From NCBI GenBank assembly GCA_900316045.1, contig ONBM01000001.1, positions 1 to 64,000 on the forward strand: a DNA stretch of 64,000 nt, read 5' to 3'. This DNA comes from an uncultured Bacteroidales bacterium. GTDB lineage: Bacteria > Bacteroidota > Bacteroidia > Bacteroidales > UBA932. The notes under the pieces are model-generated. The model was not told the origin of the DNA, made no database searches, and saw only the letters and a list, made by a program, of their open reading frames with translations. This document shows positions 1 to 64,000 of the stretch, one piece after another. The number at the start of each line of letters is the position of its first letter. Within the stretch, counting starts at the first letter, position 1. A program made the translations under genes and the position numbers.

Positions 1-21
1 CCCTGATCCGGCATCCTTCAT
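1..21 (-). CDS. possible 5' end of a leftward gene, cut by the window edge
   Basis: An ATG on the minus strand at 21 opens a frame reading MKDAGSG before the window ends. It lies about 97 nt downstream of a well-formed minus-strand promoter (125-155). A short palindrome, ATTCC-ttata-GGAAT (20-34), overlaps the start codon. Only seven codons are visible, so the product cannot be named. A second in-frame-independent ATG at 14 is an alternative start. The leader between promoter and ATG shows no convincing gene of its own. Confidence 0.25.
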
Positions 22-124
22 TCCTTATAGGAATCAACGCTCTCGATTCTTTCTCGGTACTTGCTTGTACTTCCTTCAGCCTTTTCAATGATCTTGTAAG
101 TGTGCCCTTTTTCAAAAGCGGATG

Positions 125-155
125 CAAAGGTAGTAACTTTTATTTCACTTCCAAA
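125..155 (-). promoter_or_regulatory. Bacteroidota promoter, leftward
   Basis: On the minus strand TTTG (155-152) and TACCTTTG (132-125) lie 19 nt apart, matching the Bacteroidota -33/-7 consensus TTTG-N19-TAnnTTTG exactly. Transcription would start near 120 and run off the left end of the window. Confidence 0.55.
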
Positions 156-313
156 TTTTTTTTGAAAATATTTTTCAACAAAAATCGGCCTTCTACGCTC
201 ATAAAACGATGTAATCACCACTCCTTCGGCAGGTTAAGCGCACCACATTTTTTTTTGCAGAATCTTTTCCGCAAAGAACGCCACGACATATTCATTGAAA
301 GTAGATTTTATTG

Positions 314-321
314 TACTTTTG
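314..321 (+). promoter_or_regulatory. -7 box of guaA
   Basis: TACTTTTG fits TAnnTTTG. A TTG at 294-296 is a weak -33 candidate. The predicted start of transcription near 325-328 gives a leader of about 15 nt before the guaA ATG at 342. Confidence 0.45.
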
Positions 322-341
322 TGATTCGAAACATATTTCCT

Positions 342-1925
342 ATGACAGAAAAAATCATCATTCTTGATTTCGGCTCGCAGGTGACACAGCTCATCGGTCG
401 CAGGCTTCGCGAGCTGAACGTCTACTGCGAAATTTACCCATTCAACAAAATGCCAGTCCTGGATGCCGACGTGAAGGGAATAATCCTTTCCGGCAGCCCA
501 TGCTCCGTGCGCGACTCCAATGCTCCTCAGATAGACCTGAGCGCAATAAAAGGCAGACTTCCCATTTTAGGAATATGCTATGGCGCGCAATACCTTGCCT
601 ATAAATATGGAGGTGACGTGGAAGCTTCGCTTGCCAGGGAATATGGCAGGGCAATGCTGGAGGTCAAAAACCAAGACGACCCGCTCATGAAAGGGGTCGA
701 GCCTCATTCCCAGGTCTGGATGTCCCACGGTGACACGATCGCAAGGCTGCCGGAAAGAGGAGAGGTGATAGCGTCCACGGAGACGGTGGCTAACGCAGCT
801 TTCCACATAAAAGGAGAACCGACTTACGCCGTGCAGTTTCACCCTGAGGTCTTCCACACCACGGATGGCACCAAGATATTAGGAAATTTCGCTTTGGGAA
901 TATGCGGATGCAAAGGTGACTGGACTTCGGAATCGTTCATCGAGACGACAGTGCAGAGCCTTCGCGATAAGATAGGAAATGACAAGGTAATATTGGGTCT
1001 TAGCGGCGGCGTGGATTCAACCGTGGCTGGCGTGCTGCTGAACAAGGCAATCGGACACAACCTCACCTGCATATTCGTAAATAACGGTCTTCTGAGGAAA
1101 AATGAATATGAAGACGTGCTCTCTTCGTACAAAGACATGAATCTCAATGTCATAGGAGCCGACGCTTCCAAGGACTTCCTGACGGCGCTCGCTGGAGTTA
1201 CCGAGCCGGAGGCCAAGAGGAAAATCATCGGGGCGAAATTCATCGAGACGTTCGACAAATATGCCCACCAGATTGAAAATGCGAAATGGCTGGCACAAGG
1301 CACGATTTATCCAGACGTAATCGAATCCGCTGGCATCGAGGGGATAGCCTCGAAGATCAAGTCTCACCACAATGTGGGCGGCTTGCCTAAGAATATGGAT
1401 CTGAAGATTGTCGAGCCTCTGAGGATGCTGTTCAAAGATGAGGTACGCAGGGTAGGACGCGCACTAGGCATCAAGGAAGAGCTTGTAGGCCGGCATCCTT
1501 TCCCAGGACCGTCTTTAGCAATCAGGATAATAGGAGAGGTCACCGAAGAGAAGCTGAACGTGCTCAGGGAAGCCGATGACATATTCATAAAAGGGCTCCG
1601 CAACTATGACAGCACTGCCCTCCATCTTCCTTCCGCTTCCGACCCTCGCATCGAGGCTAAGAACCTGTATGACGCAATCTGGCAGGCAGGCGTGATCCTG
1701 CTGCCGGTCAAGAGCGTAGGCGTGATGGGTGATGAGCGCACGTACGAGAATCCTGTCGCCCTCCGCGCCGTGGTTTCAACCGATGCGATGACAGCCGACT
1801 GGTTCCACTTCCCATACGACTTCCTTGCGAATGTCAGCAACGAAATCATCAACAAAGTCCGCGGGGTCAACCGCGTAGTCTACGACATCTCCTCCAAACC
1901 ACCGGCAACCATCGAGTGGGAATAG
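342..1925 (+). CDS. guaA: GMP synthase (glutamine-hydrolysing)
   Basis: Converts XMP to GMP with ATP and glutamine, the last step of de novo guanine nucleotide synthesis in the cytosol. The N-terminal class I glutamine amidotransferase domain shows the nucleophile in GICYGAQ and the histidine and glutamate in QFHPEVFHT. The ATP-pyrophosphatase domain carries the P-loop LSGGVDST, and the C-terminal dimerisation domain ends in the usual PPATIEWE. At 527 residues it is full length. The frame is open further upstream, but the residues before [13 protein letters not shown] are low-complexity, and the promoter box at 314-321 lies inside that extension, so 342 is the start. The AT-rich restriction island lies downstream. 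Confidence 0.97.
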
Positions 1926-1939
1926 TTGCAATGTTTTTC

Positions 1940-1957
1940 CAAGTGTGTCTACACTTG
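1940..1957 (+). terminator. possible guaA terminator hairpin
   Basis: CAAGTGT-gtct-ACACTTG forms a perfect 7-bp stem with a 4-nt loop 15 nt after the guaA stop. No strong T-run follows directly, only AT-rich sequence, so termination there is plausible rather than certain. Confidence 0.4.
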
Positions 1958-2089
1958 ATTATCCAACTAAATCTTAATTAATTTTTAGGGAGAATCAACC
2001 AATTACAGGCAAACTTGAAATAATCAACAGATTAGTTTTTTTTAAAAATTTTGAAAATCCGGAGCTAACTCACTTTGGTCACCCTCATC

Positions 2090-2890
2090 TTATATTATCT
2101 GAATCACCTCGTCATAAACCTTAGGAATATCCTTAAAGTTTATTCTGAATTTAGTGCCGTGATTATGTCCAGTACGAGCATCAAAATCCACGTATAAGCA
2201 TCCATCCTCAACGGCATTGATAAATTTGTCCATATTCACTCTCTTAAGCATAAGAACATTATTGTAGTGGAAGTATTCTTTGCCATGCTCCCTTTTAACA
2301 TCGGCAAGCACATAAAAGCAATTGAGCAGTTTTGTGCCCGCCTTTGTATATAAGTCATTGAATCCCCAGTATGGAATCACTTTGAACGGACCAAGGCCAA
2401 CTCTTTCTTCTACACTTTTTAACCACTCACTATGCATATCAGAGCACTTTGTACTATCAAAGATGAACTCCACCCTTTGCTCTTTTCTATTCACATTAAG
2501 TTTGAATCCTCTATCCGTAAAAGTCACTGCATTAGTAGTGCTCCTAAAAGATTTCTCATCAACAGCATATCCAGGCATACCCGCCTTTCTGTGTTCCCAT
2601 CCATATAGAGGAAGAAGCATATTGGGAACTAATGATGCTGCTCGTGGAGAAGGTTCTACGTGGCATAGCGTTGTAAGTGATCTAGTGGTAGAACGTTGTG
2701 ATTTCAATTCCCATTCCGCAGCATTGGGTATCGGTAGGTTGTTCTCAGGTATTCCCAATAAATCCTCTAAGATATTTCCAACGGCGCCATCGTTCCCTCT
2801 CCTATAATTTTCAATCCACCCCTTTGCCTCTATCTCTTTGAATTTAGTGATAAGTTCATCCTTAGTGATTAGTTGTAATGTGGTAGGCAT
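2090..2890 (-). CDS. MvaI/BcnI-family type II restriction endonuclease
   Basis: A 266-residue protein resembling the MvaI/BcnI family, enzymes that cut CCWGG or CCSGG. Visible family features are GNDGAVGNILEDLLGI near residue 35, followed by the catalytic ELK of the PD-(D/E)xK fold in AEWELKSQRS. A C-terminal HNHGTKF-like segment (HNHGTKFRI) is also present. Family assignment is by recalled motif pattern; the exact target sequence cannot be read from the protein. The gene lies 24 nt downstream of a DNA methyltransferase on the same strand, as expected for a type II pair. The region is visibly more AT-rich than its neighbours and lacks the GAATAT excess of the rest of the window, suggesting acquisition by transfer. 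Confidence 0.82.
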   Translation of the reverse strand: MPTTLQLITKDELITKFKEIEAKGWIENYRRGNDGAVGNILEDLLGIPENNLPIPNAAEWELKSQRSTTRSLTTLCHVEPSPRAASLVPNMLLPLYGWEHRKAGMPGYAVDEKSFRSTTNAVTFTDRGFKLNVNRKEQRVEFIFDSTKCSDMHSEWLKSVEERVGLGPFKVIPYWGFNDLYTKAGTKLLNCFYVLADVKREHGKEYFHYNNVLMLKRVNMDKFINAVEDGCLYVDFDARTGHNHGTKFRINFKDIPKVYDEVIQII

Positions 2891-2914
2891 ATTGTCGAAT
2901 AAAAGTAAAACATA

Positions 2915-3682
2915 TCAGAATAAAGTAGGGTCGGCATCCTCAGATAATTTTACTGGTAGTCCCCTTGCTATTTTAATGCGATTTTCTGCAGAATCACAAT
3001 AAGTTTGGGATAACTCTATGCCGATGTAATGCCGATTCAGTCCAATTGCAGAAACGGCCGTTGTTCCACTACCCATAAACGGATCCAGTACAACTTGCGC
3101 TGTTGTGCTCCCAATGATTCTGTCAATCAGTGCTACTGGGAAAGGGGCAGGATGAGAATTGTTGGTTTCTTGCATAAATTCCCATACATCACCCTCGCCA
3201 CTCGCTTTGGGTGCCAATTTAAAACCTTTCTTCGCTATCAAATAAATCACCTCATAGGTGGGAAGAAAATATCCAGGATTGAAGTTTATACCGCCTTTGC
3301 GTTTCCATATAATAATTTGCCTTACTGGAAAGTCTTGTACGATTTCGTGCCGATCTTGAATCAGGCCTCCTTGAACTCTCCATTTGTGGTTGTAGAATAT
3401 GGCACCATCATCCTTTATCAGACGCATCATCTCCGTTAGGCAATCGCGCTGCCATTTGCAGTACATATCATACGGCATATTGTCGTCATAATCTGCATAC
3501 CCATTACATAGAGCAGCGCTCGCCCATTTTCCCCCTCTACCATCTTTCATTCCGTTGCCAGTGCTATTTTTGAGGTTATAAGGAGGCGATGTTACGGCTA
3601 TGTCGCAACATCCATCAGGCAATTCTTTCATTATGGAAAGACTATCCCCACAAAATATTTTATCTATGTAGTCGGTAATCAT
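2915..3682 (-). CDS. class beta DNA methyltransferase, probably N4-cytosine
   Basis: A 255-residue SAM-dependent DNA methyltransferase. Catalytic motif IV (TSPPYNL, near residue 32) precedes the SAM-binding motif I (DPFMGSGTTAVSA, near residue 195), which is class beta order. TSPPY rather than DPPY is the usual form in N4-cytosine enzymes, and the MvaI and BcnI partner methylases are N4-cytosine enzymes, so the pairing is consistent. It should protect host DNA from the neighbouring nuclease. A TATATTTG box ends 5 nt before the ATG, so the message may be leaderless, which would let the methylase be made early on entering a new cell. That timing role is inference. Confidence 0.88.
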   Translation of the reverse strand: MITDYIDKIFCGDSLSIMKELPDGCCDIAVTSPPYNLKNSTGNGMKDGRGGKWASAALCNGYADYDDNMPYDMYCKWQRDCLTEMMRLIKDDGAIFYNHKWRVQGGLIQDRHEIVQDFPVRQIIIWKRKGGINFNPGYFLPTYEVIYLIAKKGFKLAPKASGEGDVWEFMQETNNSHPAPFPVALIDRIIGSTTAQVVLDPFMGSGTTAVSAIGLNRHYIGIELSQTYCDSAENRIKIARGLPVKLSEDADPTLF

Positions 3683-3686
3683 ATTG

Positions 3687-3694
3687 CAAATATA
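3687..3694 (-). promoter_or_regulatory. -7 box of the methyltransferase gene
   Basis: TATATTTG on the minus strand, ending 4 nt before the ATG at 3682. It places transcription initiation at or within a few bases of the start codon. It sits just downstream of the stop codon of the 44-residue ORF. Confidence 0.5.
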
Positions 3695-3700
3695 CTGAAT

Positions 3701-3835
3701 TTAGTTGCCGCTCAAATAATATAGTTTCAACAATCCCCAAAGTGGAACATCTATATTATTGATAATCAGTGGCAACATTAAATCTATCCCTTTCTCTATT
3801 TCAGGATCATCCTCAATACCATGAAACTGAAACAT
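3701..3835 (-). CDS. 44-residue ORF upstream of the restriction-modification genes
   Basis: The frame starts MFQFHGIEDDPEIEKG and ends LKLYYLSGN. It is preceded by the purine-rich AAGAAGGGTGG, a better ribosome-binding site than most genes here have. It is acidic at the start and hydrophobic in the second half, with no helix-turn-helix, so it does not look like a classical C (controller) protein. It could be a small leader or regulatory peptide, the remnant of a longer gene, or chance. I do not recognise it. The stop codon lies 18 nt before the methyltransferase ATG. Confidence 0.35.
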   Translation of the reverse strand: MFQFHGIEDDPEIEKGIDLMLPLIINNIDVPLWGLLKLYYLSGN

Positions 3836-3857
3836 AAGCCACCCTTCTTTTTCTCAG

Positions 3858-3879
3858 GTTAGCACTTATCTTTGCTAAC
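3858..3879. promoter_or_regulatory. inverted repeat upstream of the restriction-modification cluster
   Basis: GTTAGC-N10-GCTAAC, with CTCAGG copies at both flanks (3853-3858 and 3883-3888). The spacer and right arm contain TATCTTTG (3867-3874), a plus-strand -7 match. It could be an operator for the leftward 44-residue ORF and R-M genes, or a hairpin. The rest of the gap, 3889-4037, is AT-rich and I see nothing else in it. Confidence 0.35.
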
Positions 3880-4037
3880 TAGTCTCAGGTAATTAATAAA
3901 ACTCATAGGTATGCTCGATAAGTTAATCTTAGATAGTTTTAATTATTGCGATTCGTATACAAAATACATATACAAACACACAACTCCCCTCATAACTTAA
4001 CGATACACAACACGCACAACAATTAAAGAAGAATAGC

Positions 4038-5375
4038 CTACTTGCAGGACATGATGTTCAAGATGAGGTTGTCGGTGGACTGCATGCCGACACGGCCGAT
4101 TTCGCCGAGATTCCGTATGGTCTTCTCGATGTCATCGTCCACGATGCCGTCATGCTTGGTGGCGCAGATGCCATCGAGGGCGAGGACTGCGGACTGGACG
4201 GAGCTGCAGACTCCGGAAGCGACCTTCATGGCACAGCCGACTTTGGCCCCGTCGCAGACCATTCCGGTGATATTCCCCACCATATTCTTAATCGCAGCGC
4301 ACACCTGCTCGTAAGAACCACCTTTCATCAGCACGATTCCGCATGACGAGCCCGTGGATGCCACTACGCATCCGCACAGGGCGGACAACCTGCCTAGGTA
4401 GGATTTTATGTGTATGGCCACCAAGTTACTAAGAATCAAGCCTCTGGCTAGGAGCTCATCATCGAGAGCGAACCGCATTGCGTAAGCGATTACAGGCATG
4501 CTCACCGTGATGCCCTGATTGCCGCTTCCCGAATTGCTCATGGCAGGCAGGACGCAGCCATCCATCCTGGCATCGGAGGCAGCCGCTGTCATGCCCATGG
4601 CGAAACTCATGAAATCATCTCCGAAAATCCGCTCCTGGTTAGCGCGTATCGTTTTTCCGACCTTCAGCCCATAATCCCCCTTCAGTCCTTCGCAAGCCAG
4701 AGCCAGATTATAATCACGGTCCTCCAGGATGAACTTGATGTCCTGGAAATCCGCCGATTTTGCGAAATCGTAAATTTCTCTGACCGTGAGGCCATAACGA
4801 GACCTGTCGCTGCTGCATTCATCCCCGCCACCTAAATGGTCCGAGAATAGGACTTGTCCATTGAAAGAGGTCTCGGCGATATGGTCATGAGCATCTTCGA
4901 CTACGGCTACCGCGCGATCCCGAGATCCGTCCACTCGCACGGAAGCCTCCACATAGAGTTTCTTGCGAGTCTCAGCCAGGCCTATATGCACCTTGCAATT
5001 CTGTTCCAGCTTCTTTGCCATTGCTACAGAGCTGCTGCACATGTCTTTCAGGACTTCCAGCCCATATTCTGAACGTCCGCAGACCGCTCCCAGCGCTGCC
5101 GCTATCGGCATTCCGATCATGCCTGTGCCAGGTATGCCGACACCCATGCCATTCTTCAATATATTCCCGCTCACTGCCACGTCTATTTCAAAAACAGCAT
5201 GGGGCCGCCACTGCGCGACAGAAGAATCAATATCTTTGGAATATTCCGCCAGCACTTCGACTGCTTTCGCCGTGGCGAGGGCAACGGCTATCGGCTCGGT
5301 ACAGCCCAGAGCCGGCTTCACCTCCGCATGGATTATTTCTATTATTTCTTTCTCTCTGTCTGTCATTTCTGTCAA
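4038..5375 (-). CDS. L-cysteine desulfidase / serine dehydratase alpha family (UPF0597)
   Basis: A 445-residue protein of the UPF0597 family, which includes E. coli CyuA (YhaM). Members degrade L-cysteine to pyruvate, sulfide and ammonia and are thought to use an iron-sulfur cluster. Visible features: the N-terminal KPALGCTEPIAVALA with a conserved cysteine, the glycine-rich GIPGTGMIGMPIAAALG, the central SNSGSGNQGI and a cysteine-rich C-terminal part (GCVVASTGSSCGI, VGCAMKVASGVCSSV). It starts directly after the stop of the phosphoesterase gene, so it is the last gene of a three-gene leftward operon. Whether it prefers cysteine or serine cannot be read from the sequence. Confidence 0.85.
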   Translation of the reverse strand: MTEMTDREKEIIEIIHAEVKPALGCTEPIAVALATAKAVEVLAEYSKDIDSSVAQWRPHAVFEIDVAVSGNILKNGMGVGIPGTGMIGMPIAAALGAVCGRSEYGLEVLKDMCSSSVAMAKKLEQNCKVHIGLAETRKKLYVEASVRVDGSRDRAVAVVEDAHDHIAETSFNGQVLFSDHLGGGDECSSDRSRYGLTVREIYDFAKSADFQDIKFILEDRDYNLALACEGLKGDYGLKVGKTIRANQERIFGDDFMSFAMGMTAAASDARMDGCVLPAMSNSGSGNQGITVSMPVIAYAMRFALDDELLARGLILSNLVAIHIKSYLGRLSALCGCVVASTGSSCGIVLMKGGSYEQVCAAIKNMVGNITGMVCDGAKVGCAMKVASGVCSSVQSAVLALDGICATKHDGIVDDDIEKTIRNLGEIGRVGMQSTDNLILNIMSCK

Positions 5376-6563
5376 TTACTTTCTGCCAGCCGGAAATGTC
5401 AGATTCTTTGCGACCTTGCCATCTTCATGTCTTATCGTCACGCATAGTTTGCCGCCTTCGGTATGCGCCTCGACTATGCCGTTATTGGAGTTCACGAGCA
5501 CGGGATACTTCACTGTGGCGTTCGGCTCATGGAATTCATCTCGGTGCAGGTGTCCCGATATCATCAAGTCTATTCCCATGTCGTTCAAGACCGGGGTGAA
5601 TTTGTCCATGCAGTCGTTCTGGCCGTGCCAGCTGTCGGGAGACTTCACAGTCGGCATGTGCGCAATGGCAACCCTGAATTCCGCAGACCGGAAATCCGGA
5701 TCGTCTTTAAGGGTTTTCATCCACTCGGCCTGCTCTGTACGGTAATTATCGTAGTCTACGATGTCGGAATATTCAATGTCACTGTCCGGCTTGTCCTCTC
5801 CTGTGTCCAGAAGGATGAAATAAACCGGACCTTGGCGCAGAGTATAATAAAGATGCGGTTCGCGCGGATTGAAATAATTCTGTATTCCGGTGGCATATTC
5901 ACCCCTGGTCTCATGATTGCCCCTGACGAAGTAAGGAGATTTCCCGGATGCGAAGACTCTTATGCTTTCATCCATGAATCCCGTGAAAATTTCTTCAGGC
6001 TTATTGAGGATGGAGATCATGTCTCCATTGAAGAATATGAGGTCGGCATCTTTATTTTTATGATATCCAAGCAGAACGCCTATGAGGCTGTCCCTTGCAT
6101 GTATGTCATTAAGGACCACGAACGATGTCTCTTTCTTGGCTTTGTCCAAGGTCGTGAATTTCAGGGGTGCCACGGAGTAGACATCGGTAGACGCAACGTT
6201 TCCATAATGCACCCTGTTGCTCTTCCTGTACAGTATTTCTTTAGCGAAGACTCTGTAACGGTAATTCGTACCGGGCTTCAGGCCAGTCAGCTTGACGGAA
6301 TGTAATTCAGATGTAACCTTTACGCCTATATTCGTGTCGAAATATTTCGGTCTCTCGCAGGCGTAGAAAGACGTGCCGTCATCAGGAGCCAGCTCCACCC
6401 AGCCGATCGAAGGCTTGTCCGCCTCCCACACCACGACGGCCTCGTTGTCCGTTATATTCTGTAAATAAGGTCCATGCAGAAGCTTAATCTGCGCAGATAG
6501 CGTCAGCGAAGCGAGAAGAGCCGCTGCCAATATGGTTAACTTTTTGATACACATTATATTCAT
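5376..6563 (-). CDS. secreted calcineurin-like metallophosphoesterase
   Basis: A 395-residue exported protein. A signal peptide (KKLTILAAALLASLTLSAQ) is followed by a fibronectin-like/purple-acid-phosphatase N-terminal domain (about residues 28-140) and a calcineurin-type phosphoesterase domain. Metal-ligand motifs appear in order: LNDIHARD, FNGDMIS, RGNHETRG, AIAHMP and SGHLHRDE. The substrate is unknown; such proteins act in the periplasm or on the surface on phosphoesters. The ATG at 6554 (MCIKKL) is an alternative start with a tighter signal peptide. It is flanked by the DUF5107 gene (12 nt upstream) and the desulfidase gene (no gap). Confidence 0.88.
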   Translation of the reverse strand: MNIMCIKKLTILAAALLASLTLSAQIKLLHGPYLQNITDNEAVVVWEADKPSIGWVELAPDDGTSFYACERPKYFDTNIGVKVTSELHSVKLTGLKPGTNYRYRVFAKEILYRKSNRVHYGNVASTDVYSVAPLKFTTLDKAKKETSFVVLNDIHARDSLIGVLLGYHKNKDADLIFFNGDMISILNKPEEIFTGFMDESIRVFASGKSPYFVRGNHETRGEYATGIQNYFNPREPHLYYTLRQGPVYFILLDTGEDKPDSDIEYSDIVDYDNYRTEQAEWMKTLKDDPDFRSAEFRVAIAHMPTVKSPDSWHGQNDCMDKFTPVLNDMGIDLMISGHLHRDEFHEPNATVKYPVLVNSNNGIVEAHTEGGKLCVTIRHEDGKVAKNLTFPAGRK

Positions 6564-6575
6564 AAAAACAATCGT

Positions 6576-9404
6576 TTATTTCAGTTTCGACAGTATTCCA
6601 TCCTTATCGAAAGAGGATACGTCCGCATCTCCAACTTTCGCCAGATAATCTTCGGCCTTCCCTTTGTCTCCCAGTCCTTCATACGCCTTTGCCCTGATGT
6701 AATTTTCTACGTGCATGTCAATCATGTCATCGTAAGGCTTGCCGACCCCTAGATTCTCGTTCCATACCTCGGAATCGTCCACGCATTTGAGTGCTTTCTT
6801 GTAATTCTTGTGGTTGAGGCAGTCTACAGCCAGGCAAAGGTTCGCTTTCCGGAAAGCCATCCTTCCAGCCTGCGCGCCTTCGCTCGGCAGCACGGTAAGC
6901 CTGTTCAAAAGAGCAAGGCTCTCTTTGTATTTTCCTTCATCACAAAGCACGTTCGCATACCTAAGTCCAATCTTGTAATCGTCTTTATCCTTGGCCATGT
7001 ACTTCTTTCCAACAGCCTCGGCATCGCTCAGAAGCCCGGCAGACATATAGTAATTGATGAGAGCGTATCCTGTCCGCCAGCTTTCCTGCGTTTTCTCTGC
7101 TTTCAGCAGGTCAGCCAGTTTTTCCTCGCCAGATTCCAGCAAAGCCCTGCACAGATAGAATGGGGCATATTCAGGATCACCGCAATCTTTCAGCATAGCC
7201 AAAGCCTTTGCCTCGTCTTGGCAAGCCCAATGAATCAGCGCTTCGTAATATTCATTTTTCCAACATGGCTTGACATCCTGCGCCCATCTCAGAGATTTAA
7301 GCGTCGAAGGCCTGAATGGGAACACGAATTCAGGAGAGCCCTCCTGCGCCTTCTCCAATGCCGCCAAGGCGGCAGACTCGTCTCCGGCAATATGCTTCAT
7401 GTAAGCCAGCCTGTAATTCGCTATCGGGTAGTCGCTCACGAAGCCAAGGAGCTTTTCTGCTTCCTGGGAGCATCCAATCTGCTCATACCATTCCTCCAGC
7501 TCTAGGATTTCCTCGCGCTTGAACTCGCCGGACAATGACGCAGCGAACTCATCCTCTGAGAAATTCCCAAGCATGTAATTCTCGAACCTTAGACCATGAG
7601 CAAGCGGCAAAGTACGCAGGACGCTGCTTATGACTTGCAAAGCCTTATCTGTCTGTCCCATCTTCCTATATGCAAGGGCCAGGATATTCTTAGCTGAAAG
7701 ATTCTCAGCATTGTATTTCACGCTGCTCAATGCGAATTCCACTGCCTTGGCGTAATCTTTATCCAGCACATACATCTCGGCCAATTTCTCGAAGGCGGCA
7801 GTCCTGAAGCCAGCGTCTCTGGCTGCCACGCTGAAGCCATCTTTGGCATCGGTATTCTTTCCAAGAGCCTGACAGCACAAACCGTAAATGTAGTTTGCCT
7901 TGCCATCATAGGCATTCAGGCTGAGAGAGGTCCGGCAAGATGCGAGCGCATCCTCATAACGGCCAAGCCTGAACAGCAATGAAGCCTGCGCATTCAGGGC
8001 AGGAAGAAAATATTTATCTTTCTGAAGGCATTTTCCCAGATATTCGGCGGCCTTCCCATAATCCTTCTGATTCAGGAACTGCTCGCCCTGGACATACAAA
8101 CCGTAGACAGAGTCCCAGTCAAAATCGTCAGGAATGACTTTCGGCCTGTCAGTAATGTTGTCTTCCGGAATTTCTGAATATACCAAAAGGTCATCTCCGA
8201 TGATCACTTTCAAGCGTCCTTCGGCAGCCACCGAGGATGGGAATGACTTTTCCAGCACTTCAAGCGCTTTGCACTCGAGGGGAATATCCTCCATCTGCCT
8301 GTCTCCATTGAATATTTTCATATGCGCAGACATATTGACTATAGGAGAATACAGCACCTTAATCTGATCATTTTCCCTGATGACGTTTATCGCGCCAACC
8401 CTGCTGGCTTTCACGATTCCTTTAATGTCCTCCACCGGGAACCAGTATTCCGTCCAGCTATCTGTTTCCCCTGGGGCAAAAGACTCGCTGCGGAATGGAG
8501 TGTAAGAGCTGTTCGACTGAGGCTGATTGAACATCCTGCCCGACTGCAGCTCGACATATTGGCCATTGCCATCCGTAAGCAGTTTCTCCCAAATCATTCC
8601 TTGGCGGGAGAGACCCCAAATCCAGATTTTCATCCCTAGCTTAGCCTGATAATCAGACACGTGAGCCGAGCCATATTTGTCATCATGATAGAAGGCACCA
8701 TAGAAGTCGTTATATTTTCCCAGGACATGGTAAGATTTAGCCCCTCCGAAATCATTCTTCTCATACCACGAGATTTCCTTCCCATCCTCGCTCACCGGAT
8801 AAGAGTGGAGGTCTCCGCCATGTCCGATCGCGGAATAATTGTACCACGTGGTCTTCGTAGAGAAATATGCCTTGTCTTTTTCCAGCCTCACTTCGACGAC
8901 CCAGAAAGTACGGGTTACCAACTCATAGGAAGAAAGCCAGCAGCTCACGCTGCCATCAGCATTCTTTGCAGTGCAGTAATCTACAGGCGTGGCAGTGGTG
9001 GGAGCATGGCCGATGATGCCGAAATTGAATTCTATCCCGCCGGATGTCCAAGGTCCGCGCATGGCGATAGACCTGAATTTAACGGCATCATTGCTATAGA
9101 TAAACTGCTTTCCGGATTTTTTATCGATCGCCCCCCAGACCTTACCGCCGATTTCAGGCAGAATGGTCAGCCTGATATATTCATTTTCAAGAGTGACCAC
9201 CGTCCATTCTTTGTCAGCTGCTCTCGCTGAAAAACCATCGAAATGGAAATAAGGATAGATTGATTCCGAAGGGTTTGCCACCGGGTCAGGGTCGGAGAAT
9301 GGATATGTCTTCATCTTCTGCAGACTCTGGGAAATCGTCGCTTCCTGAGCAGACAGCGGCAGCGATGCCAAGATAGACAAAATTGCAATTAAGGCTTTTT
9401 TCAT
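6576..9404 (-). CDS. DUF5107 and TPR-repeat secreted protein
   Basis: A 942-residue exported protein starting MKKALIAILSILASLPLSAQ, a clear signal peptide. The N-terminal third (to about residue 330) is the beta-sandwich DUF5107 domain, rich in W, Y and G (SGGIEFNFGIIGHAPTT, GKYNDFYGAFYHDDKYG) and related to carbohydrate-active folds. The rest is a long array of TPR-like helix pairs from about residue 440 (ALNAQASLLFRLGRYEDAL and similar). The family is common in Bacteroidota and usually linked to glycan use; its activity is not established here. The upstream ATG at 9428 would put eight residues before the signal peptide, so 9404 is preferred. First gene of its operon. Confidence 0.85.
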   Translation of the reverse strand: MKKALIAILSILASLPLSAQEATISQSLQKMKTYPFSDPDPVANPSESIYPYFHFDGFSARAADKEWTVVTLENEYIRLTILPEIGGKVWGAIDKKSGKQFIYSNDAVKFRSIAMRGPWTSGGIEFNFGIIGHAPTTATPVDYCTAKNADGSVSCWLSSYELVTRTFWVVEVRLEKDKAYFSTKTTWYNYSAIGHGGDLHSYPVSEDGKEISWYEKNDFGGAKSYHVLGKYNDFYGAFYHDDKYGSAHVSDYQAKLGMKIWIWGLSRQGMIWEKLLTDGNGQYVELQSGRMFNQPQSNSSYTPFRSESFAPGETDSWTEYWFPVEDIKGIVKASRVGAINVIRENDQIKVLYSPIVNMSAHMKIFNGDRQMEDIPLECKALEVLEKSFPSSVAAEGRLKVIIGDDLLVYSEIPEDNITDRPKVIPDDFDWDSVYGLYVQGEQFLNQKDYGKAAEYLGKCLQKDKYFLPALNAQASLLFRLGRYEDALASCRTSLSLNAYDGKANYIYGLCCQALGKNTDAKDGFSVAARDAGFRTAAFEKLAEMYVLDKDYAKAVEFALSSVKYNAENLSAKNILALAYRKMGQTDKALQVISSVLRTLPLAHGLRFENYMLGNFSEDEFAASLSGEFKREEILELEEWYEQIGCSQEAEKLLGFVSDYPIANYRLAYMKHIAGDESAALAALEKAQEGSPEFVFPFRPSTLKSLRWAQDVKPCWKNEYYEALIHWACQDEAKALAMLKDCGDPEYAPFYLCRALLESGEEKLADLLKAEKTQESWRTGYALINYYMSAGLLSDAEAVGKKYMAKDKDDYKIGLRYANVLCDEGKYKESLALLNRLTVLPSEGAQAGRMAFRKANLCLAVDCLNHKNYKKALKCVDDSEVWNENLGVGKPYDDMIDMHVENYIRAKAYEGLGDKGKAEDYLAKVGDADVSSFDKDGILSKLK

Positions 9405-9444
9405 ATCAAGATATTTAAAATGTATCATAAAATCATGCGAATTA

Positions 9445-9475
9445 CAAAATTACTCTATTCTGGATGTTTTCCAAG
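9445..9475 (-). promoter_or_regulatory. promoter of the DUF5107 operon
   Basis: On the minus strand CTTG (9475-9472) lies 19 nt before TAATTTTG (9452-9445), close to TTTG-N19-TAnnTTTG. Transcription would start near 9441, giving a leader of about 37 nt. Confidence 0.5.
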
Positions 9476-9487
9476 GGACTAAGGCGT

Positions 9488-9518
9488 AAAAAAACCGGCT
9501 CGCGCTTATGAACCGGCT
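9488..9518 (-). terminator. pgk terminator
   Basis: On the minus strand AGCCGGTT (9518-9511) and AGCCGGTT (9500-9493) look like a direct repeat but pair with each other as RNA through G-U wobbles, giving an 8-bp stem followed by a run of seven U. It lies 48 nt past the pgk stop. Confidence 0.65.
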
Positions 9519-9565
9519 AAATTCTTTTGTCATCCTGACGGAAGCCAGGATCCGGGTCTTCGACC

Positions 9566-10819
9566 TTAGTCGCGGATGGCTGCTATTCCTGGAAGTTCCT
9601 TGCCCTCGATAGCCTCGAGCATTGCGCCGCCGCCTGTGGAAACGTAGCTCACCTTATCGGCGAAGCCCATCTTGGTCACGGCAGCAACTGAATCACCACC
9701 TCCAACCAATGAATATGCTCCATTCTGGGTAGCCTCAGCAACGAATTTGGCGATTTCCTCGGTGCCATGAGCGAAGTTAGGAAGCTCGAACACCCCTACA
9801 GGACCGTTCCAGAGAATGGTCCTGGATTCAAGGATGATCTTCTTCCAATTCTCCAGGGAAGCCTCGCTGGCATCCATTCCCTCCCAGCCGTCAGGGATAT
9901 TGAATATGTCAACCGTCTGACGCGGAGTGTCATTGTCGAATGCCTGACCGGCTACTGTTGCAACAGAAAGAGAGATGTTCACACCCTTCTCCTTTGCCTC
10001 TTTGAGGATTTCGAGGGCATCCGGAATCAATTCATCCTCATGGATGGAATTCCCGATCTTGCCGCCTTCGGCCTTGACGAACGTATAGCCCATGCCGCCG
10101 CCGATGATCAGGTTATCAACCTTATCGAGCAGATTCTTCAGCACGCCAAGCTTGCTGGAAACCTTGGAACCACCAATGATGGCCGTGAAAGGACGTTTGG
10201 CATTCTTTAGCACATTGTCTATGGCAGCAATCTCTTTCTCCATGAGATAGCCGAACATCTTGTCGTTCGGGAAATATGCAGCAATAAGCGCCGTTGAGGC
10301 ATGAGCCCTGTGAGCAGTTCCGAAAGCATCATTGATGTAGCAGTCTGCGTAGGAAGCGAGCTTCTTCACGAACTCTTTCTGGCTTTCCTTGACAGCCTTC
10401 TTGGCAGCCGTCTTCTCCTCGTCAGTAGCATCGTCTGCAAGTCCCCTAGGCTTGCCCTCTTCCTCCGCATAGAAACGAAGATTCTCAAGAAGCAGTACCT
10501 CGCCAGGCTTCAAAGCAGCTGCCTGAGCATCGGCCTTCATGCAGTCATCTGCAAACTGCACAGGCACACCGAGGCACTCTGATACATGATTCACGATATG
10601 CTTCAATGAAAATTTAGGATCAACCTTCTTAGGACGTCCAAGGTGAGACATTAGAATGAGGGCACCGCCACCGGCGAGCACCTTCTTCAGCGTAGGCATT
10701 GCGGCACGGATTCTGGTATCGTCCGTTATGTTGAAGTTCTCGTCGAGAGGAACGTTGAAATCCACTCTGACGATAGCCTTCTTGCCTGTGAAATCATAAG
10801 TGTCAATGTGCTGTTGCAT
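9566..10819 (-). CDS. pgk: phosphoglycerate kinase
   Basis: Catalyses 1,3-bisphosphoglycerate + ADP to 3-phosphoglycerate + ATP in glycolysis. Family features: the N-terminal [11 protein letters not shown] substrate loop, [20 protein letters not shown], the hinge region [14 protein letters not shown] and the C-terminal nucleotide-binding [13 protein letters not shown] with STGGGAMLE. At 417 residues it is full length. It is a single-gene unit with its own promoter (TATCTTTG, 10859-10866) and terminator (9488-9518). Confidence 0.98.
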
Positions 10820-10858
10820 AATAAAATAAATAAATTGTTATTGTCTCTTTTTGCCACG

Positions 10859-10866
10859 CAAAGATA
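10859..10866 (-). promoter_or_regulatory. -7 box of pgk
   Basis: TATCTTTG on the minus strand, about 40 nt upstream of the pgk ATG. No clear -33 TTTG at the usual distance. Confidence 0.45.
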
Positions 10867-10931
10867 GTAAAAGATAAGAAATATTTTACTTATTGGAAGC
10901 ACTTACAACGTTAAAATACAAACTTTTAGTA

Positions 10932-10939
10932 TATCTTTG
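10932..10939 (+). promoter_or_regulatory. -7 box of the RlmI-like methyltransferase gene
   Basis: TATCTTTG ends 4 nt before the ATG at 10944, so the transcript should begin at or next to the start codon. It also argues against the upstream in-frame ATG at 10893, which would lie before the promoter. Confidence 0.5.
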
Positions 10940-10943
10940 CGGC

Positions 10944-11870
10944 ATGGCAGCAGAATTTCCGTCGAAAAATTGGAAAGATTACGAGCTTCTCGACTCTGGA
11001 CGAGGCGAGAAGCTGGAGCGTTTCGGCAAATATATCCTATCCCGTCCCGAACCCAAAGCCCTTTGGGACAAGCAGATGGGCGAAGAAGAATGGAAGAGGA
11101 TGGCGCACACGGCCTTCTTCCCTGGCGCCGGCTTCGGCAAGGCTGGGAAAGAGGACAGCGGCACCTGGAACAGGATCAAGGACATGCCGGACCAATGGTG
11201 GATCGGATATGCCTCTGAAGGGGGACCTCGCTTCAACCTAAGGCTCGGCCTCACTGCGTTCAAGCACGTCGGCGTCTTCCCAGAACAGGCATCTAACTGG
11301 GAATATATCTATATGCAGACCACCAGAATAGCCGCCAGGAACAAATCACAGAATCTTCCTGCACCTAAAATCCTTAATCTATTCGCCTACACTGGGGCTG
11401 CGTCCCTAGCCGCCAAATGCGCTGGAGCGGATGTAACGCATCTTGATTCTGTGCGGCAGGTTGTCACCTGGGCTCACGAAAACCAAGACAGGAGCGGGCT
11501 GGACGGCATTCGCTGGATAGTCGAGGACGCAATGAAATTCGTAGCAAGGGAAACCCGGCGAGGCAATCTTTACCAAGGCATCATTTTGGATCCACCTGCA
11601 TACGGCCACGGACCTAACGGAGAAAAATGGAAGCTGGACGAATGCCTCTATGACATGATGCTCGGAATCGCCAAGATTCTCTCCCCGAAAGACAGTTTCA
11701 TGGTCCTGAACCTCTATTCGAACGGTTTCTCAGCCATGCTGGGCGAAACCGTAGTCAGGCAGGCATTCCGCCTCACGAAGCAAGACAAAATGCAATCGGG
11801 AGAGCTTGTCCTCAGCGACCGCTTCGGCAAAGCCCTCCCGCTCAGCATATTCGTCAGGCTGGAACGCTAG
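10944..11870 (+). CDS. class I SAM-dependent methyltransferase, RlmI/COG1092-like
   Basis: A 308-residue Rossmann-fold methyltransferase. The SAM-binding motif is LNLFAYTGAASLAA (near residue 140), followed by the acidic ribose contact in THLDSV and the catalytic-region motif ILDPPAYGHG. The family contains 23S rRNA m5C methyltransferases such as RlmI, but the N-terminal PUA domain of RlmI is not evident; the N-terminal 120 residues are a family-specific region (GRGEKLERFGKYILSRP). The exact RNA target is unknown. The start is fixed by the promoter immediately upstream. Its 3' end overlaps the convergent DUF2723 fragment by 4 nt. Confidence 0.85.
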   Translation: MAAEFPSKNWKDYELLDSGRGEKLERFGKYILSRPEPKALWDKQMGEEEWKRMAHTAFFPGAGFGKAGKEDSGTWNRIKDMPDQWWIGYASEGGPRFNLRLGLTAFKHVGVFPEQASNWEYIYMQTTRIAARNKSQNLPAPKILNLFAYTGAASLAAKCAGADVTHLDSVRQVVTWAHENQDRSGLDGIRWIVEDAMKFVARETRRGNLYQGIILDPPAYGHGPNGEKWKLDECLYDMMLGIAKILSPKDSFMVLNLYSNGFSAMLGETVVRQAFRLTKQDKMQSGELVLSDRFGKALPLSIFVRLER

Positions 11871-12535
11871 GAATTTCCTGCCTCTTTCGTTCCTGTCAGC
11901 TGCGAGAGCAGATCATTCAGGCGTTTTTCTATCTTGGCAGCATATTCCTCGTCACCAGACTTCTTCATCGTGTTGGACAGATAGAAGATCATGTTGCAGG
12001 AATATTCAAAATCGTCTTTAGCAACATCATACATGCTCAAATAGAATCTCACCGACTGCATTACCTGATCCGACACCGCATCCGCTAGTTTCCTGGCCTT
12101 CTCATTCTTTCCGATGGAATAATAATCTTCTACCATCTCAATAGGAATGAGAGTATTGGAAGGCCAGCCATAGATGGTATTATCGAATGGATAAGAAGCC
12201 GGGTCGAGCGCCGCCTGGCACATGTCCAGAGCCTCCTCAGCCCTTCCGTTCTCCCCTGCTTTGATGAAAGCATTGGCAGCCGTCGTGAACATATTCCTAA
12301 TCGACATCACGCCTAGATTCGTGTAGATATTCTGATAATCAACGTAATAGTCTTTTCTAGAAGTAGCCGCGAACGAGAATTTGTTCTTCAGGTTGTCATA
12401 CAATTCATCAGTGTCAACGATTCCGGCATCCAGGCTCTTAACGGAGTTCCGGATAGGCACGAACTTATAGGAATAGCCCTCGTACATCAAATAATCCTTG
12501 ATTCCGATGTTCAAGTCTCCTCCATTGTTCAGCAC
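11867..12535 (-). CDS. C-terminal part of a frameshifted DUF2723 membrane protein
   Basis: This 222-residue frame begins inside a conserved DUF2723 segment (NNGGDLNIGIKDYLMYEGYSYKFVPI) and continues with the helical, TPR-like C-terminal domain (AANAFIKAGENGRAEEALDM, KNEKARKLADAVSDQV). It overlaps the preceding frame by 7 nt. Reading back past its ATG stays open and adds VEELFDSSYQWDRPLNV, which resembles the WxRP segment that precedes this region in intact homologues. So the true product should be one protein of about 1,010 residues with the gene at 12529-14928, and this ATG is not a natural start. Confidence 0.7.
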   Translation of the reverse strand: MLNNGGDLNIGIKDYLMYEGYSYKFVPIRNSVKSLDAGIVDTDELYDNLKNKFSFAATSRKDYYVDYQNIYTNLGVMSIRNMFTTAANAFIKAGENGRAEEALDMCQAALDPASYPFDNTIYGWPSNTLIPIEMVEDYYSIGKNEKARKLADAVSDQVMQSVRFYLSMYDVAKDDFEYSCNMIFYLSNTMKKSGDEEYAAKIEKRLNDLLSQLTGTKEAGNS

Positions 12536-14928
12536 ATTGAGAGGGCGGTCCCACTGATATGAAGAGTCAAATAACTCTTCGACGCAGGTATTTCAAGTAC
12601 GATAGAGTCAGGAATCTGTTCGGCAAACTTATCGCTTAATATTCCATATTTCAGGCAGTTCTCTTTATTCACTGGAATGATCATCTTCCTAGATGCCCAG
12701 TAGTCTATTCTTCTGCCATCTTGCAAAGTAAGCTTGGCCTGAGGATGCTTGAACACTTTGATGATGTCTGAGAGCAGGTAGGCTTTCCCGCCGGCATCCT
12801 GGATAGGAATCCAGTCGTTGATGCCGTACAAGTACTGCTCCTGGCCTACCTGAAGATCTAGCCTTGGCGATTCATTGCTGGCGTACTTCATCTGATCTAT
12901 GTACCAGTCGGTGCCAAGAAGGGAGGTATTGCATATCCTCACGTCGGTCCTGAATCCTTCCACCTCCTGAGCATACCAGAGAGGGAAAGTATCGTTATCA
13001 CCATGAGTCACCAGAAGGCCGTCCTTGCCTATTGAATTAAGATAATTCTTGGCAGTCTCCACGGAAGTGTACCTATGGCTTCTATCATGATCGTCCCAGT
13101 TCTCCTCCGCCATCAGCGCAGGCACGAACAGGCAGGCGACAGTCGCAATGGCAGCAACCGCAGTGCCCTTCTTCTCTTTGGTAATCCATGAATATATCGC
13201 GGCGACCGCAAAGCCTACCCAGATGGAGAACGCATAGAATGAACCAGCGTATGCATAATCACGCTCACGCACTTGGTAAGGTGGCTGGTTCAGGTACATC
13301 ACGATTGCAATTCCTGTCATGAAGAATAGCAAGAATGTAAGCCAGCAGCCCCTCCTGTCCTTGTCGAACTGGAACACGAGCCCAAGCAGGCCGAGGAGCA
13401 AAGGCAGGAAGAAATAGTGATTCTTACCCTTGTTGTTCTTCACCCAATCAGGAGCCTGGCTCTGATCCCCAAGACGCATGTCGTCAAGCGGTTTTATGCC
13501 ACTCTCCCAGTTGCCCTTGAAAATATCTTGTGCCGGGGCATGTATGTCATTCTGCCTTCCTACGAAATTCCACATGAAATATCTCCAGTACATCCAGCCA
13601 AGCTGGAAATCGAAGAAGAATTTCATGTTCTGGGCAAAAGTAGGTTTCTTGTAATTGCTTCCCGGCACCGTCTTGCCCTTGCCATCCATGTAGCTTTGAT
13701 AGAACTGAATGTGATTGTTATCATTGCTCCACATCCTAGGAAAGAGCATCTTGCCCGAGGCCTTGTAAATAGCGTTGACCGGACCCTCAACCTTCTTGTA
13801 TTTGCCATCCAGCGGCGCCCAGTAAGTCTTTGAGACCAACTCATAATCGGCACCGAAATACTGGCCGTACAGAAGCGGCTGAGAGCCATATTGCTCACGG
13901 TTCAGGTAGCGCACCAGAGTGAAAGGATTATCTGGCTGGTACTCATTGGTCGGGGTCTTCGCGCAAGAACGGATGACCACGATGCTGAACAAAGAGAACC
14001 CGACGAGGATTGTCGTAAAGCACAGCAGAGCAGTGTTCCAGAATACCTTCCCTTTCTTTAGCGTCTTGAACAATCCCCAGAAGCAAAGCGCCAGAAGAGC
14101 TACCACGAAGAAGGCTGCTCCCGTGTTGTAAGGCAAGCCCAGCCCGTTCACGAACAGCAAATCGAAGTACCCTGCGAATTTAGGCAGGAATGGGATGACG
14201 AAGAAATACATCGCCCCTATCATCACGAACGACAACAGCAACAGCCCGACATATTTCCAGAAACCATATTTTTTGTCCTCTCCATTCTTGTACACGTACA
14301 TGAACACCAGCATAGGGATTGCCAGCAGGTTAAGCACATGCACGCCTATGGAAAGGCCCATCAGGAACGAAATCAGAATGAGCCAGCGGTTAGAGTACCT
14401 GCGGTCCTCTTCCTCGTACCATTTCGTCATGACCCACACCACCATCGCCGTGAACAGCGAAGACATTGCATAAACTTCACCTTCAACCGCAGAGAACCAG
14501 AAAGTATCGGAGAAATTGTAGACTAAGGCACCCACGGCCCCGCTGCCGAAAATGGCAATGGCCTGGCCCAAGGAATATGCCTGCGTGCCATCTTCTTCTT
14601 TCCCAGGCTTAATCAATCGTTTCGCAAAGAAGACGATCGTAAGGTAAAGGAAGAATATCGTCAGCGCCGAACAGAGCGCGCTCATGGAATTCACCATCAC
14701 GGCTGCGTGATCCGCCCCGCCAAGCATGGTGAAGAAGCGAGCAATCAGCTGGAATACAGGGTTCCCAGGCGGGTGTCCGACTTCCAATTTATACGATGAT
14801 GCGATGAATTCTCCGCAGTCCCAGTACGACGCGGTCGGCTCAATGGTGGAAAGATACGTGAATGCAGATATCACGAACACGATAGCTGCCGTCACATGAT
14901 TCCACGTTCTGAATTGTTTGTTATCCAT
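12529..14928 (-). CDS. DUF2723 integral membrane glycosyltransferase-like protein, 5' part before a frameshift
   Basis: The 799-residue product starts MDNKQFRTWNHVTAA and has about twelve membrane helices, a short EPTASYWDCGEF loop after the first helix (D-E pair typical of GT-C-like enzymes) and a C-terminal soluble part. The family is widespread in Bacteroidota and related to protein O-mannosyltransferase folds; the substrate is unknown. The reading frame leaves the family pattern at about 12560-12600 and ends HISGTALSMC, while the missing sequence continues in another frame. Either a real frameshift mutation or an assembly error explains this. The upstream ATG at 15006 is rejected because the promoter at 14947-14954 lies inside that extension. 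Confidence 0.85.
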   Translation of the reverse strand: MDNKQFRTWNHVTAAIVFVISAFTYLSTIEPTASYWDCGEFIASSYKLEVGHPPGNPVFQLIARFFTMLGGADHAAVMVNSMSALCSALTIFFLYLTIVFFAKRLIKPGKEEDGTQAYSLGQAIAIFGSGAVGALVYNFSDTFWFSAVEGEVYAMSSLFTAMVVWVMTKWYEEEDRRYSNRWLILISFLMGLSIGVHVLNLLAIPMLVFMYVYKNGEDKKYGFWKYVGLLLLSFVMIGAMYFFVIPFLPKFAGYFDLLFVNGLGLPYNTGAAFFVVALLALCFWGLFKTLKKGKVFWNTALLCFTTILVGFSLFSIVVIRSCAKTPTNEYQPDNPFTLVRYLNREQYGSQPLLYGQYFGADYELVSKTYWAPLDGKYKKVEGPVNAIYKASGKMLFPRMWSNDNNHIQFYQSYMDGKGKTVPGSNYKKPTFAQNMKFFFDFQLGWMYWRYFMWNFVGRQNDIHAPAQDIFKGNWESGIKPLDDMRLGDQSQAPDWVKNNKGKNHYFFLPLLLGLLGLVFQFDKDRRGCWLTFLLFFMTGIAIVMYLNQPPYQVRERDYAYAGSFYAFSIWVGFAVAAIYSWITKEKKGTAVAAIATVACLFVPALMAEENWDDHDRSHRYTSVETAKNYLNSIGKDGLLVTHGDNDTFPLWYAQEVEGFRTDVRICNTSLLGTDWYIDQMKYASNESPRLDLQVGQEQYLYGINDWIPIQDAGGKAYLLSDIIKVFKHPQAKLTLQDGRRIDYWASRKMIIPVNKENCLKYGILSDKFAEQIPDSIVLEIPASKSYLTLHISGTALSMC

Positions 14929-14946
14929 TTCAATTTTAATAGCAAA

Positions 14947-14978
14947 CAAAGATACAAAAGGTTTCATTATCTTTGCAA
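14947..14978. promoter_or_regulatory. overlapping divergent promoters
   Basis: Minus strand: TTTG (14977-14974) then TATCTTTG (14954-14947), 19 nt apart, drives the DUF2723 gene. Plus strand: TATCTTTG (14968-14975) drives the eIF1-like gene. The minus -33 element overlaps the plus -7 box, so the two promoters should compete for polymerase. Confidence 0.6.
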
Positions 14979-14992
14979 AAACAGGCGCAAAA

Positions 14993-15340
14993 ATGACAGG
15001 CGGCAATAATTGGAAAGAACGACTGGGAGTGGTCTACTCGACTAATCCCAATTATGAATATGAAAACGAACATTCTGCCGAGGAGGCCACTCCTGAGCCT
15101 TCGAAGCAGAAGCTCATCGTCACCATAGACCGCAGGAACCGCGGTGGGAAACAGGTCACCCTCATATCTGGCTTCGTGGGCACTCAGGATGACCTCGCAG
15201 CCTTAGGCAAGACCTTGAAAGTGAAATGCGGCGTTGGCGGCTCAGCCAAAGACGGAGAAATCACAATCCAAGGGGATCAGAGAGACAAAGTGACGGCCCT
15301 TCTAAAAGAAATGGGCTACAACGCCAAGAGAGGCAATTAA
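14993..15340 (+). CDS. SUI1/eIF1-like translation factor (YciH family)
   Basis: A 115-residue protein with the SUI1 domain in its C-terminal part: VTIDRRNRGGKQVTLISGF, then LKVKCGVGGSAKDGEITIQGDQ and a terminal helix. Bacterial members are thought to affect start-codon fidelity. The N-terminal 40 residues are a variable tail. The ATG at 14993 lies about 12 nt after the predicted transcription start; the upstream ATG at 14918 would precede the promoter. Its stop overlaps the DUF4271 start (TAATG). Confidence 0.88.
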   Translation: MTGGNNWKERLGVVYSTNPNYEYENEHSAEEATPEPSKQKLIVTIDRRNRGGKQVTLISGFVGTQDDLAALGKTLKVKCGVGGSAKDGEITIQGDQRDKVTALLKEMGYNAKRGN

Positions 15341-15990
15341 TGAATATGTCAGAGACTTTCAGCGAAGACCCTGTTTTCGCCGCGACCGCAGTCGTCGCGA
15401 CCGTGCTGTTCTTAATATTCTTAGGAACATTCCTACGTCTTATGCCTGCCCTGATGAACGGCGTGATACGGTGGAAAGGTAATTTGGAACTGGAAGATAG
15501 CTTGCAGCTTTCCAAGAGCAGGAATATAATAGCCGCGATACTATATATTCCTTTAGTAATGGTTTTCTACCGTTTCGGAATATTCCGCCCTGCGTTCGCA
15601 GACAATGTCCCAACTCCTTGGCAGTTCCCGCTCGTCGTCGGCATATTCCTATTCTACCTTCTGCTGAGGTTCTTCCTGAACTGGCAGATCGAGCTCCAGA
15701 ACTACTCCAGCAAGACATTCACGGCAGCGAACAATTGCTTCTTCAATTTTGCCATCCTTCTTTTCATCGTGCTTTTCATCGTCGTCATATTAATCAAGCC
15801 TTTCACGGAAGATGACAACGTTACCAGAATAGTGCTGACGATTGTTTTCTTTGCTTCATACGGCTTCCATCTCTACAGGCGAGGCCAGATTTTTGCGTCA
15901 GCTTGCAGACCTTTGACAACAATTTTGTATCTTTGCACCCTTGAAATAATTCCGACCGGAATGATGGTCATCACCACGACTATGCTCTGA
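15340..15990 (+). CDS. DUF4271 six-helix membrane protein
   Basis: A 216-residue integral membrane protein with about six hydrophobic helices (for example AATAVVATVLFLIFLGTFL, IIAAILYIPLVMVFY, LVVGIFLFYLLLRFFL, FFNFAILLFIVLFIVVIL). The name rests on length, topology and the conserved position directly upstream of hemD in Bacteroidota; there is no recognisable enzyme motif. Translation is probably coupled to the eIF1-like gene through the overlapping TAATG. A TATCTTTG box (15928-15935) inside its 3' end may give hemD an internal promoter. Confidence 0.7.
   Translation: MNMSETFSEDPVFAATAVVATVLFLIFLGTFLRLMPALMNGVIRWKGNLELEDSLQLSKSRNIIAAILYIPLVMVFYRFGIFRPAFADNVPTPWQFPLVVGIFLFYLLLRFFLNWQIELQNYSSKTFTAANNCFFNFAILLFIVLFIVVILIKPFTEDDNVTRIVLTIVFFASYGFHLYRRGQIFASACRPLTTILYLCTLEIIPTGMMVITTTML
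15928..15935 (+). promoter_or_regulatory. internal -7 box ahead of hemD
   Basis: TATCTTTG inside the end of the DUF4271 gene, about 85 nt upstream of the hemD start. No clear -33 partner. Confidence 0.35.
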
Positions 15991-16020
15991 CCTCGTTCCG
16001 TCGAAGAACAGGACAGGAAA

Positions 16021-16764
16021 ATGGATATTAGGAAGATTTTAATATCACAGCAGAAACCGCTCAATGAGACGCCTTTTGCTGAGCTCAAAAAGAAATTCGG
16101 AGTTGAACTTGACTTCAAGCCTTTTTTCTTGGTCGAACCCCTGAGCTCCATCGAGTTTAGGGCTCAAAGAGTTAACATTTTGGATTATACTGCCATAGTT
16201 TTCTCTTCCAGGCATGCAATCGACGCATTTTTCTCCATCTGCGACGAGCTTCGAGTAAAAGTGCCTGAGACTATGAAATACTTCTGCACTACGGAAGCAG
16301 TGGCAATGTATCTCCAGAAACACATCGTGTACCGCAAGCGCAAGATTTTCTACGGAACCGGCACGCCAGACTCTCTGCTCTCGCAGATTGGCACTAAGAA
16401 TAAGGACGAAAAATTCCTGGTGACCCAGTCAGAGACGAGTAACAGCGTAGTTCTCACCTCCTTGATGGACGCTCAGAAACTGAACTACAAGACTGCGGTT
16501 TTCGTGAAATCAGTGCCTCAGGACTTGAAAGAGACGAAACTTTCAGACTACGACCTGATCGTGGTCTACAATCCTGCCGATGTCGTGTCCATCTTTGAGA
16601 ACTTCCCCGATTTCAAGCAGGGAAACATTAAGTTCATGACTTACGGCAAAAATGTAATCAAGGCTATGGAAGATGCAGGGCTGTCCATCGAGATTAAGGC
16701 TCCGACTCCGGAGACTCCTTCCGTAGCAAGTTCAATCGAACGTTACCTTCTGAGCCATAAATAA
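16021..16764 (+). CDS. hemD: uroporphyrinogen-III synthase family protein
   Basis: A 247-residue protein of the HemD fold, which cyclises hydroxymethylbilane in tetrapyrrole synthesis. The N-terminal KILISQQKP, the central ILDYTAIVFSSRHAIDAFF and the C-terminal YDLIVVYNPADVVSIF match the two-lobed family pattern; sequence conservation in this family is always low. Its stop overlaps the rnpA start (TAATG), and it lies in the order DUF4271-hemD-rnpA-yidD usual for Bacteroidales. No other heme genes are in the window, so the physiological role is unconfirmed here. Confidence 0.87.
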   Translation: MDIRKILISQQKPLNETPFAELKKKFGVELDFKPFFLVEPLSSIEFRAQRVNILDYTAIVFSSRHAIDAFFSICDELRVKVPETMKYFCTTEAVAMYLQKHIVYRKRKIFYGTGTPDSLLSQIGTKNKDEKFLVTQSETSNSVVLTSLMDAQKLNYKTAVFVKSVPQDLKETKLSDYDLIVVYNPADVVSIFENFPDFKQGNIKFMTYGKNVIKAMEDAGLSIEIKAPTPETPSVASSIERYLLSHK

Positions 16765-17114
16765 TGTTCACTCTACCGAAATCTGAACGTCTTAAAGGCA
16801 AGGCGGCGATTTCGGCTCTGATGACGAAGGGCCGATGGGGACGGACTGCGGCTCTGAAATATTGCTGCATGCAGAAAGAGGAATCCGAACCAAACAAAAT
16901 CATGGTCTCGGTGCCCAAGCGTTTGTTCAAGCAAGCTGTAAGGCGAAATCTTCTGAAGCGCAGGCTTAGGGAGGCTTACCGGGTCAGAAAGCACATGGCC
17001 AGAGGAATAGACATTCTTTTCTTATATAATATTAATGAAATATTATCTCAGGAGGAGATTGGAAAACAGGTCGAAGACATTTTGCATGGGCTGGAAACTG
17101 AAGACAAGCGATGA
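16764..17114 (+). CDS. rnpA: ribonuclease P protein component
   Basis: The 116-residue basic subunit of RNase P, which helps the catalytic RNA process tRNA 5' ends. It shows the N-terminal [17 protein letters not shown] and the RNA-binding RNR-like signature [16 protein letters not shown] (near residue 55). Its start overlaps the hemD stop, and its 3' end overlaps the start of yidD, suggesting translational coupling. rpmH and dnaA, its partners in many other phyla, are absent here. Confidence 0.95.
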
Positions 17115-17358
17115 GCTGCCGCAATGGAGGCAGGTCGTGAGGAAAGCGCTTAGCTTTCCGTTCACGGCTCTCATCGTGTTCTACAGAGTAGTCATCGGCC
17201 CGTACGTGCCTAAGACCTGCCGTTTCGAGCCATCATGCTCGACATACGCCTTGCTGGCATTCAAGAAATGGGGTCCTTTCAAAGGCCTTGTGCTTACGGC
17301 ATGGCGTCTGCTCCGCTGCAATCCATGGGGCGGCAGCGGCTACGACCCAGTGCCATAG
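17086..17358 (+). CDS. yidD: YidD, membrane protein insertion efficiency factor
   Basis: A 90-residue member of the YidD family, which helps YidC insert membrane proteins. The three-cysteine signature is present: [16 protein letters not shown] and [16 protein letters not shown]. It starts [13 protein letters not shown], overlapping rnpA by 29 nt; an in-frame ATG at 17035 would add 17 residues rich in arginine and is less likely. An amphipathic N-terminal helix ([17 protein letters not shown]) is typical. Confidence 0.93.
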
Positions 17359-17402
17359 GCAGGCTTCCAGCAGCCTGTCGGGATATATTCATAGAATTAT
17401 TT

Positions 17403-17816
17403 TTAACGCAGCCGAGATGAATTTTTCACCATCATCTCGTCTTTGAATATATTCCTGGCGGCCAGAAAATTGAGGATTGCCGCCAAAAGCGGGAATATGT
17501 TAGGTACCGTGAATATGAACTCATCTCCGGAAGTGAAGAACTCGACGGCTATCCACAACTGGAGGGCAATCATCAGTATCGCAGAAAGCACTGCCGTGCG
17601 CATCTGAAAGATTCGGTGCGAATATACCGTAAGAGCTATCAGCTGGAGCAGCCCGATTACGATCAGCAACACCAAGTAAGGCACGAACTGAGCAAATTTC
17701 AATTCCTCTGCCCTAGTGCCCCCAGGGCCGAGCACATAGCACCTGACGCAAAAAAACATAGCCACGATTAGACCCGTGGCTATAGCCAAATATAAAGTCT
17801 GAATTCTTTGCCACAT
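17403..17816 (-). CDS. DUF4293 membrane protein
   Basis: A 137-residue protein with four hydrophobic helices, beginning MWQRIQTLYLAIATGLIVAM, the N-terminal pattern of the Bacteroidota-specific DUF4293 family. Function unknown. A TATTTTTG box (17828-17821) ends 4 nt before the ATG, so its message is probably leaderless. Convergent with yidD. Confidence 0.75.
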   Translation of the reverse strand: MWQRIQTLYLAIATGLIVAMFFCVRCYVLGPGGTRAEELKFAQFVPYLVLLIVIGLLQLIALTVYSHRIFQMRTAVLSAILMIALQLWIAVEFFTSGDEFIFTVPNIFPLLAAILNFLAARNIFKDEMMVKNSSRLR

Positions 17817-17820
17817 GATG

Positions 17821-17857
17821 CAAAAATAGTTTTTTAAAACGGAATTTCATATCTTTG
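17821..17857. promoter_or_regulatory. divergent -7 boxes for DUF4293 and the nucleoside phosphorylase
   Basis: Minus strand TATTTTTG (17828-17821) serves DUF4293. Plus strand TATCTTTG (17850-17857) serves the phosphorylase gene, giving a leader of about 27 nt. Confidence 0.5.
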
Positions 17858-17888
17858 AGCCTGTTTAACACTAAAAATATTCGTTAAC

Positions 17889-18764
17889 ATGAGAATACCA
17901 GAATCAGAATTATTGATAAACGGGGACGGATCGGCTTTCCACATTCACATGAAGCCGGAGGAATTGGCTGACATCGTGATACTTGTCGGCGATCCCGGAA
18001 GAGTGGAAGTGATCGGTGGGTATCTTTCCGACAGAGAGTTCACTCACTCTTCAAGAGAGTTTGTCTCCACTACTGGAATGTACAAAGGCAAGCGCATGAC
18101 TGTACTATCCACTGGCATCGGAACGGACAACATCGACATCGTTATGACAGAGCTGGACGCTCTTGCAAACGTGGATTTCTCGACGAGGGAGCCGAAGAGC
18201 GAGCATCGGACTCTGACAGTGCTGAGGATTGGCACTTGCGGAGCCATTCATCCGGACATTCCTTTAGGCTCCGCAATATTCTCGCACTACTCCGTTGGCT
18301 GCGACGGCATGCTGAACTGGTACGCAGGCCGCAGCAAAATCACGAACGCTGCCATGGAAGAGGCTTTCAAGGAGCATATGAAATGGAACTGCAACCTGCC
18401 TTCGCCTTATTTCGTTAAGGCAAGCGACAAGCTGATTGCCGCATTCGAGAAGGAGACGGTTAAAGGCGTGACGATCTCTGCTCCTGGCTTCTACGGGCCT
18501 CAGGGCCGTTCCGTCAGGCTTGGGCTTGCGATGCCTGACATGCTGAAGGATCTGGAATCTTTCCGTTTCGGAGAATACAGGATTACGAACATAGAGATGG
18601 AGAGTTCGGCCGTGGCAGGAATGGGTCTTCTGCTCGGACACGATTGTGGCACGGTTTGCTGCGCCATAGCCAATCGTTACCTCAAGAGCAGCAACACCGA
18701 CTACAAGCCTCAGGTCAGAACCGTCGTCGAAATGGCCCTCGACCGCCTTGCCGGATTGTCATGA
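17889..18764 (+). CDS. nucleoside phosphorylase (uridine phosphorylase-like)
   Basis: A 291-residue member of the purine/uridine phosphorylase family (PNP_UDP_1), which cleaves nucleosides with phosphate to a base and ribose-1-phosphate. Visible: the phosphate loop VGDPGRVEVI, the STGIGTDNIDIVMTEL segment, LRIGTCGAIHPDIPLG and the ribose-binding IEMESSAVAGMG near residue 240. These fit the uridine phosphorylase branch better than hexameric PNP, but the base specificity is not certain. Its 3' end overlaps the convergent LytTR gene by 6 nt. Confidence 0.88.
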   Translation: MRIPESELLINGDGSAFHIHMKPEELADIVILVGDPGRVEVIGGYLSDREFTHSSREFVSTTGMYKGKRMTVLSTGIGTDNIDIVMTELDALANVDFSTREPKSEHRTLTVLRIGTCGAIHPDIPLGSAIFSHYSVGCDGMLNWYAGRSKITNAAMEEAFKEHMKWNCNLPSPYFVKASDKLIAAFEKETVKGVTISAPGFYGPQGRSVRLGLAMPDMLKDLESFRFGEYRITNIEMESSAVAGMGLLLGHDCGTVCCAIANRYLKSSNTDYKPQVRTVVEMALDRLAGLS

Positions 18765-19634
18765 CCTGTTATTGAATAAGGAAAGGACGTTCTCTGAATA
18801 TGTCTTAGAAATAGGTATGGGCTTGATCGCATCGTTGCCGAGGTCAAGCTCGTATCCGTCTTTCTCTTTGCGGAGGATTCTGACCTTTTGCATGTTCACG
18901 ATGTACTTCCTATGGCAGCGCACGAGACTGCTGCCCCTGAAACTTTCTTCCACCGTTTTTAAGCGGCAACGCAGCATATACCTTTTAAGTTCGCCTTTAC
19001 TGTCTGTGTACCATACATTTATGTAATTATCATCAGACTCGATGTAGTAGAGATTGTCCAGATTGACGGAGAGCCTTAGCACGCCCCCATTATCGAAAAG
19101 CGTTACCTTTTCCAGCTGGGAAGGAGCCAAGGCCTCATCTGAGACTACATTATCATAATTCAGAAGACGGATGGTCTTGTTTTTGTCGTTGATGGCGAAA
19201 TACATTCCCGCGATGATGTAAGGAATTATAATAGAAATCGTCCCATACACTAAAGAATTGCCAAGGATTCGTGGAAACTGATCCCAGCCTATCTTAGTGA
19301 TAGGCACGGTAAGGAATGTGTACGCAAGACATATTATTATCACCTCAGCTGCATCCCAGCTCACATAACCCAGGTAAGTCATCTTTATCTTAGTCCTGGT
19401 CTTATACATCACGAATTTACTAAGAATCACGAGGAGCAAAGAACCTAATGCGAAAAGCAGCGTAAAGAAAAAGAATAATGAGTTGCCTAGACGAAACCAA
19501 GCATTATGCGAGAACGGTATGCTCACGAGCAGGAAGACGATGGAGAAAAGCGCCGTGAAAACCACGGTGCCAATGAGCTGGTATTTTCCGCGGAGATATT
19601 CAGGAATTGCATTTCCGAGGCCTTTCTTTGTCAT
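18759..19634 (-). CDS. membrane-anchored LytTR transcription regulator
   Basis: A 291-residue protein with four membrane helices in the first 150 residues (VVFTALFSIVFLLVSI and others) and a C-terminal LytTR DNA-binding domain: LYYIESDDNYINVWY, then KTVEESFRGSSLVRCHRKYIVNM. LytTR domains bind imperfect direct repeats. There is no receiver domain; the membrane part probably senses the signal. No cognate kinase is adjacent. A TATATTTG box lies at 19661-19654, about 20 nt upstream. Divergent from the fab cluster, which it could regulate; that is inference. Confidence 0.85.
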   Translation of the reverse strand: MTKKGLGNAIPEYLRGKYQLIGTVVFTALFSIVFLLVSIPFSHNAWFRLGNSLFFFFTLLFALGSLLLVILSKFVMYKTRTKIKMTYLGYVSWDAAEVIIICLAYTFLTVPITKIGWDQFPRILGNSLVYGTISIIIPYIIAGMYFAINDKNKTIRLLNYDNVVSDEALAPSQLEKVTLFDNGGVLRLSVNLDNLYYIESDDNYINVWYTDSKGELKRYMLRCRLKTVEESFRGSSLVRCHRKYIVNMQKVRILRKEKDGYELDLGNDAIKPIPISKTYSENVLSLFNNRS

Positions 19635-19765
19635 ATTCGTTCATTTCTGCTTGCAAATATAGCAAAATTCCGCATCTTGGAATTTCGCGATTTTACCCCA
19701 CATTTCAAACAATCGCCCCCATCGCCAACTTTGAACTAGATTTTTCGATCGTTCGCCACATAAAT

Positions 19766-19796
19766 TTTGAGATAATAATTAACAGTCATAATTTTG
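19766..19796 (+). promoter_or_regulatory. fabH promoter
   Basis: TTTG (19766-19769), 19 nt, then TAATTTTG (19789-19796): a textbook Bacteroidota promoter. Initiation near 19800 gives a leader of about 20 nt. Confidence 0.65.
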
Positions 19797-19820
19797 CACG
19801 AATCTATAAATGTTAAGAGT

Positions 19821-20768
19821 ATGAGAATAATAGGGACAGGTAGCGCACTGCCGAAGAAAGTGGTTACCAATGACATGCTTGCCGAATTCCTGGACACTAG
19901 CGACGAGTGGATAACGACTAGGACAGGGATAAAATCCAGGCATGTGATCTCGGATGAGAATATAGAAGACCTTGGAGTCGAGGCTGCGAGGAAAGCTCTT
20001 GATATGGCTGGACTGAAGCCTCAGGACATCGATTTTTTCATCTGCTCGAATGTCGTGACCGAATACATGACTCCCGGACTTAGCAGCGTCATCGGGGAAC
20101 TCCTTGGTCTGACCTGCCCGATGATAGATATTAATTGCGCATGCCCTGGCTTCATCTTTTCGTTGGATATCGCAGAAAGTTACTACAAGGCAGGGAAAGT
20201 GAAGAACGTGCTTATCGCTTGCGTGGAGGAACCAACGAGGATGGCCAGCTGGAATGACCGTTCCACATGCGTGTTGTTCGGAGATGGGGCCGGCTCTGTC
20301 GTGCTGACCGCCGGCGACAGCATAATGGCCACCAGGCTGCACGCTGAACCTGCGACAGACAAAATATGGCAGAAGAGAAAACTCGTCAGCACTCCATTCA
20401 TCACTAAGGAAGAAGAAGAGTTCACTCTCCAGATGAAAGGCAGGGATGTGTTCAAATTCGCAGTGAATGCTTGCTGCCACGGCCTGGACGAGGTTCTCGC
20501 GCAGGCTGGAATTCCGAAAGACAAAGTGGCCTATTACATGGTTCATCAGGCAAACCAGAGAATCATAGATGCTATAATCAACTATATGGGAGAGCCGGCA
20601 TCGAAATTCCCCGTGAACATCACCGACCATGGCAACACATCTTCAGCTTCATGCCCTATACTGCTAGACGAATGCAACCGTAAAGGCACATTCAAGAAAG
20701 GTGACATTCTTGCGTTCAGCGCTTTTGGCGCAGGTCTTCTCTCTGCCGAGGCTGTAATAGAATGGTAA
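19821..20768 (+). CDS. fabH: 3-oxoacyl-ACP synthase III
   Basis: A 315-residue thiolase-fold condensing enzyme that starts fatty acid chains by joining an acyl-CoA to malonyl-ACP. The catalytic triad is visible: cysteine in NCACPGF (near residue 110), histidine in VHQANQR and asparagine in DHGNTSSAS. The start at 19821 (MRIIGTGSALPKK) follows the promoter; the frame upstream is not family-like. It heads a fabH-fabF-fabZ cluster; no acyl carrier protein gene is present nearby. Confidence 0.93.
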   Translation: MRIIGTGSALPKKVVTNDMLAEFLDTSDEWITTRTGIKSRHVISDENIEDLGVEAARKALDMAGLKPQDIDFFICSNVVTEYMTPGLSSVIGELLGLTCPMIDINCACPGFIFSLDIAESYYKAGKVKNVLIACVEEPTRMASWNDRSTCVLFGDGAGSVVLTAGDSIMATRLHAEPATDKIWQKRKLVSTPFITKEEEEFTLQMKGRDVFKFAVNACCHGLDEVLAQAGIPKDKVAYYMVHQANQRIIDAIINYMGEPASKFPVNITDHGNTSSASCPILLDECNRKGTFKKGDILAFSAFGAGLLSAEAVIEW

Positions 20769-20783
20769 ACCAAAGAATATTAT

Positions 20784-20791
20784 TAAATTTG
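20784..20791 (+). promoter_or_regulatory. -7 box ahead of fabF
   Basis: TAAATTTG between fabH and fabF, 33 nt before the fabF ATG. The -33 element is weak. Confidence 0.35.
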
Positions 20792-20823
20792 CAATCACTT
20801 GAATCAGAAAAACCTTTAACAAC

Positions 20824-22083
20824 ATGGATAAAAGAGTAGTCGTAACTGGAATGGGCATCATCTCGCCTGTAGGAAATGATTTGCAGACATACTGGAAAAA
20901 TCTTTGCGATGGCGTCTGCGGCATTGATTTCATCAATGATTTTCCGACAGACAATCTTCCTGTCAGAATTGCTGGCAAGATTAAGGATTTCACTCCTGAG
21001 AACTACGGAATGGACAAGGCATTCATTCGTAAACAAGACAAATTCACTCTTTACGGCGTCGCAGCTGCCTATCAGGCAATGCAGCAGGCCGGCCTTCACG
21101 CAGAAGGCGAGGAGCAGAACATCGACCCGTTCAGGCTTGGAGTCTATGTCGGTTCTGGAATCGGAGGCTTCGAGACTCAATACAGAGAGACCCAGAAAAT
21201 GATCGAAGATCCTTCCGGCGAATGGATTTCCCCATTGTTCATACCAACAATGATTTCGAATATCTGCGCAGGCCACATAGCGATCAAGCATCATGCAGAA
21301 GGTCCTTGCCTGGACATAGTAACGGCTTGCGCCACCTCTACTAATTCAATAGGAGAAGCTTATAGGGCGATAAAACATGGTTACTGCGATGCAATCATAG
21401 CAGGCGGAAGCGAGAACGCCACTATTCCTCTTGGAATTGCCGGCTTCGCAAATGCGAAAGCGCTTTCTCGCGCCACTGACCCTCATTATGCATCCCTTCC
21501 TTTCAATGCGAACAGAGGTGGTTTCGTAATGGGAGATGGAGCCGGAATATTAGTTCTTGAGGAATATGAGCACGCAAAAGCCCGCGGCGCTCAAATCATT
21601 GCCGAAATCGTCGGCTATGGCAACACTTGCGACGCATACCACTCTACGGCACCAAGGCCGGAGGGAACGACTCAGGCTGAATGCATCAGGCAAGCTGTAA
21701 AAGAGGCCGGCCTGGACGCAAGCAAAGATGTCATGTACATCAATGCTCACGGAACAGGAACTCACCTGAACGACGCAGCCGAGACGAAAGCATACAAGCT
21801 GGCTCTTGGAGACTTTGCGTACAAGGCCCACATCAGTTCCATAAAATCTATGACGGGACACATGTTCGGAGCTGCTGGCGCAGCGGAAGCAATCGCCACG
21901 ATATTGGCCTTAAGGGATGGCATCTGCCCTCCTACGATTAACTTGGACACGCCAGACCCTGAATGTGACCTTGACTACACTCCGAATAAAGCCGTTAAGG
22001 CCGATATTACCATTGGCATTTCCGATTCGTTTGGTTTCGGGGGCCATGATGCTTGCGTAGCATTCAGAAAATGTTTAGATTAA
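20824..22083 (+). CDS. fabF: beta-ketoacyl-ACP synthase II
   Basis: A 419-residue elongation condensing enzyme. The active-site cysteine is in TACATSTNSIGEA (near residue 165), the first histidine in NAHGTGTHLND and the second in KSMTGHMFGAAGAAEA; the N-terminal RVVVTGMGIISPVG is typical. Length and motifs match FabF. It lies 55 nt downstream of fabH and 24 nt upstream of the dehydratase gene, so the three probably act together in chain elongation. Confidence 0.92.
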   Translation: MDKRVVVTGMGIISPVGNDLQTYWKNLCDGVCGIDFINDFPTDNLPVRIAGKIKDFTPENYGMDKAFIRKQDKFTLYGVAAAYQAMQQAGLHAEGEEQNIDPFRLGVYVGSGIGGFETQYRETQKMIEDPSGEWISPLFIPTMISNICAGHIAIKHHAEGPCLDIVTACATSTNSIGEAYRAIKHGYCDAIIAGGSENATIPLGIAGFANAKALSRATDPHYASLPFNANRGGFVMGDGAGILVLEEYEHAKARGAQIIAEIVGYGNTCDAYHSTAPRPEGTTQAECIRQAVKEAGLDASKDVMYINAHGTGTHLNDAAETKAYKLALGDFAYKAHISSIKSMTGHMFGAAGAAEAIATILALRDGICPPTINLDTPDPECDLDYTPNKAVKADITIGISDSFGFGGHDACVAFRKCLD

Positions 22084-22107
22084 TACCACAAAAAAGACTG
22101 TACTGCT

Positions 22108-22533
22108 ATGATGAATATTGATGAAATAAAAACTTTCCTGCCACACAGGGAGCCTATGCTGCTCATCGAGACAGCGGACATCGACTCTGAGGGGAGGGCC
22201 CACTGCACCTACAGAATCAAAGAAGATGAATTCTTCACCAGAGGTCATTTCCCTGGCAATCCAATCGTTCCAGGAGTCATTCAGTGCGAAATCATGGCGC
22301 AGAGCTGCGCAGTGCTCGTCAAGGACGAAATTCCCGGGCATATAACTCTTTATGCCGGTCTGGACAAGGTCAGGTTCAAGAATATGGTGCGTCCTGGGGA
22401 TTTATGCGAAGTCACGGCACAACTTGACGAGAGAAGAGGAGACATGTTCTTCTGCACTGCCAAGCTGGAAGTGGGCGGAAAGCTTTGCGCAAAGGGCAAG
22501 CTGACTTTCGCCCTTATCCCTAAAGAGCAATGA
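22108..22533 (+). CDS. 3-hydroxyacyl-ACP dehydratase, FabZ-like
   Basis: A 141-residue hot-dog-fold protein with LPHREPMLLIE, the catalytic histidine in RGHFPGNPIVPG and the glutamate in IQCEIMAQS, the FabZ/FabA-type pattern. It should dehydrate 3-hydroxyacyl-ACP. It follows fabF closely and overlaps the next gene by 4 nt (ATGA). FabZ enzymes elsewhere in Bacteroidota are often fused to LpxC; this is a stand-alone form. Confidence 0.87.
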   Translation: MMNIDEIKTFLPHREPMLLIETADIDSEGRAHCTYRIKEDEFFTRGHFPGNPIVPGVIQCEIMAQSCAVLVKDEIPGHITLYAGLDKVRFKNMVRPGDLCEVTAQLDERRGDMFFCTAKLEVGGKLCAKGKLTFALIPKEQ

Positions 22534-23249
22534 CCTATCGTCAAATAAAAGAAAATGAATATGATGACTTGTCCTTGCGGATTCTCTACGAGGACAATCA
22601 TCTTTTAATATTCAACAAGAAGCCAGGCGAGATAGTGCAAAGCGACAAAACTGGTGACGAGTGCCTGGCCGAAACACTTAAGGCTTTCATTGCCCGGAGA
22701 GACAGTAAGCCTGGCTGTGTTTATCTTGGCATCCCGCATCGCTTGGATAGGCCAGTCAGCGGAATAGTCGTATTTGCGAAGACCTCAAAGGCCATGGACA
22801 GGATGTCCGAATTGTTCCGCACTGGCGCCATTCGTAAAACATACTGGGCATTGTGCATTAAAGCCCCAGAAATAGAAACCAGGGAATTGGATGACTGGTT
22901 GGTTCGCAATGAGAAGATGAATAAGAGCTTCATCGCCAGGGATGGAGAAAAAACTCCCGGGGCCAAGCTTGCAAAACTAATCTACAGGCACTTGGGAAAC
23001 ACTGACCGATATGCCCTCTTAGAAGTCGAGCTGCTGACAGGACGGCATCACCAGATACGTTGCCAGCTGGCAAACATCGGCTGCATCATTAAAGGAGACT
23101 TAAAGTACGGCGCTCCTCGTTCTAATCCAGACGGTAGCATATCCCTACACTCTAGGAATATAAAATTCGAGCATCCGGTCAGGAAAGAACCGATAGAAGT
23201 CACTGCACCTGTTCCACCCAGCTGGAAGGGCGTAGAGAAGTTCTTGTAA
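22530..23249 (+). CDS. RluA-family pseudouridine synthase
   Basis: A 239-residue RNA pseudouridine synthase. The catalytic aspartate lies in HRLDRPVSGIVVFAK, followed by RKTYWAL and the C-terminal GRHHQIRCQLA and LHSRNIKFEHPV. There is no S4 domain. The target uridine (rRNA or tRNA) is not readable from the sequence. It is coupled to the dehydratase gene through ATGA. Its last 50 nt overlap the 3' end of the convergent AraC gene. Confidence 0.9.
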   Translation: MTYRQIKENEYDDLSLRILYEDNHLLIFNKKPGEIVQSDKTGDECLAETLKAFIARRDSKPGCVYLGIPHRLDRPVSGIVVFAKTSKAMDRMSELFRTGAIRKTYWALCIKAPEIETRELDDWLVRNEKMNKSFIARDGEKTPGAKLAKLIYRHLGNTDRYALLEVELLTGRHHQIRCQLANIGCIIKGDLKYGAPRSNPDGSISLHSRNIKFEHPVRKEPIEVTAPVPPSWKGVEKFL

Positions 23250-24336
23250 GCTCTCGATATCTCCCCGCAAGATATTCTTCTATCCAATCCGTCGGAGTCG
23301 CCCCAGCATTCATTTTAAAAGCCATGTTGAATGTGGCTGTCGAATGGAAACCGGACATCTCCGCCACTTCGGCCAACTTTTTCCTGGGTTCCCTCTTAAG
23401 GATTTCCATCGCATGGCAGATCCTGTAATAGTTTATGAATTGCCGGAAATTCTTGCCAGAGAACATATTTATAGTCTTGGAAAGATAAAGCTTATTGCAG
23501 AACATGCATCTGGACAGGTCATCCATATCAAAATCCTCCTTAAGGAAAGGCTTTTTCTCCAGCATCAGTCTTACGATCCTGTCGTAAATGCCCTGCATGC
23601 GTTCTTTCTCTTCGTCTGCCTCGCTTTTCCTCCTGAATCCAGAGTTATTCCTCATAGTTTCCTCCATCTTCGCAACCTCTTCCTTCATTGACTTGAGCAA
23701 GAATTTGCTATTGGTGACGAACTTGATGAATGCGATGATGAACTGAAAAAGGAACAAGGCACCGGATAAAAATATAAGGATGTGCTGTGGCAAGCCTTTC
23801 ATGCGGCTGGAGCAGAAACAGAGTATTGCTATCAGCAAAAATATGATAGTGAAAACGAATCTGACATATTCATGGACTAGATTGACTATCGTCGCCTCTC
23901 TCAAAATCTGCCTGATGGCAGAAATATTGAAAAGCATCAGCAAGATAGTGCCAGAAAGCACGAGAAACAAATTAGCCATCGGGATAACGAAGAATCTGTC
24001 ATTACCCAAAAACGTCCAATCCAGGTAATAAGGTGCCTTTACGAAGAGATTCACCGCAAAAGCGGCAATCGAGAATCCTAGCCCGAAGCGTAATCTGTTT
24101 TCGGAGACATAAACATAGAGCATTACTTCATCGGCTATGGCCAGATCGAGGACGTTGTCGTAATAACCAGATTCACCATATTCAAAAAAATCCATCAAGA
24201 TAAGCAGGATGCTGGACAAACAAATAATGCCAAGCGTGATTGTTTTGAGAAGTTCCTCCTTAACTGTCTTTTTTATCTTATAGGTAAAGAGCAAAAAAAT
24301 AATAGCTATCTCTACCATTATTATAATGGTAAACAT
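23200..24336 (-). CDS. membrane-bound AraC-family regulator
   Basis: A 378-residue protein with about six to seven N-terminal membrane helices (to about residue 210), a charged linker (RRKSEADEEKERMQGI) and a C-terminal AraC domain. The second helix-turn-helix reads LAEVAEMSGFHSTATFNMAFK followed by GATPTDWIEEY. The architecture suggests signal perception in the membrane. Start codons at 24336 or at a methionine six residues later (MVEIAI) are both possible. A TATATTTC box (24374-24367) and two direct repeats (24469-24500) lie upstream. Confidence 0.85.
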   Translation of the reverse strand: MFTIIIMVEIAIIFLLFTYKIKKTVKEELLKTITLGIICLSSILLILMDFFEYGESGYYDNVLDLAIADEVMLYVYVSENRLRFGLGFSIAAFAVNLFVKAPYYLDWTFLGNDRFFVIPMANLFLVLSGTILLMLFNISAIRQILREATIVNLVHEYVRFVFTIIFLLIAILCFCSSRMKGLPQHILIFLSGALFLFQFIIAFIKFVTNSKFLLKSMKEEVAKMEETMRNNSGFRRKSEADEEKERMQGIYDRIVRLMLEKKPFLKEDFDMDDLSRCMFCNKLYLSKTINMFSGKNFRQFINYYRICHAMEILKREPRKKLAEVAEMSGFHSTATFNMAFKMNAGATPTDWIEEYLAGRYRELTRTSLRPSSWVEQVQ

Positions 24337-24397
24337 TGGTATTGAAAGTTTTAAAAGTTAACTTCCGAAATATAGCGAGAAAACGATTAAATGTCAT

Positions 24398-24411
24398 GGA
24401 ATTTCAATTCC
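24398..24411. repeat. short inverted repeat upstream of the AraC gene
   Basis: GGAATT-tc-AATTCC, perfect 6-bp arms, about 25 nt upstream of the near-consensus -7 box of the AraC gene. It could be an operator; nothing else supports that. Confidence 0.3.
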
Positions 24412-24468
24412 GGAAGCTAATTTTTTTATCTTTCTATATAAAATTTCTGTTTTTTGAAGAGCCTTATA

Positions 24469-24500
24469 TTTTTTTTGCGCCCTATCGATTTTTTTTGCGC
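24469..24500. repeat. direct repeat TTTTTTTTGCGC, period 20 bp
   Basis: TTTTTTTTGCGC occurs at 24469-24480 and 24489-24500. The 20-bp period is about two DNA turns, as in direct-repeat binding sites of AraC proteins. It lies about 130 bp upstream of the AraC gene and just after the end of the yitT gene. The A/T runs could equally be a simple AT-rich spacer. Confidence 0.4.
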
Positions 24501-24504
24501 TATA

Positions 24505-25437
24505 TTAATTCTTTTTAGAGACGTTTCCCTTGATAGAATCGAAGCCACGTCCGTAAACTCCTGTGACAGAAGATATGGACAAGAACGCATCGTTATCGAT
24601 AGCCTTGATGCTGCGCAGGATGAGATTCACGTCTGTCTTTCGAGTCACTACGGTAAGCACCTTTATGTTCTCTTTCGTGTACCAGCCTTCGCCGTCCAAG
24701 ACAGTCACGCCTCTGTGGAAATCCCGAGCAATCATGTCGGCAATATCGGCATAATGCCTGGAGAATATGAAAAGTTGTACGCTCTGCCTGGACCCAGACA
24801 GGTAAAGGTCCACCACAGTGCCATTTATCGTCACGAGAATGAGGCCGTAAATTACAGTGACGAATTTGGTGTCGAATTTCATAAGGCTCCCATCCGGCAT
24901 ACGAGAAGGCACGAGCAGTGAGGACAGGATGATGATGACATCCATCCACAAAATCATGCGGCCAGGCGATATATTCCTGTATTTGGCTACTATCAAAGCA
25001 ATTATGTCAGTTCCTCCTGAACTGCCTCCCTGAGAGATGGAAATCCCGATGCCGACGCCTGTCATGATGCCGCCTATTATGGCGCACATCAGCTTCCCGT
25101 TCGACAACGCAAAGTCTTGGATTATGGACTGCGGCACGATTACCTGGAATACATTCAGTCCTATTGATGCAAGGATAATGGCATAGATTGTCTTGGCTCC
25201 GAACATAGGGCCAATCACCAGGAATGATATCAAAAGGAGGAAGACATTAATTACCAGATAGCTGTAACCCATTTTTATGCCCGTGGCATACTGGATTATG
25301 GAGCTGACGCCGGTCACTCCGCCGCCGACCAGGTTGTTAGGCGTCAGGAATATCGTCCATCCAAGAGTATAGATGGCCATTCCGACGGCTATCAGGAAAT
25401 ATTCCTTAACGGACTTAGCTATTTTGCTTTTGCTCAT
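24505..25437 (-). CDS. YitT-family membrane protein (second copy)
   Basis: A 310-residue protein with five to six N-terminal membrane helices (YitT/DUF161, including LTPNNLVGGGVTGVSSII and QGGSSGGTDIIALIVAKY) and a C-terminal cytosolic DUF2179 domain (TVLDGEGWYTKENIKVLTVVT, then DAFLSISSVTGVYGRGFD). Function unknown; some relatives are suspected transporters or stress proteins. Its start overlaps the upstream paralogue by 23 nt. It ends the SPOR-M28-leuS-yitT-yitT series. Confidence 0.87.
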   Translation of the reverse strand: MSKSKIAKSVKEYFLIAVGMAIYTLGWTIFLTPNNLVGGGVTGVSSIIQYATGIKMGYSYLVINVFLLLISFLVIGPMFGAKTIYAIILASIGLNVFQVIVPQSIIQDFALSNGKLMCAIIGGIMTGVGIGISISQGGSSGGTDIIALIVAKYRNISPGRMILWMDVIIILSSLLVPSRMPDGSLMKFDTKFVTVIYGLILVTINGTVVDLYLSGSRQSVQLFIFSRHYADIADMIARDFHRGVTVLDGEGWYTKENIKVLTVVTRKTDVNLILRSIKAIDNDAFLSISSVTGVYGRGFDSIKGNVSKKN

Positions 25438-26365
25438 CGGCATTATTCTTCTTCTTTTTTAGATTTTTGATTGAAACCCCTGTCTTTATTTCATCGAAGC
25501 CCTCTCCATAAACAGTGCTTGCAGACGATACGGAGATGAAAGCCTTGGGATCTATGTTCTTTATCACTTTCGTGAGATTGTGGAGCTGATTTTTCCGAAC
25601 GAGAATCAACAGGACTTTCTTCTCGTTCTTTGTGAACCAGCCGACGGCATTCAAGGCAGTCACTCCCCTGTCCAGTTCTTTAATGATGTAGTCGGCAATC
25701 TGCTCGTATTTTTCCGAGAATACGAGCAATTGCCAAGTGGACTTTCTGCCTAAAGTCACCCAATCGACGAATACAGAGAATATTATCATGGCCACATAGC
25801 CATAAACCATGTCCTCCAGGGTTTTGCCTGGCACAAGCAGCACCGAGGCGATGATGAACACATCGCAGCAAAGGTAGACCGTGCCCAGCGACACTGGCCA
25901 GAACTTATTGATTATCAGAGCGACTATGTCTGTTCCTCCGGTACTGCCTCCATGATCCAGTACGAGCGATATCCCGTATGACTCGATGCAAGAGGCCACT
26001 ACGACCAAAAGCAGCTTGTTGTCAAAGAATACGTACCAGTTCTCCATCCCTGCGAATATATCTAGGAAAAATGTAGAAATGGCAATGACATATATCGTCT
26101 TGAATCCGAAAGCATTCCCCAAGATTAGGAAACCCATTACGAGCAATAAGATATTGATTGCGCCGAAAGATATGTAGACTGGGATCCCCGTAGCGAAATT
26201 TATCACCGTGGCTGCGCCAGTGACTCCTCCGCTCGCAATCTGGTTAGGGACGAACATGCATGACCACGAGAATGCGTAGAGCATGGTGCCAACTGTCAAG
26301 ATGAAGTAATCCCAGATGACAGACTTCACCTTAGCTGACTTTGTCAATGGCTTAGTTGCAGACAT
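25415..26365 (-). CDS. YitT-family membrane protein (first copy)
   Basis: A 316-residue paralogue of the next gene with the same layout: VPNQIASGGVTGAATVI, DHGGSTGGTDIVALIINKFW, then the DUF2179 domain (TALNAVGWFTKNEKKVLLIL, AFISVSSASTVYGEGFDEI). The two proteins align along their length but clearly differ, so the duplication is old. It ends with a lysine- and asparagine-rich tail. It lies 15 nt after leuS, suggesting cotranscription. Confidence 0.87.
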   Translation of the reverse strand: MSATKPLTKSAKVKSVIWDYFILTVGTMLYAFSWSCMFVPNQIASGGVTGAATVINFATGIPVYISFGAINILLLVMGFLILGNAFGFKTIYVIAISTFFLDIFAGMENWYVFFDNKLLLVVVASCIESYGISLVLDHGGSTGGTDIVALIINKFWPVSLGTVYLCCDVFIIASVLLVPGKTLEDMVYGYVAMIIFSVFVDWVTLGRKSTWQLLVFSEKYEQIADYIIKELDRGVTALNAVGWFTKNEKKVLLILVRKNQLHNLTKVIKNIDPKAFISVSSASTVYGEGFDEIKTGVSIKNLKKKKNNADEQKQNS

Positions 26366-26380
26366 AAATATTCAACGACT

Positions 26381-29146
26381 CTATTTTATGACGAAATTTA
26401 CGATTTTTCCTGGCACGACGATCACTTTCACTATTTGATGCCCGTTAGTATATTTTCCTGTCTGTTCCAGCCCCCTTATATGATCCTCAACGTCTTTAGG
26501 GTTCAGAGATTTAGGAAGATCCACCGTGAACCTCATCTTCCCGTTGAAAGAAACCGGGTAAGTGATGTCATCATCGGCGGCAAGGGACGGGATGAAGTCA
26601 GGGAAATGAGCGTATGTGATGGTCTCATTATGCCCCAGCATCTCCCAGAGTTCCTCAGCGATGTGAGGGCAGAAAGGAGATATCAGAATCGCGAGAGGCT
26701 CCAGAATCTCACGCTTATGGCATTTCATCGCCGTGAGGTCGTTCACCGTTATCATGAATGAGCTGACAGTCGTATTGAAAGAGAAAGTCTCTATGTCGCC
26801 TTCCTCCTTGCCAATTAGTTTATGCAGAGCCTTCAGTTCTTCTGCCGAGGCCTTCTCGTCAGTAACCGCAAAGTCGTCACCATTGAAGAAGAGTCTCCAG
26901 AACTTCTTCAGGAAACGGTTAACTCCATCTATTCCATTCGTATCCCAAGGCTTGGACTGCTCCACGGGACCGAGGAACATTTCATACAGCCTAAGCGTGT
27001 CAGCGCCATATGTCTCGCAGATGAGATCCGGATTTACGACGTTGTACATGCTCTTGCTCATCTTCTCTATTGCCCAGCCGCAGACATATTCGCCATTTTC
27101 CAGCACGAATTCAGCATCAGCGAACTCCGGACGCCATTTCTTGAATGCCTCCAGATCAAGCCTGTCATTGCGGACGATGTTCACGTCCACATGAATTTCA
27201 GTTGTCTCGTACTGGTCCTTGAGGCCATAGGACACGAATTTATTCGTTCCAACTATTCTGTAGACAAAGTTCGAGCGACCCTGAATCATGCCCTGGTTGA
27301 TGAGTTTCTTGAAAGGCTCATCCTCGCAGACATAGCCCAGGTCATAAAGGAACTTGTTCCAGAATCTTGAATATATCAGGTGCCCTGTCGCATGCTCGGT
27401 GCCGCCGATGTACAAGTCAACGTTGCGCCAATATTCGTCTTTATCCTTATCGACGAGGGCGTTGTCATCGTGCGGATCCATGTACCTCAGGTAATATGCG
27501 CTGGAGCCTGCGAATCCTGGCATAGTGGACGTCTCAAGAGGGCAACCCTCGTATATCCAGTCCTTTGCCCTGGCGAGAGGCGGCTCCCCGTTCTCAGTAG
27601 GCTTGAACTCAGTTATTTCCGGAAGAGTGAGCGGGAGCTTATCGAAAGGCATAGGCTTAGCCATGCCATCTTCATAATATATCGGGAACGGCTCTCCCCA
27701 ATACCTCTGACGGCTGAATATGGCATCTCGAATCCTGTAATTTACCTTTCTGTGGCCGAAACCATGCTTTTCGACATAATCGATAGCGGCAGGGATGGCA
27801 TCTTTTACCTCCATGCCATCCATGAAGCCGGAGTTCATCATGAGGCCTTCCTTGGCATCGAAACTTTCCGCACTGACGTCGCAACCCTCAATGAGAGGGA
27901 TTATTGGCAGATTGAATTTCTTGGCGAAAGCATAGTCTCGGCTGTCATGAGCCGGAACCGCCATGATCGCCCCAGTGCCGTAGCCCGCTAAGACATATTC
28001 AGAAATCCAGATAGGGACCCTCTTGCCATTCATGGGATTAACTCCGAATGAGCCACTGAATACGCCTGTGACAGATTTTGTCTCGGCAAGTCTTTCTCTC
28101 TCTGTCTTTTTCTTCACATATTCGAGATATTCGTCAACTGCGGGCCTCTGCTCTTGCGTCGTCAGGACTTCTACCAGATCGCTCTCTGGCGCCAGCACCA
28201 TGAAGGTTACGCCGAACATGGTATCTGCTCGAGTCGTGAAAATCGTGACATCATGTTCCTCGTCCCCGTTATAGCACTTGAACACGGCCTCGCAACCGTA
28301 GGATTTGCCTATCCAGTTGCGCTGCATTTCTTTTAGAGAATCGGTCCAGTCTATGCGGTCAAGGCCTTCAAGCAGTCTTTCTGCGTATGCACTGACCCTG
28401 AGCTGCCATTGCTTCATCTTTCTCTGCATCACTGGGAAACCTCCGCGGACGGAAAGGCCGTCCTTGACCTCGTCGTTAGCAAGCACTGTCCCAAGCTGAG
28501 GGCACCAGTTCACAGAGGTCTCGCCCTGATATGCTATCCTGTAATTCATCAGCATGTCAGCCTTCTCTTTATCCGAGAATGCGTTCCACTGCTCTGCGGT
28601 AAAAGGATCGTGCTCATTGCAAGCGGCATCGACCGCTGAACTTCCACCTTTTGAGAATGCTTCTTCGAGCACCTGGATCGGGCGAGCCTTCTGCAAGTTA
28701 TTATCGTACCAGCTGCCAAACATTTTTAAGAAGGCCCACTGCGTCCATTTGTAATATTTTGGATCGCATGTGCGTACTTCCCTGTCCCAGTCGTAGGAGA
28801 ACCCTATCTGGTCCAGCTGCTGACGGTAGCGGTTGATGTTATTCACAGTAGTGATTTCAGGGTGCTGGCCGGTCTGGATTGCATACTGCTCTGCCGGAAG
28901 CCCGAATGCATCGTAGCCCATAGGATGAAGCACATTGAAGCCTTTCAGCCTCTTGTAGCGAGAATAAATGTCACTGGCGATATATCCAAGCGGGTGTCCG
29001 ACATGCAGTCCGGCCCCCGAAGGGTAAGGAAACATGTCCAGCACGTAATATTTTGGCTTTGTTTTGTCTTCCGTGGTCTTGAATGTGCCCTCTTCGGCCC
29101 ATTTTTTCTGCCACTTTTTCTCAATCCTCCTGAAATCGTATTCCAT
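26381..29146 (-). CDS. leuS: leucyl-tRNA synthetase
   Basis: A 921-residue class I synthetase that charges tRNA-Leu. HIGH-type motif HVGHPLGY (near residue 48), the CP1 editing domain with [13 protein letters not shown], and KMSKS in [11 protein letters not shown] (near residue 675). An extra segment precedes KMSKS ([18 protein letters not shown]), common in Bacteroidales enzymes. It starts 13 nt after the M28/TonB gene stop and precedes two yitT genes. Confidence 0.97.
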
Positions 29147-29159
29147 ATATCAATAAAAT

Positions 29160-30515
29160 CTAATTCTCATGTTTTTTTATTCCGAAAGTGCCTTTTTTCT
29201 CCAGCCTGAACTCAACGTAGAGGGTCATCTCTGACTTAACTCTCTTCCCTCCAGACATTCCTGGCTTCCAGTCCGGAGATGCGCTGATGACCTTAACAGC
29301 TTCTGCATCCAGAAGTGGGTCTGCGCTTCTGACGACTTTAGCATCCTTCACCTTCCCATCTTCGTCTATTATGAAGCTGACTTGCACATTGCCTTGTATG
29401 CCTTGATTAACAGCCTCCTTCGGGTACTTCAAATAACTGTATACCCATTTCGTCAAAAAAAATCTTGGGTCGGAATGCCCGAAGAACGTCGGCTTCACGT
29501 CACAATCGTAGTAAGGAATAGCTCTGCCAGACCCCTTAGCCTCAGATGGCCTGAATGCCGGTTTAGGCCCATTGGCAAGCGAAACAGTGAAATTGTAGAC
29601 ATATTCCAGTTCCCTTTCCATCGTGTCATAATCTATTATGGACTGGGTGTCTCTCTCTGTATCGTGCTCTGGATATATTCCCGTCGTGAAATATACCGAA
29701 GGGATATCCTTGCCATAGAACGACCTGTGGTCTGATGGATAAGGTTCTTGACCTACAATCTGAGGGGTAATAGGCTGCAGCTTGCTCGCCTCGGCATTCA
29801 GCTGCTGATTCAGATCTGCATTAGATGCCGTGTAGGCGTAGAAGCCAAGACTGCCAGTCCCTACCATATCCAGATTTATCATTGCGTCAATGTTAGCGAC
29901 ATCGGAGAATGAACGATTCAAGAAATACCAAGATCCAGAGAATGTTTGGCAAGATGCGCCAAAACCTATGAATAGCACAGAACGACGGAGAAGCAACTTA
30001 TTTGTCTCCAGCATTTTAGCCAGCTCCAGCATCATAGCGAGACCGGAAGCATTTCCATTCGCCCCATAATAATTCTTCTCCACCTTTCTTCCGTTCACGG
30101 TCATGGAACCTATTCCAAGATTATCCATCCTGGCCCCAATGACTATGTAATTCTTAAATAGTTTAGGATCTGAGCCCTGCAGGAAAGCAACGACATTCCT
30201 AGAAGTGAGAGTGTCACCATTATCTTGGCGAATGCCAAATGCCTCGCCATCCTTGCCAGAGAGCACGTCAATGCCATATTCCTTTAGCACATCGGAAACA
30301 TATTCAGCTGTAGCTCTCTCTCCTTCCGATCCCGCAAGGCGCCCTTCCATGCTTGCAGCAGAAATCGTAGAAATATGCTCTCTGAGAGCGCTTATGGTTT
30401 CAGAGTCCTCTAATTCCGCATATCCACTCTTGAATTGAGCCTGAGCGGAAAAAGTAGCAGTCGCCATTAATATGGCAGCAACGATGCCATTCGTTAATAT
30501 TCCGTATTCTTTCAT
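29160..30515 (-). CDS. degenerate M28 peptidase fused to a TonB C-terminal domain
   Basis: A 451-residue exported protein with signal peptide (IVAAILMATATFSAQAQ). Residues about 50-330 follow the M28 zinc-peptidase pattern, but most catalytic residues are replaced: the GAHxD histidine is R129 (GARMDNLG), the bridging aspartate is N153 (GANGNASG) and the two glutamates are S188-C189 (GFGASCQTFSGS). D216 (INLDMVG) and H263 (YPSDHRSF) remain. Residues about 345-440 are a TonB C-terminal domain (YPKEAVNQGIQGNVQVSFII, DEDGKVKDAKVV, WKPGMSGGK). It is probably a binding or scaffold protein, not a peptidase. No membrane anchor other than the signal sequence is seen, so classical energy transduction is doubtful. 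Confidence 0.85.
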   Translation of the reverse strand: MKEYGILTNGIVAAILMATATFSAQAQFKSGYAELEDSETISALREHISTISAASMEGRLAGSEGERATAEYVSDVLKEYGIDVLSGKDGEAFGIRQDNGDTLTSRNVVAFLQGSDPKLFKNYIVIGARMDNLGIGSMTVNGRKVEKNYYGANGNASGLAMMLELAKMLETNKLLLRRSVLFIGFGASCQTFSGSWYFLNRSFSDVANIDAMINLDMVGTGSLGFYAYTASNADLNQQLNAEASKLQPITPQIVGQEPYPSDHRSFYGKDIPSVYFTTGIYPEHDTERDTQSIIDYDTMERELEYVYNFTVSLANGPKPAFRPSEAKGSGRAIPYYDCDVKPTFFGHSDPRFFLTKWVYSYLKYPKEAVNQGIQGNVQVSFIIDEDGKVKDAKVVRSADPLLDAEAVKVISASPDWKPGMSGGKRVKSEMTLYVEFRLEKKGTFGIKKHEN

Positions 30516-30519
30516 CTTG

Positions 30520-31050
30520 CTATTCAGTTAAAATCCAGACCTGCGGAGGGCAAAAAGCCTGCCGCTTCAGCTCTTTCAAGGATTGGTAGAGCTGAACTGC
30601 ATCATTCGTCTTGCACACGCCCACGACGTTGTAGCCGTTCTTCAAAGCAATCACCTCGGCATCATACCCTTTTTCCGAAAACGTCTGGCTACATCTCAGC
30701 GCATTATCCATGTTGCTGAAAGAACCGACGATGATGTAATACCTGCACGGCAGGTCGGCGACCGCAAGTCCTCCGAAATTAGATGTCGCCATCATCTTGT
30801 AGCCATTCATTTTCATGGTGTCCAAGGCAGCCACGGAGTCTGCTTCGTGTTTCCTCACGGCAGCGATTGAGTCACGTATAGCTTTCTGCCTGGCCTTTTC
30901 AGCCTCGGCCTTTCTAGCCGCAATCGCCTCGGCCTTAGCCTCTATTTCTCGAGAAGTAGGCCTGCCAGCGACCTTCCTGAAAAAGTCGCATCCGGTTGCC
31001 ATCAAGGCAGCCAACGCCAGAAGTAGAATAGCCTGAAGAATTCTTTGCAT
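30520..31050 (-). CDS. SPOR-domain lipoprotein
   Basis: A 176-residue lipoprotein: MQRILQAILLLALAALMATGC ends in a lipobox. A charged alanine-rich helical segment (residues 40-80) is followed by a C-terminal SPOR domain (YYIIVGSFSNMDNALRCSQTF, EVIALKNGYNVVGVCKTND), a fold that binds denuded septal peptidoglycan. The start at 31050 is chosen because the residues before it are not signal-like and the promoter lies at 31056-31063. The M28/TonB gene begins 4 nt after it. Confidence 0.83.
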   Translation of the reverse strand: MQRILQAILLLALAALMATGCDFFRKVAGRPTSREIEAKAEAIAARKAEAEKARQKAIRDSIAAVRKHEADSVAALDTMKMNGYKMMATSNFGGLAVADLPCRYYIIVGSFSNMDNALRCSQTFSEKGYDAEVIALKNGYNVVGVCKTNDAVQLYQSLKELKRQAFCPPQVWILTE

Positions 31051-31055
31051 AGATG

Positions 31056-31063
31056 CAAATTTA
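31056..31063 (-). promoter_or_regulatory. -7 box of the SPOR-leuS operon
   Basis: TAAATTTG on the minus strand, ending 5 nt before the ATG at 31050, giving a nearly leaderless transcript. Confidence 0.45.
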
Positions 31064-31103
31064 ATCATTTTTACGACCTTAGGAAATAGCCTGAAAAAGA
31101 TAT

Positions 31104-31136
31104 AGAAAAGGCTGGCGCAGGAGTCTGGCCAGCCTT
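31104..31136 (-). terminator. terminator of the porin operon
   Basis: On the minus strand AAGGCTGG (31136-31129) and CCAGCCTT (31115-31108) form a perfect 8-bp stem with a 13-nt loop, followed by TTCT. It lies 26 nt after the porin stop. Confidence 0.7.
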
Positions 31137-31161
31137 GTAGCATAATGAAAGCGGGATATTC

Positions 31162-32496
31162 CTAGAAAGTAAGTTTTGCCATTCCCAGCACGCGGTGATT
31201 CTCGACCCAGCGCTTGTTTTTATTGGCAAGGCCGTGATCATCGAGCTTGCTCAAGTCAAGGCCGTGATCATCGAGCTTGCTCAAGTCTCCGTACTCCACT
31301 TTCGTGTAGTCATATTCAATTGCAAACGTCAGCTTGCCGATGTTGTAGGCAAGAGTAGGAGTCACCCTGAACATCTGGTTCATGTTCTTGAATCCATTGG
31401 AAGCGTAGTAGATGCTGTCGGCATTGCTGTAGCCATCCGCATCGACCGGAAGCTTGTGCTGCGTCCCAAGAGCCTTGATGTAGCCGACCATGCACATGGC
31501 CTGCCATTTCTTTCCGTAGCTTGCAGAAACGAAGCTGGAAGAGTTGCGCAGCGGAGTGTACTTGTAGTCAAGCTCATCTGAAGTGTCGTACAGCGCATAT
31601 CCGCTCATCATGCGAAGATGGTCACCGCCATTCGCGAAAATTGACTTAGCATTAATCTTGAACAGTCCGTCAGCGTACTGCAGATAGACGAATGGATTGA
31701 ACATGTTTATCCTGTCATCTGCCTTAGTCCCCGCATAATGATTCTGCGTGTTCTCCGTAAGCTTGTGACGAGGGACCAGGCTGATGAATTCGGTTCCCAA
31801 TCTCGCAAGGATATTCTTTGATACGTATGAAACGCCTACGTATGTCTCAGGAACAAGGCTGTATTTTATATAGTCCTCTGATGCTCCCTGAGGTCCGGTA
31901 GGCCTGTACTGCATAGGGTAGAGAATGCCTGCAGTGAAGACTAGGTTCCCGACGTATGCGTCCATCATGATTTGAGGGCTCCTGTTGAATGCGTTGAAAG
32001 GAGTTCCTGACTCCAGGTTGATGGCGTATGGTAGGTCTGCAGCCATTGGATGCCAAGCCTGACCAATCTTAAGGCTGATTGAATTGCCGCTGCAATTCAC
32101 ATCCTCCCAGAGCAGATTCATATACGCCTGGCGAAGTCTCAAAGATGCCGTGCTTCCATTCATGAGATAGAAGTCCGTCTCGATTTTTCCAGACACCTTC
32201 ATGGATCCGAACTGATAGCCTTTAACATTGAGGCCTAGCCTGGAGGTAATCGCATAAAACCTGAAAGCAGGATTTGAATATATATCCTTTCCTTCGGCAT
32301 TATTGGTCTTGTCATAAGGCATGTAATAGAACAAATCTTCGGAACCCGCCTTGCTGTCCCTCGTGTCGAACGCAGCATAAGTGCGGAAGAATCCGTATGG
32401 CTGCAAGTGCGCAGTCAGATTATCAGTGCTCTGGGCAAAGGCAGAAGCCGATGCCATGCAGAGCGAAGCCATAACTATCGTTAAAAAATTTTTCAT
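31162..32496 (-). CDS. outer membrane beta-barrel porin
   Basis: A 444-residue protein with signal peptide MKNFLTIVMASLCMASASAFAQ and alternating beta-strand pattern to a final aromatic residue (VLGMAKLTF), the sorting signal of outer membrane barrels. Strands such as GKIETDFYLMNG, SLRLRQAYMNLLW and ISLKIGQAWHPM resemble DcaP-like and other porins. It lies 16 nt after a DASS anion transporter gene, so it may let dicarboxylates or similar anions through the outer membrane; that is inference. Near the C-terminus it carries a perfect tandem duplication (DLSKLDDHGL twice). Confidence 0.8.
   Translation of the reverse strand: MKNFLTIVMASLCMASASAFAQSTDNLTAHLQPYGFFRTYAAFDTRDSKAGSEDLFYYMPYDKTNNAEGKDIYSNPAFRFYAITSRLGLNVKGYQFGSMKVSGKIETDFYLMNGSTASLRLRQAYMNLLWEDVNCSGNSISLKIGQAWHPMAADLPYAINLESGTPFNAFNRSPQIMMDAYVGNLVFTAGILYPMQYRPTGPQGASEDYIKYSLVPETYVGVSYVSKNILARLGTEFISLVPRHKLTENTQNHYAGTKADDRINMFNPFVYLQYADGLFKINAKSIFANGGDHLRMMSGYALYDTSDELDYKYTPLRNSSSFVSASYGKKWQAMCMVGYIKALGTQHKLPVDADGYSNADSIYYASNGFKNMNQMFRVTPTLAYNIGKLTFAIEYDYTKVEYGDLSKLDDHGLDLSKLDDHGLANKNKRWVENHRVLGMAKLTF
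31228..31287. repeat. perfect 30-bp tandem duplication in the porin gene
   Basis: Two identical 30-bp copies (31228-31257 and 31258-31287) in frame, adding ten residues (DLSKLDDHGL) between late barrel strands, in what is probably a surface loop or turn. Perfect identity suggests a recent event or a length-variable site. Confidence 0.9.
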
Positions 32497-32512
32497 GATG
32501 AATGAAATTAGT

Positions 32513-33964
32513 CTATTGTGCGAATGGGAATATCTTGGTCAGCCAGAAGAAGCCGATCACGAACCCGACGACTCCGATGATGATTCCCACCTTAGCCATA
32601 TCTTTTGTCTGAACAAGTCCGGTAGATGCAGCAATGGCATTCGGAGGAGTAGAAATAGGGAAGCACATTGCAATAGATGCGCATACGGCAATGAACGAGA
32701 TCATTGCCTTGGTGCCGCCAAGGGCTATGAAGCTGGCATTGTTCGCGGCAGCCGGATCAGCCATGCCTTGCGCCACAACTATCAATATAGGGATCAGCAA
32801 GGCAGCAGTAGCGGAATTGCTGATGAAGTTCGACAGGAAGTAGCAGACGAGGCCAGCGACTACCATGACGAGAACCACGGACATGGAACCGAACGGGATG
32901 GCCTCGATGAGAACCTTGGCAAGGCCGGTATCCTGCAGGCAGGTGCCTAGCGCAAAGCCTCCGGCGACCAGCCATAGCACAGTCCAGTTGATTTCCTTGA
33001 TGTCTTCTTTCGTGAATATGCCCGTGCATGTGAGCACAGCCAGAGGAATCAGAGCCACCACGTTAGAGTTTATCTTTGTGATCTGCTCAGTTGCCCAAAG
33101 CAGAATAGTGCCGATGAAGGTAACCCAGACGACGATCGTCTTCCAGTCCGTCTTGCGCTTGTTCTCTGGAATATTAAGTACGACTTCCTTCGACTTGAAA
33201 GGGAAAAGAACCTGAAGCAGTATCCATGCGAATATGATCATGATGATAACGAAAGGAATCATCCTGACAGCCCACTGCATGAAGGTGACGTCACTCCCTG
33301 CCTCGGCTAGGAATTTGACCGCAGTTGCATTCGGAGGCGTTCCAATCGGGGTTCCGATGCCTCCGATGTTGGCAGCTATAGGAATCGAAAGTGAAAGCCC
33401 GATTTTTCCTTTATCGTCGGATGGGAGGACGGCAAGCACCGGCGCAAGGAATGCAAGCATCATTGCAGCGGTGGCGGTGTTGCTCATGAACATTGAGAAA
33501 ACTGCTATGACAATCAGGAACCCGAGAAGCACCGACCTGGGCTTCTTTCCGAAAGGTGCCAGCATCAATCTTGCCAGAGTCACGTCCAGCCCGTATTTCT
33601 GTGCCATGATCGCTAGCACGAAACCGCCGAGGAACAGCATGACGACAGGGTCTGCAAAAGCTGCCATGAGAGACTTATAGTTCACCAGCTGGCCGTATTT
33701 CGGATCGCAGAAGAATCCTATTCCCTTGTTGGAAACCGTCAGCAAAGCCATGACAATAAGCAGCACGGATGTCGTCCAGTTAGGGATTATCTCAGTAATC
33801 CACATGAGGGCGGCGAAAACGAACATGGCGATGACGCGCTGCTGAGTGACAGTCAGGGCATCAATGCCGAAGAAAGATACAGGAACGCACCACAGGAAAA
33901 TCGTGATGAGCAGAACGATTGGCAGAAGTACGGCGTACTTCACGTTGAATTTCTTATCAGCCAT
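32513..33964 (-). CDS. DASS-family sodium/anion symporter (SLC13-like)
   Basis: A 483-residue inner membrane transporter with about eleven to twelve helices. The two family signatures are present: SNTATAAMM near residue 165 with GTPIGTPPNA near 205, and the repeat FISNSATAALL with PISTPPNAIA near 440. The family moves dicarboxylates, citrate or sulfate with sodium. The exact substrate is unknown. It lies 14 nt downstream of the M49-like gene and 16 nt upstream of the porin gene. Confidence 0.9.
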   Translation of the reverse strand: MADKKFNVKYAVLLPIVLLITIFLWCVPVSFFGIDALTVTQQRVIAMFVFAALMWITEIIPNWTTSVLLIVMALLTVSNKGIGFFCDPKYGQLVNYKSLMAAFADPVVMLFLGGFVLAIMAQKYGLDVTLARLMLAPFGKKPRSVLLGFLIVIAVFSMFMSNTATAAMMLAFLAPVLAVLPSDDKGKIGLSLSIPIAANIGGIGTPIGTPPNATAVKFLAEAGSDVTFMQWAVRMIPFVIIMIIFAWILLQVLFPFKSKEVVLNIPENKRKTDWKTIVVWVTFIGTILLWATEQITKINSNVVALIPLAVLTCTGIFTKEDIKEINWTVLWLVAGGFALGTCLQDTGLAKVLIEAIPFGSMSVVLVMVVAGLVCYFLSNFISNSATAALLIPILIVVAQGMADPAAANNASFIALGGTKAMISFIAVCASIAMCFPISTPPNAIAASTGLVQTKDMAKVGIIIGVVGFVIGFFWLTKIFPFAQ

Positions 33965-33978
33965 ATCAATAAATATAA

Positions 33979-35577
33979 TTACTTCTCAAACTCAAACTTC
34001 AGATCAATCGGAATATTCTCAAGACGTATGTTGACAAGGTCTGCCTTGAAATCGTCTGAAAGGCTGCAATACTTATCCTCGAACTGGGATGCGAACTCGT
34101 AGTCGCCGGTAGCCTGCGTCTTGATTATGATTCCCGTAAGGTCGCTTATGAGCGCAAGGGTCTTATCGTAATCAATGGTGTATTTCCCGCTGTCACCCCT
34201 CTTGAATGCCCCATTCATATTCAGATAATTGAATATCATGACGTAGGCCCTTCCAAGCTGGGACACCTCTCCGAACCTCTGCGAGCGAACAAGATTGGCG
34301 AAGTAGGTGATGATGGCATCTTCCTTCGTGGTGAGGCCAGGAATCTTATAGTCATCCAACAGCTTGCAGAGCAGATAAAGACCAGCAGCGCTGGCCTTAG
34401 CGTCTTCCCAGGTCAGAGCCTTGTTGCCCAAGGCATCGCTGACGCTGCCTTTGCCGTTAATGGTTTCCTTAACCCCAAGCCCATGAGCGATCTCACGGAA
34501 TGACACGCACCAATAGAATGCCTCTTCGCTCAGGTGGGCCTGCTGATCGGAATTGAGGACGACCATGCCGACCTCATTCACCACCCTGTTGAATTTCTCC
34601 GACATGATGTTGCGCAGGAGGACAGACCTGGTCCCAAGTTGCTGTTGCGAATATGCATCAGTAGGAAGATTCAATGCCATGAGCTTGATGCCAGCATTAG
34701 CATGGCCAGCCATGTAAATGGCGTCGAATGTATATATTTCGGAATCGCTTCCAGGAACGAAAGTCTTGTACGCTTCATCGCAAGGCAGCATTTTCTGCAA
34801 GTCGTCAGCCATTCCGGTGAACTGGCTCAGCTGCACCGTGCGTTTTTCATCTTTCAGCAGCACGTATGCATCGTAGGAAGCCTTCAAGCCGAACAATTGG
34901 TCGTCGTTGATTTCGCTAGGGCCGATGATGAGATCCATCTTGCTGTCTTTCACGTCCAGCCAAGCTTTGTCCGCAGCAAGGTAATCATCCGTCTTAAGAG
35001 CCTCTATTTTTTTCAATAGATAATTCTTGACGCTGGCCTTTATGGTGATGTCGGCAGCAGCCTGAAGCTCGCTGGACATCTTTTCGATGTAATCTTTGAA
35101 AGCCACGTGATAAGGAACCGAAGCCAACGCTCCAGCGCTGTCGCGAACTATCATGGTGTAGGGACTTGTCTTGGACGAATCAGAGAAAGTCTCGAATTCT
35201 GCCTTCGTCATGTCAGCAGGGTAGAAAGCCGCACCCAGCGGCCTTTCGCCATAACCTTCCACGAACGCCTTGCCGGTAACCCTGTCCCAAGGCCCATAGT
35301 TGATCTTGGCAAATTCTTTGATGTCCGAATCCTGAATTCCATCCATCAATGCCTTATCGCCAAAGGTTTGTTTCCAATAAATGCTGTCAGCCTGATCAGC
35401 TGCGAATTTGTAAAGGCTAAGCACTTCTTTGCCATTGTCGGAAATGCCAGACAGGTCAGGAGTAGTGATTTTCACCAAGGCATACTCGTCAGACAATTTT
35501 CCTATCTCAGACTTCTTTTCAGTCTTGCAGGAAACGAAGAGCGTAATCAGAATGCACGCCAGAGCAATTTTTTTCAT
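33979..35577 (-). CDS. M49 (dipeptidyl-peptidase III)-like lipoprotein with altered active site
   Basis: A lipoprotein of about 532 residues: MKKIALACILITLFVSC, cleaved at cysteine, followed by KTEKK, an acidic/lysine tail of the kind that directs Bacteroidota lipoproteins to the surface. The C-terminal half follows the M49-related pattern (HGLGVKETINGKGSVSDAL), but the zinc motif HExxH reads REIAH (R363 to H367) and the second motif EExKAD reads EDAKAS (E393 to S398), so peptidase activity is doubtful. Residue numbers count from the ATG at 35583, which is an alternative start. First gene of an operon with the DASS transporter and porin, so it may bind or process their substrate. Confidence 0.75.
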   Translation of the reverse strand: MKKIALACILITLFVSCKTEKKSEIGKLSDEYALVKITTPDLSGISDNGKEVLSLYKFAADQADSIYWKQTFGDKALMDGIQDSDIKEFAKINYGPWDRVTGKAFVEGYGERPLGAAFYPADMTKAEFETFSDSSKTSPYTMIVRDSAGALASVPYHVAFKDYIEKMSSELQAAADITIKASVKNYLLKKIEALKTDDYLAADKAWLDVKDSKMDLIIGPSEINDDQLFGLKASYDAYVLLKDEKRTVQLSQFTGMADDLQKMLPCDEAYKTFVPGSDSEIYTFDAIYMAGHANAGIKLMALNLPTDAYSQQQLGTRSVLLRNIMSEKFNRVVNEVGMVVLNSDQQAHLSEEAFYWCVSFREIAHGLGVKETINGKGSVSDALGNKALTWEDAKASAAGLYLLCKLLDDYKIPGLTTKEDAIITYFANLVRSQRFGEVSQLGRAYVMIFNYLNMNGAFKRGDSGKYTIDYDKTLALISDLTGIIIKTQATGDYEFASQFEDKYCSLSDDFKADLVNIRLENIPIDLKFEFEK

Positions 35578-35618
35578 ATTCAAAATCTATTGTATATTTT
35601 TTGATTTCAAACAGCCTG

Positions 35619-35626
35619 CAAAGTTA
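35619..35626 (-). promoter_or_regulatory. -7 box of the M49-like/DASS/porin operon
   Basis: TAACTTTG on the minus strand, about 42 nt upstream of the start. It follows directly on the gdhA terminator. Confidence 0.45.
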
Positions 35627-35640
35627 ATGAATATTAATTT

Positions 35641-35677
35641 AAAAAAGGCACGGCAGAAAAATCCGTCGCGCCTTTTT
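35641..35677 (-). terminator. gdhA terminator
   Basis: On the minus strand AAAAAGGC and GCCTTTTTT pair, with an inner CGG/CCG stem and an A/T-rich loop, ending in six U. It begins 20 nt past the gdhA stop. Confidence 0.75.
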
Positions 35678-35697
35678 CTTCATCTTTCAGGAATATG

Positions 35698-37041
35698 TCA
35701 GATTATTCCCTGCTCCAGCATTGCCTGAGCCACCTTCATGAAACCGGCAATATTGGCGCCCTTCACATAATCTACGGAACCGTCTTTCTGCGTGCCATAC
35801 TTGACGCACTGCTCGTGAATATTCTCCATAATCCAGTGTAGTTTCTCGTCAACCTCCTTCGCAGACCAGCTGATATGCTGGGCATTCTGGGTCATCTCAA
35901 GACCAGAAGTAGCGACTCCTCCTGCATTCACTGCCTTTCCAGGGGCAAACAGGATTCCATTGTGCTGGAAGAAATGTATGGCGCCAGGCTGGCATCCCAT
36001 GTTGGACACCTCGCAGCAGCACCAGCACCCATTAGCCTTGAGTTCCCTGGCATCGTCCTCGCTCAGCTCATTCTGGAATGCGCAAGGAAGAGCAATGTCG
36101 CAAGGGATGCTCCAAGACTTCTTTCCAGGAAGGAATTCAACCTTCCCTGGGAATTTGTCAGCAAGATCTTGCACCTTATCCCTATTGGAAGCACGCATTA
36201 CAAGCATATAGTCGTTCATTTCAGGAGTCATTCCCTCAGGAATATGGCAGGCTCCGTCCGGTCCGCTTATGGCTACGACCTTCGCCCCAAGCTGAGTGGC
36301 TTTCTTAACGGCTCCCCATGCTACGTTTCCGAAACCAGAGATGCAGACCTTCTTGTCCTTTATGTCCTTTCCTGCATGGTGAAGGAGATGCTGCGTGAAA
36401 TAGAGCGCTCCGAAGCCAGTAGCCTCAGGACGAAGAATAGAGCCTCCCCACGTAGCGCCTTTTCCAGTGAGCACTCCCGTATGGTACTCCTGGGCAAGTT
36501 TCTGATACATTCCATTCAGGAAACCGATTTCACGGCCACCGACGCCCACGTCACCAGCAGGGATATCCTGGTCAGGGCCGATGCAGCGCCAGAGCTCGAG
36601 CATGAATGCCTGGCAGAAGCGCATGATCTCAGCGTTAGACTTGCCTACCGGATCGAAATCGGAACCACCCTTGGCACCACCCATAGGCAGAGTCGTGAGG
36701 GCATTCTTGAATGTCTGCTCGAAGCCCAGGAATTTAAGCATGGAAGGGGTGACAGCCTTGTGGAAACGAAGGCCTCCCTTGTAAGGGCCGATGGCAGAGT
36801 TGAACTGGACGCGGTAGCCGAGGTTTGTCTGGACATCGCCGTTGTCGTCAACCCACACAATGCGGAAAGTATAAATCCTGTCCGGCTCGACGAGTCTCTC
36901 GACTATCTTGGCTTTCTCAAACTCCGGATGCTGATTGTAAACATCCTCAATTGACTCAAGAACCTCCTGCACTGCCTGCAGATATTCTTTCTCTGTAGGG
37001 TACTTGGCCTGGAGACGGGCCATTATTTCTGTAGTTTTCAT
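35698..37041 (-). CDS. gdhA: glutamate dehydrogenase (NADP type)
   Basis: A 447-residue hexameric-type GDH that makes glutamate from 2-oxoglutarate and ammonium. Substrate motif LPMGGAKGGSDFDP with the catalytic lysine (near residue 125), the nucleotide fold KVCISGFGNVAWGA (near residue 235) and the C-terminal NAGGVATSGLEMTQN. Length and motifs fit the NADP-linked bacterial form. It lies 43 nt after korB, so 2-oxoglutarate-linked carbon and nitrogen metabolism are clustered. Confidence 0.96.
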   Translation of the reverse strand: MKTTEIMARLQAKYPTEKEYLQAVQEVLESIEDVYNQHPEFEKAKIVERLVEPDRIYTFRIVWVDDNGDVQTNLGYRVQFNSAIGPYKGGLRFHKAVTPSMLKFLGFEQTFKNALTTLPMGGAKGGSDFDPVGKSNAEIMRFCQAFMLELWRCIGPDQDIPAGDVGVGGREIGFLNGMYQKLAQEYHTGVLTGKGATWGGSILRPEATGFGALYFTQHLLHHAGKDIKDKKVCISGFGNVAWGAVKKATQLGAKVVAISGPDGACHIPEGMTPEMNDYMLVMRASNRDKVQDLADKFPGKVEFLPGKKSWSIPCDIALPCAFQNELSEDDARELKANGCWCCCEVSNMGCQPGAIHFFQHNGILFAPGKAVNAGGVATSGLEMTQNAQHISWSAKEVDEKLHWIMENIHEQCVKYGTQKDGSVDYVKGANIAGFMKVAQAMLEQGII

Positions 37042-37084
37042 ATTAATTAAATGGTGTGATGCAACACAAAATATTAAATAATCA

Positions 37085-38104
37085 TTATTTTATTTCCCAT
37101 GTCGAGCCGCTCCGCAGCAGGTCATCCACGCAATGAATCTTGCTCTTGCGCATGACATCCTTCACCTGATCGCGAACTCCATCATCATAAGTTATGTCTT
37201 TCACATCTCTGATGACTCCAAGAGCCACCGGCAGGTCCGGGCCTTTCATGTCTGCGAGAGCCATTTGAAGGCCAAGGTTATTGGCGTGAGCATCATGAAT
37301 GAGGATATCTTCTTCCTTGTAGCCAACCTCTCCAATGGTAACAGCCTTGATGCGGTTATCCTCAAAGACAAGACCCTTATCATTATTTTTCCCGAATATC
37401 ATCCTTTCACCTTGACGGAGAACAACTGTCCTGTCAGCACGAACCGCAGGATCGGCAATCTCTTTGTGAGCGCCGTCATTGAATATCACGCAGTTCGTCA
37501 GCATCTCCATCACTGAGCAGCCATCATGCAAAGCCGCAGCTGTCATGATTTCCTCGTTCAGTTTCAGGTCAACGTCAAGAGAGCGAGCAAAAAAAGTACC
37601 TTTCGCGCCCAGAACCAGGGAACCCGGATCGAATGGATGCTCTACGGTACCATAAGGAGAGGTTTTCGTGATGGCTCCGAACTTGGAAGTAGGAGAATAC
37701 TGCCCCTTCGTGAGACCATAAATCCTATTATTGAACAATATGATATTTATATCGATGTTTCGTCTTATCGCATGGATGAAATGATTGCCTCCGATTGCGA
37801 GCGCATCGCCATCTCCGCAAGCCTGCCAGACAGTCAGCCAAGGATTAGCGACCTTGATGCCGGTAGAAACTGCCGTGGCACGGCCATGAATGCTATGGAA
37901 GCCATAAGTGTCCATGTAGTAAGGGAGACGCGACGAGCATCCGATTCCGGAAACTACGACGTAACGCTCTTTCTCGTAACCAAGAGCCTGGCTGACTTTC
38001 GGGAGAGCCCTCTGCAAGGCAGCCAGAACAGCATGGTCGCCACATCCGGGACACCAGCGTACTTCCTGATCACTTTTGAAATCCTTGAATGTCAATGTTG
38101 CCAT
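37085..38104 (-). CDS. korB: 2-oxoacid:ferredoxin oxidoreductase, beta subunit
   Basis: A 339-residue thiamine-diphosphate-binding subunit. CPGCGDHAVL near residue 18 provides cluster or TPP-region cysteines, and GDGDALAIGGNHF with LFNNRIYGLTKGQ forms the TPP-magnesium site. With the alpha subunit 3 nt upstream it makes the enzyme that interconverts 2-oxoglutarate (or another 2-oxoacid) and the acyl-CoA with ferredoxin. The 2-oxoglutarate preference is inferred from gene architecture and the gdhA neighbour. Confidence 0.9.
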   Translation of the reverse strand: MATLTFKDFKSDQEVRWCPGCGDHAVLAALQRALPKVSQALGYEKERYVVVSGIGCSSRLPYYMDTYGFHSIHGRATAVSTGIKVANPWLTVWQACGDGDALAIGGNHFIHAIRRNIDINIILFNNRIYGLTKGQYSPTSKFGAITKTSPYGTVEHPFDPGSLVLGAKGTFFARSLDVDLKLNEEIMTAAALHDGCSVMEMLTNCVIFNDGAHKEIADPAVRADRTVVLRQGERMIFGKNNDKGLVFEDNRIKAVTIGEVGYKEEDILIHDAHANNLGLQMALADMKGPDLPVALGVIRDVKDITYDDGVRDQVKDVMRKSKIHCVDDLLRSGSTWEIK

Positions 38105-38107
38105 AAT

Positions 38108-39955
38108 CTAGATCTCCTTATTTATTGCCTCAACCAGTTCTTTCACGAGGAATGGCTGACCCTGAACTTTATTGCATTTGTCGTATTTGAAGTCTGGCAG
38201 GCAGTTGCGCAGGTAAGCGCAGAACTGACCGCTGTTCAGCTCGCAGACGAGAATTTTCTCGAACTTAGAGAACACGTCCTTAGTGTTCTTAGGAAGAGGA
38301 TTAATATAGTCGAAATGAGCGAAGGACACGTTTTTGCCTTCCTCCCTCTCCTCATCTACGGCACTTTTTATGTGACCATAAGTTCCGCCCCAGCCAACTA
38401 CGAGCAGCTTCCCGGCATCAGGACCGTCAACCTTGAGCTCCGGAATGGAATCGGCAATCTTGGCCACCTTAGCGGCACGCTCGTTAACCATAGTCTGGTG
38501 ATTCGCCGGATCTGAAGAAAGCACGCCTTCGTGATTTTTTTCCAGTCCGCCAACCCTATGCTCGAAACCTTTCTGCCCAGGAATAGCCCACTGAGGGACC
38601 ATGGTCTCGGGGTCTCTCTTGAAAGGCTTGAATCGCTCTCCTTCTTTAAGCACTCCGCGTGCGAATGGAGGCTTGATATCCGGATAGTCAGCCATGGTCG
38701 GAATGCGCCAAGGCTCACTGCCATTCCCCAGGAAACCCTCTGACAACAAAATCACAGGGGTCATGTGCTCAAGCGCTATCTTTGCCGCATTGAAAGCGGC
38801 GTTGAAGCAATTAGCTGGAGAATGCGCGGCTATGACCGGAATCGGGCACTCGCCGTTTCTTCCGTACAGAGCTTGCAACAAATCTGTCTGCTCTGTCTTG
38901 GTAGGGATTCCCGTTGAAGGACCCGCTCGCTGAACATCGACCACGACAAGCGGCAGCTCAGTCATTACGGCTAAACCCAGAGCCTCGCTCTTAAGCGAGA
39001 AGCCAGGGCCGGAAGTAGTGGTAACTGCCAGATTGCCTGCGAAAGAAGCACCGATGGCGGTGCATATGCCCGCAATCTCGTCCTCAGCTTGCAATGTCTT
39101 GCAGCCCAGACTCTTATAAATGGCAAGCTCCTCCAGTATGGCTGTTGCAGGAGTAATCGGATAAGACCCACAGAAAAGCGGAAGCCCAGATTTCTCAGAT
39201 GCGGCCAGCAAGCCCCATGCAATAGCCTGATTCCCAGTAATATTCCTATAGAGCCCCGGTTCGAGGCTCTTCGCAGGCTTAACCATGTAGGTGTTAGGGA
39301 TAAGCTGTATGTTTGCCGCATAATTATAACCGTCTTTCAGCACCTTCTCATTTGGCCCTACCATTTCGGGGTGCTTCTTTGCGAATTTGCCTTCAATATA
39401 GCTATTGACATATTCAAGAGGACGGCTATAAATGAAGCAAGCCATGCCTAGCGTGAACATATTCTTGCACTTCTGAATAGACTTCTGATCCATGCCGCAA
39501 CCTTTCAGGCTTTCTTTAGTAAGAGTGGTGATAGGAGAAGGTATTATTATCCTATCCTCAACCCCCAATTCAAGAAAAACATCATTCGTCTTGAATCCAG
39601 CTTTCTTGATCAATTCATCCGTAAAAGAATCGGTGTCGATCAGAATCATGGCTGTCGGCTTGCACCACTTTGCATTCGCTTCTAGTGCGGCGGGATTCAT
39701 CGCGACCAGCAGATCGCAGTAATCTCCGGGGGTGTTGACTTTCGTGCTGCCGATGTGCACCTGAAAGCCGGAGACGCCGGAAACAGTTCCGTGCGGAGCC
39801 CTGATCTCCGCAGGATAGTCAGGGAAAGTCGACAGGTCGTTGCCAGCAATTGCAGACGTATTGGCAAATAAAGAGCCAGTAAGTTGCATGCCATCACCGG
39901 AATCGCCTGCGAACCTGATCACAACATCTTTCGTATCAATTACCTTGTGTTGCAT
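38108..39955 (-). CDS. korA: 2-oxoacid:ferredoxin oxidoreductase, alpha subunit (gamma-alpha fusion)
   Basis: A 615-residue protein with an N-terminal gamma domain (VIRFAGDSGDGMQLTGSLFA, residues 1-190) fused to the alpha pyrimidine-binding domain (from about residue 210: GLLAASEKSGLPLFCGSYPITPAT, TTTSGPGFSLKSEALGLAVM, RAGPSTGIPTKTEQTDL). This is the usual Bacteroidota form of KorA. A TAAATTTG box (40005-39998) lies 43 nt upstream. Probably cotranscribed with korB and perhaps gdhA. Confidence 0.92.
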   Translation of the reverse strand: MQHKVIDTKDVVIRFAGDSGDGMQLTGSLFANTSAIAGNDLSTFPDYPAEIRAPHGTVSGVSGFQVHIGSTKVNTPGDYCDLLVAMNPAALEANAKWCKPTAMILIDTDSFTDELIKKAGFKTNDVFLELGVEDRIIIPSPITTLTKESLKGCGMDQKSIQKCKNMFTLGMACFIYSRPLEYVNSYIEGKFAKKHPEMVGPNEKVLKDGYNYAANIQLIPNTYMVKPAKSLEPGLYRNITGNQAIAWGLLAASEKSGLPLFCGSYPITPATAILEELAIYKSLGCKTLQAEDEIAGICTAIGASFAGNLAVTTTSGPGFSLKSEALGLAVMTELPLVVVDVQRAGPSTGIPTKTEQTDLLQALYGRNGECPIPVIAAHSPANCFNAAFNAAKIALEHMTPVILLSEGFLGNGSEPWRIPTMADYPDIKPPFARGVLKEGERFKPFKRDPETMVPQWAIPGQKGFEHRVGGLEKNHEGVLSSDPANHQTMVNERAAKVAKIADSIPELKVDGPDAGKLLVVGWGGTYGHIKSAVDEEREEGKNVSFAHFDYINPLPKNTKDVFSKFEKILVCELNSGQFCAYLRNCLPDFKYDKCNKVQGQPFLVKELVEAINKEI

Positions 39956-39997
39956 TACTTGTTACAGTTTTTAGCGCAAAAATTATATAACATTGCA

Positions 39998-40005
39998 AAT
40001 TTATA
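39998..40005 (-). promoter_or_regulatory. -7 box of korA
   Basis: TAAATTTG on the minus strand in an AT-rich stretch; the -33 element is not clear. Confidence 0.4.
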
Positions 40006-40061
40006 TAATTTGCCAAATATTTCATAACAATTCAGAAGAAAACGTTTTATTTTCGAGCAAT

Positions 40062-40090
40062 AAAAAAAGACAGGCAATGCCTGCCTCTTT
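40062..40090 (-). terminator. ompH terminator
   Basis: On the minus strand AGGCAGGC-att-GCCTGTCT forms an 8-bp stem with one wobble, followed by seven U, about 18 nt after the ompH stop. It closes the nadK-uppS-bamA-ompH run. Confidence 0.75.
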
Positions 40091-40107
40091 TAAATCTCTC
40101 CTTGCTA

Positions 40108-40707
40108 CTATTTTGCAGTGCCTGCCGTAGAACCAGCAGAGCTAGCGGCAGATTCCTGCTTAGCCTGAAGTTCCTTCTGCAGAGACTCTATTGTCCTGCC
40201 TTCTGGGATATTCAATGCTTTTCTTGCCTCAGGAGTAAGATCCTTGCTCTGTGAAGGGTCAACATAAACATACTGTGAGGAATCGAAAACGAAAACATAT
40301 CCGCCAGCCTTCGCAATCTTTTCGATTGCCTTGCGAGCCTTGTCGTAAATAGGGGACATAAGCTGCTCGTTCTGCTGCTGGAGCTCTTGCTGGATGGACT
40401 GCTGGAACTCTTGAATCCTGTTCTGGATGTCACCAAGTTCCTTTTCTTTGCTTTCCCTGATGGCAGCCGTCCATGTGGACTGCTTCTGCTGATACTCGCT
40501 ATATTTTGTCTGAGCCTCTTCAACCATGCTCTGATAAGTCTCATTGGCTTCCTTCTGCGCAGCCTCCATCGTAGACCTTGCGTTATCGGACTCTGGCATG
40601 AGAGTCACAAGCTCATTGAAGTTGACATGAGCCAATTTAACCTGAGCAGAGGCGGCTAACGTAAACAATGCCATAACGGCAATCAATGCGATTTTCTTCA
40701 TATTCAT
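40108..40707 (-). CDS. OmpH/Skp-family periplasmic chaperone
   Basis: A 199-residue protein with signal peptide (KKIALIAVMALFTLAASAQ), a long coiled coil (residues 40-130, rich in Q, E and K: QKEANETYQSMVEEAQTKY) and a C-terminal YVDPSQSKDLTPEARKALN. Skp/OmpH proteins hold unfolded outer membrane proteins before the Bam complex inserts them, matching its place directly after bamA. The ATG at 40701 is an alternative start. Confidence 0.9.
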   Translation of the reverse strand: MNMKKIALIAVMALFTLAASAQVKLAHVNFNELVTLMPESDNARSTMEAAQKEANETYQSMVEEAQTKYSEYQQKQSTWTAAIRESKEKELGDIQNRIQEFQQSIQQELQQQNEQLMSPIYDKARKAIEKIAKAGGYVFVFDSSQYVYVDPSQSKDLTPEARKALNIPEGRTIESLQKELQAKQESAASSAGSTAGTAK

Positions 40708-40759
40708 AAATAAAATTTAGTTATCATTTTAGTTAATCGAACACAAAAATAAGAAATTA

Positions 40760-43387
40760 TTAGAATTGTTGTCCTATCACGAAATGGAACTGGCTTCCGC
40801 CCTTCTGTCGCTGCGGCGAATTGTCGTTGTCGAAGCCATATCCCCAGTCAACGCCCAGAAGACCGATCATAGGCAAGAATACCCTCACGCCAACGCCGGC
40901 AGACCGCTTGATCTGGAAGGGATTGAAGTCTTTGATGTCAGACCAGCAGTTTCCGCCTTCCAAGAACCCGAGAACGAAGATAGTCGACTGAGGTTGCAGA
41001 ATCACAGGATAGCGCAGCTCGACAGTAAACTTATCATAGACATTTCCCGCATAATAGCTTGTATTATAGGCCGAGACTGCCTCTGGCGTCAGCGAGTAAT
41101 CCTCGTATCCACGCAGCGCTATGATGTCAGAGCCATAGGTATCGTACCCGGACATTCCGCTTCCGCCGACCCTGAAACCCTCGAAAGGAGAATAGCCCCA
41201 TTTTCTATTATAATATCCTAGATATCCAAACTGAGCCTTCCCCATTATGACTAAGTCACCGATTATCTTCTGATACGTCTCTGCGCTGAACTTCACCTTC
41301 CAGTATTCAATCCATCTGTACCTGTCACGAGAAGACCAGTTATCGTAGTTAATGTCTTTATAACTATCTACGCGCACCGGCTTTCCAGATGCATCCAAAG
41401 TTCCCTTATCCTTCTTCCTGAACAAAGAATATGGCGGAGTGAGCTGCAGCGTAGTAGAAAAGACAGAACCTTGGCGAGGATAAATCTGCTGATCAGTGGA
41501 TGTCCTTGACAGGCTGGCCGTGTAACTGATGTTATGAGAAACGCCATCTGAGAAAAGATAATATCCGCTGTACCAGTTTTTCAGGTCGTACGTCTGCCAG
41601 CTCAAGCCATTATATAAAGTGAAATAATTATCCGGCCATTTCAGCCTTGTTCCAATGCCGCCAGAAAAGCCATAAACCTGCATGACTTTAGAATTGCTCA
41701 GCATGCCGAGCGCTATCGAGGAGTTCGTCTGCCTTGAATAGTACGTGTTGATGCTGAGAGAGGTCGGCTTTTTCCCGAACAACCAAGGTTCCGAGAATCC
41801 GAATATTGCCGAAGTATAATACGTACCGTTCGTCTGCAGACGCAAAGACAGGCTCTGGGCATCCCCCAGAGGCACAGGCCTCCAGGCTCCCTTGTCGAAC
41901 ATTCTCCTCGTAGAGAAGTTATTGAAATTCACGCCGACCGTCGCTACGAATGTATTGCCGCCCCAGCCTCCGGAGAGTTCCAGCTGGCTGGAAGGCTTTT
42001 CAGTAACGTTATATACAATGTCTACCGTATTGTTTGCTTGATTAGGCACGATTGAATAGCCACCGTCTTTGGATATTGCCTCAGGATCGAACTGGCCCAG
42101 AGAAGCGATTTCTCTTATAGACCTCTCGAAGTCAGTCTGGCTGAACAAATCTCCAGGACGAGTGAATATCTGGCGTCTGACTACCCTCTCATTAGTAAGG
42201 TCATTCCCATTTATGACGATATTGTTCAGAGTGGCCTGCTTGCCTTCCGATATCCTCATCTCGACATCCACTGAGTCGTTCTCGATGTTCAGCTCCACAG
42301 GCATTACCTGAAAGAAGAGATAACCCTCGTCGCGGTATAGCTTCGAAACAGCGTAGTCATTCTGCTTGTCACCGCCGAACAGCCTCTTCTGCATCGTGAC
42401 CACGTCGTACGGATCCCCTTTCTTAATGTTCAGAATCTGATTCAGCTGGTCTGCCGAATGTACCGAGTTTCCTGTCCAAGTGATGTTTCTGAAATAATAT
42501 TTGTCACCCTGATCGAACTTGAAATCGATTCCAAGCCTGCCCGGCTCCACATAATAAATGGAATCTTTCAGTATCCTGGCATCGCGATATCCGGCCTCGT
42601 TGAATTTGCTTATGAGATTCTTCTTGTCGTTAGGATATTCCTTTTCATTAAACTTCTTGCTGTTAAAGAAGTTATATATCTTCTTGGCCTTCGTCTTCTT
42701 CATGGACTTGGCCAGTTTGAAGTCCGACACCCCCGTATTTCCCTCGAAATTAATGTCGCGGATTTTAATCTTCAGCCCCTTATCCACCTCGAAGGTAACC
42801 CTTATCAAGTTTTTAAGCACAGGATCCGGCTCCGACTTGACGTTCACCTCGCAATTCAGGAAACCCTTTTCAGAGTAATAACGTTTGATGATTCCGATGG
42901 AGGTTCTGGCTACGTAATCGGAGTACTCACCGCCTCTTCGAAGCTTCAGCCTTTCTTCCAGATCTTTTTTCTCTCCCTTCTTGACGCCGGTGAACAGCCA
43001 AGCAGACACTCTCGGTCGCTCTTTGATATCTATCACGAAAAAAGCAGAGTCTCCGTCTGCGCTCAGGTGGTCAATTCCCAGAGAAACATCCTCAAACTTA
43101 TTCTGAGCCCATAGCCTGTCCACGACGGAAGACATGGCGTCGCTAGGAACGGTCACCGTGAGACCCTTCGCAAGACCCGTGAGAGAAATAATTTGATTGT
43201 TGCTGTAAGACTTGTTCCCACGCACCGTGACACCCCCGACGACATAGCTCTTCGGGTTGTCATAGTCCACCTCTATATAATTCGCAGCTAAGGTGTCCTT
43301 GACATCTTGTCCCATCAGCGAGAAGCTCGCCATAAGCAATGCCAGAACGCCAGCAATTCTGAATATATTCATTAAACCAAATTTCAT
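40760..43387 (-). CDS. bamA: outer membrane protein assembly factor BamA
   Basis: An 875-residue Omp85 protein. A signal peptide (NIFRIAGVLALLMASFSLMGQ) is followed by about five POTRA domains (residues 45-450; for example VGGVTVRGNKSYSNNQII and NNIVINGNDLTNERVV) and a C-terminal barrel ending in phenylalanine (FHFVIGQQF). It inserts beta-barrel proteins into the outer membrane. The late-strand motif around VRVFLPMIGLLGVDWGYGF is typical. The start may be the ATG at 43372 (MNIFRI). It follows uppS by 27 nt. Confidence 0.96.
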   Translation of the reverse strand: MKFGLMNIFRIAGVLALLMASFSLMGQDVKDTLAANYIEVDYDNPKSYVVGGVTVRGNKSYSNNQIISLTGLAKGLTVTVPSDAMSSVVDRLWAQNKFEDVSLGIDHLSADGDSAFFVIDIKERPRVSAWLFTGVKKGEKKDLEERLKLRRGGEYSDYVARTSIGIIKRYYSEKGFLNCEVNVKSEPDPVLKNLIRVTFEVDKGLKIKIRDINFEGNTGVSDFKLAKSMKKTKAKKIYNFFNSKKFNEKEYPNDKKNLISKFNEAGYRDARILKDSIYYVEPGRLGIDFKFDQGDKYYFRNITWTGNSVHSADQLNQILNIKKGDPYDVVTMQKRLFGGDKQNDYAVSKLYRDEGYLFFQVMPVELNIENDSVDVEMRISEGKQATLNNIVINGNDLTNERVVRRQIFTRPGDLFSQTDFERSIREIASLGQFDPEAISKDGGYSIVPNQANNTVDIVYNVTEKPSSQLELSGGWGGNTFVATVGVNFNNFSTRRMFDKGAWRPVPLGDAQSLSLRLQTNGTYYTSAIFGFSEPWLFGKKPTSLSINTYYSRQTNSSIALGMLSNSKVMQVYGFSGGIGTRLKWPDNYFTLYNGLSWQTYDLKNWYSGYYLFSDGVSHNISYTASLSRTSTDQQIYPRQGSVFSTTLQLTPPYSLFRKKDKGTLDASGKPVRVDSYKDINYDNWSSRDRYRWIEYWKVKFSAETYQKIIGDLVIMGKAQFGYLGYYNRKWGYSPFEGFRVGGSGMSGYDTYGSDIIALRGYEDYSLTPEAVSAYNTSYYAGNVYDKFTVELRYPVILQPQSTIFVLGFLEGGNCWSDIKDFNPFQIKRSAGVGVRVFLPMIGLLGVDWGYGFDNDNSPQRQKGGSQFHFVIGQQF

Positions 43388-43414
43388 GGATTACAGAGTT
43401 GCAAATATAAGCAA

Positions 43415-44140
43415 TTATTTAACTTTTCCATATCGGCGGTCTCTTTTGCCATACTCTTCCAGAGCAAGCCGGAAATTTTCTTTCCCAAAATCAGGCCAAA
43501 GAGCATCGACTGAATAAAACTCAGAATATGCGCTTTGCCAGAGAAGATAATTGCTTATTCTCTTCTCTCCCGAAGTTCTTATCACCAGATCCGGGTCTGG
43601 AATTCCGTGCGTCACTAAAAACCGATCGAAATCATCGACCCCTAGAGATTCCATTTTTTGAAGATTTCCTGAATATTCCAAAGCCATTTTTTTTGCGGCT
43701 TGAAGAATATCCCATTTCCCGCTATAACTTAAGAATATGATTAATGTCAGCAGAGGCGCCATGCCTTCAGCAGGCTCCGTATCAGCCTCAGCCTTCGAGA
43801 TAGCCGAACGCAGCTCTGGGGAAAGCCTTTCAAGGTTTCCAAGCACCTTGAACTTCACGCCTTTCTCTTTCAACGAAGGAATCTCATTCTGAATCGTCTG
43901 CATCATGAGACTCATCAGGCCAGAGACCTCGCTATCCGGCCTGCCCCAGTTCTCCTCGGAAAAAGCAAAGAGCGAGAGATATTCTACCCCGCTCTCGGCT
44001 GCTGCCTCGACGCAAGCCCTAACGCTCTCTACGCCTGCGGCATGACCGTAAATCCGTTCTTTTCCCTTCTGCTTCGCCCATCTTCCGTTCCCATCCATGA
44101 TAATGGAAACGTGCGTAGGAATGTTACTGTTAGAGTTCAT
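43415..44140 (-). CDS. uppS: isoprenyl transferase (undecaprenyl diphosphate synthase)
   Basis: A 241-residue cis-prenyltransferase that makes the C55 lipid carrier for cell wall and glycan synthesis. The catalytic aspartate and P-loop are in SIIMDGNGRWAKQKG, followed by YLSLFAFSEENWGRP and the C-terminal DLVIRTSGEKRISNYLLWQ and WPDF. It overlaps nadK by 4 nt (ATGA), so the two are probably translated together. Confidence 0.96.
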   Translation of the reverse strand: MNSNSNIPTHVSIIMDGNGRWAKQKGKERIYGHAAGVESVRACVEAAAESGVEYLSLFAFSEENWGRPDSEVSGLMSLMMQTIQNEIPSLKEKGVKFKVLGNLERLSPELRSAISKAEADTEPAEGMAPLLTLIIFLSYSGKWDILQAAKKMALEYSGNLQKMESLGVDDFDRFLVTHGIPDPDLVIRTSGEKRISNYLLWQSAYSEFYSVDALWPDFGKENFRLALEEYGKRDRRYGKVK

Positions 44141-44979
44141 CGCTTATCCACGTTGTTTCTAATATCCTCACCCCAGAAAAGTTTAGTGGTGAGAGCTTTA
44201 AAGAAATTCGACTTTTCAAGATGCACCTTTTTAAGCGAAAATTGTGCCACCTCTACGAATATTGCGGCATCTGGTCTCAGAATCAGGCTCCGGTTATCCA
44301 TGGACATCTGGACACGTTCATCTCGGCAGCGCATCCGAATTTTTATCTTTGTAGAGTCGGGAACGATAAGAGGCCGCACATTCAAGTTGTGAGGTGCAAT
44401 AGGAGCGATGATGAGAACCTTTGAATCAGGGGTGCAGATCGGGCCGCCCACGCTCAATGAATATGCCGTTGAGCCACTGCTCGTAGAAACCAGCAAGCCA
44501 TCTGCCCAATATGTCGGAATGTCATCCCCGTTAACCGAGACATCGATGCCTAGAATAGCAGCCCCAGAACGGTGCACGCAGATTTCGTTAAGAGCATAAG
44601 GCCAGAAAGAGCTTCCTGACTCAATAATTTCTCCTTCCACAGAAGCATTCAGCAAAGCTCTGTCTTCAATTGAATATGTCCCCGTCGACAAAGCATCAGC
44701 AGCCTCTTCAGGCGTATATTCAGACAAGAAGCCGACCCTCCCCATGTTCACTCCTATGATCGGGATGCCGCTCTCCCCCACTCGTTTCGAAGCCGAAAGA
44801 AAAGTTCCATCCCCGCCCAGGCTCATAACCATCCCCGTGTCGGCAGAGAGATCTTCGCTCGAATGAATCTCGCTGAAGCTGAAGCCACATTTTTCCAATT
44901 GCCCGCAAAGAGAAATAAACCGCTTATCCCCCTTCAGAGCTGGATTTCTAGTATAAACTGCTATATTCATAACATTCAT
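44137..44979 (-). CDS. nadK: NAD kinase
   Basis: A 280-residue enzyme that phosphorylates NAD to NADP. The GGDGT motif is in VMSLGGDGTFLSA (near residue 57), followed by the diacylglycerol-kinase-like fold with NDEIC-equivalent ALNEICVHR and SGSTAYSLSVGGPI. The start may be the ATG at 44970 (MNIAVYTRN), which aligns better with the family. First gene of the nadK-uppS-bamA-ompH run, divergent from the second ompH gene. Confidence 0.95.
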   Translation of the reverse strand: MNVMNIAVYTRNPALKGDKRFISLCGQLEKCGFSFSEIHSSEDLSADTGMVMSLGGDGTFLSASKRVGESGIPIIGVNMGRVGFLSEYTPEEAADALSTGTYSIEDRALLNASVEGEIIESGSSFWPYALNEICVHRSGAAILGIDVSVNGDDIPTYWADGLLVSTSSGSTAYSLSVGGPICTPDSKVLIIAPIAPHNLNVRPLIVPDSTKIKIRMRCRDERVQMSMDNRSLILRPDAAIFVEVAQFSLKKVHLEKSNFFKALTTKLFWGEDIRNNVDKR

Positions 44980-45014
44980 ATTCGCTAAGGTAGGTATTTT
45001 TGTAATATTTTATT

Positions 45015-45022
45015 TAATTTTG
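45015..45022 (+). promoter_or_regulatory. -7 box of the ompH2/glycosyltransferase/LysM operon
   Basis: TAATTTTG on the plus strand; predicted initiation near 45026 gives a leader of about 33 nt. Confidence 0.45.
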
Positions 45023-45058
45023 TCTGTTTAAGAGAAACTAAGAATAAAAGAAAATATC

Positions 45059-45703
45059 ATGAAACAGACACCACTAATTCTGAGCGTCATTTCGCTCGTC
45101 GTAGCATTAGCATTAGGAATCTTTATGCTCACCAGCAACGGAGGCAGCAGAACTGCCAAAGCCAGCACTCCTACCGGAGAGGCAGCGCAGCAGGGATCGA
45201 TAGTATGGTTCGACCTGGATAGGGTTCTCAATGAATATGACATGGCGAATGACCTTCGCAGCGTGGTTGAGACCAAAATCCAAGGCATTCAGGAAGAAGT
45301 GAACCGCAGAGGCACCAAGCTTCAGAACGATGTGAACAAGTTCCAGTCAGACATCGACAAAGGCGTTCTGGTTCGTTCTGTCGCCGAGCAGAGGGGTCAG
45401 AGACTTCAAGAGCAACAGAACAGTTTCAACAACTACACGAATCAGAAGCAGCAGGAAATCGCCGAGGAGCAGAGCGTCATGATGAATAAAATCGGCGATG
45501 CCATAAACACATACCTGCAGAAACTCAACGAGGAGAAAAAATACGCCATGATCATTAGCACGCAGGGAAGCGTTCTTCCTGCTCCCGTGGCAGTCGGCGA
45601 TCCCAGCCTGGACATCACTGATGAAATCATAGCCGGCCTGAACGACGAGTACGTGAAGAATAAGGCTAAAGGGACCACATCGCCTGCGGACACCACAAAA
45701 TAA
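45059..45703 (+). CDS. second OmpH/Skp-like protein with N-terminal membrane anchor
   Basis: A 214-residue protein with an N-terminal hydrophobic helix (LILSVISLVVALALGIFML) that lacks an obvious cleavage site, a disordered linker, then the Skp-like pattern IVWFDLDRVLNEYDMANDL and a long coiled coil (QGIQEEVNRRGTKLQNDV to EEQSVMMNKIGDAI), ending DDEIIAGL-type helix (DITDEIIAGLNDEYV). It is probably an anchored periplasmic chaperone, distinct from the soluble OmpH at 40108-40707. Confidence 0.82.
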   Translation: MKQTPLILSVISLVVALALGIFMLTSNGGSRTAKASTPTGEAAQQGSIVWFDLDRVLNEYDMANDLRSVVETKIQGIQEEVNRRGTKLQNDVNKFQSDIDKGVLVRSVAEQRGQRLQEQQNSFNNYTNQKQQEIAEEQSVMMNKIGDAINTYLQKLNEEKKYAMIISTQGSVLPAPVAVGDPSLDITDEIIAGLNDEYVKNKAKGTTSPADTTK

Positions 45704-45709
45704 TCAGCC

Positions 45710-46843
45710 TTGAGGATAGCCTTTCTATCTTGTTTCTACCCTTACAGAGGAGGGATAGCTCAGTTCAACGCGAATCTTTTCCTGGAACTGGGCAAGACGG
45801 AAACCGTAAAAGCTTTCAACTTCAAGCGTCAATACCCTCAGTTCCTCTTCCCTGGCAAGACCCAGTATGTTACTGCCGACGATGAGGCAGCGCCAATTGA
45901 AAGCGTGCGTCTGCTCGATACCGTGAATCCTTTCACTTATCGGAAGACTTTGAAAGCCATCCGGGAATGGAAGCCAGACCTCGTCATCATCAGTTATTGG
46001 ATGTCGTTCCTGGCCCCTTCGCTAGGATATGTCGCCAAAGGGCTCTCAAAGCATTGCAGAGTCGTCTCAATCCTGCACAATGTAATCCCCCATGAGCCTA
46101 AATTCTTCGATGCGCCACTCACGAAATATTTTCTGTCAGGTTGCACCGGCAACATAACCCTCTGCGACGAGGTAGCCGCTGATTTAAAGAAACTGAGCCC
46201 AGCGGCACGATGCATAACGCTTTTTCACCCGATATATTCCCATTTCGGAGAAAAGCTGCCTAAAGAGGAGGCAGAGAATACCCTAGGGCTGGAACATGGG
46301 AAGAAGAACCTGCTATTCTTCGGTCTCATAAGGGAATATAAAGGATTGGACATACTCCTCAGGGCTTTCGGCCAGCTGGACGACAGTTATCAGCTGATCG
46401 TGGCCGGTGAGCCATACGGCCCTTTCGAGCTATATCAGAAAATAATAGATGAGTCACCGGCAAAAGATAGAATACACTGTTTCACTCATTATATTAAAGA
46501 CTCCGAGGTAAAGGAATATTTTTCAGCGGCTGACTTGGCAGTCCTACCTTACAGATCTGCGACGCAGAGTGGCATTAGCGCCATAGCCTGCCATTTCGAA
46601 GTGCCTATGGTCGTCACCGACGTGGGCGGCCTGAAAGAATCAGTAGGAGCCTCTGGCACAGGACTTGTCGCAGACAAGCCCGATGAAGAGAGCATCCTGA
46701 AGGAGATACGCAGGTATTTCAGCGATGAGAGCCTGCGGGAAAGTTTCTCTGAAAACATTCATTCAGAGAAAGCACGGCTCTCTTGGAAATCATTCACTTT
46801 GAAACTTTTACAGTTTTCCCAAAGCTTGAACGGAAATGAATAG
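45710..46843 (+). CDS. glycosyltransferase, GT-B fold (family 4-like)
   Basis: A 377-residue glycosyltransferase. N-terminal RIAFLSCFYPYRGGIAQFN, the central LLFFGLIREYKGLDILLRAF and the C-terminal donor-binding segment with LAVLPYRSATQSG, VVTDVGGLKE and GLVADKP match GT4. The donor and acceptor are unknown. The start is TTG at 45710, six bases after the upstream stop, since no ATG or GTG fits before the conserved N-terminus. It overlaps the LysM gene by 8 nt. Confidence 0.85.
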   Translation: MRIAFLSCFYPYRGGIAQFNANLFLELGKTETVKAFNFKRQYPQFLFPGKTQYVTADDEAAPIESVRLLDTVNPFTYRKTLKAIREWKPDLVIISYWMSFLAPSLGYVAKGLSKHCRVVSILHNVIPHEPKFFDAPLTKYFLSGCTGNITLCDEVAADLKKLSPAARCITLFHPIYSHFGEKLPKEEAENTLGLEHGKKNLLFFGLIREYKGLDILLRAFGQLDDSYQLIVAGEPYGPFELYQKIIDESPAKDRIHCFTHYIKDSEVKEYFSAADLAVLPYRSATQSGISAIACHFEVPMVVTDVGGLKESVGASGTGLVADKPDEESILKEIRRYFSDESLRESFSENIHSEKARLSWKSFTLKLLQFSQSLNGNE

Positions 46844-48542
46844 AATACTAATATGCTCACTTGCCGCCTTGTGCCTTATTGCAGCGTCTGCTGCCATCTC
46901 CAAGGCTCAGGAATATCAGGCTCCGAAAGTTGAAATCTCGAAAGAGAAGGTTCGCTATCATGGGACTACATATTACTCGCATATCGTTAAAGAGAAACAG
47001 ACAATTTATTCCATCTGTAAGGCTTACAATGTGACCCAGAAAGAACTTTTCGACGCAAACCCTACGCTACATCTCGATACTGAAGGGCTTAAGAAGAATC
47101 AGATTCTGCTAATTCCTATTAAGAATCTTGCTGAAGAGCAGAAATCAGAGAAAACTCCCCGAGAAGAGAAAATGGAGACGGTAGAAAAGACTGTTGAAGA
47201 GCAAAAGCCTGAAAATGTCAGTCCGCAGCCATCGAAGGATGAATATTTCTTCCATACAGTGAAATGGTATGAAGACCTTAATTCAATAGCCCGAAAGTAC
47301 AAAGTATCAAAACTCTCCATCATTAACATAAATGGGCTTCAGAGCCAGAAGGTCAAACGCCGTCAGGTGCTTAGGATACCTCGCGACCACAAGAAGTGGG
47401 AGAATGTCACGCTAACGAACTTAGAAACGGCGGAAAAAGAACCAGAAGAGATTAAAACCAGCATCGAAGGTCAAGAGGAGAGCATCTCAGAGATATTAAG
47501 CAATGCCGGCAACCATCAAGTGCGCGCCGCCATCTTAATGCCATTTAATATCTCGAAGACTACTGACAGGCAGCTAGTGATGGATTTCTACTGCGGCGCC
47601 CTCATGGCAGCCAGAGATCTGGGCAATGAAGGGATCAAGATAGACATAAGCGCATATGATTACGATAACGGGAATCTGCCATCTGGCATTTTCCATGATA
47701 ATGATTTCGTACTTGGGCCTGTAGCGAAAGCAAACCTTGCAAGAGCGGCAGCGATAAGCGATGGGGAATCTTGGATCATCTCCCCTGCCGACAGGATGGC
47801 AGAAGAACTCGCTGATTCCGTAAAGAACTTTATCCAGGCTCCTGCCTCGGTCGAAGCACAAATAAACGACGCTGTCCAATGGCTGAAGACCGACTTAAAG
47901 AAAGGCGACAAAGTAATCCTCATCTCGCAGAGTGGCAACGCAAAGGGCTATGGCTCTTATTTATCTGACGCAATGAGCCATTCCGGCATTAATTTCTCCA
48001 ACGTAGCCGTGAATGTGCTCGAAGCAGCGAGACTCTCCGAGAAATTGGCTGGGAATCTGAGCACTGAAGGAACTACGAGGGTTATCACGACCTCTGACAG
48101 CGAGTCATTCATGAACCAGATAGTGAAGAGTTTGTACATCCTATCTGTCTCAGGGAAGGACATAGCTTTGTACACTAATGCTAAAATCCGAACTTTCAAT
48201 ACAATAGAGACGAAACAGCTGCATGGGGTGAATCTTCACGTAAGCGTCGCCTCAGAGGTTGATTACAGCTCTGTTCAAGTTCAAGAATTCACTCTTTCAT
48301 ATAGAGCCCTATACAAGGCAGAACCGAGCCATTTCTCGTTCCAGGGATACGACTTGATGAGGCAATTCTCCACTTTGGCATCTAAATACGGTAAAAAATG
48401 GCCTAGGATGATTGATGCCTTCACGATGAACGGATTGCAGTCTGATTTCGACTACGTAAGGAAGCCAGGAGGCGGTTACGCCAACACGGCGACAAGACGC
48501 GTCATTTATGCGCCAGATTACTCTATTGAGATTGTAAAATAG
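46836..48542 (+). CDS. LysM protein with a periplasmic-binding-protein fold
   Basis: A 568-residue exported protein with signal peptide (LICSLAALCLIAASAAISKAQ). Two LysM domains (about residues 45-92: SHIVKEKQTIYSICKAYNV; about 133-182: HTVKWYEDLNSIARKYKV) should bind peptidoglycan. From about residue 225 a type 1 periplasmic-binding fold begins (VRAAILMPFNIS, DFYCGALMAARDLGNEGIKI) and runs to the C-terminus (PSHFSFQGYDLMRQFSTL). In this lineage the arrangement is common; the ligand is unknown, and a scaffold role is as likely as solute capture. Confidence 0.85.
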   Translation: MNRILICSLAALCLIAASAAISKAQEYQAPKVEISKEKVRYHGTTYYSHIVKEKQTIYSICKAYNVTQKELFDANPTLHLDTEGLKKNQILLIPIKNLAEEQKSEKTPREEKMETVEKTVEEQKPENVSPQPSKDEYFFHTVKWYEDLNSIARKYKVSKLSIININGLQSQKVKRRQVLRIPRDHKKWENVTLTNLETAEKEPEEIKTSIEGQEESISEILSNAGNHQVRAAILMPFNISKTTDRQLVMDFYCGALMAARDLGNEGIKIDISAYDYDNGNLPSGIFHDNDFVLGPVAKANLARAAAISDGESWIISPADRMAEELADSVKNFIQAPASVEAQINDAVQWLKTDLKKGDKVILISQSGNAKGYGSYLSDAMSHSGINFSNVAVNVLEAARLSEKLAGNLSTEGTTRVITTSDSESFMNQIVKSLYILSVSGKDIALYTNAKIRTFNTIETKQLHGVNLHVSVASEVDYSSVQVQEFTLSYRALYKAEPSHFSFQGYDLMRQFSTLASKYGKKWPRMIDAFTMNGLQSDFDYVRKPGGGYANTATRRVIYAPDYSIEIVK

Positions 48543-48548
48543 ATTTTT

Positions 48549-50231
48549 CTATCTTCCTGCGAGAAGGGATTTAGCATTCGCGATTGCGGCCGGGGTTATC
48601 TTTTCTCCGCTCAGCATCCTGGCTATCTCCATCACTCTGTCATTTCCGGAAATTTGACGAATTGATGAATATGCTTTTGTGCCCAATGCATTATATTCCT
48701 TTTCAACAAGATAATGGGCATTGCCCCTGGAAGCCACTTGTGGCAGATGGGTAATGGCGAAAATCTGCATGTCGCTACCCATGTCGCAAATCATCTTTCC
48801 CATTTTATCAGCAACGCTGCCTGACACTCCAGAATCTATCTCATCAAAGATGAGAGTCGGCATGTTTACGAATTTGGCCATCATGGCCTTCAGGCATAGC
48901 ATCAGGCGGGACATTTCGCCCCCCGAAGCGCAGCGGCTGAGATCCAAAGGGTCGTTCCCCGTCGAAGAAAAGAGGTATCTGACAGCATCTTTTCCATTTT
49001 TTGACGGCATCGCAGGAGAAATTTGAACGTCGAAAATCGCATGCTCCAATTCAAGAGACCGCACGGACTCTGCGACCTTGTCAGAGAATGGGCGAACAGC
49101 CTTCTGCCTCTTGGAATGTAGAGAGGAACATATTCCATCATATACTTTTTTCTCCGACTCTATCTCTTTTTCTAATGCCTGCCGACGCTCATCTAAAGAA
49201 GTGGAATCGAACAGCTTCTGAGAAAGGGCATCCCGCTTCGCTATCAATTCAGGCACATTCGAAGCCCCATACTGCTTCATTAAATCATACAGGAGCGACA
49301 GCCTGTCCTCAACGGCATTCAGCCTGTCCTCGGAAAGAGTCACTCCGTCATTAGCGGCGGACACTTCTTGCTCTATGTCCGAAAGTTCCAGGCGAGAAGC
49401 CTCTATCCTCCTCGCAAGCGAAGCCGCCTCAGGCACAAAATTCTGGATTTTTTCCAAACTCTTCTGAGCCTCTTTAAGAGCCGAGACTATGGAAACTTGC
49501 TCTCCGTCAGAATATTCCCCATTGAATATGCTTTCTGCGGCTCCCAGACTCTCCTTTATTTCCTCAGCGTTAGCAAGTTGCTTCTGCTCCGCCTCAAGCG
49601 ATTCCAACTCTCCCTCCTGAAGATTTGCCTTCTCTAGCTTTTCCAGCCTGGCCTCGTTATATTCCCTTTCTTCGGAAAGGACAGAGAGCCTCGAATTGAC
49701 ATCAGAAAGCTGCGATTCAAGGTTATTTATCTTTGAATATGTCGAAGCACAGTCCGTCAGGAGGCTACCGCAACCAGCATAGTGATCCAGGAGCGATAGC
49801 TGGAACTCGTGATCGGAAAGCAGCAGAGTCTGATGCTGGGAATGAATGTCCACGAGCCTCGTCCCTATAGACTGCAGAATCTGCAAGCTGACAGGAGAGT
49901 CGTTCACGAAAGACCGAGAGCGACCAGACTTGTTAACCACTCGCCGAAGAATCAGCTCGTCATCCTCGCACGCTAAATCATTCTCGCCAATTATTCCCAT
50001 CAAGACGCTGTCTGAAGCAGGAATGCTGAACACTGCCTCCACTACGCAGGAGTCAGCGTTGCCGCCTATTGCCGAAGACTCGGCCTTTGCGCCCAACAGA
50101 AGAGACAAAGCGCCAAGCAAGATGGATTTTCCCGCGCCCGTTTGCCCAGAAATAATGATGAGACCCTCTGGAAAAGAAATATCCAGAGAGTCTATCAATG
50201 CATAGTTGCTGATCTGAAGTGATTTCAGCAT
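48549..50231 (-). CDS. recN: DNA repair protein RecN
   Basis: A 560-residue SMC-like ATPase of double-strand break repair. Walker A GQTGAGKSILLGALSLLL (near residue 30), a long central coiled coil (residues 150-350), the signature CASGGEMSRLMLCLK and Walker B PTLIFDEIDSGVSG. Full length. It lies 9 nt downstream of rpoZ. Many Bacteroidales have coaBC between rpoZ and recN; here it is absent. Confidence 0.95.
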   Translation of the reverse strand: MLKSLQISNYALIDSLDISFPEGLIIISGQTGAGKSILLGALSLLLGAKAESSAIGGNADSCVVEAVFSIPASDSVLMGIIGENDLACEDDELILRRVVNKSGRSRSFVNDSPVSLQILQSIGTRLVDIHSQHQTLLLSDHEFQLSLLDHYAGCGSLLTDCASTYSKINNLESQLSDVNSRLSVLSEEREYNEARLEKLEKANLQEGELESLEAEQKQLANAEEIKESLGAAESIFNGEYSDGEQVSIVSALKEAQKSLEKIQNFVPEAASLARRIEASRLELSDIEQEVSAANDGVTLSEDRLNAVEDRLSLLYDLMKQYGASNVPELIAKRDALSQKLFDSTSLDERRQALEKEIESEKKVYDGICSSLHSKRQKAVRPFSDKVAESVRSLELEHAIFDVQISPAMPSKNGKDAVRYLFSSTGNDPLDLSRCASGGEMSRLMLCLKAMMAKFVNMPTLIFDEIDSGVSGSVADKMGKMICDMGSDMQIFAITHLPQVASRGNAHYLVEKEYNALGTKAYSSIRQISGNDRVMEIARMLSGEKITPAAIANAKSLLAGR

Positions 50232-50240
50232 CGCCGTAAA

Positions 50241-50606
50241 CTATTCGGCGTCAGTTTCTTTCGGCTCGTCTTTAACAGGACCATTCTCTTCTATTGCTCC
50301 AGCCTTCCTGTAGTAGAGCTCGCCATCCTCAAATTCCTGAATAGCGATTAGATCAGGTTTCGGTAGTTTCTCGTAATATTTAGAGATTTCTATCTGCTCC
50401 TTGTTCTCGAACACCTCATCCATAGTATCCCTTTCGTTCTTGAATTCCTCCAGTTTCTTGGCAAGTTCCTTCTTCTCCGCCAATGAAATCTGATTCGCTC
50501 TCTTGGAAAGGATTACGCATGTCTCGTAAAGATTGCCCGTTGCTTCCGCCAAATACTTCACATCCCTTGTGATAGTGTTCTGAGGTACTTTCTTACTAAT
50601 TTCCAT
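50241..50606 (-). CDS. rpoZ: RNA polymerase omega subunit, Bacteroidota type
   Basis: A 121-residue protein with the N-terminal omega-like region VPQNTITRDVKYLAEATGNLYE and ILSKRANQIS, followed by a charged helical part and a Bacteroidota-specific tail (YYEKLPKPDLIAIQEFEDGELYYRK, then an acidic end). It is the small RNA polymerase subunit that stabilises beta-prime. Order bamD-rpoZ-recN. Confidence 0.82.
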   Translation of the reverse strand: MEISKKVPQNTITRDVKYLAEATGNLYETCVILSKRANQISLAEKKELAKKLEEFKNERDTMDEVFENKEQIEISKYYEKLPKPDLIAIQEFEDGELYYRKAGAIEENGPVKDEPKETDAE

Positions 50607-50649
50607 TTATCTGATGCTTAATTTACTCTATTTTTTGTACGCATCCGCC

Positions 50650-51528
50650 TCAGCGGATTGTTTCATTTTTTTCATTATCGCGGTTAAAGTCCTTCTCTTT
50701 CACCTCCAAGTCAGCCTCGGTGCCAGAATACCTGCCCAATGCCTTCTGAGCCCTGTCATAATAGTGAGAAAGCTCCTTCCTGTTCCTTGAGTCAGGATAC
50801 TCCCCGATGAAATTGTAATAGTCGTCGACGAACGTCAGGTAACGATCCTTCTGCTTGGACTCGACGCTCATGCTGGCATATTTGTACGAGGATTTAGCGA
50901 GATAATAAAGAATGTCCTCTCGGTAAATATTGTCAGCGTCATCTTTCAATATATTCTTAAAAGCCGTCCATGCGGCCTTGTAATACTCCATGTTATAATA
51001 AAGCTTCGCATTTTCGAACGCCTTCTTGTCCAGCCTCTCGTTAAGGTTTTTCAGCATGTTCTCGCAGATTGTCCTATGCGGCGAGTCTGGGTTATCTACC
51101 AGATATTGATTGATCACCGCGATAGCATTTCTCGTAGGGTTCTGATCCAGCTCGTAACGATAGGTGGAGCGGTAAAGACAGTCAATCCTGAGGAATGCCG
51201 CATCCTGCGCGAACGGGCTGTTCGGGAAATTTGTCAGGAAGTTCGACAAATTAGTCTCAGCCGTATAATAATCCTTGTACCTATAATTGCTTAGGCCCCA
51301 GTAATATTGCACCGTGTCGTCTCTGGCAGTGCCATTGGTCAGCACCGAAAGAGATTCGAACAGCTGAGCAGCCTTCTGGTATTTTCCCTTATTGAAATAG
51401 TCGAATGCCGCAGCATACTTAGCATCCACGTCGCTGCCGTTCAGCAGAGCCTCGAACTGAGATTTGCAAGACGTAAGAGCGGCAATCATGACTGCCGCAG
51501 CAATGAATATCTTGAAAGACTTAGACAT
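50650..51528 (-). CDS. bamD: outer membrane assembly lipoprotein BamD
   Basis: A 292-residue lipoprotein (FKIFIAAAVMIAALTSC lipobox) of TPR-like helix pairs: AAFDYFNKGKYQKAAQLFE, NLSNFLTNFPNSPFAQDA, then YYKAAWTAFKNILKDDADN and YNFIGEYPDSRNRKEL. It is the essential partner of BamA in the outer membrane. The C-terminal tail is charged. It begins the bamD-rpoZ-recN run. Confidence 0.92.
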   Translation of the reverse strand: MSKSFKIFIAAAVMIAALTSCKSQFEALLNGSDVDAKYAAAFDYFNKGKYQKAAQLFESLSVLTNGTARDDTVQYYWGLSNYRYKDYYTAETNLSNFLTNFPNSPFAQDAAFLRIDCLYRSTYRYELDQNPTRNAIAVINQYLVDNPDSPHRTICENMLKNLNERLDKKAFENAKLYYNMEYYKAAWTAFKNILKDDADNIYREDILYYLAKSSYKYASMSVESKQKDRYLTFVDDYYNFIGEYPDSRNRKELSHYYDRAQKALGRYSGTEADLEVKEKDFNRDNEKNETIR

Positions 51529-51643
51529 ATCATTAATTCAAGTTTCGCAAGTTTTAAATATTTGATTTTAAAGTTCATTGGAAAGACTTGCGAACCTTTG
51601 CCAACGCACTTTCATTTTATATCTACGTTACCCCCTCCCTAAA

Positions 51644-51663
51644 CCCCTCCCCTCGGGAGAGGG
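51644..51663. repeat. GC-rich inverted repeat after trxB
   Basis: CCCTC, a C/G-rich centre and GAGGG form an imperfect hairpin inside a pyrimidine-rich stretch (51631-51663). No T-run follows on either strand. It resembles dispersed CCCTCTCCC-type palindromes seen in other Bacteroidota genomes; it could act as a terminator of trxB (minus strand). Confidence 0.4.
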
Positions 51664-51737
51664 ACTTTGTCGGGTCGAAGGCCCTCCTTAATAGGTGTTT
51701 CGCATTAGCGAAACTTGAGTTATTAATATTTCGCATT

Positions 51738-52661
51738 CTAATGCGACAGCAGGAATTTCTCTACATCCAAGGCAGCCCGGCAGCCAGACGCAGCAGCTGT
51801 GATGGCCTGCCTGTATCTCGGATCCTGAACATCCCCGGCCGCGAAAACTCCTTCGACGTTTGTCTGAGAATTCTTGCCATCTGTTACGATGTAGCCATTC
51901 TCGTCGGTCTTGATCCACTTCACGAACATATCGGAATTCGGGTGATGACCGATGGCAAGGAAAAAGCCGTCGACTTGAATATCAAAAACCTTACCATCTT
52001 TCCTAAGTATTCGAACGCCAGTCACCCCGTTCCCATCTCCAAGCACTTCCTGCGTGCTGCAGTTCCAGAGGACTTCGATGTTCTTAGCATTATTCACCCG
52101 CTCCTGCATGGCCTGAGAAGCCCTGAAGACATCCCGGCGGACTATCATGTAGACCTTGCTGCAAAGATTCGACAGGTATGTCGCCTCCTCGCAAGCAGTG
52201 TCACCGCCCCCGACTACGGCTACGGCCTTGTTCCTGTAGAAGAATCCGTCGCAAGTAGCGCAAGCAGAAACCCCCATGCCTTTGAACTTTTCCTCGGACG
52301 GCAGGCCTAGATATTTGGCCGTGGCTCCTGTAGCGATGATCAAAGCATCAGCGACCAGCTCGGAGTCATCATCGACCTTCACGTGAAAAGGCCTGGAAGA
52401 CAGGTCTACGGAGCTTATCACCCCGCTACGCACGTCAGCGCCAAGCCTGACGGCTTGTTCCCTCATGTTTCCCATAAGTTCGTTTGCGTCAACTCCATCC
52501 GTGAAGCCAGGGTAATTCTCGACCTTGGTCGTCGTCGTTAGCTGCCCTCCTGGCTCAAGTCCTTCATAGAGTACCGGAGACAGTCCTGCCCTAGAAGCAT
52601 ATATAGCGGCAGTGTAGCCTGCAGGCCCACCACCAATTATAAGACATCTGATTTTTTCCAT
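51738..52661 (-). CDS. trxB: thioredoxin reductase
   Basis: A 307-residue flavoprotein. FAD motif IIGGGPAGYTAAIYASRAG at the N-terminus, redox-active CATCDGFFYRN (near residue 136), NADPH motif AVVGGGDTACEEA and the C-terminal GVFAAGDVQDPRYRQ. It reduces thioredoxin with NADPH. A TATATTTG box lies at 52699-52692, giving a leader of about 27 nt. Divergent from the Fur-family gene, a combination that suggests shared redox or metal-stress control. Confidence 0.96.
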   Translation of the reverse strand: MEKIRCLIIGGGPAGYTAAIYASRAGLSPVLYEGLEPGGQLTTTTKVENYPGFTDGVDANELMGNMREQAVRLGADVRSGVISSVDLSSRPFHVKVDDDSELVADALIIATGATAKYLGLPSEEKFKGMGVSACATCDGFFYRNKAVAVVGGGDTACEEATYLSNLCSKVYMIVRRDVFRASQAMQERVNNAKNIEVLWNCSTQEVLGDGNGVTGVRILRKDGKVFDIQVDGFFLAIGHHPNSDMFVKWIKTDENGYIVTDGKNSQTNVEGVFAAGDVQDPRYRQAITAAASGCRAALDVEKFLLSH

Positions 52662-52691
52662 ATACTTAAATTTATCATAGCGTATGAATTA

Positions 52692-52801
52692 CAAATATAA
52701 TCAAATTAAAATAGAAACTCGCATTACGTGCGAATGCGGAAAATAATAATTTAAATAATTATAAATTATAATTGCTTTGAATTATTTTTCTATTATATTT
52801 G
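52692..52801. promoter_or_regulatory. divergent promoters of trxB and the Fur-family gene
   Basis: Minus TATATTTG (52699-52692) serves trxB. Plus TATATTTG (52794-52801) serves the Fur-family gene, with ATTG at 52771-52774 as a -33 candidate 19 nt upstream. The 90 bp between them are very AT-rich with repeated AATTATA-like words, where a Fur/PerR-type dimer could bind; no clear palindrome was picked out. Confidence 0.5.
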
Positions 52802-52829
52802 CAGTCAGAATTTTAGAGACAAACTAATT

Positions 52830-53291
52830 ATGACTGAGAAAACTTGCAAGGCTCCGGGCCTGGAAAAATTCCGTGCGCTGCTGAAGAAATATGATTTGAA
52901 GGTGACTCCGCAGAGAATTGCCGTTCATGAGGCAATGCTGGCATTAGGACATGCATCGGCCGACATGGTGACTGAATATATCATCACCCGCGGCAAAGCG
53001 AAGGTTACTGTCGCTTCAGTTTATAACATCCTTTCACAACTCACCATGCTTGGCATCTACAATCATAGGATGAGCTCGAACAACAAGATGTACTTCGACG
53101 TGAACACCTTCAAGCATTTTCACCTTTACGACACCGAGAACAACTGTTATGTCGATGTCGTAGACGACGAATTGCAGAAAGTCCTCGAAGAACGCCTTAT
53201 GAGCAAACATTATAAGGGTTACAAGGTCGACGACATTGACGTACAGATTCTCTGTCACCCTACGACGCATCACCGCAAGGTTTTATCATAA
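52830..53291 (+). CDS. Fur-family transcription regulator (PerR-like)
   Basis: A 153-residue winged-helix repressor: LKKYDLKVTPQRIAVHEAM, HASADMVTEYI and VTVASVYNILSQLTMLGI form the DNA-binding domain. The metal region reads KHFHLYDTENNCYVDVVDDEL; the CxxC pairs of zinc-structured Fur proteins are missing, as in many Bacteroidota PerR-like members. Divergent from trxB, fitting a peroxide-stress role, which is inference. Its last codons and stop are copied 67 bp downstream (53347-53378). Confidence 0.88.
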   Translation: MTEKTCKAPGLEKFRALLKKYDLKVTPQRIAVHEAMLALGHASADMVTEYIITRGKAKVTVASVYNILSQLTMLGIYNHRMSSNNKMYFDVNTFKHFHLYDTENNCYVDVVDDELQKVLEERLMSKHYKGYKVDDIDVQILCHPTTHHRKVLS

Positions 53292-53378
53292 GCTGACTGG
53301 CATCTCTGCCCTCTCGCGGCAAAAGGATGACGCGCCACATAGCATAGTTTTATCATAAGCAGACTGGCATCTCTGCCC
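53280..53378. repeat. direct repeat containing the 3' end of the Fur-family gene
   Basis: A 32-bp word starting GTTTTATCATAAGC and ending GACTGGCATCTCTGCCC occurs at 53280-53311 and 53347-53378 with one mismatch. The first copy includes the last codons and stop of the gene. Start-to-start distance is 67 bp. It looks like a duplication left by insertion or recombination at this junction. Confidence 0.85.
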
Positions 53379-53401
53379 ATCTTCGCGGGATTGACAGCAA
53401 A

Positions 53402-53955
53402 ATCGAGTAGGAGGAAAACGAAGTAGTTTCCTTCCTACTTTCATTTTCCGACCTCTCGCACCACCGGACTTGCCGTTCCGCATACGGCGGTTCCCGATAA
53501 AGCGGTGAATCAATGGATGGAGTGACCGAGATGAAGATATTCGGGGAATCAACTCCTAAACCAGCATTTAAGAATATACCTGTGTTTAAGAATATACCCC
53601 GTCATTCAGAACTTGTTTCAGGATCTGCCCTCCGCAAACATAGATTCCTGGTCAAGCCCGAATGACGGAAGAAGGATGAACTAGCTTTCACGCCATCGTG
53701 AAATGTGGGACCGCCGATGAGGCTGTGGTCGCATAGCTTACATCCATGTCCTTGCCCAGAAGTACGAGAGAATTACATTCATCGGCAACGGCATAGTGCC
53801 ACCGGCTGGCTTGTATTGAAGGACTGCGTCGCCCTCCCGGTTTCCAGAACGGGGGTTGGCAACGGGAACAGCCTCCTCAGCGCTTATAATGAATGTCACC
53901 GTTGCCTACGATTGTGAATAATCGAAATCTATCTTCAAGGTTTCACAAAACCTTG
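53402..53955 (-). mobile_element. group II intron remnant (3' end recognisable, no reverse transcriptase)
   Basis: On the minus strand 53493-53460 reads as a domain V-like hairpin (ACCGCCGTATGCGG arm, GTCCGGTGGT return arm), followed by a domain VI-like hairpin (GGAAAA...TTTTCC, 53450-53410) and the end CCTCCTACTCGAT, a 3' end pattern I know from group II introns with CGC-type domain V. Upstream (to about 53955) is non-coding, hairpin-rich sequence, including CAAGGTTT-caca-AAACCTTG (53936-53955). No reverse transcriptase frame exists. The 5' end could not be placed, so 53955 is only the limit of what looks structured. Confidence 0.5.
53567..53668. repeat. short direct repeat and long-spaced inverted repeat
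   Basis: TTTAAGAATATACC occurs at 53567-53580 and 53585-53598. Immediately after, CCGTCATTC (53599-53607) and GAATGACGG (53660-53668) form a 9-bp inverted repeat around a 52-nt spacer that contains the palindromic-element-like AGAACTTGTTTCAGGATCT. It resembles the dispersed terminator or REP-like elements of Bacteroidota. Confidence 0.45.
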
Positions 53956-54290
53956 TCGATGATGACGCGAAAAAAATAGCATATGGATATTCAAACCCTC
54001 CGGAAGAAGCGTCTCGCAAAACGCTGTCGAGGCAGGCTGCACGGAAGTGCGTAGGGAAGGGCATGTCTCGACATCGAGGTCTCCCTAGAGCCACGTTGTC
54101 GACCGACACCCATTTGCAGAGCCCCCGGAAGGAGATACTCCGACAGCTCTTTGCGAAATTCCACTACTCTCATCCCGTTCGACCAACTCCGTCATCCGAA
54201 TTCATTCATCCAGAACTACCCGACCCGTCGCCCTGCCAACAAATACGGCAAAAGTGCCATCCGAGAAAAAAATCTTAGCATCCCTTCGTC
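53956..54290. other. non-coding tract in the decayed region
   Basis: Short open frames occur on both strands but none has a recognisable protein pattern or a ribosome-binding context. The stretch may include the upstream part of the intron remnant on the minus strand. No repeats at the borders were seen. Confidence 0.4.
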
Positions 54291-54506
54291 ATGCATGAGA
54301 AGGCTATTGTAAGAATGCAATGCGTTTCATCGCCGGAGTGTCAGCGACCTTCGACACGATCATTAGGCATGACAAGGCTTTTGTCAGAAAGCAATGTCCA
54401 GTTCGCTCAACTTGCTGACAGGGGCTTACTGATAAGGGTCCTTTATGATGAAGATCGAAAAGATAATACATATGCTCTGGCCAAGGCGCTCTGTGCGCAG
54501 CTTTAG
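54291..54506 (+). pseudogene. possible fragment of an HxlR-type regulator
   Basis: A 71-codon frame whose last 45 residues (SLGMTRLLSESNVQFAQL, DRGLLIRVLYDEDRKDNTYAL) resemble the wing of HxlR regulators, where a GLIxRxVYxExPPRVEYxLT pattern is expected. The first 25 residues do not fit. HxlR genes often sit beside flavin reductase genes, and one follows at 55053-55616. The match is loose, so this could be chance. Confidence 0.3.
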
Positions 54507-54600
54507 TTATTTGATGCCAAATCGCTCTTTTCTCTTATAAAAGAAGGCCATGTAAGACAAGCCGTTGTACCCATAATTAGCTTCGGCTAAGAAGATAATA

Positions 54601-54879
54601 TTATTTCAGGTATTCAATGTTATCGAGCATGCGGATGATTAGGGTGCGGAAGCCGGCTTTGAAGGCATCGTTCTGCTGGTATTCGCGATAGAGGGACATG
54701 TCGCCTTTGCGCTTTTGGCGGATGATCCGGTCGATGATCATGGCCATTGCGGCTTCAACGGCTTGCTGGTCAGGGTTGCCGATGATCTGGTTCTGGTACT
54801 GCTCGTCGCTGGCGACGGCTTTGGTGATGTTGATCAGTTTCTCCTTTTGGTCGGCCGGGGAGGCTTCCCAGCCGCGGAC
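54601..54879 (-). pseudogene. orphan C-terminal fragment, probably type I restriction HsdR/helicase-like
   Basis: An open frame of 92 codons with no start codon near its upstream stop. It reads GWEASPADQKEKLINITKAV, then NPDQQAVEAAMAMIIDRII and YREYQQNDAFKAGFRTLII before the stop. The pattern of a short helical tail with YxxYxxxxxFKxxF is what I recall at the C-terminus of HsdR-like helicases. The rest of the gene is missing, so this is a truncated remnant. Its codon usage is rich in GCC, CAG and ATC, unlike the AT-leaning surroundings. Confidence 0.45.
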
Positions 54880-54920
54880 TCAAATTATTCTATTATAGGG
54901 GTTTAAAGGAGCGGGGTCAC

Positions 54921-55004
54921 GTGAACGGTTACCTTACCGACACCTGCCTTGCCGCACAGGACTTCTACAAGAAAATTCTGGATTATTTCAAGATCAGATA
55001 TTGA
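54921..55004 (+). pseudogene. orphan gene-end fragment, perhaps an alpha/beta-hydrolase C-terminus
   Basis: A frame ending VNGYLTDTCLAAQDFYKK followed by ILDYFKIRY and a stop, with no upstream start or domain. The DFYKKILDYF ending is like C-termini of secreted esterases and peptidases of the alpha/beta-hydrolase fold. It sits tail-to-tail with the flavin reductase gene. Low certainty. Confidence 0.25.
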
Positions 55005-55052
55005 AAAAATTGAGGCCGTCCTAGGGTTTGAGACGACATCGGGATTTTTCCA

Positions 55053-55616
55053 TTATTTCAATTGAGTCCCATCCTTGAAGGCATTGCCCACGCGCTTGCC
55101 GATTTCGAGATAGCCCAGATGGACGGGATCGAATGTCAGCAGGCGCATCTTCTCCAAATCTGGCTTACCATCCTCGGCAAGATACTGTTCGTTCACGCGA
55201 ATGTTCAGAATCTTGGCCACAATATAGTAGCCGGTTTCCGACTCATCGATCTTCCGCTCTATGCGGCACTCCATGGTCATGGGAAAGTCGGTGAAGACAG
55301 GAGCATTCACCTGCTCTCCCTTTTCTACGTTCCAGCCAGTCTTGGCTACCTTGTCCTTAGCCTTCTTGCCGCTGACGATGCCAACATAGTCTGCTGCAAC
55401 CATCGTCTCGGCTGTGGCGAAGGCAATCGTAAAATCGGGATTGGCATTGAGATTGACGGTAGTCTGATGGTTGCCCATCGAAATCATGATTTTGTCTGCG
55501 TCCCACTGTCCTGCCCATGCTGCGTTCATGGCATTGGGTGTACCATCGGCATCGTATGTGCCGATAACTAATACTGCTTGTGGCATGAACCATGCCTTTG
55601 GATCAAAGTTCTTCAT
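55053..55616 (-). CDS. flavin reductase family protein (flavoredoxin-like)
   Basis: A 187-residue FMN-binding split-barrel protein: the N-terminal QAVLVIGTYDADGTPNAMNAAW, then ISMGNHQTTVNLNANPDFTIAF and the C-terminal VHLGYLEIGKRVGNAF. It should bind FMN and transfer electrons between NAD(P)H or a redox protein and an acceptor. It is the only intact gene between the Fur-family gene and tRNA-His. It has a different codon feel (more GGC and GCC) from its neighbours, so it may belong to the imported material. Confidence 0.88.
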   Translation of the reverse strand: MKNFDPKAWFMPQAVLVIGTYDADGTPNAMNAAWAGQWDADKIMISMGNHQTTVNLNANPDFTIAFATAETMVAADYVGIVSGKKAKDKVAKTGWNVEKGEQVNAPVFTDFPMTMECRIERKIDESETGYYIVAKILNIRVNEQYLAEDGKPDLEKMRLLTFDPVHLGYLEIGKRVGNAFKDGTQLK

Positions 55617-55701
55617 GATATCTGATTTTTAACGAACTTCCGCACAGGCTCCAAGGGGCGAGCGAAACATCTTCGTAAATAATTGATTATCAACAAGGGC
55701 G

Positions 55702-55738
55702 TTGCTCACCCATATTAAAAATCAGGCAGCGTGAGCAA
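55702..55738. repeat. inverted repeat between flavin reductase and tRNA-His
   Basis: TTGCTCAC (55702-55709) and GTGAGCAA (55731-55738), a perfect 8-bp stem with a 21-nt loop. The word TTGATTATCAA also occurs on both sides (near 55683 and 55758). The rest of 55617-55836 shows no gene. Confidence 0.4.
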
Positions 55739-55836
55739 TTAATGCTAACGAATATGTTGATTATCAAGCACATGAGAAATGCCTCTTACCTACCCTACCG
55801 GTCAGGTTTTTGACTTGAACCGTGTCTTGCATGACA

Positions 55837-55871
55837 TAAAAAAGCAACCCCCGGACTCCTCCGAGAGTTGC
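55837..55871 (-). terminator. terminator of tRNA-His
   Basis: On the minus strand GCAAC and GTTGC close a GC-rich hairpin (with CGGAG/CTCCG-like pairing inside), followed by six U. It starts 5 nt after the tRNA 3' end. Confidence 0.7.
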
Positions 55872-55876
55872 AGCAG

Positions 55877-55950
55877 GGTGCGCGGTGGGACTCGAACCCA
55901 CGACAACCAGAACCACAATCTGGCGCTCTACCAACTGAACTACGCGCACC
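55877..55950 (-). tRNA. tRNA-His (GTG)
   Basis: The minus strand folds as a cloverleaf: acceptor GTGCGCG/CGCGCAC, D-stem GTTC/GAGC, anticodon stem CCAGA/TCTGG with loop TTGTGGT (anticodon GTG), and T-arm GTGGG-TTCGAGT-CCCAC. The extra 5' G (-1) typical of tRNA-His is encoded opposite C73. CCA is not encoded. A TATCTTTG box (55970-55963) lies about 9 nt upstream of the mature 5' end and a terminator follows. The decayed region 53.3-55.0 kb and flavin reductase lie on its 3' side. Confidence 0.97.
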
Positions 55951-55962
55951 ATGTTCGGACTG

Positions 55963-56012
55963 CAAAGATACAAAAAAATCTTGCTTTGCAAGAATATAAA
56001 TCTCTATATTTG
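55963..56012. promoter_or_regulatory. divergent -7 boxes of tRNA-His and DUF389
   Basis: Minus TATCTTTG (55970-55963) serves tRNA-His. Plus TATATTTG (56005-56012), with TTG at 55981-55983 as a -33 candidate, serves the DUF389 gene and ends 7 nt before its ATG. Confidence 0.55.
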
Positions 56013-56019
56013 TAAAAAT

Positions 56020-57342
56020 ATGAGATTAATAGATATAATAGACATAAAGGATCACATCGATCGCGAATCCGCGGCAGAGAAAATTCGCGGCGGGATTGCC
56101 TTTCGCGGTCCTAACGCCTGGATTCTCGGATTTGCGATAGTGCTGGCCTCGGTAGGCCTGAATGTGAATTCGGTTGCGGTAATCATCGGTGCCATGCTTG
56201 TTTCCCCACTAATGGGGCCAATCTTCGGAGTGGGCCTAGGGCTGGGCACGAATGACACGAAACTCATTAAAGACAGCCTTATGAATCTTCTCATAATGGT
56301 CTGCATAAGCCTGTTCGTGTCGTTCCTCTATTTTCTCATAACTCCGCTGAACCTATCGAATCCCACCGAGCTGGAGTCGAGGACCAGTCCTACGATTTAC
56401 GATGTGATTATCGCCTTGTTCGGCGGTCTCGCCGGGATTTTCGAAATCTGCCGCAAGGAGAAGGGCACGGTAATCTCCGGCGTGGCAATCGCTACTGCCC
56501 TAATGCCTCCGCTCTGCACGGCCGGCTACGGCATAGCCCATGCCAGCCTGCACTATTTCGGTGGCGCGATGTTCCTCTTCATCATAAACAGCGTCTTCAT
56601 CGTGCTGGCCACATTCGCGATGGTCAAGTACCTGAAATTCCCTGAAGCCGCATTCGCCGATGCCAAGAGAAGGAAAAACACTCGCAACATAGTGACGGCG
56701 GTTGTCATCCTGGTGATGATTCCTAGCATCTGGAGCGCATTCACCATGATTCGCAACACGAATTTCAGGCAGAACGTCGCCAATTTCGTGCAGGAGAACA
56801 AGACTTTCTCCGGCGGCTACATATTCGACTACGAGGTCAGCACGAAAGGGAAGCAGCACGCCGATATTTACGTAACTGGGGAGCCACTCACTCAGGGCAA
56901 GAAAGAAGAACTGATTTCCAAAGCCGGGAAATTCGGCATAGCTTCTGACAGGATCAATTTCATAGAGCACAAGATATTCGAAGAAAATCAGGATGGGGGT
57001 TCTTCCGAGATAGTGAATATGCTGTATCAGAGGTCATCCGATGAATTAAATCGCAAAGACCTGCAAATCAAGGCCCTGGAAGGACAGCTGATGGATGCGA
57101 GAGGTGCCGCCATCCCTTACGTCCAGCTGACGAAAGAAATCAAGTCTGCCTACCCAGAGATCGAGGAGATGACATTCGGCCGCGGAGCTTCGGTCCAGGC
57201 CGACAGCCTTGCCAGAAACGATCTCATCATCGTGGTCGCCAAAGCCAACCCGAAGCTTAGCCAGGAAAAGCTCAGGAAGCTGGGCGGATGGCTTCGAATC
57301 CGCATGAATGACACTACAGTAGTGGTCATGAATCGTAATTAG
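56020..57342 (+). CDS. DUF389 membrane protein
   Basis: A 440-residue protein with about six to seven membrane helices in its first 260 residues, carrying the DUF389 signature VNSVAVIIGAMLVSPLMGPIFG and SGVAIATALMPPLCTAGYGIA. A soluble C-terminal part with a coiled-coil stretch (SDELNRKDLQIKALEGQL) follows. Function unknown; related proteins include small hydrophobic transport-like membrane proteins. The start at 56020 is fixed by the promoter; the in-frame ATG at 55951 precedes it. The CapA-like gene begins one base after its stop. Confidence 0.87.
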   Translation: MRLIDIIDIKDHIDRESAAEKIRGGIAFRGPNAWILGFAIVLASVGLNVNSVAVIIGAMLVSPLMGPIFGVGLGLGTNDTKLIKDSLMNLLIMVCISLFVSFLYFLITPLNLSNPTELESRTSPTIYDVIIALFGGLAGIFEICRKEKGTVISGVAIATALMPPLCTAGYGIAHASLHYFGGAMFLFIINSVFIVLATFAMVKYLKFPEAAFADAKRRKNTRNIVTAVVILVMIPSIWSAFTMIRNTNFRQNVANFVQENKTFSGGYIFDYEVSTKGKQHADIYVTGEPLTQGKKEELISKAGKFGIASDRINFIEHKIFEENQDGGSSEIVNMLYQRSSDELNRKDLQIKALEGQLMDARGAAIPYVQLTKEIKSAYPEIEEMTFGRGASVQADSLARNDLIIVVAKANPKLSQEKLRKLGGWLRIRMNDTTVVVMNRN

Positions 57343-57343
57343 G

Positions 57344-58498
57344 ATGAGGGGAGCGCTTCTTATTTTCTTCGCATTGTTTCTTCTTCCCGTCCTCGGCCAG
57401 CGGATGCCAATCCGGAAAGTACTGACGGGGAAGCTGAGAATGGAGAGCCGGATTCCGGCCCCAGCCGCCCTCTCTTTCCATCCTGACACCATCACTTTGA
57501 CGTTCCTTGGAGATGCCATGATGCACAAAGAGCAGATTAGGAATGCGCACGTCAAAGAGCATTCGGCATATTCATTCAATGAATATTTTGAACCTCTTGA
57601 AGGCATCATCAGAAATGCGGATCTTGCCATCATCAATGCCGAATTCACCCTGGCAGGAAAGCCTTATTCAGGATATCCTTGCTTCTCTGCCCCCGATGAA
57701 TATGCCGACTATCTGAAAGATAGCGGGATAGACATATTCCTGACGGCAAACAACCACATCCTGGACAAAGGCTGGAAGGGGCTGCGGCGGACGCTGGCGG
57801 CATATTCAGATAAAGGAATCTTTACGGCAGGAACTGCCCTCTCCGCAAAGGAAGACAGCCTTTGCAACCCATTGATAGTGCCCATCAAGGGCATCAGGAT
57901 AGCATTCGTGAATGCGACTTACGACACTAATGTCCTTTTGCCAGCCGATTCGATGGTCGTGCATAAGCTGGATAGCTCCGACGTGGCATATTCAATGAGC
58001 ATGGCAAAGGAACGGGGGGCCGACTTCATCGTCGCCCTCCCCCACTGGGGCGTTGAATACTCATTGAAGCACTCCAAGAATCAGCTCTACTGGGCGAGCT
58101 TTTTCGTTCGACACGGGGCAGATGCGGTCATCGGCACTCACCCGCACGTCGTCCAAGACACGCAAGTCCTTGGCGGCGTGCCGGTAATATATTCATTAGG
58201 CAACATCATCTCCAACATGAGCGCCAGGAACACCAGGATCGGGCTCATCGTCACTCTGCGCATCGCAGTGTCAGAAAACAGGGATTGCACTCTGCTTGAG
58301 CCTGAATATACATTCACTTGGTGCGCCAGGCCTGGCGCAATCTCTGACAGTTACAAGACCGTGCCAGTGAGGGAATGGATGAGCAAAGAATACGAGTGGA
58401 AAAATGAAAATGACTATATTGACATGTCTTCTTCCTACGAAAGGGTGAAGACGAAAACAGGAATATCCGACATTCAGAAACATGAAGAAAACAATTAA
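57344..58498 (+). CDS. CapA-family (PGA_cap) metallophosphoesterase-like protein
   Basis: A 384-residue exported protein (LLIFFALFLLPVLGQ signal) with the CapA fold: ITLTFLGDAMMHKEQI, ADLAIINAEFTLAGKPYSGYP, IFLTANNHILDKGW, IVALPHWGVEY and GADAVIGTHPHVVQ. The family takes part in poly-gamma-glutamate capsule synthesis in Bacillus, but many members have unknown roles, and no other capsule genes are adjacent. It overlaps phoH by 17 nt. Confidence 0.88.
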   Translation: MRGALLIFFALFLLPVLGQRMPIRKVLTGKLRMESRIPAPAALSFHPDTITLTFLGDAMMHKEQIRNAHVKEHSAYSFNEYFEPLEGIIRNADLAIINAEFTLAGKPYSGYPCFSAPDEYADYLKDSGIDIFLTANNHILDKGWKGLRRTLAAYSDKGIFTAGTALSAKEDSLCNPLIVPIKGIRIAFVNATYDTNVLLPADSMVVHKLDSSDVAYSMSMAKERGADFIVALPHWGVEYSLKHSKNQLYWASFFVRHGADAVIGTHPHVVQDTQVLGGVPVIYSLGNIISNMSARNTRIGLIVTLRIAVSENRDCTLLEPEYTFTWCARPGAISDSYKTVPVREWMSKEYEWKNENDYIDMSSSYERVKTKTGISDIQKHEENN

Positions 58499-59432
58499 GA
58501 TTGAAGGAATCGAGCCAATTGAAATCTATGGGGCAGGCAATAAGATACTTGAAGAGTTCTGCTCTTATTTTCCATCACTAAAAGTCGTGGCCAGGGGAAA
58601 CGAGATAATCCTGGACGGCAAGGAAAGCAGCATTCAGGAATTCTCGCAGAGATTCGGGGAACTTGTCGAGCTGAGGCATCGCAAGATGAACCTTACGCCG
58701 TTCGATGTCGAGGACATTTTCGATGGCAGTTCTTCGCCGAGCAATTTCATAGACGGAGAAGCTATAATAGTGCATGGGACGGACGGGAAACCGATACGAG
58801 CCCGCAATAGGAACCAGCAGGAGATGGTGAAGGCATATTTCAACTCGGATCTCATCTTCGCCGTAGGACCTGCTGGCACGGGGAAGACATACATCGCCAT
58901 AGCCTTGGCTGTAAGGGCTTTGAAGAATCGTGAGATAAAGAGGATAATACTCACCAGGCCTGCCGTAGAAGCAGGAGAACGCCTAGGATTCCTGCCAGGC
59001 GACTTGAAAGACAAGCTGGATCCTTACCTGCAGCCGCTTTACGATGCTCTAGGGGACATGATTCCTTCTCGCAAGCTGCAAGATTTCATGGCCGACGGCA
59101 CCATCCAGATAGCGCCGCTAGCCTACATGAGAGGCCGTACCTTGGATCACGCCTGCGTCATACTGGACGAAGCCCAGAACACAAATGTAGGTCAGCTGAA
59201 AATGTTCCTGACCCGAATGGGCATGAACGCCAAGTTCATAGTTACCGGCGACGCCACGCAGATAGACCTTCCGAACAGAGAGGACTCAGGCTTGCTCAAA
59301 GGCATTAATATGCTGAGAGACATAAAGGGCATCAGCACTATTTTCTTCACTAACGACGACATCGTCCGCCATCCGCTAGTGACTAAAATCGTCAATGCAT
59401 TCGACAAACCGAAAGAGGAGAAGGACTCGTGA
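58482..59432 (+). CDS. phoH: PhoH-family ATPase
   Basis: A 316-residue protein with an N-terminal KH-like region and a P-loop ATPase domain: Walker A AVGPAGTGKTYIAIALA (near residue 128), LTRPAVEAGERLGFLPGD, Walker B CVILDEAQNT and sensor FIVTGDATQIDLP. PhoH proteins are linked to RNA metabolism and ribosome-associated functions in many bacteria. The start overlaps the CapA-like gene. Confidence 0.93.
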   Translation: MKKTIKIEGIEPIEIYGAGNKILEEFCSYFPSLKVVARGNEIILDGKESSIQEFSQRFGELVELRHRKMNLTPFDVEDIFDGSSSPSNFIDGEAIIVHGTDGKPIRARNRNQQEMVKAYFNSDLIFAVGPAGTGKTYIAIALAVRALKNREIKRIILTRPAVEAGERLGFLPGDLKDKLDPYLQPLYDALGDMIPSRKLQDFMADGTIQIAPLAYMRGRTLDHACVILDEAQNTNVGQLKMFLTRMGMNAKFIVTGDATQIDLPNREDSGLLKGINMLRDIKGISTIFFTNDDIVRHPLVTKIVNAFDKPKEEKDS

Positions 59433-59471
59433 GAATCCTCCCCCTCTTTGAAATTCGTCGTATTCAGATGA

Positions 59472-60803
59472 CTAGTTAGCCATGGCTGAATATTTCTCGT
59501 AGCCTTGTTTGTATTTAGGATCCGGATCGTCTTGGAGACGATAGCAGATGTTCTTTAGATAAGAAGCGATGCTGGACTTCACTTGATCGTCCTTCGTGAT
59601 TTCGATGGCTTTCTCGAAAGGATCCACGCACTTCTTCAGAGTTTTCTCGAACTCCTGAACGAGGGCAACGTATTTCTTATCGTCAAGCTCGTCTTGAGCC
59701 TTCTTCTCGAGCTCGACTGCCTGATTGAAGTAAAGAAGGCCTTCTCCTACGTAACCGTACTCATAGTTAGGGTCGATTTCGGAGCATTTCTTATATGCCT
59801 CGATGGCTTTCTCGGTCTCCCCAAGCTTCGAATGAACGTTGCCTTCCACATAGTAAATGGACGCATTCTTCGGGTCCTTTGCCTTTGCCTGATCCAGAAG
59901 TTCGAAGAGTTTATCAGTATTAGATCCAGAAGAAACATAATAATTGATAAGCCCTATCAAGATGGACTGGCTCTCAGGATACTTCGTGAAGCCTTCCTCG
60001 AGATATTTCCTGGCGACTTCTTGTCCTGCTGCAGAGGTGTCAAGCTTAGTGGCGACATCTGCAATCCTAGAATAAACCTCGCCACCCTCTGCGGCATAAC
60101 CTATCTTCAGGCATTTCTCGAACGCATCTTTCGCAACCTGAAGGTCGCCCAGCTGCTGAGCGATGAAGCCAGAATTGTACAAAGAGAATGTATCGATTTG
60201 AGAGAGAGGCTTTTCCGCCATTACTTCCTGGGCCAAGCCGAAATATTTCTCAGCGCTTTTCAAGTCCCCAAGGCCATATTTGTTGTATGCCTCGTTAACA
60301 ATCTTCTGATTGAGTGCCTTAAGGCCATTAGCGATATCCTTAGATTTAGAACCCTTTGGATCAGCCTCAGCGGCCTTCTTGTAAGCATCATATGCATTCT
60401 CCAGCGGATTCTCAACCACAGGCTTAGTAACCTCGATGATTGCTAGCTTTCCGCCGCTGAAATAGAGATTCTTATTCGAGAATATTTCCTTGACATAAGA
60501 ATTTCCATTCATCTGAACTTGTTCAGTAGAAGTCGGTTTATCGTTTCCCATCATAAGCTTGACTTCAGCTTCTGACGAGCCTACGAGAGCATTTCCTGCA
60601 GGAGCATCATAGGCATTTACGTATGCCTCTGCAAGTTTTAACCACGTAGCAGGCTTGGCGGCCTTCTTTGGATTATCAGCGGCACTCTTTGCAGACTCCA
60701 CAGCCTTCGCTGCGGCTTCCGGAGAAAGTTGCTGGGTGCCTACTTGGGCATTGGCAATCTGGACAGAAGCCAGAACAGCCAGAGCTATCAAAATTCTTTT
60801 CAT
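59472..60803 (-). CDS. secreted TPR-repeat protein
   Basis: A 443-residue exported protein (MKRILIALAVLASVQIANAQ) composed of TPR-like repeats: LGDLKSAEKYFGLAQEVM, LGDLQVAKDAFEKCLKIGYA, IYYVEGNVHSKLGETEKAIEA, then YEYGYVGEGLLYFNQAVELE. It lies 25 nt downstream of gyrA and is probably cotranscribed; this gyrA-TPR order is common in Bacteroidales. Binding partners unknown. Confidence 0.85.
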   Translation of the reverse strand: MKRILIALAVLASVQIANAQVGTQQLSPEAAAKAVESAKSAADNPKKAAKPATWLKLAEAYVNAYDAPAGNALVGSSEAEVKLMMGNDKPTSTEQVQMNGNSYVKEIFSNKNLYFSGGKLAIIEVTKPVVENPLENAYDAYKKAAEADPKGSKSKDIANGLKALNQKIVNEAYNKYGLGDLKSAEKYFGLAQEVMAEKPLSQIDTFSLYNSGFIAQQLGDLQVAKDAFEKCLKIGYAAEGGEVYSRIADVATKLDTSAAGQEVARKYLEEGFTKYPESQSILIGLINYYVSSGSNTDKLFELLDQAKAKDPKNASIYYVEGNVHSKLGETEKAIEAYKKCSEIDPNYEYGYVGEGLLYFNQAVELEKKAQDELDDKKYVALVQEFEKTLKKCVDPFEKAIEITKDDQVKSSIASYLKNICYRLQDDPDPKYKQGYEKYSAMAN

Positions 60804-60828
60804 CTTAGATAAAATTTAATTATGGTTA

Positions 60829-63357
60829 TTATTCTTTTTCATTATTTATTTCGACATCAGCCTGGACATCACCTTCCTCGCTCTTTTCAACAGGCGAGAC
60901 AGCCGCAATAGAGTCCCCCTCCTTGATGTTTATGAGTTTCACTCCTTGCGTAGCCCTGCCTGCGACCCTGATGTCGGATACTGCCATCCTGATCGTAAGA
61001 CCAGACTTATTGATAATCATCAAATCATTTTCCTCTGTCACGTTCTTTATGGCAATCAGCTTACCTGTCTTTTCAGTGATATTGATCGTCTTAACGCCCT
61101 TACCGCCACGATTAGTCAGCCTATACTCTTCAAAATCCGTACGTTTGCCGAAGCCATTCTCACTGACGACCAAAACCGTATGCTTATCAGCATCTGGGGC
61201 ATTTTTATCGTAATTAATCGCTCCGATCACCTCGTCTGTCGCTTCAATATTAATGCCACGCACTCCAGTAGCGTTCCTACCCATCTCACGAGCATCCGTT
61301 TCCTCGAAGCGGCAGCAGCGGCCATCGCGAGCTGCGATGAAGATTTGCTCGTTGCCATTGGTGAGCAACGCCTCAGCAAGGACATCGCCTTCCCTGAGGT
61401 TCACGGCATTTATTCCCGCTACCCTAGGATGTGAATATGCCACCAGAGAAGTCCTCTTGATGACTCCCCTCTTAGTGACTAATACAATATAGTTATTGTT
61501 GATATATTCTTCATCTTTGAGCGTCCTCACATTGATGATGGCTTTTATCTTATCATCCGGGATGTTCAGGACATTCTGAATGGCACGGCCTTTTGAAGCC
61601 CTCGATCCTTCAGGAACATCGTAAGCTTTCAGCCAGAAGCAACGCCCGGATTCAGTGAAGAACATCATGGTCGAGTGCATGTTGGCGACATAGATGTGGT
61701 CTATGAAATCCTCATCCCTCGTAGCTGAGCCCTTCATTCCGACGCCGCCTCTGTTCTGAGTGCGGTACTCCGTCAGCGCAGTCCTTTTGATGTAACCCAG
61801 GTGAGAGATGGTGATCACCACGTCCTCATCCGGATAGAAGTCCTCAGGATTGAACTCCTCCTCGGAAGGTCTTATTTCAGTCCTTCTGGCATCTCCGTAC
61901 TTCTCCTTAAGCTCCTGAGTCTCCTGTTTAACTATATTCATTTGCTCCTCAACGCTGCCGAGTATGACGTTGCACCTGTCGATGAATCTCATCAGGTCGT
62001 CATATTCAGCCTGCAGCTTGTCCCTTTCGAGCCCTGTCAGCTGACGGAGCCTCATTTCGACTATTGCTGTAGCCTGAGCATCGGTAAAGGCGAACGCCTT
62101 CATCAGTTCGGCCTTTGCCTCATCCACGGAAGCTGAAGCCCTGATGATTCTGATCACTTCGTCGATCACGTCTATAGCCTTCAGCAAGCCCTCCAGGATA
62201 TGAGCCCTCTTCTGAGCCTTGTCCAGCTCGAACTTTGTCCTTCTTACGACGACTTCGTGGCGGAAATCTACGAAATTCGCTATCAGTTCCTTGAGCGACA
62301 GCGTCTTTGGACGGCCACCTACAAGGGCTACGTTGTTGAATGCGAAACTGGACTGGAGCGGAGAGTACTTGAACAAGGTATTCAGGACAACATTCGAATT
62401 GAATCCCTGTTTTACCTGAATGATTACCCTGACGCCCTCGCGCGAAGTCTCATCATTGATGTAGCTTATTCCTTCTATCTTCTTGTCTTCGACCATCTGG
62501 TGAATCTTCTCCAGCATCTCCTTCTTGTTCACCATGTAAGGAATCTCGGTTACCACTATGGTCTCACGGCCTGTGTCGGACACCTCGATTTCAGTCTTGG
62601 ACCTGATTACCACCCTGCCGCGGCCTGTCTCGTAAGCTTCTTTGATGCCACCTACGCCCATGATGATGCCGCCAGTAGGGAAATCCGGGCCTTTGATGTA
62701 TTTCATCAGCCCGTCAGTGTCGATTTCAGGATTGTCAATGTAGGCACAAATCGCATCGCTGACCTCACCCAAATTGTGTGGAGCCATATTCGTAGCCATT
62801 CCGACTGCTATTCCGGATGCCCCGTTCAGGAGAAGCAGCGGTGCCTTCGTAGGTAACACCGTAGGCTCCTGAAGAGTGTCGTCGAAGTTGTTAGTGAAAT
62901 CCACGGTGTCCTTGTCCAGATCTCCCAGCACGTCATCGGCCATCTTCGCAAGCTTGGCCTCGGTGTATCGCATGGCTGCGACAGGATCACCATCCATTGA
63001 GCCAAAGTTGCCTTGACCCCAGACCAGCGGGTAACGCTGATTCCAGTTCTGCGCAAGGCGAGCCATGGCATCGTATACCGAAGAATCGCCATGAGGATGG
63101 TATTTACCCAGAACCTCACCAACGATTCTGGCAGATTTCTTCGTCTGACCTGAATATGACAATCCGAGGCCCTCCATGCCGAACAGCACTCGCCTCTGGA
63201 CTGGCTTCAAGCCATCTCTCACATCTGGAAGGGCACGGGACACGATGACCGACATCGAGTAATCGATGTAGGCCGAGCGCATCTCATGATCTATCTCCAC
63301 CGGCTCAATGAACCCGTGCTGAACTTCCTCGTTCATTTCCACATTATCCATATCCAT
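60829..63357 (-). CDS. gyrA: DNA gyrase subunit A
   Basis: An 842-residue type II topoisomerase subunit that cuts and rejoins [23 protein letters not shown] and [15 protein letters not shown] (quinolone region, near residue 80) precede the catalytic tyrosine in [10 protein letters not shown]. The C-terminal beta-pinwheel contains GyrA-box-like [11 protein letters not shown]. The quinolone-region serine-serine pair (HGDSSVYD) looks wild type. The start is [11 protein letters not shown], downstream of the promoter at 63385-63415; the ATG at 63414 precedes it. Confidence 0.97.
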
Positions 63358-63384
63358 ATTAATATTCTTAACCTTATAAACATG

Positions 63385-63415
63385 CAAAATTAATAAAAAA
63401 TTACCTTTGAGCAAA
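63385..63415 (-). promoter_or_regulatory. gyrA promoter
   Basis: Minus TTTG (63415-63412), 19 nt, TAATTTTG (63392-63385): an exact consensus Bacteroidota promoter. Initiation near 63381 gives a leader of about 24 nt. Confidence 0.65.
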
Positions 63416-63424
63416 GCGACAAAA

Positions 63425-63434
63425 TGTCATGACA
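63425..63434. promoter_or_regulatory. palindrome between gyrA and the clp gene
   Basis: TGTCATGACA is a perfect 10-bp palindrome, 10 bp upstream of the gyrA -33 element and 58 bp upstream of the clp start. It could be an operator acting on either gene; nothing else supports this. Confidence 0.3.
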
Positions 63435-63491
63435 ACTCTTTTCGCATGGATGTTGATAATTATCCGGAAAACTTACCTAACTTTATACTTC

Positions 63492-64000
63492 ATGGAAGTA
63501 AACATATCACAAGAACTGAATGACATAATTCGTTTCGCAAGAGAGGAAGCCATGCGGACTGGAAGCTATGGAATCAGCCCAGATCATCTTTTTCTCGGGA
63601 TGCTGCGCCATGCGGATAATGACGCAGTCTTGGCGCTGAACGGACTTGGCGTGATGCCGGATGAATTCAAGGATTTCATAGACAGCCATATATTCGTCAA
63701 CGAGCCAATCCCATATTCGGAGCTAGACAAGATTTCTTTCACTCGCTATGCCCAGAATGTTCTGAGCATCACAGTCATGGAAGCATCTAAGATGAAGTCT
63801 CATGAAGCGAGATCCATCCATCTTATTCTCGCGCTATGTCGCACTACTGAGAATTACGGTCAGGCATATCTGAGAAGCAAGGGCATCGATTACGGAAAGC
63901 TGCTCTCCTACATGAGAGACCATGACATGCTGGCATCAGATAATAAAGACAACGAGCGCTTTCAGAGCCAGCAGAATGAAAACTTGGATCCTGAAGAGGC
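63492..64000 (+). CDS. Clp protease ATP-binding subunit, N-terminal part (cut by the window end)
   Basis: The 169 visible residues form a Clp N-domain with its two repeats: LNDIIRFAREEAMRTGSYGI, SPDHLFLGMLRHADNDAVL, then FTRYAQNVLSITVMEASKM and IHLILALCRTTENYGQ. The family is ClpA/ClpC, an AAA+ unfoldase working with ClpP; the ATPase domains lie beyond the window. Divergent from gyrA, an arrangement common in Bacteroidales. No clear TAnnTTTG box was found ahead of it. Confidence 0.88.
   Translation, partial: MEVNISQELNDIIRFAREEAMRTGSYGISPDHLFLGMLRHADNDAVLALNGLGVMPDEFKDFIDSHIFVNEPIPYSELDKISFTRYAQNVLSITVMEASKMKSHEARSIHLILALCRTTENYGQAYLRSKGIDYGKLLSYMRDHDMLASDNKDNERFQSQQNENLDPEE

Follow-up and report, generated by a model that had tools for sequence, protein, structure and literature searches.

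Several described systems stand close to the protein analysed here. The M28 aminopeptidases of Aeromonas (1amp), Bacillus subtilis (YwaD/BSAP, 6hc7) and Aneurinibacillus (2ek8) have the same fold as its residues 38-316 (Z 28-31). An M28-type fold is also found in the bacterial glutaminyl cyclases of Porphyromonas gingivalis (7cjg, 6qql), Bacteroides thetaiotaomicron (7d1e) and Tannerella forsythia (6qro), which match it with Z about 28 (28.5 for P. gingivalis) and need an Asp-Glu-His zinc site and a catalytic Glu. The peptidase fold can also serve for binding without catalysis, as in the ectodomain of the transferrin receptor (TfR1, 7zqs; Z 28.8); the transferrin receptor and nicastrin are inactive M28 homologues, and it is mainly from animals that, to our knowledge, M28-fold non-enzymes such as these two are known. 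At its C-terminal end, the protein shares the TonB_C profile with the TonB energy transducer.

Here we describe a protein encoded by an uncultured Bacteroidales bacterium (GenBank assembly GCA_900316045.1) in the first 64,000 nucleotides of contig ONBM01000001.1, hereafter the window. It can be aligned with the M28 aminopeptidases through all metal-site loops, but differs from them in that its base and metal ligands are replaced and that it is fused to a TonB C-terminal domain. Unlike this bacterial protein, the transferrin receptor and nicastrin are eukaryotic and membrane-anchored, with other flanking domains and no TonB domain. Our literature searches found no paper on the M28-TonB fusion or its family, and the term M28 does not occur in the main text of a review of inactive metallopeptidases (PMC11266112).

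Domain architecture of the fusion protein

The gene and its parts lie in the window as follows:

29160..30515, minus strand: pseudo-M28/TonB_C fusion gene, 451 amino acids, stop codon included (ORF, Pfam and alignments)
30438..30515, minus strand: signal peptide, residues 1-26, with predicted signal peptidase I cleavage before Q27 (Bacteroidetes Q-rule)
29568..30404, minus strand: M28 aminopeptidase fold, residues 38-316 (Pfam core 107-308, AF2, structure match)
30129..30131, minus strand: R129 codon, zinc His in intact relatives (alignment)
30057..30059, minus strand: N153 codon, bridging Asp in intact relatives (alignment)
29949..29954, minus strand: S188-C189 codons, general-base Glu and metal-ligand Glu in intact relatives (alignment)
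29202..29435, minus strand: TonB C-terminal domain, residues 361-438 (Pfam TonB_C; recovered at these coordinates by whole-genome search)

The first-pass annotation of this DNA had proposed an M28 peptidase ending in a TonB-type domain, and the open reading frame, Pfam and the fold match agree on this architecture. Peptidase_M28 (PF04389) was found at residues 107-308 with E=1.5e-25, above the cut-off, and TonB_C (PF03544) at residues 361-438 with E=6e-20 (75.9 bits in the whole-genome search), and a phmmer search against solved structures matched the protein to zinc aminopeptidases and to TonB. Residues 38-316 were aligned with the B. subtilis aminopeptidase 6hc7 over 254 residues, with Z 30.9 and an rmsd of 2.4 Å (VIA-align). 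The AF2 model of the fusion protein, made with 47 relatives, had a mean pLDDT of 84.5 and a pTM of 0.64, a low value at which the model probably does not fix the relative placing of the M28 and TonB_C domains.

Loss of the M28 active site in the protein and its genus

Alignment with solved M28 aminopeptidases and with intact family members put R129 in the column of the first zinc His, N153 in that of the bridging Asp and S188/C189 in those of the Glu-Glu pair, two columns whose roles we take, by analogy with the Aeromonas aminopeptidase, to be general base and then metal ligand; D131, D216 and H263 are retained. The four replacements and the survival of D216 and H263, all read from the sequence at first pass, were thus confirmed. 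The M28 set of H, D, E, D and H metal ligands with its general-base Glu is therefore incomplete: in the window protein the base and two to three of the five metal ligands are gone (D216 and H263 remain), and some relatives have lost three to four. The Asp-Glu-His zinc site and catalytic Glu of the glutaminyl cyclases are missing as well, the window protein having N153, C189 and S188 in their place. With base and metal ligands replaced, and the loss common to the genus, the peptidase would be dead, as annotated, and annotating it as an M28 peptidase is probably a mistake throughout this genus of gut bacteria.

Same-genus orthologues are present in most of the relatives searched, and the same pattern was seen in two independent named records with 95-97% identity to the window protein. 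Since the site loss recurs across the genus, it reflects neither chance nor a sequencing error. From the 77 genus sequences, a redundant sample, 58 were non-redundant at <90% identity, and these 58 share R129 (55), N132 (54), N153 (56), G154 (54) and S188 (55) at positions occupied by H, H, D, D and E, respectively, in intact members. Genus members differ at position 189 (L, S, R, Q, C and others), and D216 and H263 are kept in 51 and 49 of the 58 sequences. The lost residues are thus conserved as lost genus-wide, together with the low dN/dS given below.

The former metal-site loops had a mean major-residue frequency of 0.82, compared to 0.709 for the whole M28 part, as scored with a mask of six loops picked from sequence rather than from coordinates, in which the fold's conserved glycines add to the score; the value of 0.82 was attained by 2 of 279 circular shifts of this mask, the observed shift counted in. 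The loops of the old active site rank among the best-conserved parts of the M28 domain. An alternative reading is that the site was rebuilt as an enzyme, with D131, D216 and H263 joining R129, N153 or S188 in a metal-free or single-metal reaction; D131 is kept in 175 of 177 family sequences (and in 105 of the 106 rows of the gene tree below), and the genus has fixed and conserved its new residues. We consider this very unlikely, as none of the general base, the bridging ligand and the second Glu is left, position 189 varies freely, and no new fixed acidic or His residue was found among the listed pocket columns of the genus sequences.

Four pairs within the genus gave dN/dS values of 0.028-0.103 for the fusion gene, compared to 0.049-0.117 in six intact pairs; for leuS, the same genus pairs gave 0.014-0.033. 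A further genus pair (L040/L043) gave w=0.060, and two more were saturated and yielded no value. Purifying selection is strong on both the M28 part and the TonB_C domain, and the protein thus combines, as a pseudopeptidase does, lost catalytic residues with conservation of that loss under selection.

Origin of the fusion and probable order of the losses

A search that used an alignment of 47 orthologues as its query (E<=1e-60) found matches to the gene across the family, in 233 of 299 genomes spread over 16 of 25 genera. No full-length fusion was found outside the family in 295 genomes of the order (E<=1e-40) or 395 of the phylum (E<=1e-45), where matches covered the M28 part alone, and the site was intact in 11 of the 11 M28-only matches checked in the phylum. 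On a leuS tree (a quick search without bootstrap), the fusion-bearing genera formed one clade (SH-aLRT 100), and two changes explain the presence of the gene, one gain and one loss within the genus. A single origin of the fusion, within one family of the Bacteroidales, seems to fit these data.

Genera g20, g26, g27, g29 and g34 contain intact members, and g32 has one. Because five sister genera with the same fusion hold intact members, the fusion is older than the loss. The first-pass annotation had named close relatives with an intact site as the observation that would speak against it; none is intact within the genus, but the five sister genera do contain such relatives, so that the outcome of this check was mixed.

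Seven sites (H129, D131, D153, E188, E189, D216 and H263) were scored in 177 family sequences, a redundant set in which named records may repeat other genomes: 26 kept all seven, 19 lacked E188 only, and 132 lacked at least one metal ligand (one, two, three, four and five ligands in 21, 16, 65, 29 and 1 sequences, respectively). Every sequence that retained E188 was fully intact (26/26), and among the 177 there was no case in which a metal ligand was lost and the base kept.

The gene tree, of 106 rows including 5 outgroup rows, was built after the seven site columns had been removed. Genera g34, g27, g29, g26 and g20 are early branches, and g33, which has lost the base alone (HDDSEDH over the seven sites), is sister of the window's genus. 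Within that genus, the one member that still has H129 (L022, with N153 and without the Glu pair) is sister of the rest, which adds H129R. By parsimony, the fewest changes were 9 for E188, 10 for H129, 10 for H263, 7 for D216, 5 for D153, 4 for E189 and 1 for D131, and irreversible-loss counts in the same order were 13, 12, 10, 7, 7, 4 and 1. Change counts carry no direction by themselves, and loss is the sensible direction because the tree is rooted on M28-only outgroups, whose sites are intact. On this tree, the catalytic base would have been lost at least nine times.

Arg or Lys at 129, 188, 189 or 216 was found in 101 of 111 sequences with at least two ligands lost versus 7 of 66 others, an association among sequences that are not independent and come largely from one genus (77/177). 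Beyond this genus, g32 and a single g31 member also have Arg at 129, and Lys occupies position 188 in g18, g22, g28 and some of g32. H129 was replaced by R (88) or N (21) and H263 by Y (40), N (8) or F (7); as these two histidines were replaced differently, mutation bias alone cannot explain R129, and the choice is site-specific.

Could the series simply record the slow decay of an unneeded gene, in which catalysis became dispensable and the site drifted with no other weighty role to fill? Across the family the sites were lost many times and in diverse ways, most variably in g32, and some reduced genomes have no copy of the gene, a truncated copy or one with an internal deletion. Still, we hold decay to be quite unlikely, as both domains match intact relatives in their low dN/dS, 233 of the 299 family genomes carry the gene with its place before leuS kept, and the dead pocket is more conserved than the remaining domain.

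Export and the TonB C-terminal domain

Alignment of the family showed Gln at mature position 1 in 166 of 177 members, and A, S or G directly before this Gln in 173 of 177; a strict AxA-Q pattern, present in only 36 of 177, was set aside as too narrow. Under the Q-rule, as described in PMC5837995, signal peptidase I exposes an N-terminal Gln, which is then cyclised. The family-wide Gln at +1 fits this rule, and the fusion protein is, in contrast to anchored TonB, most likely soluble in the periplasm without a lasting membrane anchor. The secretion proposed at first pass thus agrees with the prediction of a cleavable signal peptide followed by Gln.

The window's genome, 96% complete, encodes two TonB_C domains above the Pfam cut-off, one in the fusion protein and one in an anchored TonB, which by eye has an anchor helix and a Pro-rich stretch. 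Over their shared part the two are ~44% identical, and the YP, G-QG, DG-V, LD-EAV and SP-WKPG motifs of the cell's own TonB are, by eye, retained in the fusion protein. Where TonB has an uncleaved N-terminal membrane anchor, however, the fusion protein has a predicted signal peptide that would be cleaved off, and it lacks a Pro-rich spacer and would not be directly energised by ExbB-ExbD. A TonB domain that has no anchor cannot be energised, leaving passive contact only.

The same genome encodes 57 TonB-dependent receptor plug domains, and the TonB box of such receptors is described as pairing with strand 3 of the TonB domain (PMC11658791). In three genomes without the fusion gene or its TonB_C domain we counted 26 (G266), 20 (G310) and 21 (G197) plug domains, compared to 16-39 in 15 gene-retaining genomes, the window's excluded, so that a lower number in genomes without the gene was looked for and not found (3 versus 15 genomes). 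Since the counts do not differ between genomes with and without the gene, they lend no support to the earlier suggestion that the TonB fold docks to a barrel or a partner, and receptor gain or loss was dropped as a sign of TonB-box docking. The same counts weigh against the proposal that the protein is a soluble decoy, which would occupy the TonB boxes of receptors and so restrict the anchored TonB, with the M28 part as a stable carrier or regulator. The ~44% identity to anchored TonB, the kept motifs and the sharing of one anchored TonB by 57 plug domains would suit a decoy, but the plug-domain counts do not follow gene presence and the observed constraint on the M28 pocket loops would be needless, and we judge this proposal highly improbable.

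Genomic neighbourhood

The fusion gene is flanked by the following genes:

30520..31143, minus strand: SPOR-domain protein with lipoprotein-type N-terminus, directly upstream with a 4-base gap; conserved neighbour
26381..29146, minus strand: leuS, directly downstream; neighbour conserved across the family
25415..26365, minus strand: first of two YitT-type genes, downstream of leuS (synteny, order conserved)
24505..25443, minus strand: second YitT family membrane protein gene (Pfam and synteny, order conserved)

The order SPOR, fusion gene, leuS, YitT, YitT is found in nearly all loci of the genus, and leuS lies directly downstream in most family loci with enough flanking sequence. The SPOR match (PF05036) is marginal (E=2.5e-4, 21.7 bits against a cut-off of 21), and a long Ala/Lys/Glu-rich stretch lies ahead of the SPOR domain in this lipoprotein. 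A separate SPOR-type ORF lies directly upstream in 45 of 46 genus loci. In the 46th (L049), a 597-amino acid ORF in frame +2, from codon 1489, reads SPOR, pseudo-M28 and TonB_C in one chain; it lacks 92 bases of its nearest relative L045, by which the SPOR stop codon and the signal peptide are gone, and is 97.5% identical to L045 across the next 797 bases. This fusion comes from a single metagenome assembly, with no Ns. In other genera the SPOR-type gene lies further upstream, usually with one or two genes in between, gcvT in most cases.

In two same-genus genomes of 1.7 Mb, G266 (locus L278) and G310 (L279), there is a clean absence of the fusion gene, with the SPOR ORF stopping 25 or 5 bases ahead of leuS. 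As these genomes keep SPOR beside leuS without the fusion gene, the gene order indicates that the fusion protein is dispensable, at least in small-genome lineages, and that SPOR is independent of it. Other copies are partial: L144 (G197, 1.5 Mb) has no TonB domain, and L143 (G326) and L023 (G009) carry a deletion within the M28 part.

SPOR domains bind denuded glycan strands, and peptidoglycan amidases yield such strands together with freed stem peptides. Together with the SPOR lipoprotein, the fusion protein could therefore have a role at the septum or wall, reading both amidase products: the denuded glycan by SPOR, and the stem peptides, which start with L-Ala, by the pocket, with TonB_C perhaps in contact with the wall. 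The presence of a SPOR-type gene directly upstream throughout the 46 genus loci (one of them fused) and nearby in other genera speaks for such a role. We nonetheless regard it as unlikely, as genomes without the fusion gene keep SPOR next to leuS, one to two genes, mostly gcvT, intervene in other genera, the family has no known wall enzyme activity and the only natural fusion is that of one metagenome assembly.

Further upstream, the gene at 31162-32496 (minus strand) encodes a 444-amino acid protein with a signal peptide that looks barrel-like by eye and has no Pfam match at E<=0.1; it adjoins the SPOR gene in the two closest relatives only. We also weighed the outer-membrane protein, transporter and M49 genes upstream as functional partners and rejected them, since they lie beside the fusion gene only in the two nearest relatives.

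Proposed function

A dead site that is conserved, export and selection on both domains make a binding role for the old peptidase fold, as put forward at first pass, the natural reading of the sequences. The pocket was rebuilt and not left to rot, which points to a ligand, and because the ancestor would have read peptide N-termini like the M28 aminopeptidases, a peptide end is the first guess. We therefore propose, with a probability of roughly one half, that the protein is a pseudo-aminopeptidase, soluble in the periplasm, which binds peptide ends but does not cleave them and whose TonB domain keeps it at an envelope partner.

In this mechanism, the first loss in every lineage would be that of the catalytic base, giving a zinc-dependent trap: zinc and substrate binding would survive, while cleavage stops. 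Base-removing changes are also made deliberately for substrate trapping. Arg or Lys side chains may later have substituted for the charge of the metal, and the old active-site pocket of the window protein would hold a peptide end or a similar ligand. TonB_C would passively dock the protein to a TonB box or to some other envelope partner, the least certain step, so that the protein would bridge captured ligand and partner. The dock may contact a TonB box, the wall or, for example, the SPOR lipoprotein as partner; for the last, one natural fusion is in favour and two SPOR-only genomes are opposed.

A bolder version extends this to the whole family, which would have become envelope binding proteins through repeated, ordered disarming of one TonB-tethered aminopeptidase. 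Loss of the base would first give a zinc-dependent peptide trap, and a fixed Arg/Lys charge would then turn it into a metal-free receptor of peptide N-termini or of other ligands; a TonB domain that is not energised would present it to outer-membrane receptors or the wall. The unrelated M49 homologue described below would have been disarmed in the genus by the same His-to-Arg change at its zinc motif. We regard this version as unlikely.

One bacterial family thus holds, at one chromosomal place, intact forms, base-less forms that should still bind metal, mixed forms and metal-less forms, and each step from enzyme to binding protein could be examined with natural proteins. How the losses are ordered, and how Arg/Lys enters the site, would be general, testable claims on the origin of pseudoenzymes, and a TonB domain would here be given a use outside energy transduction.

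A neighbouring M49-type homologue

One more peptidase homologue lies upstream:

33979..35583, minus strand: M49-type (DPP III-like) peptidase homologue (8.8e-8), with a lipoprotein-like N-terminus by eye

In place of the zinc motif HEVAH it has REIAH, and its EE-x-KAD motif is altered too. Arg at the zinc motif (REIAH/REVA) was seen in the window, in its two nearest relatives (L033, L034) and in 29 of the 29 best same-genus loci (L303-L331), a sample biased towards the closest matches to a dead query. It looks, from these motifs, to be a second His-to-Arg pseudo-metallopeptidase in the same genus. The HE pair is kept in 13 of 13 other M49 loci (L290-L302), of which 12 belong to other families and one to this genus (G062).
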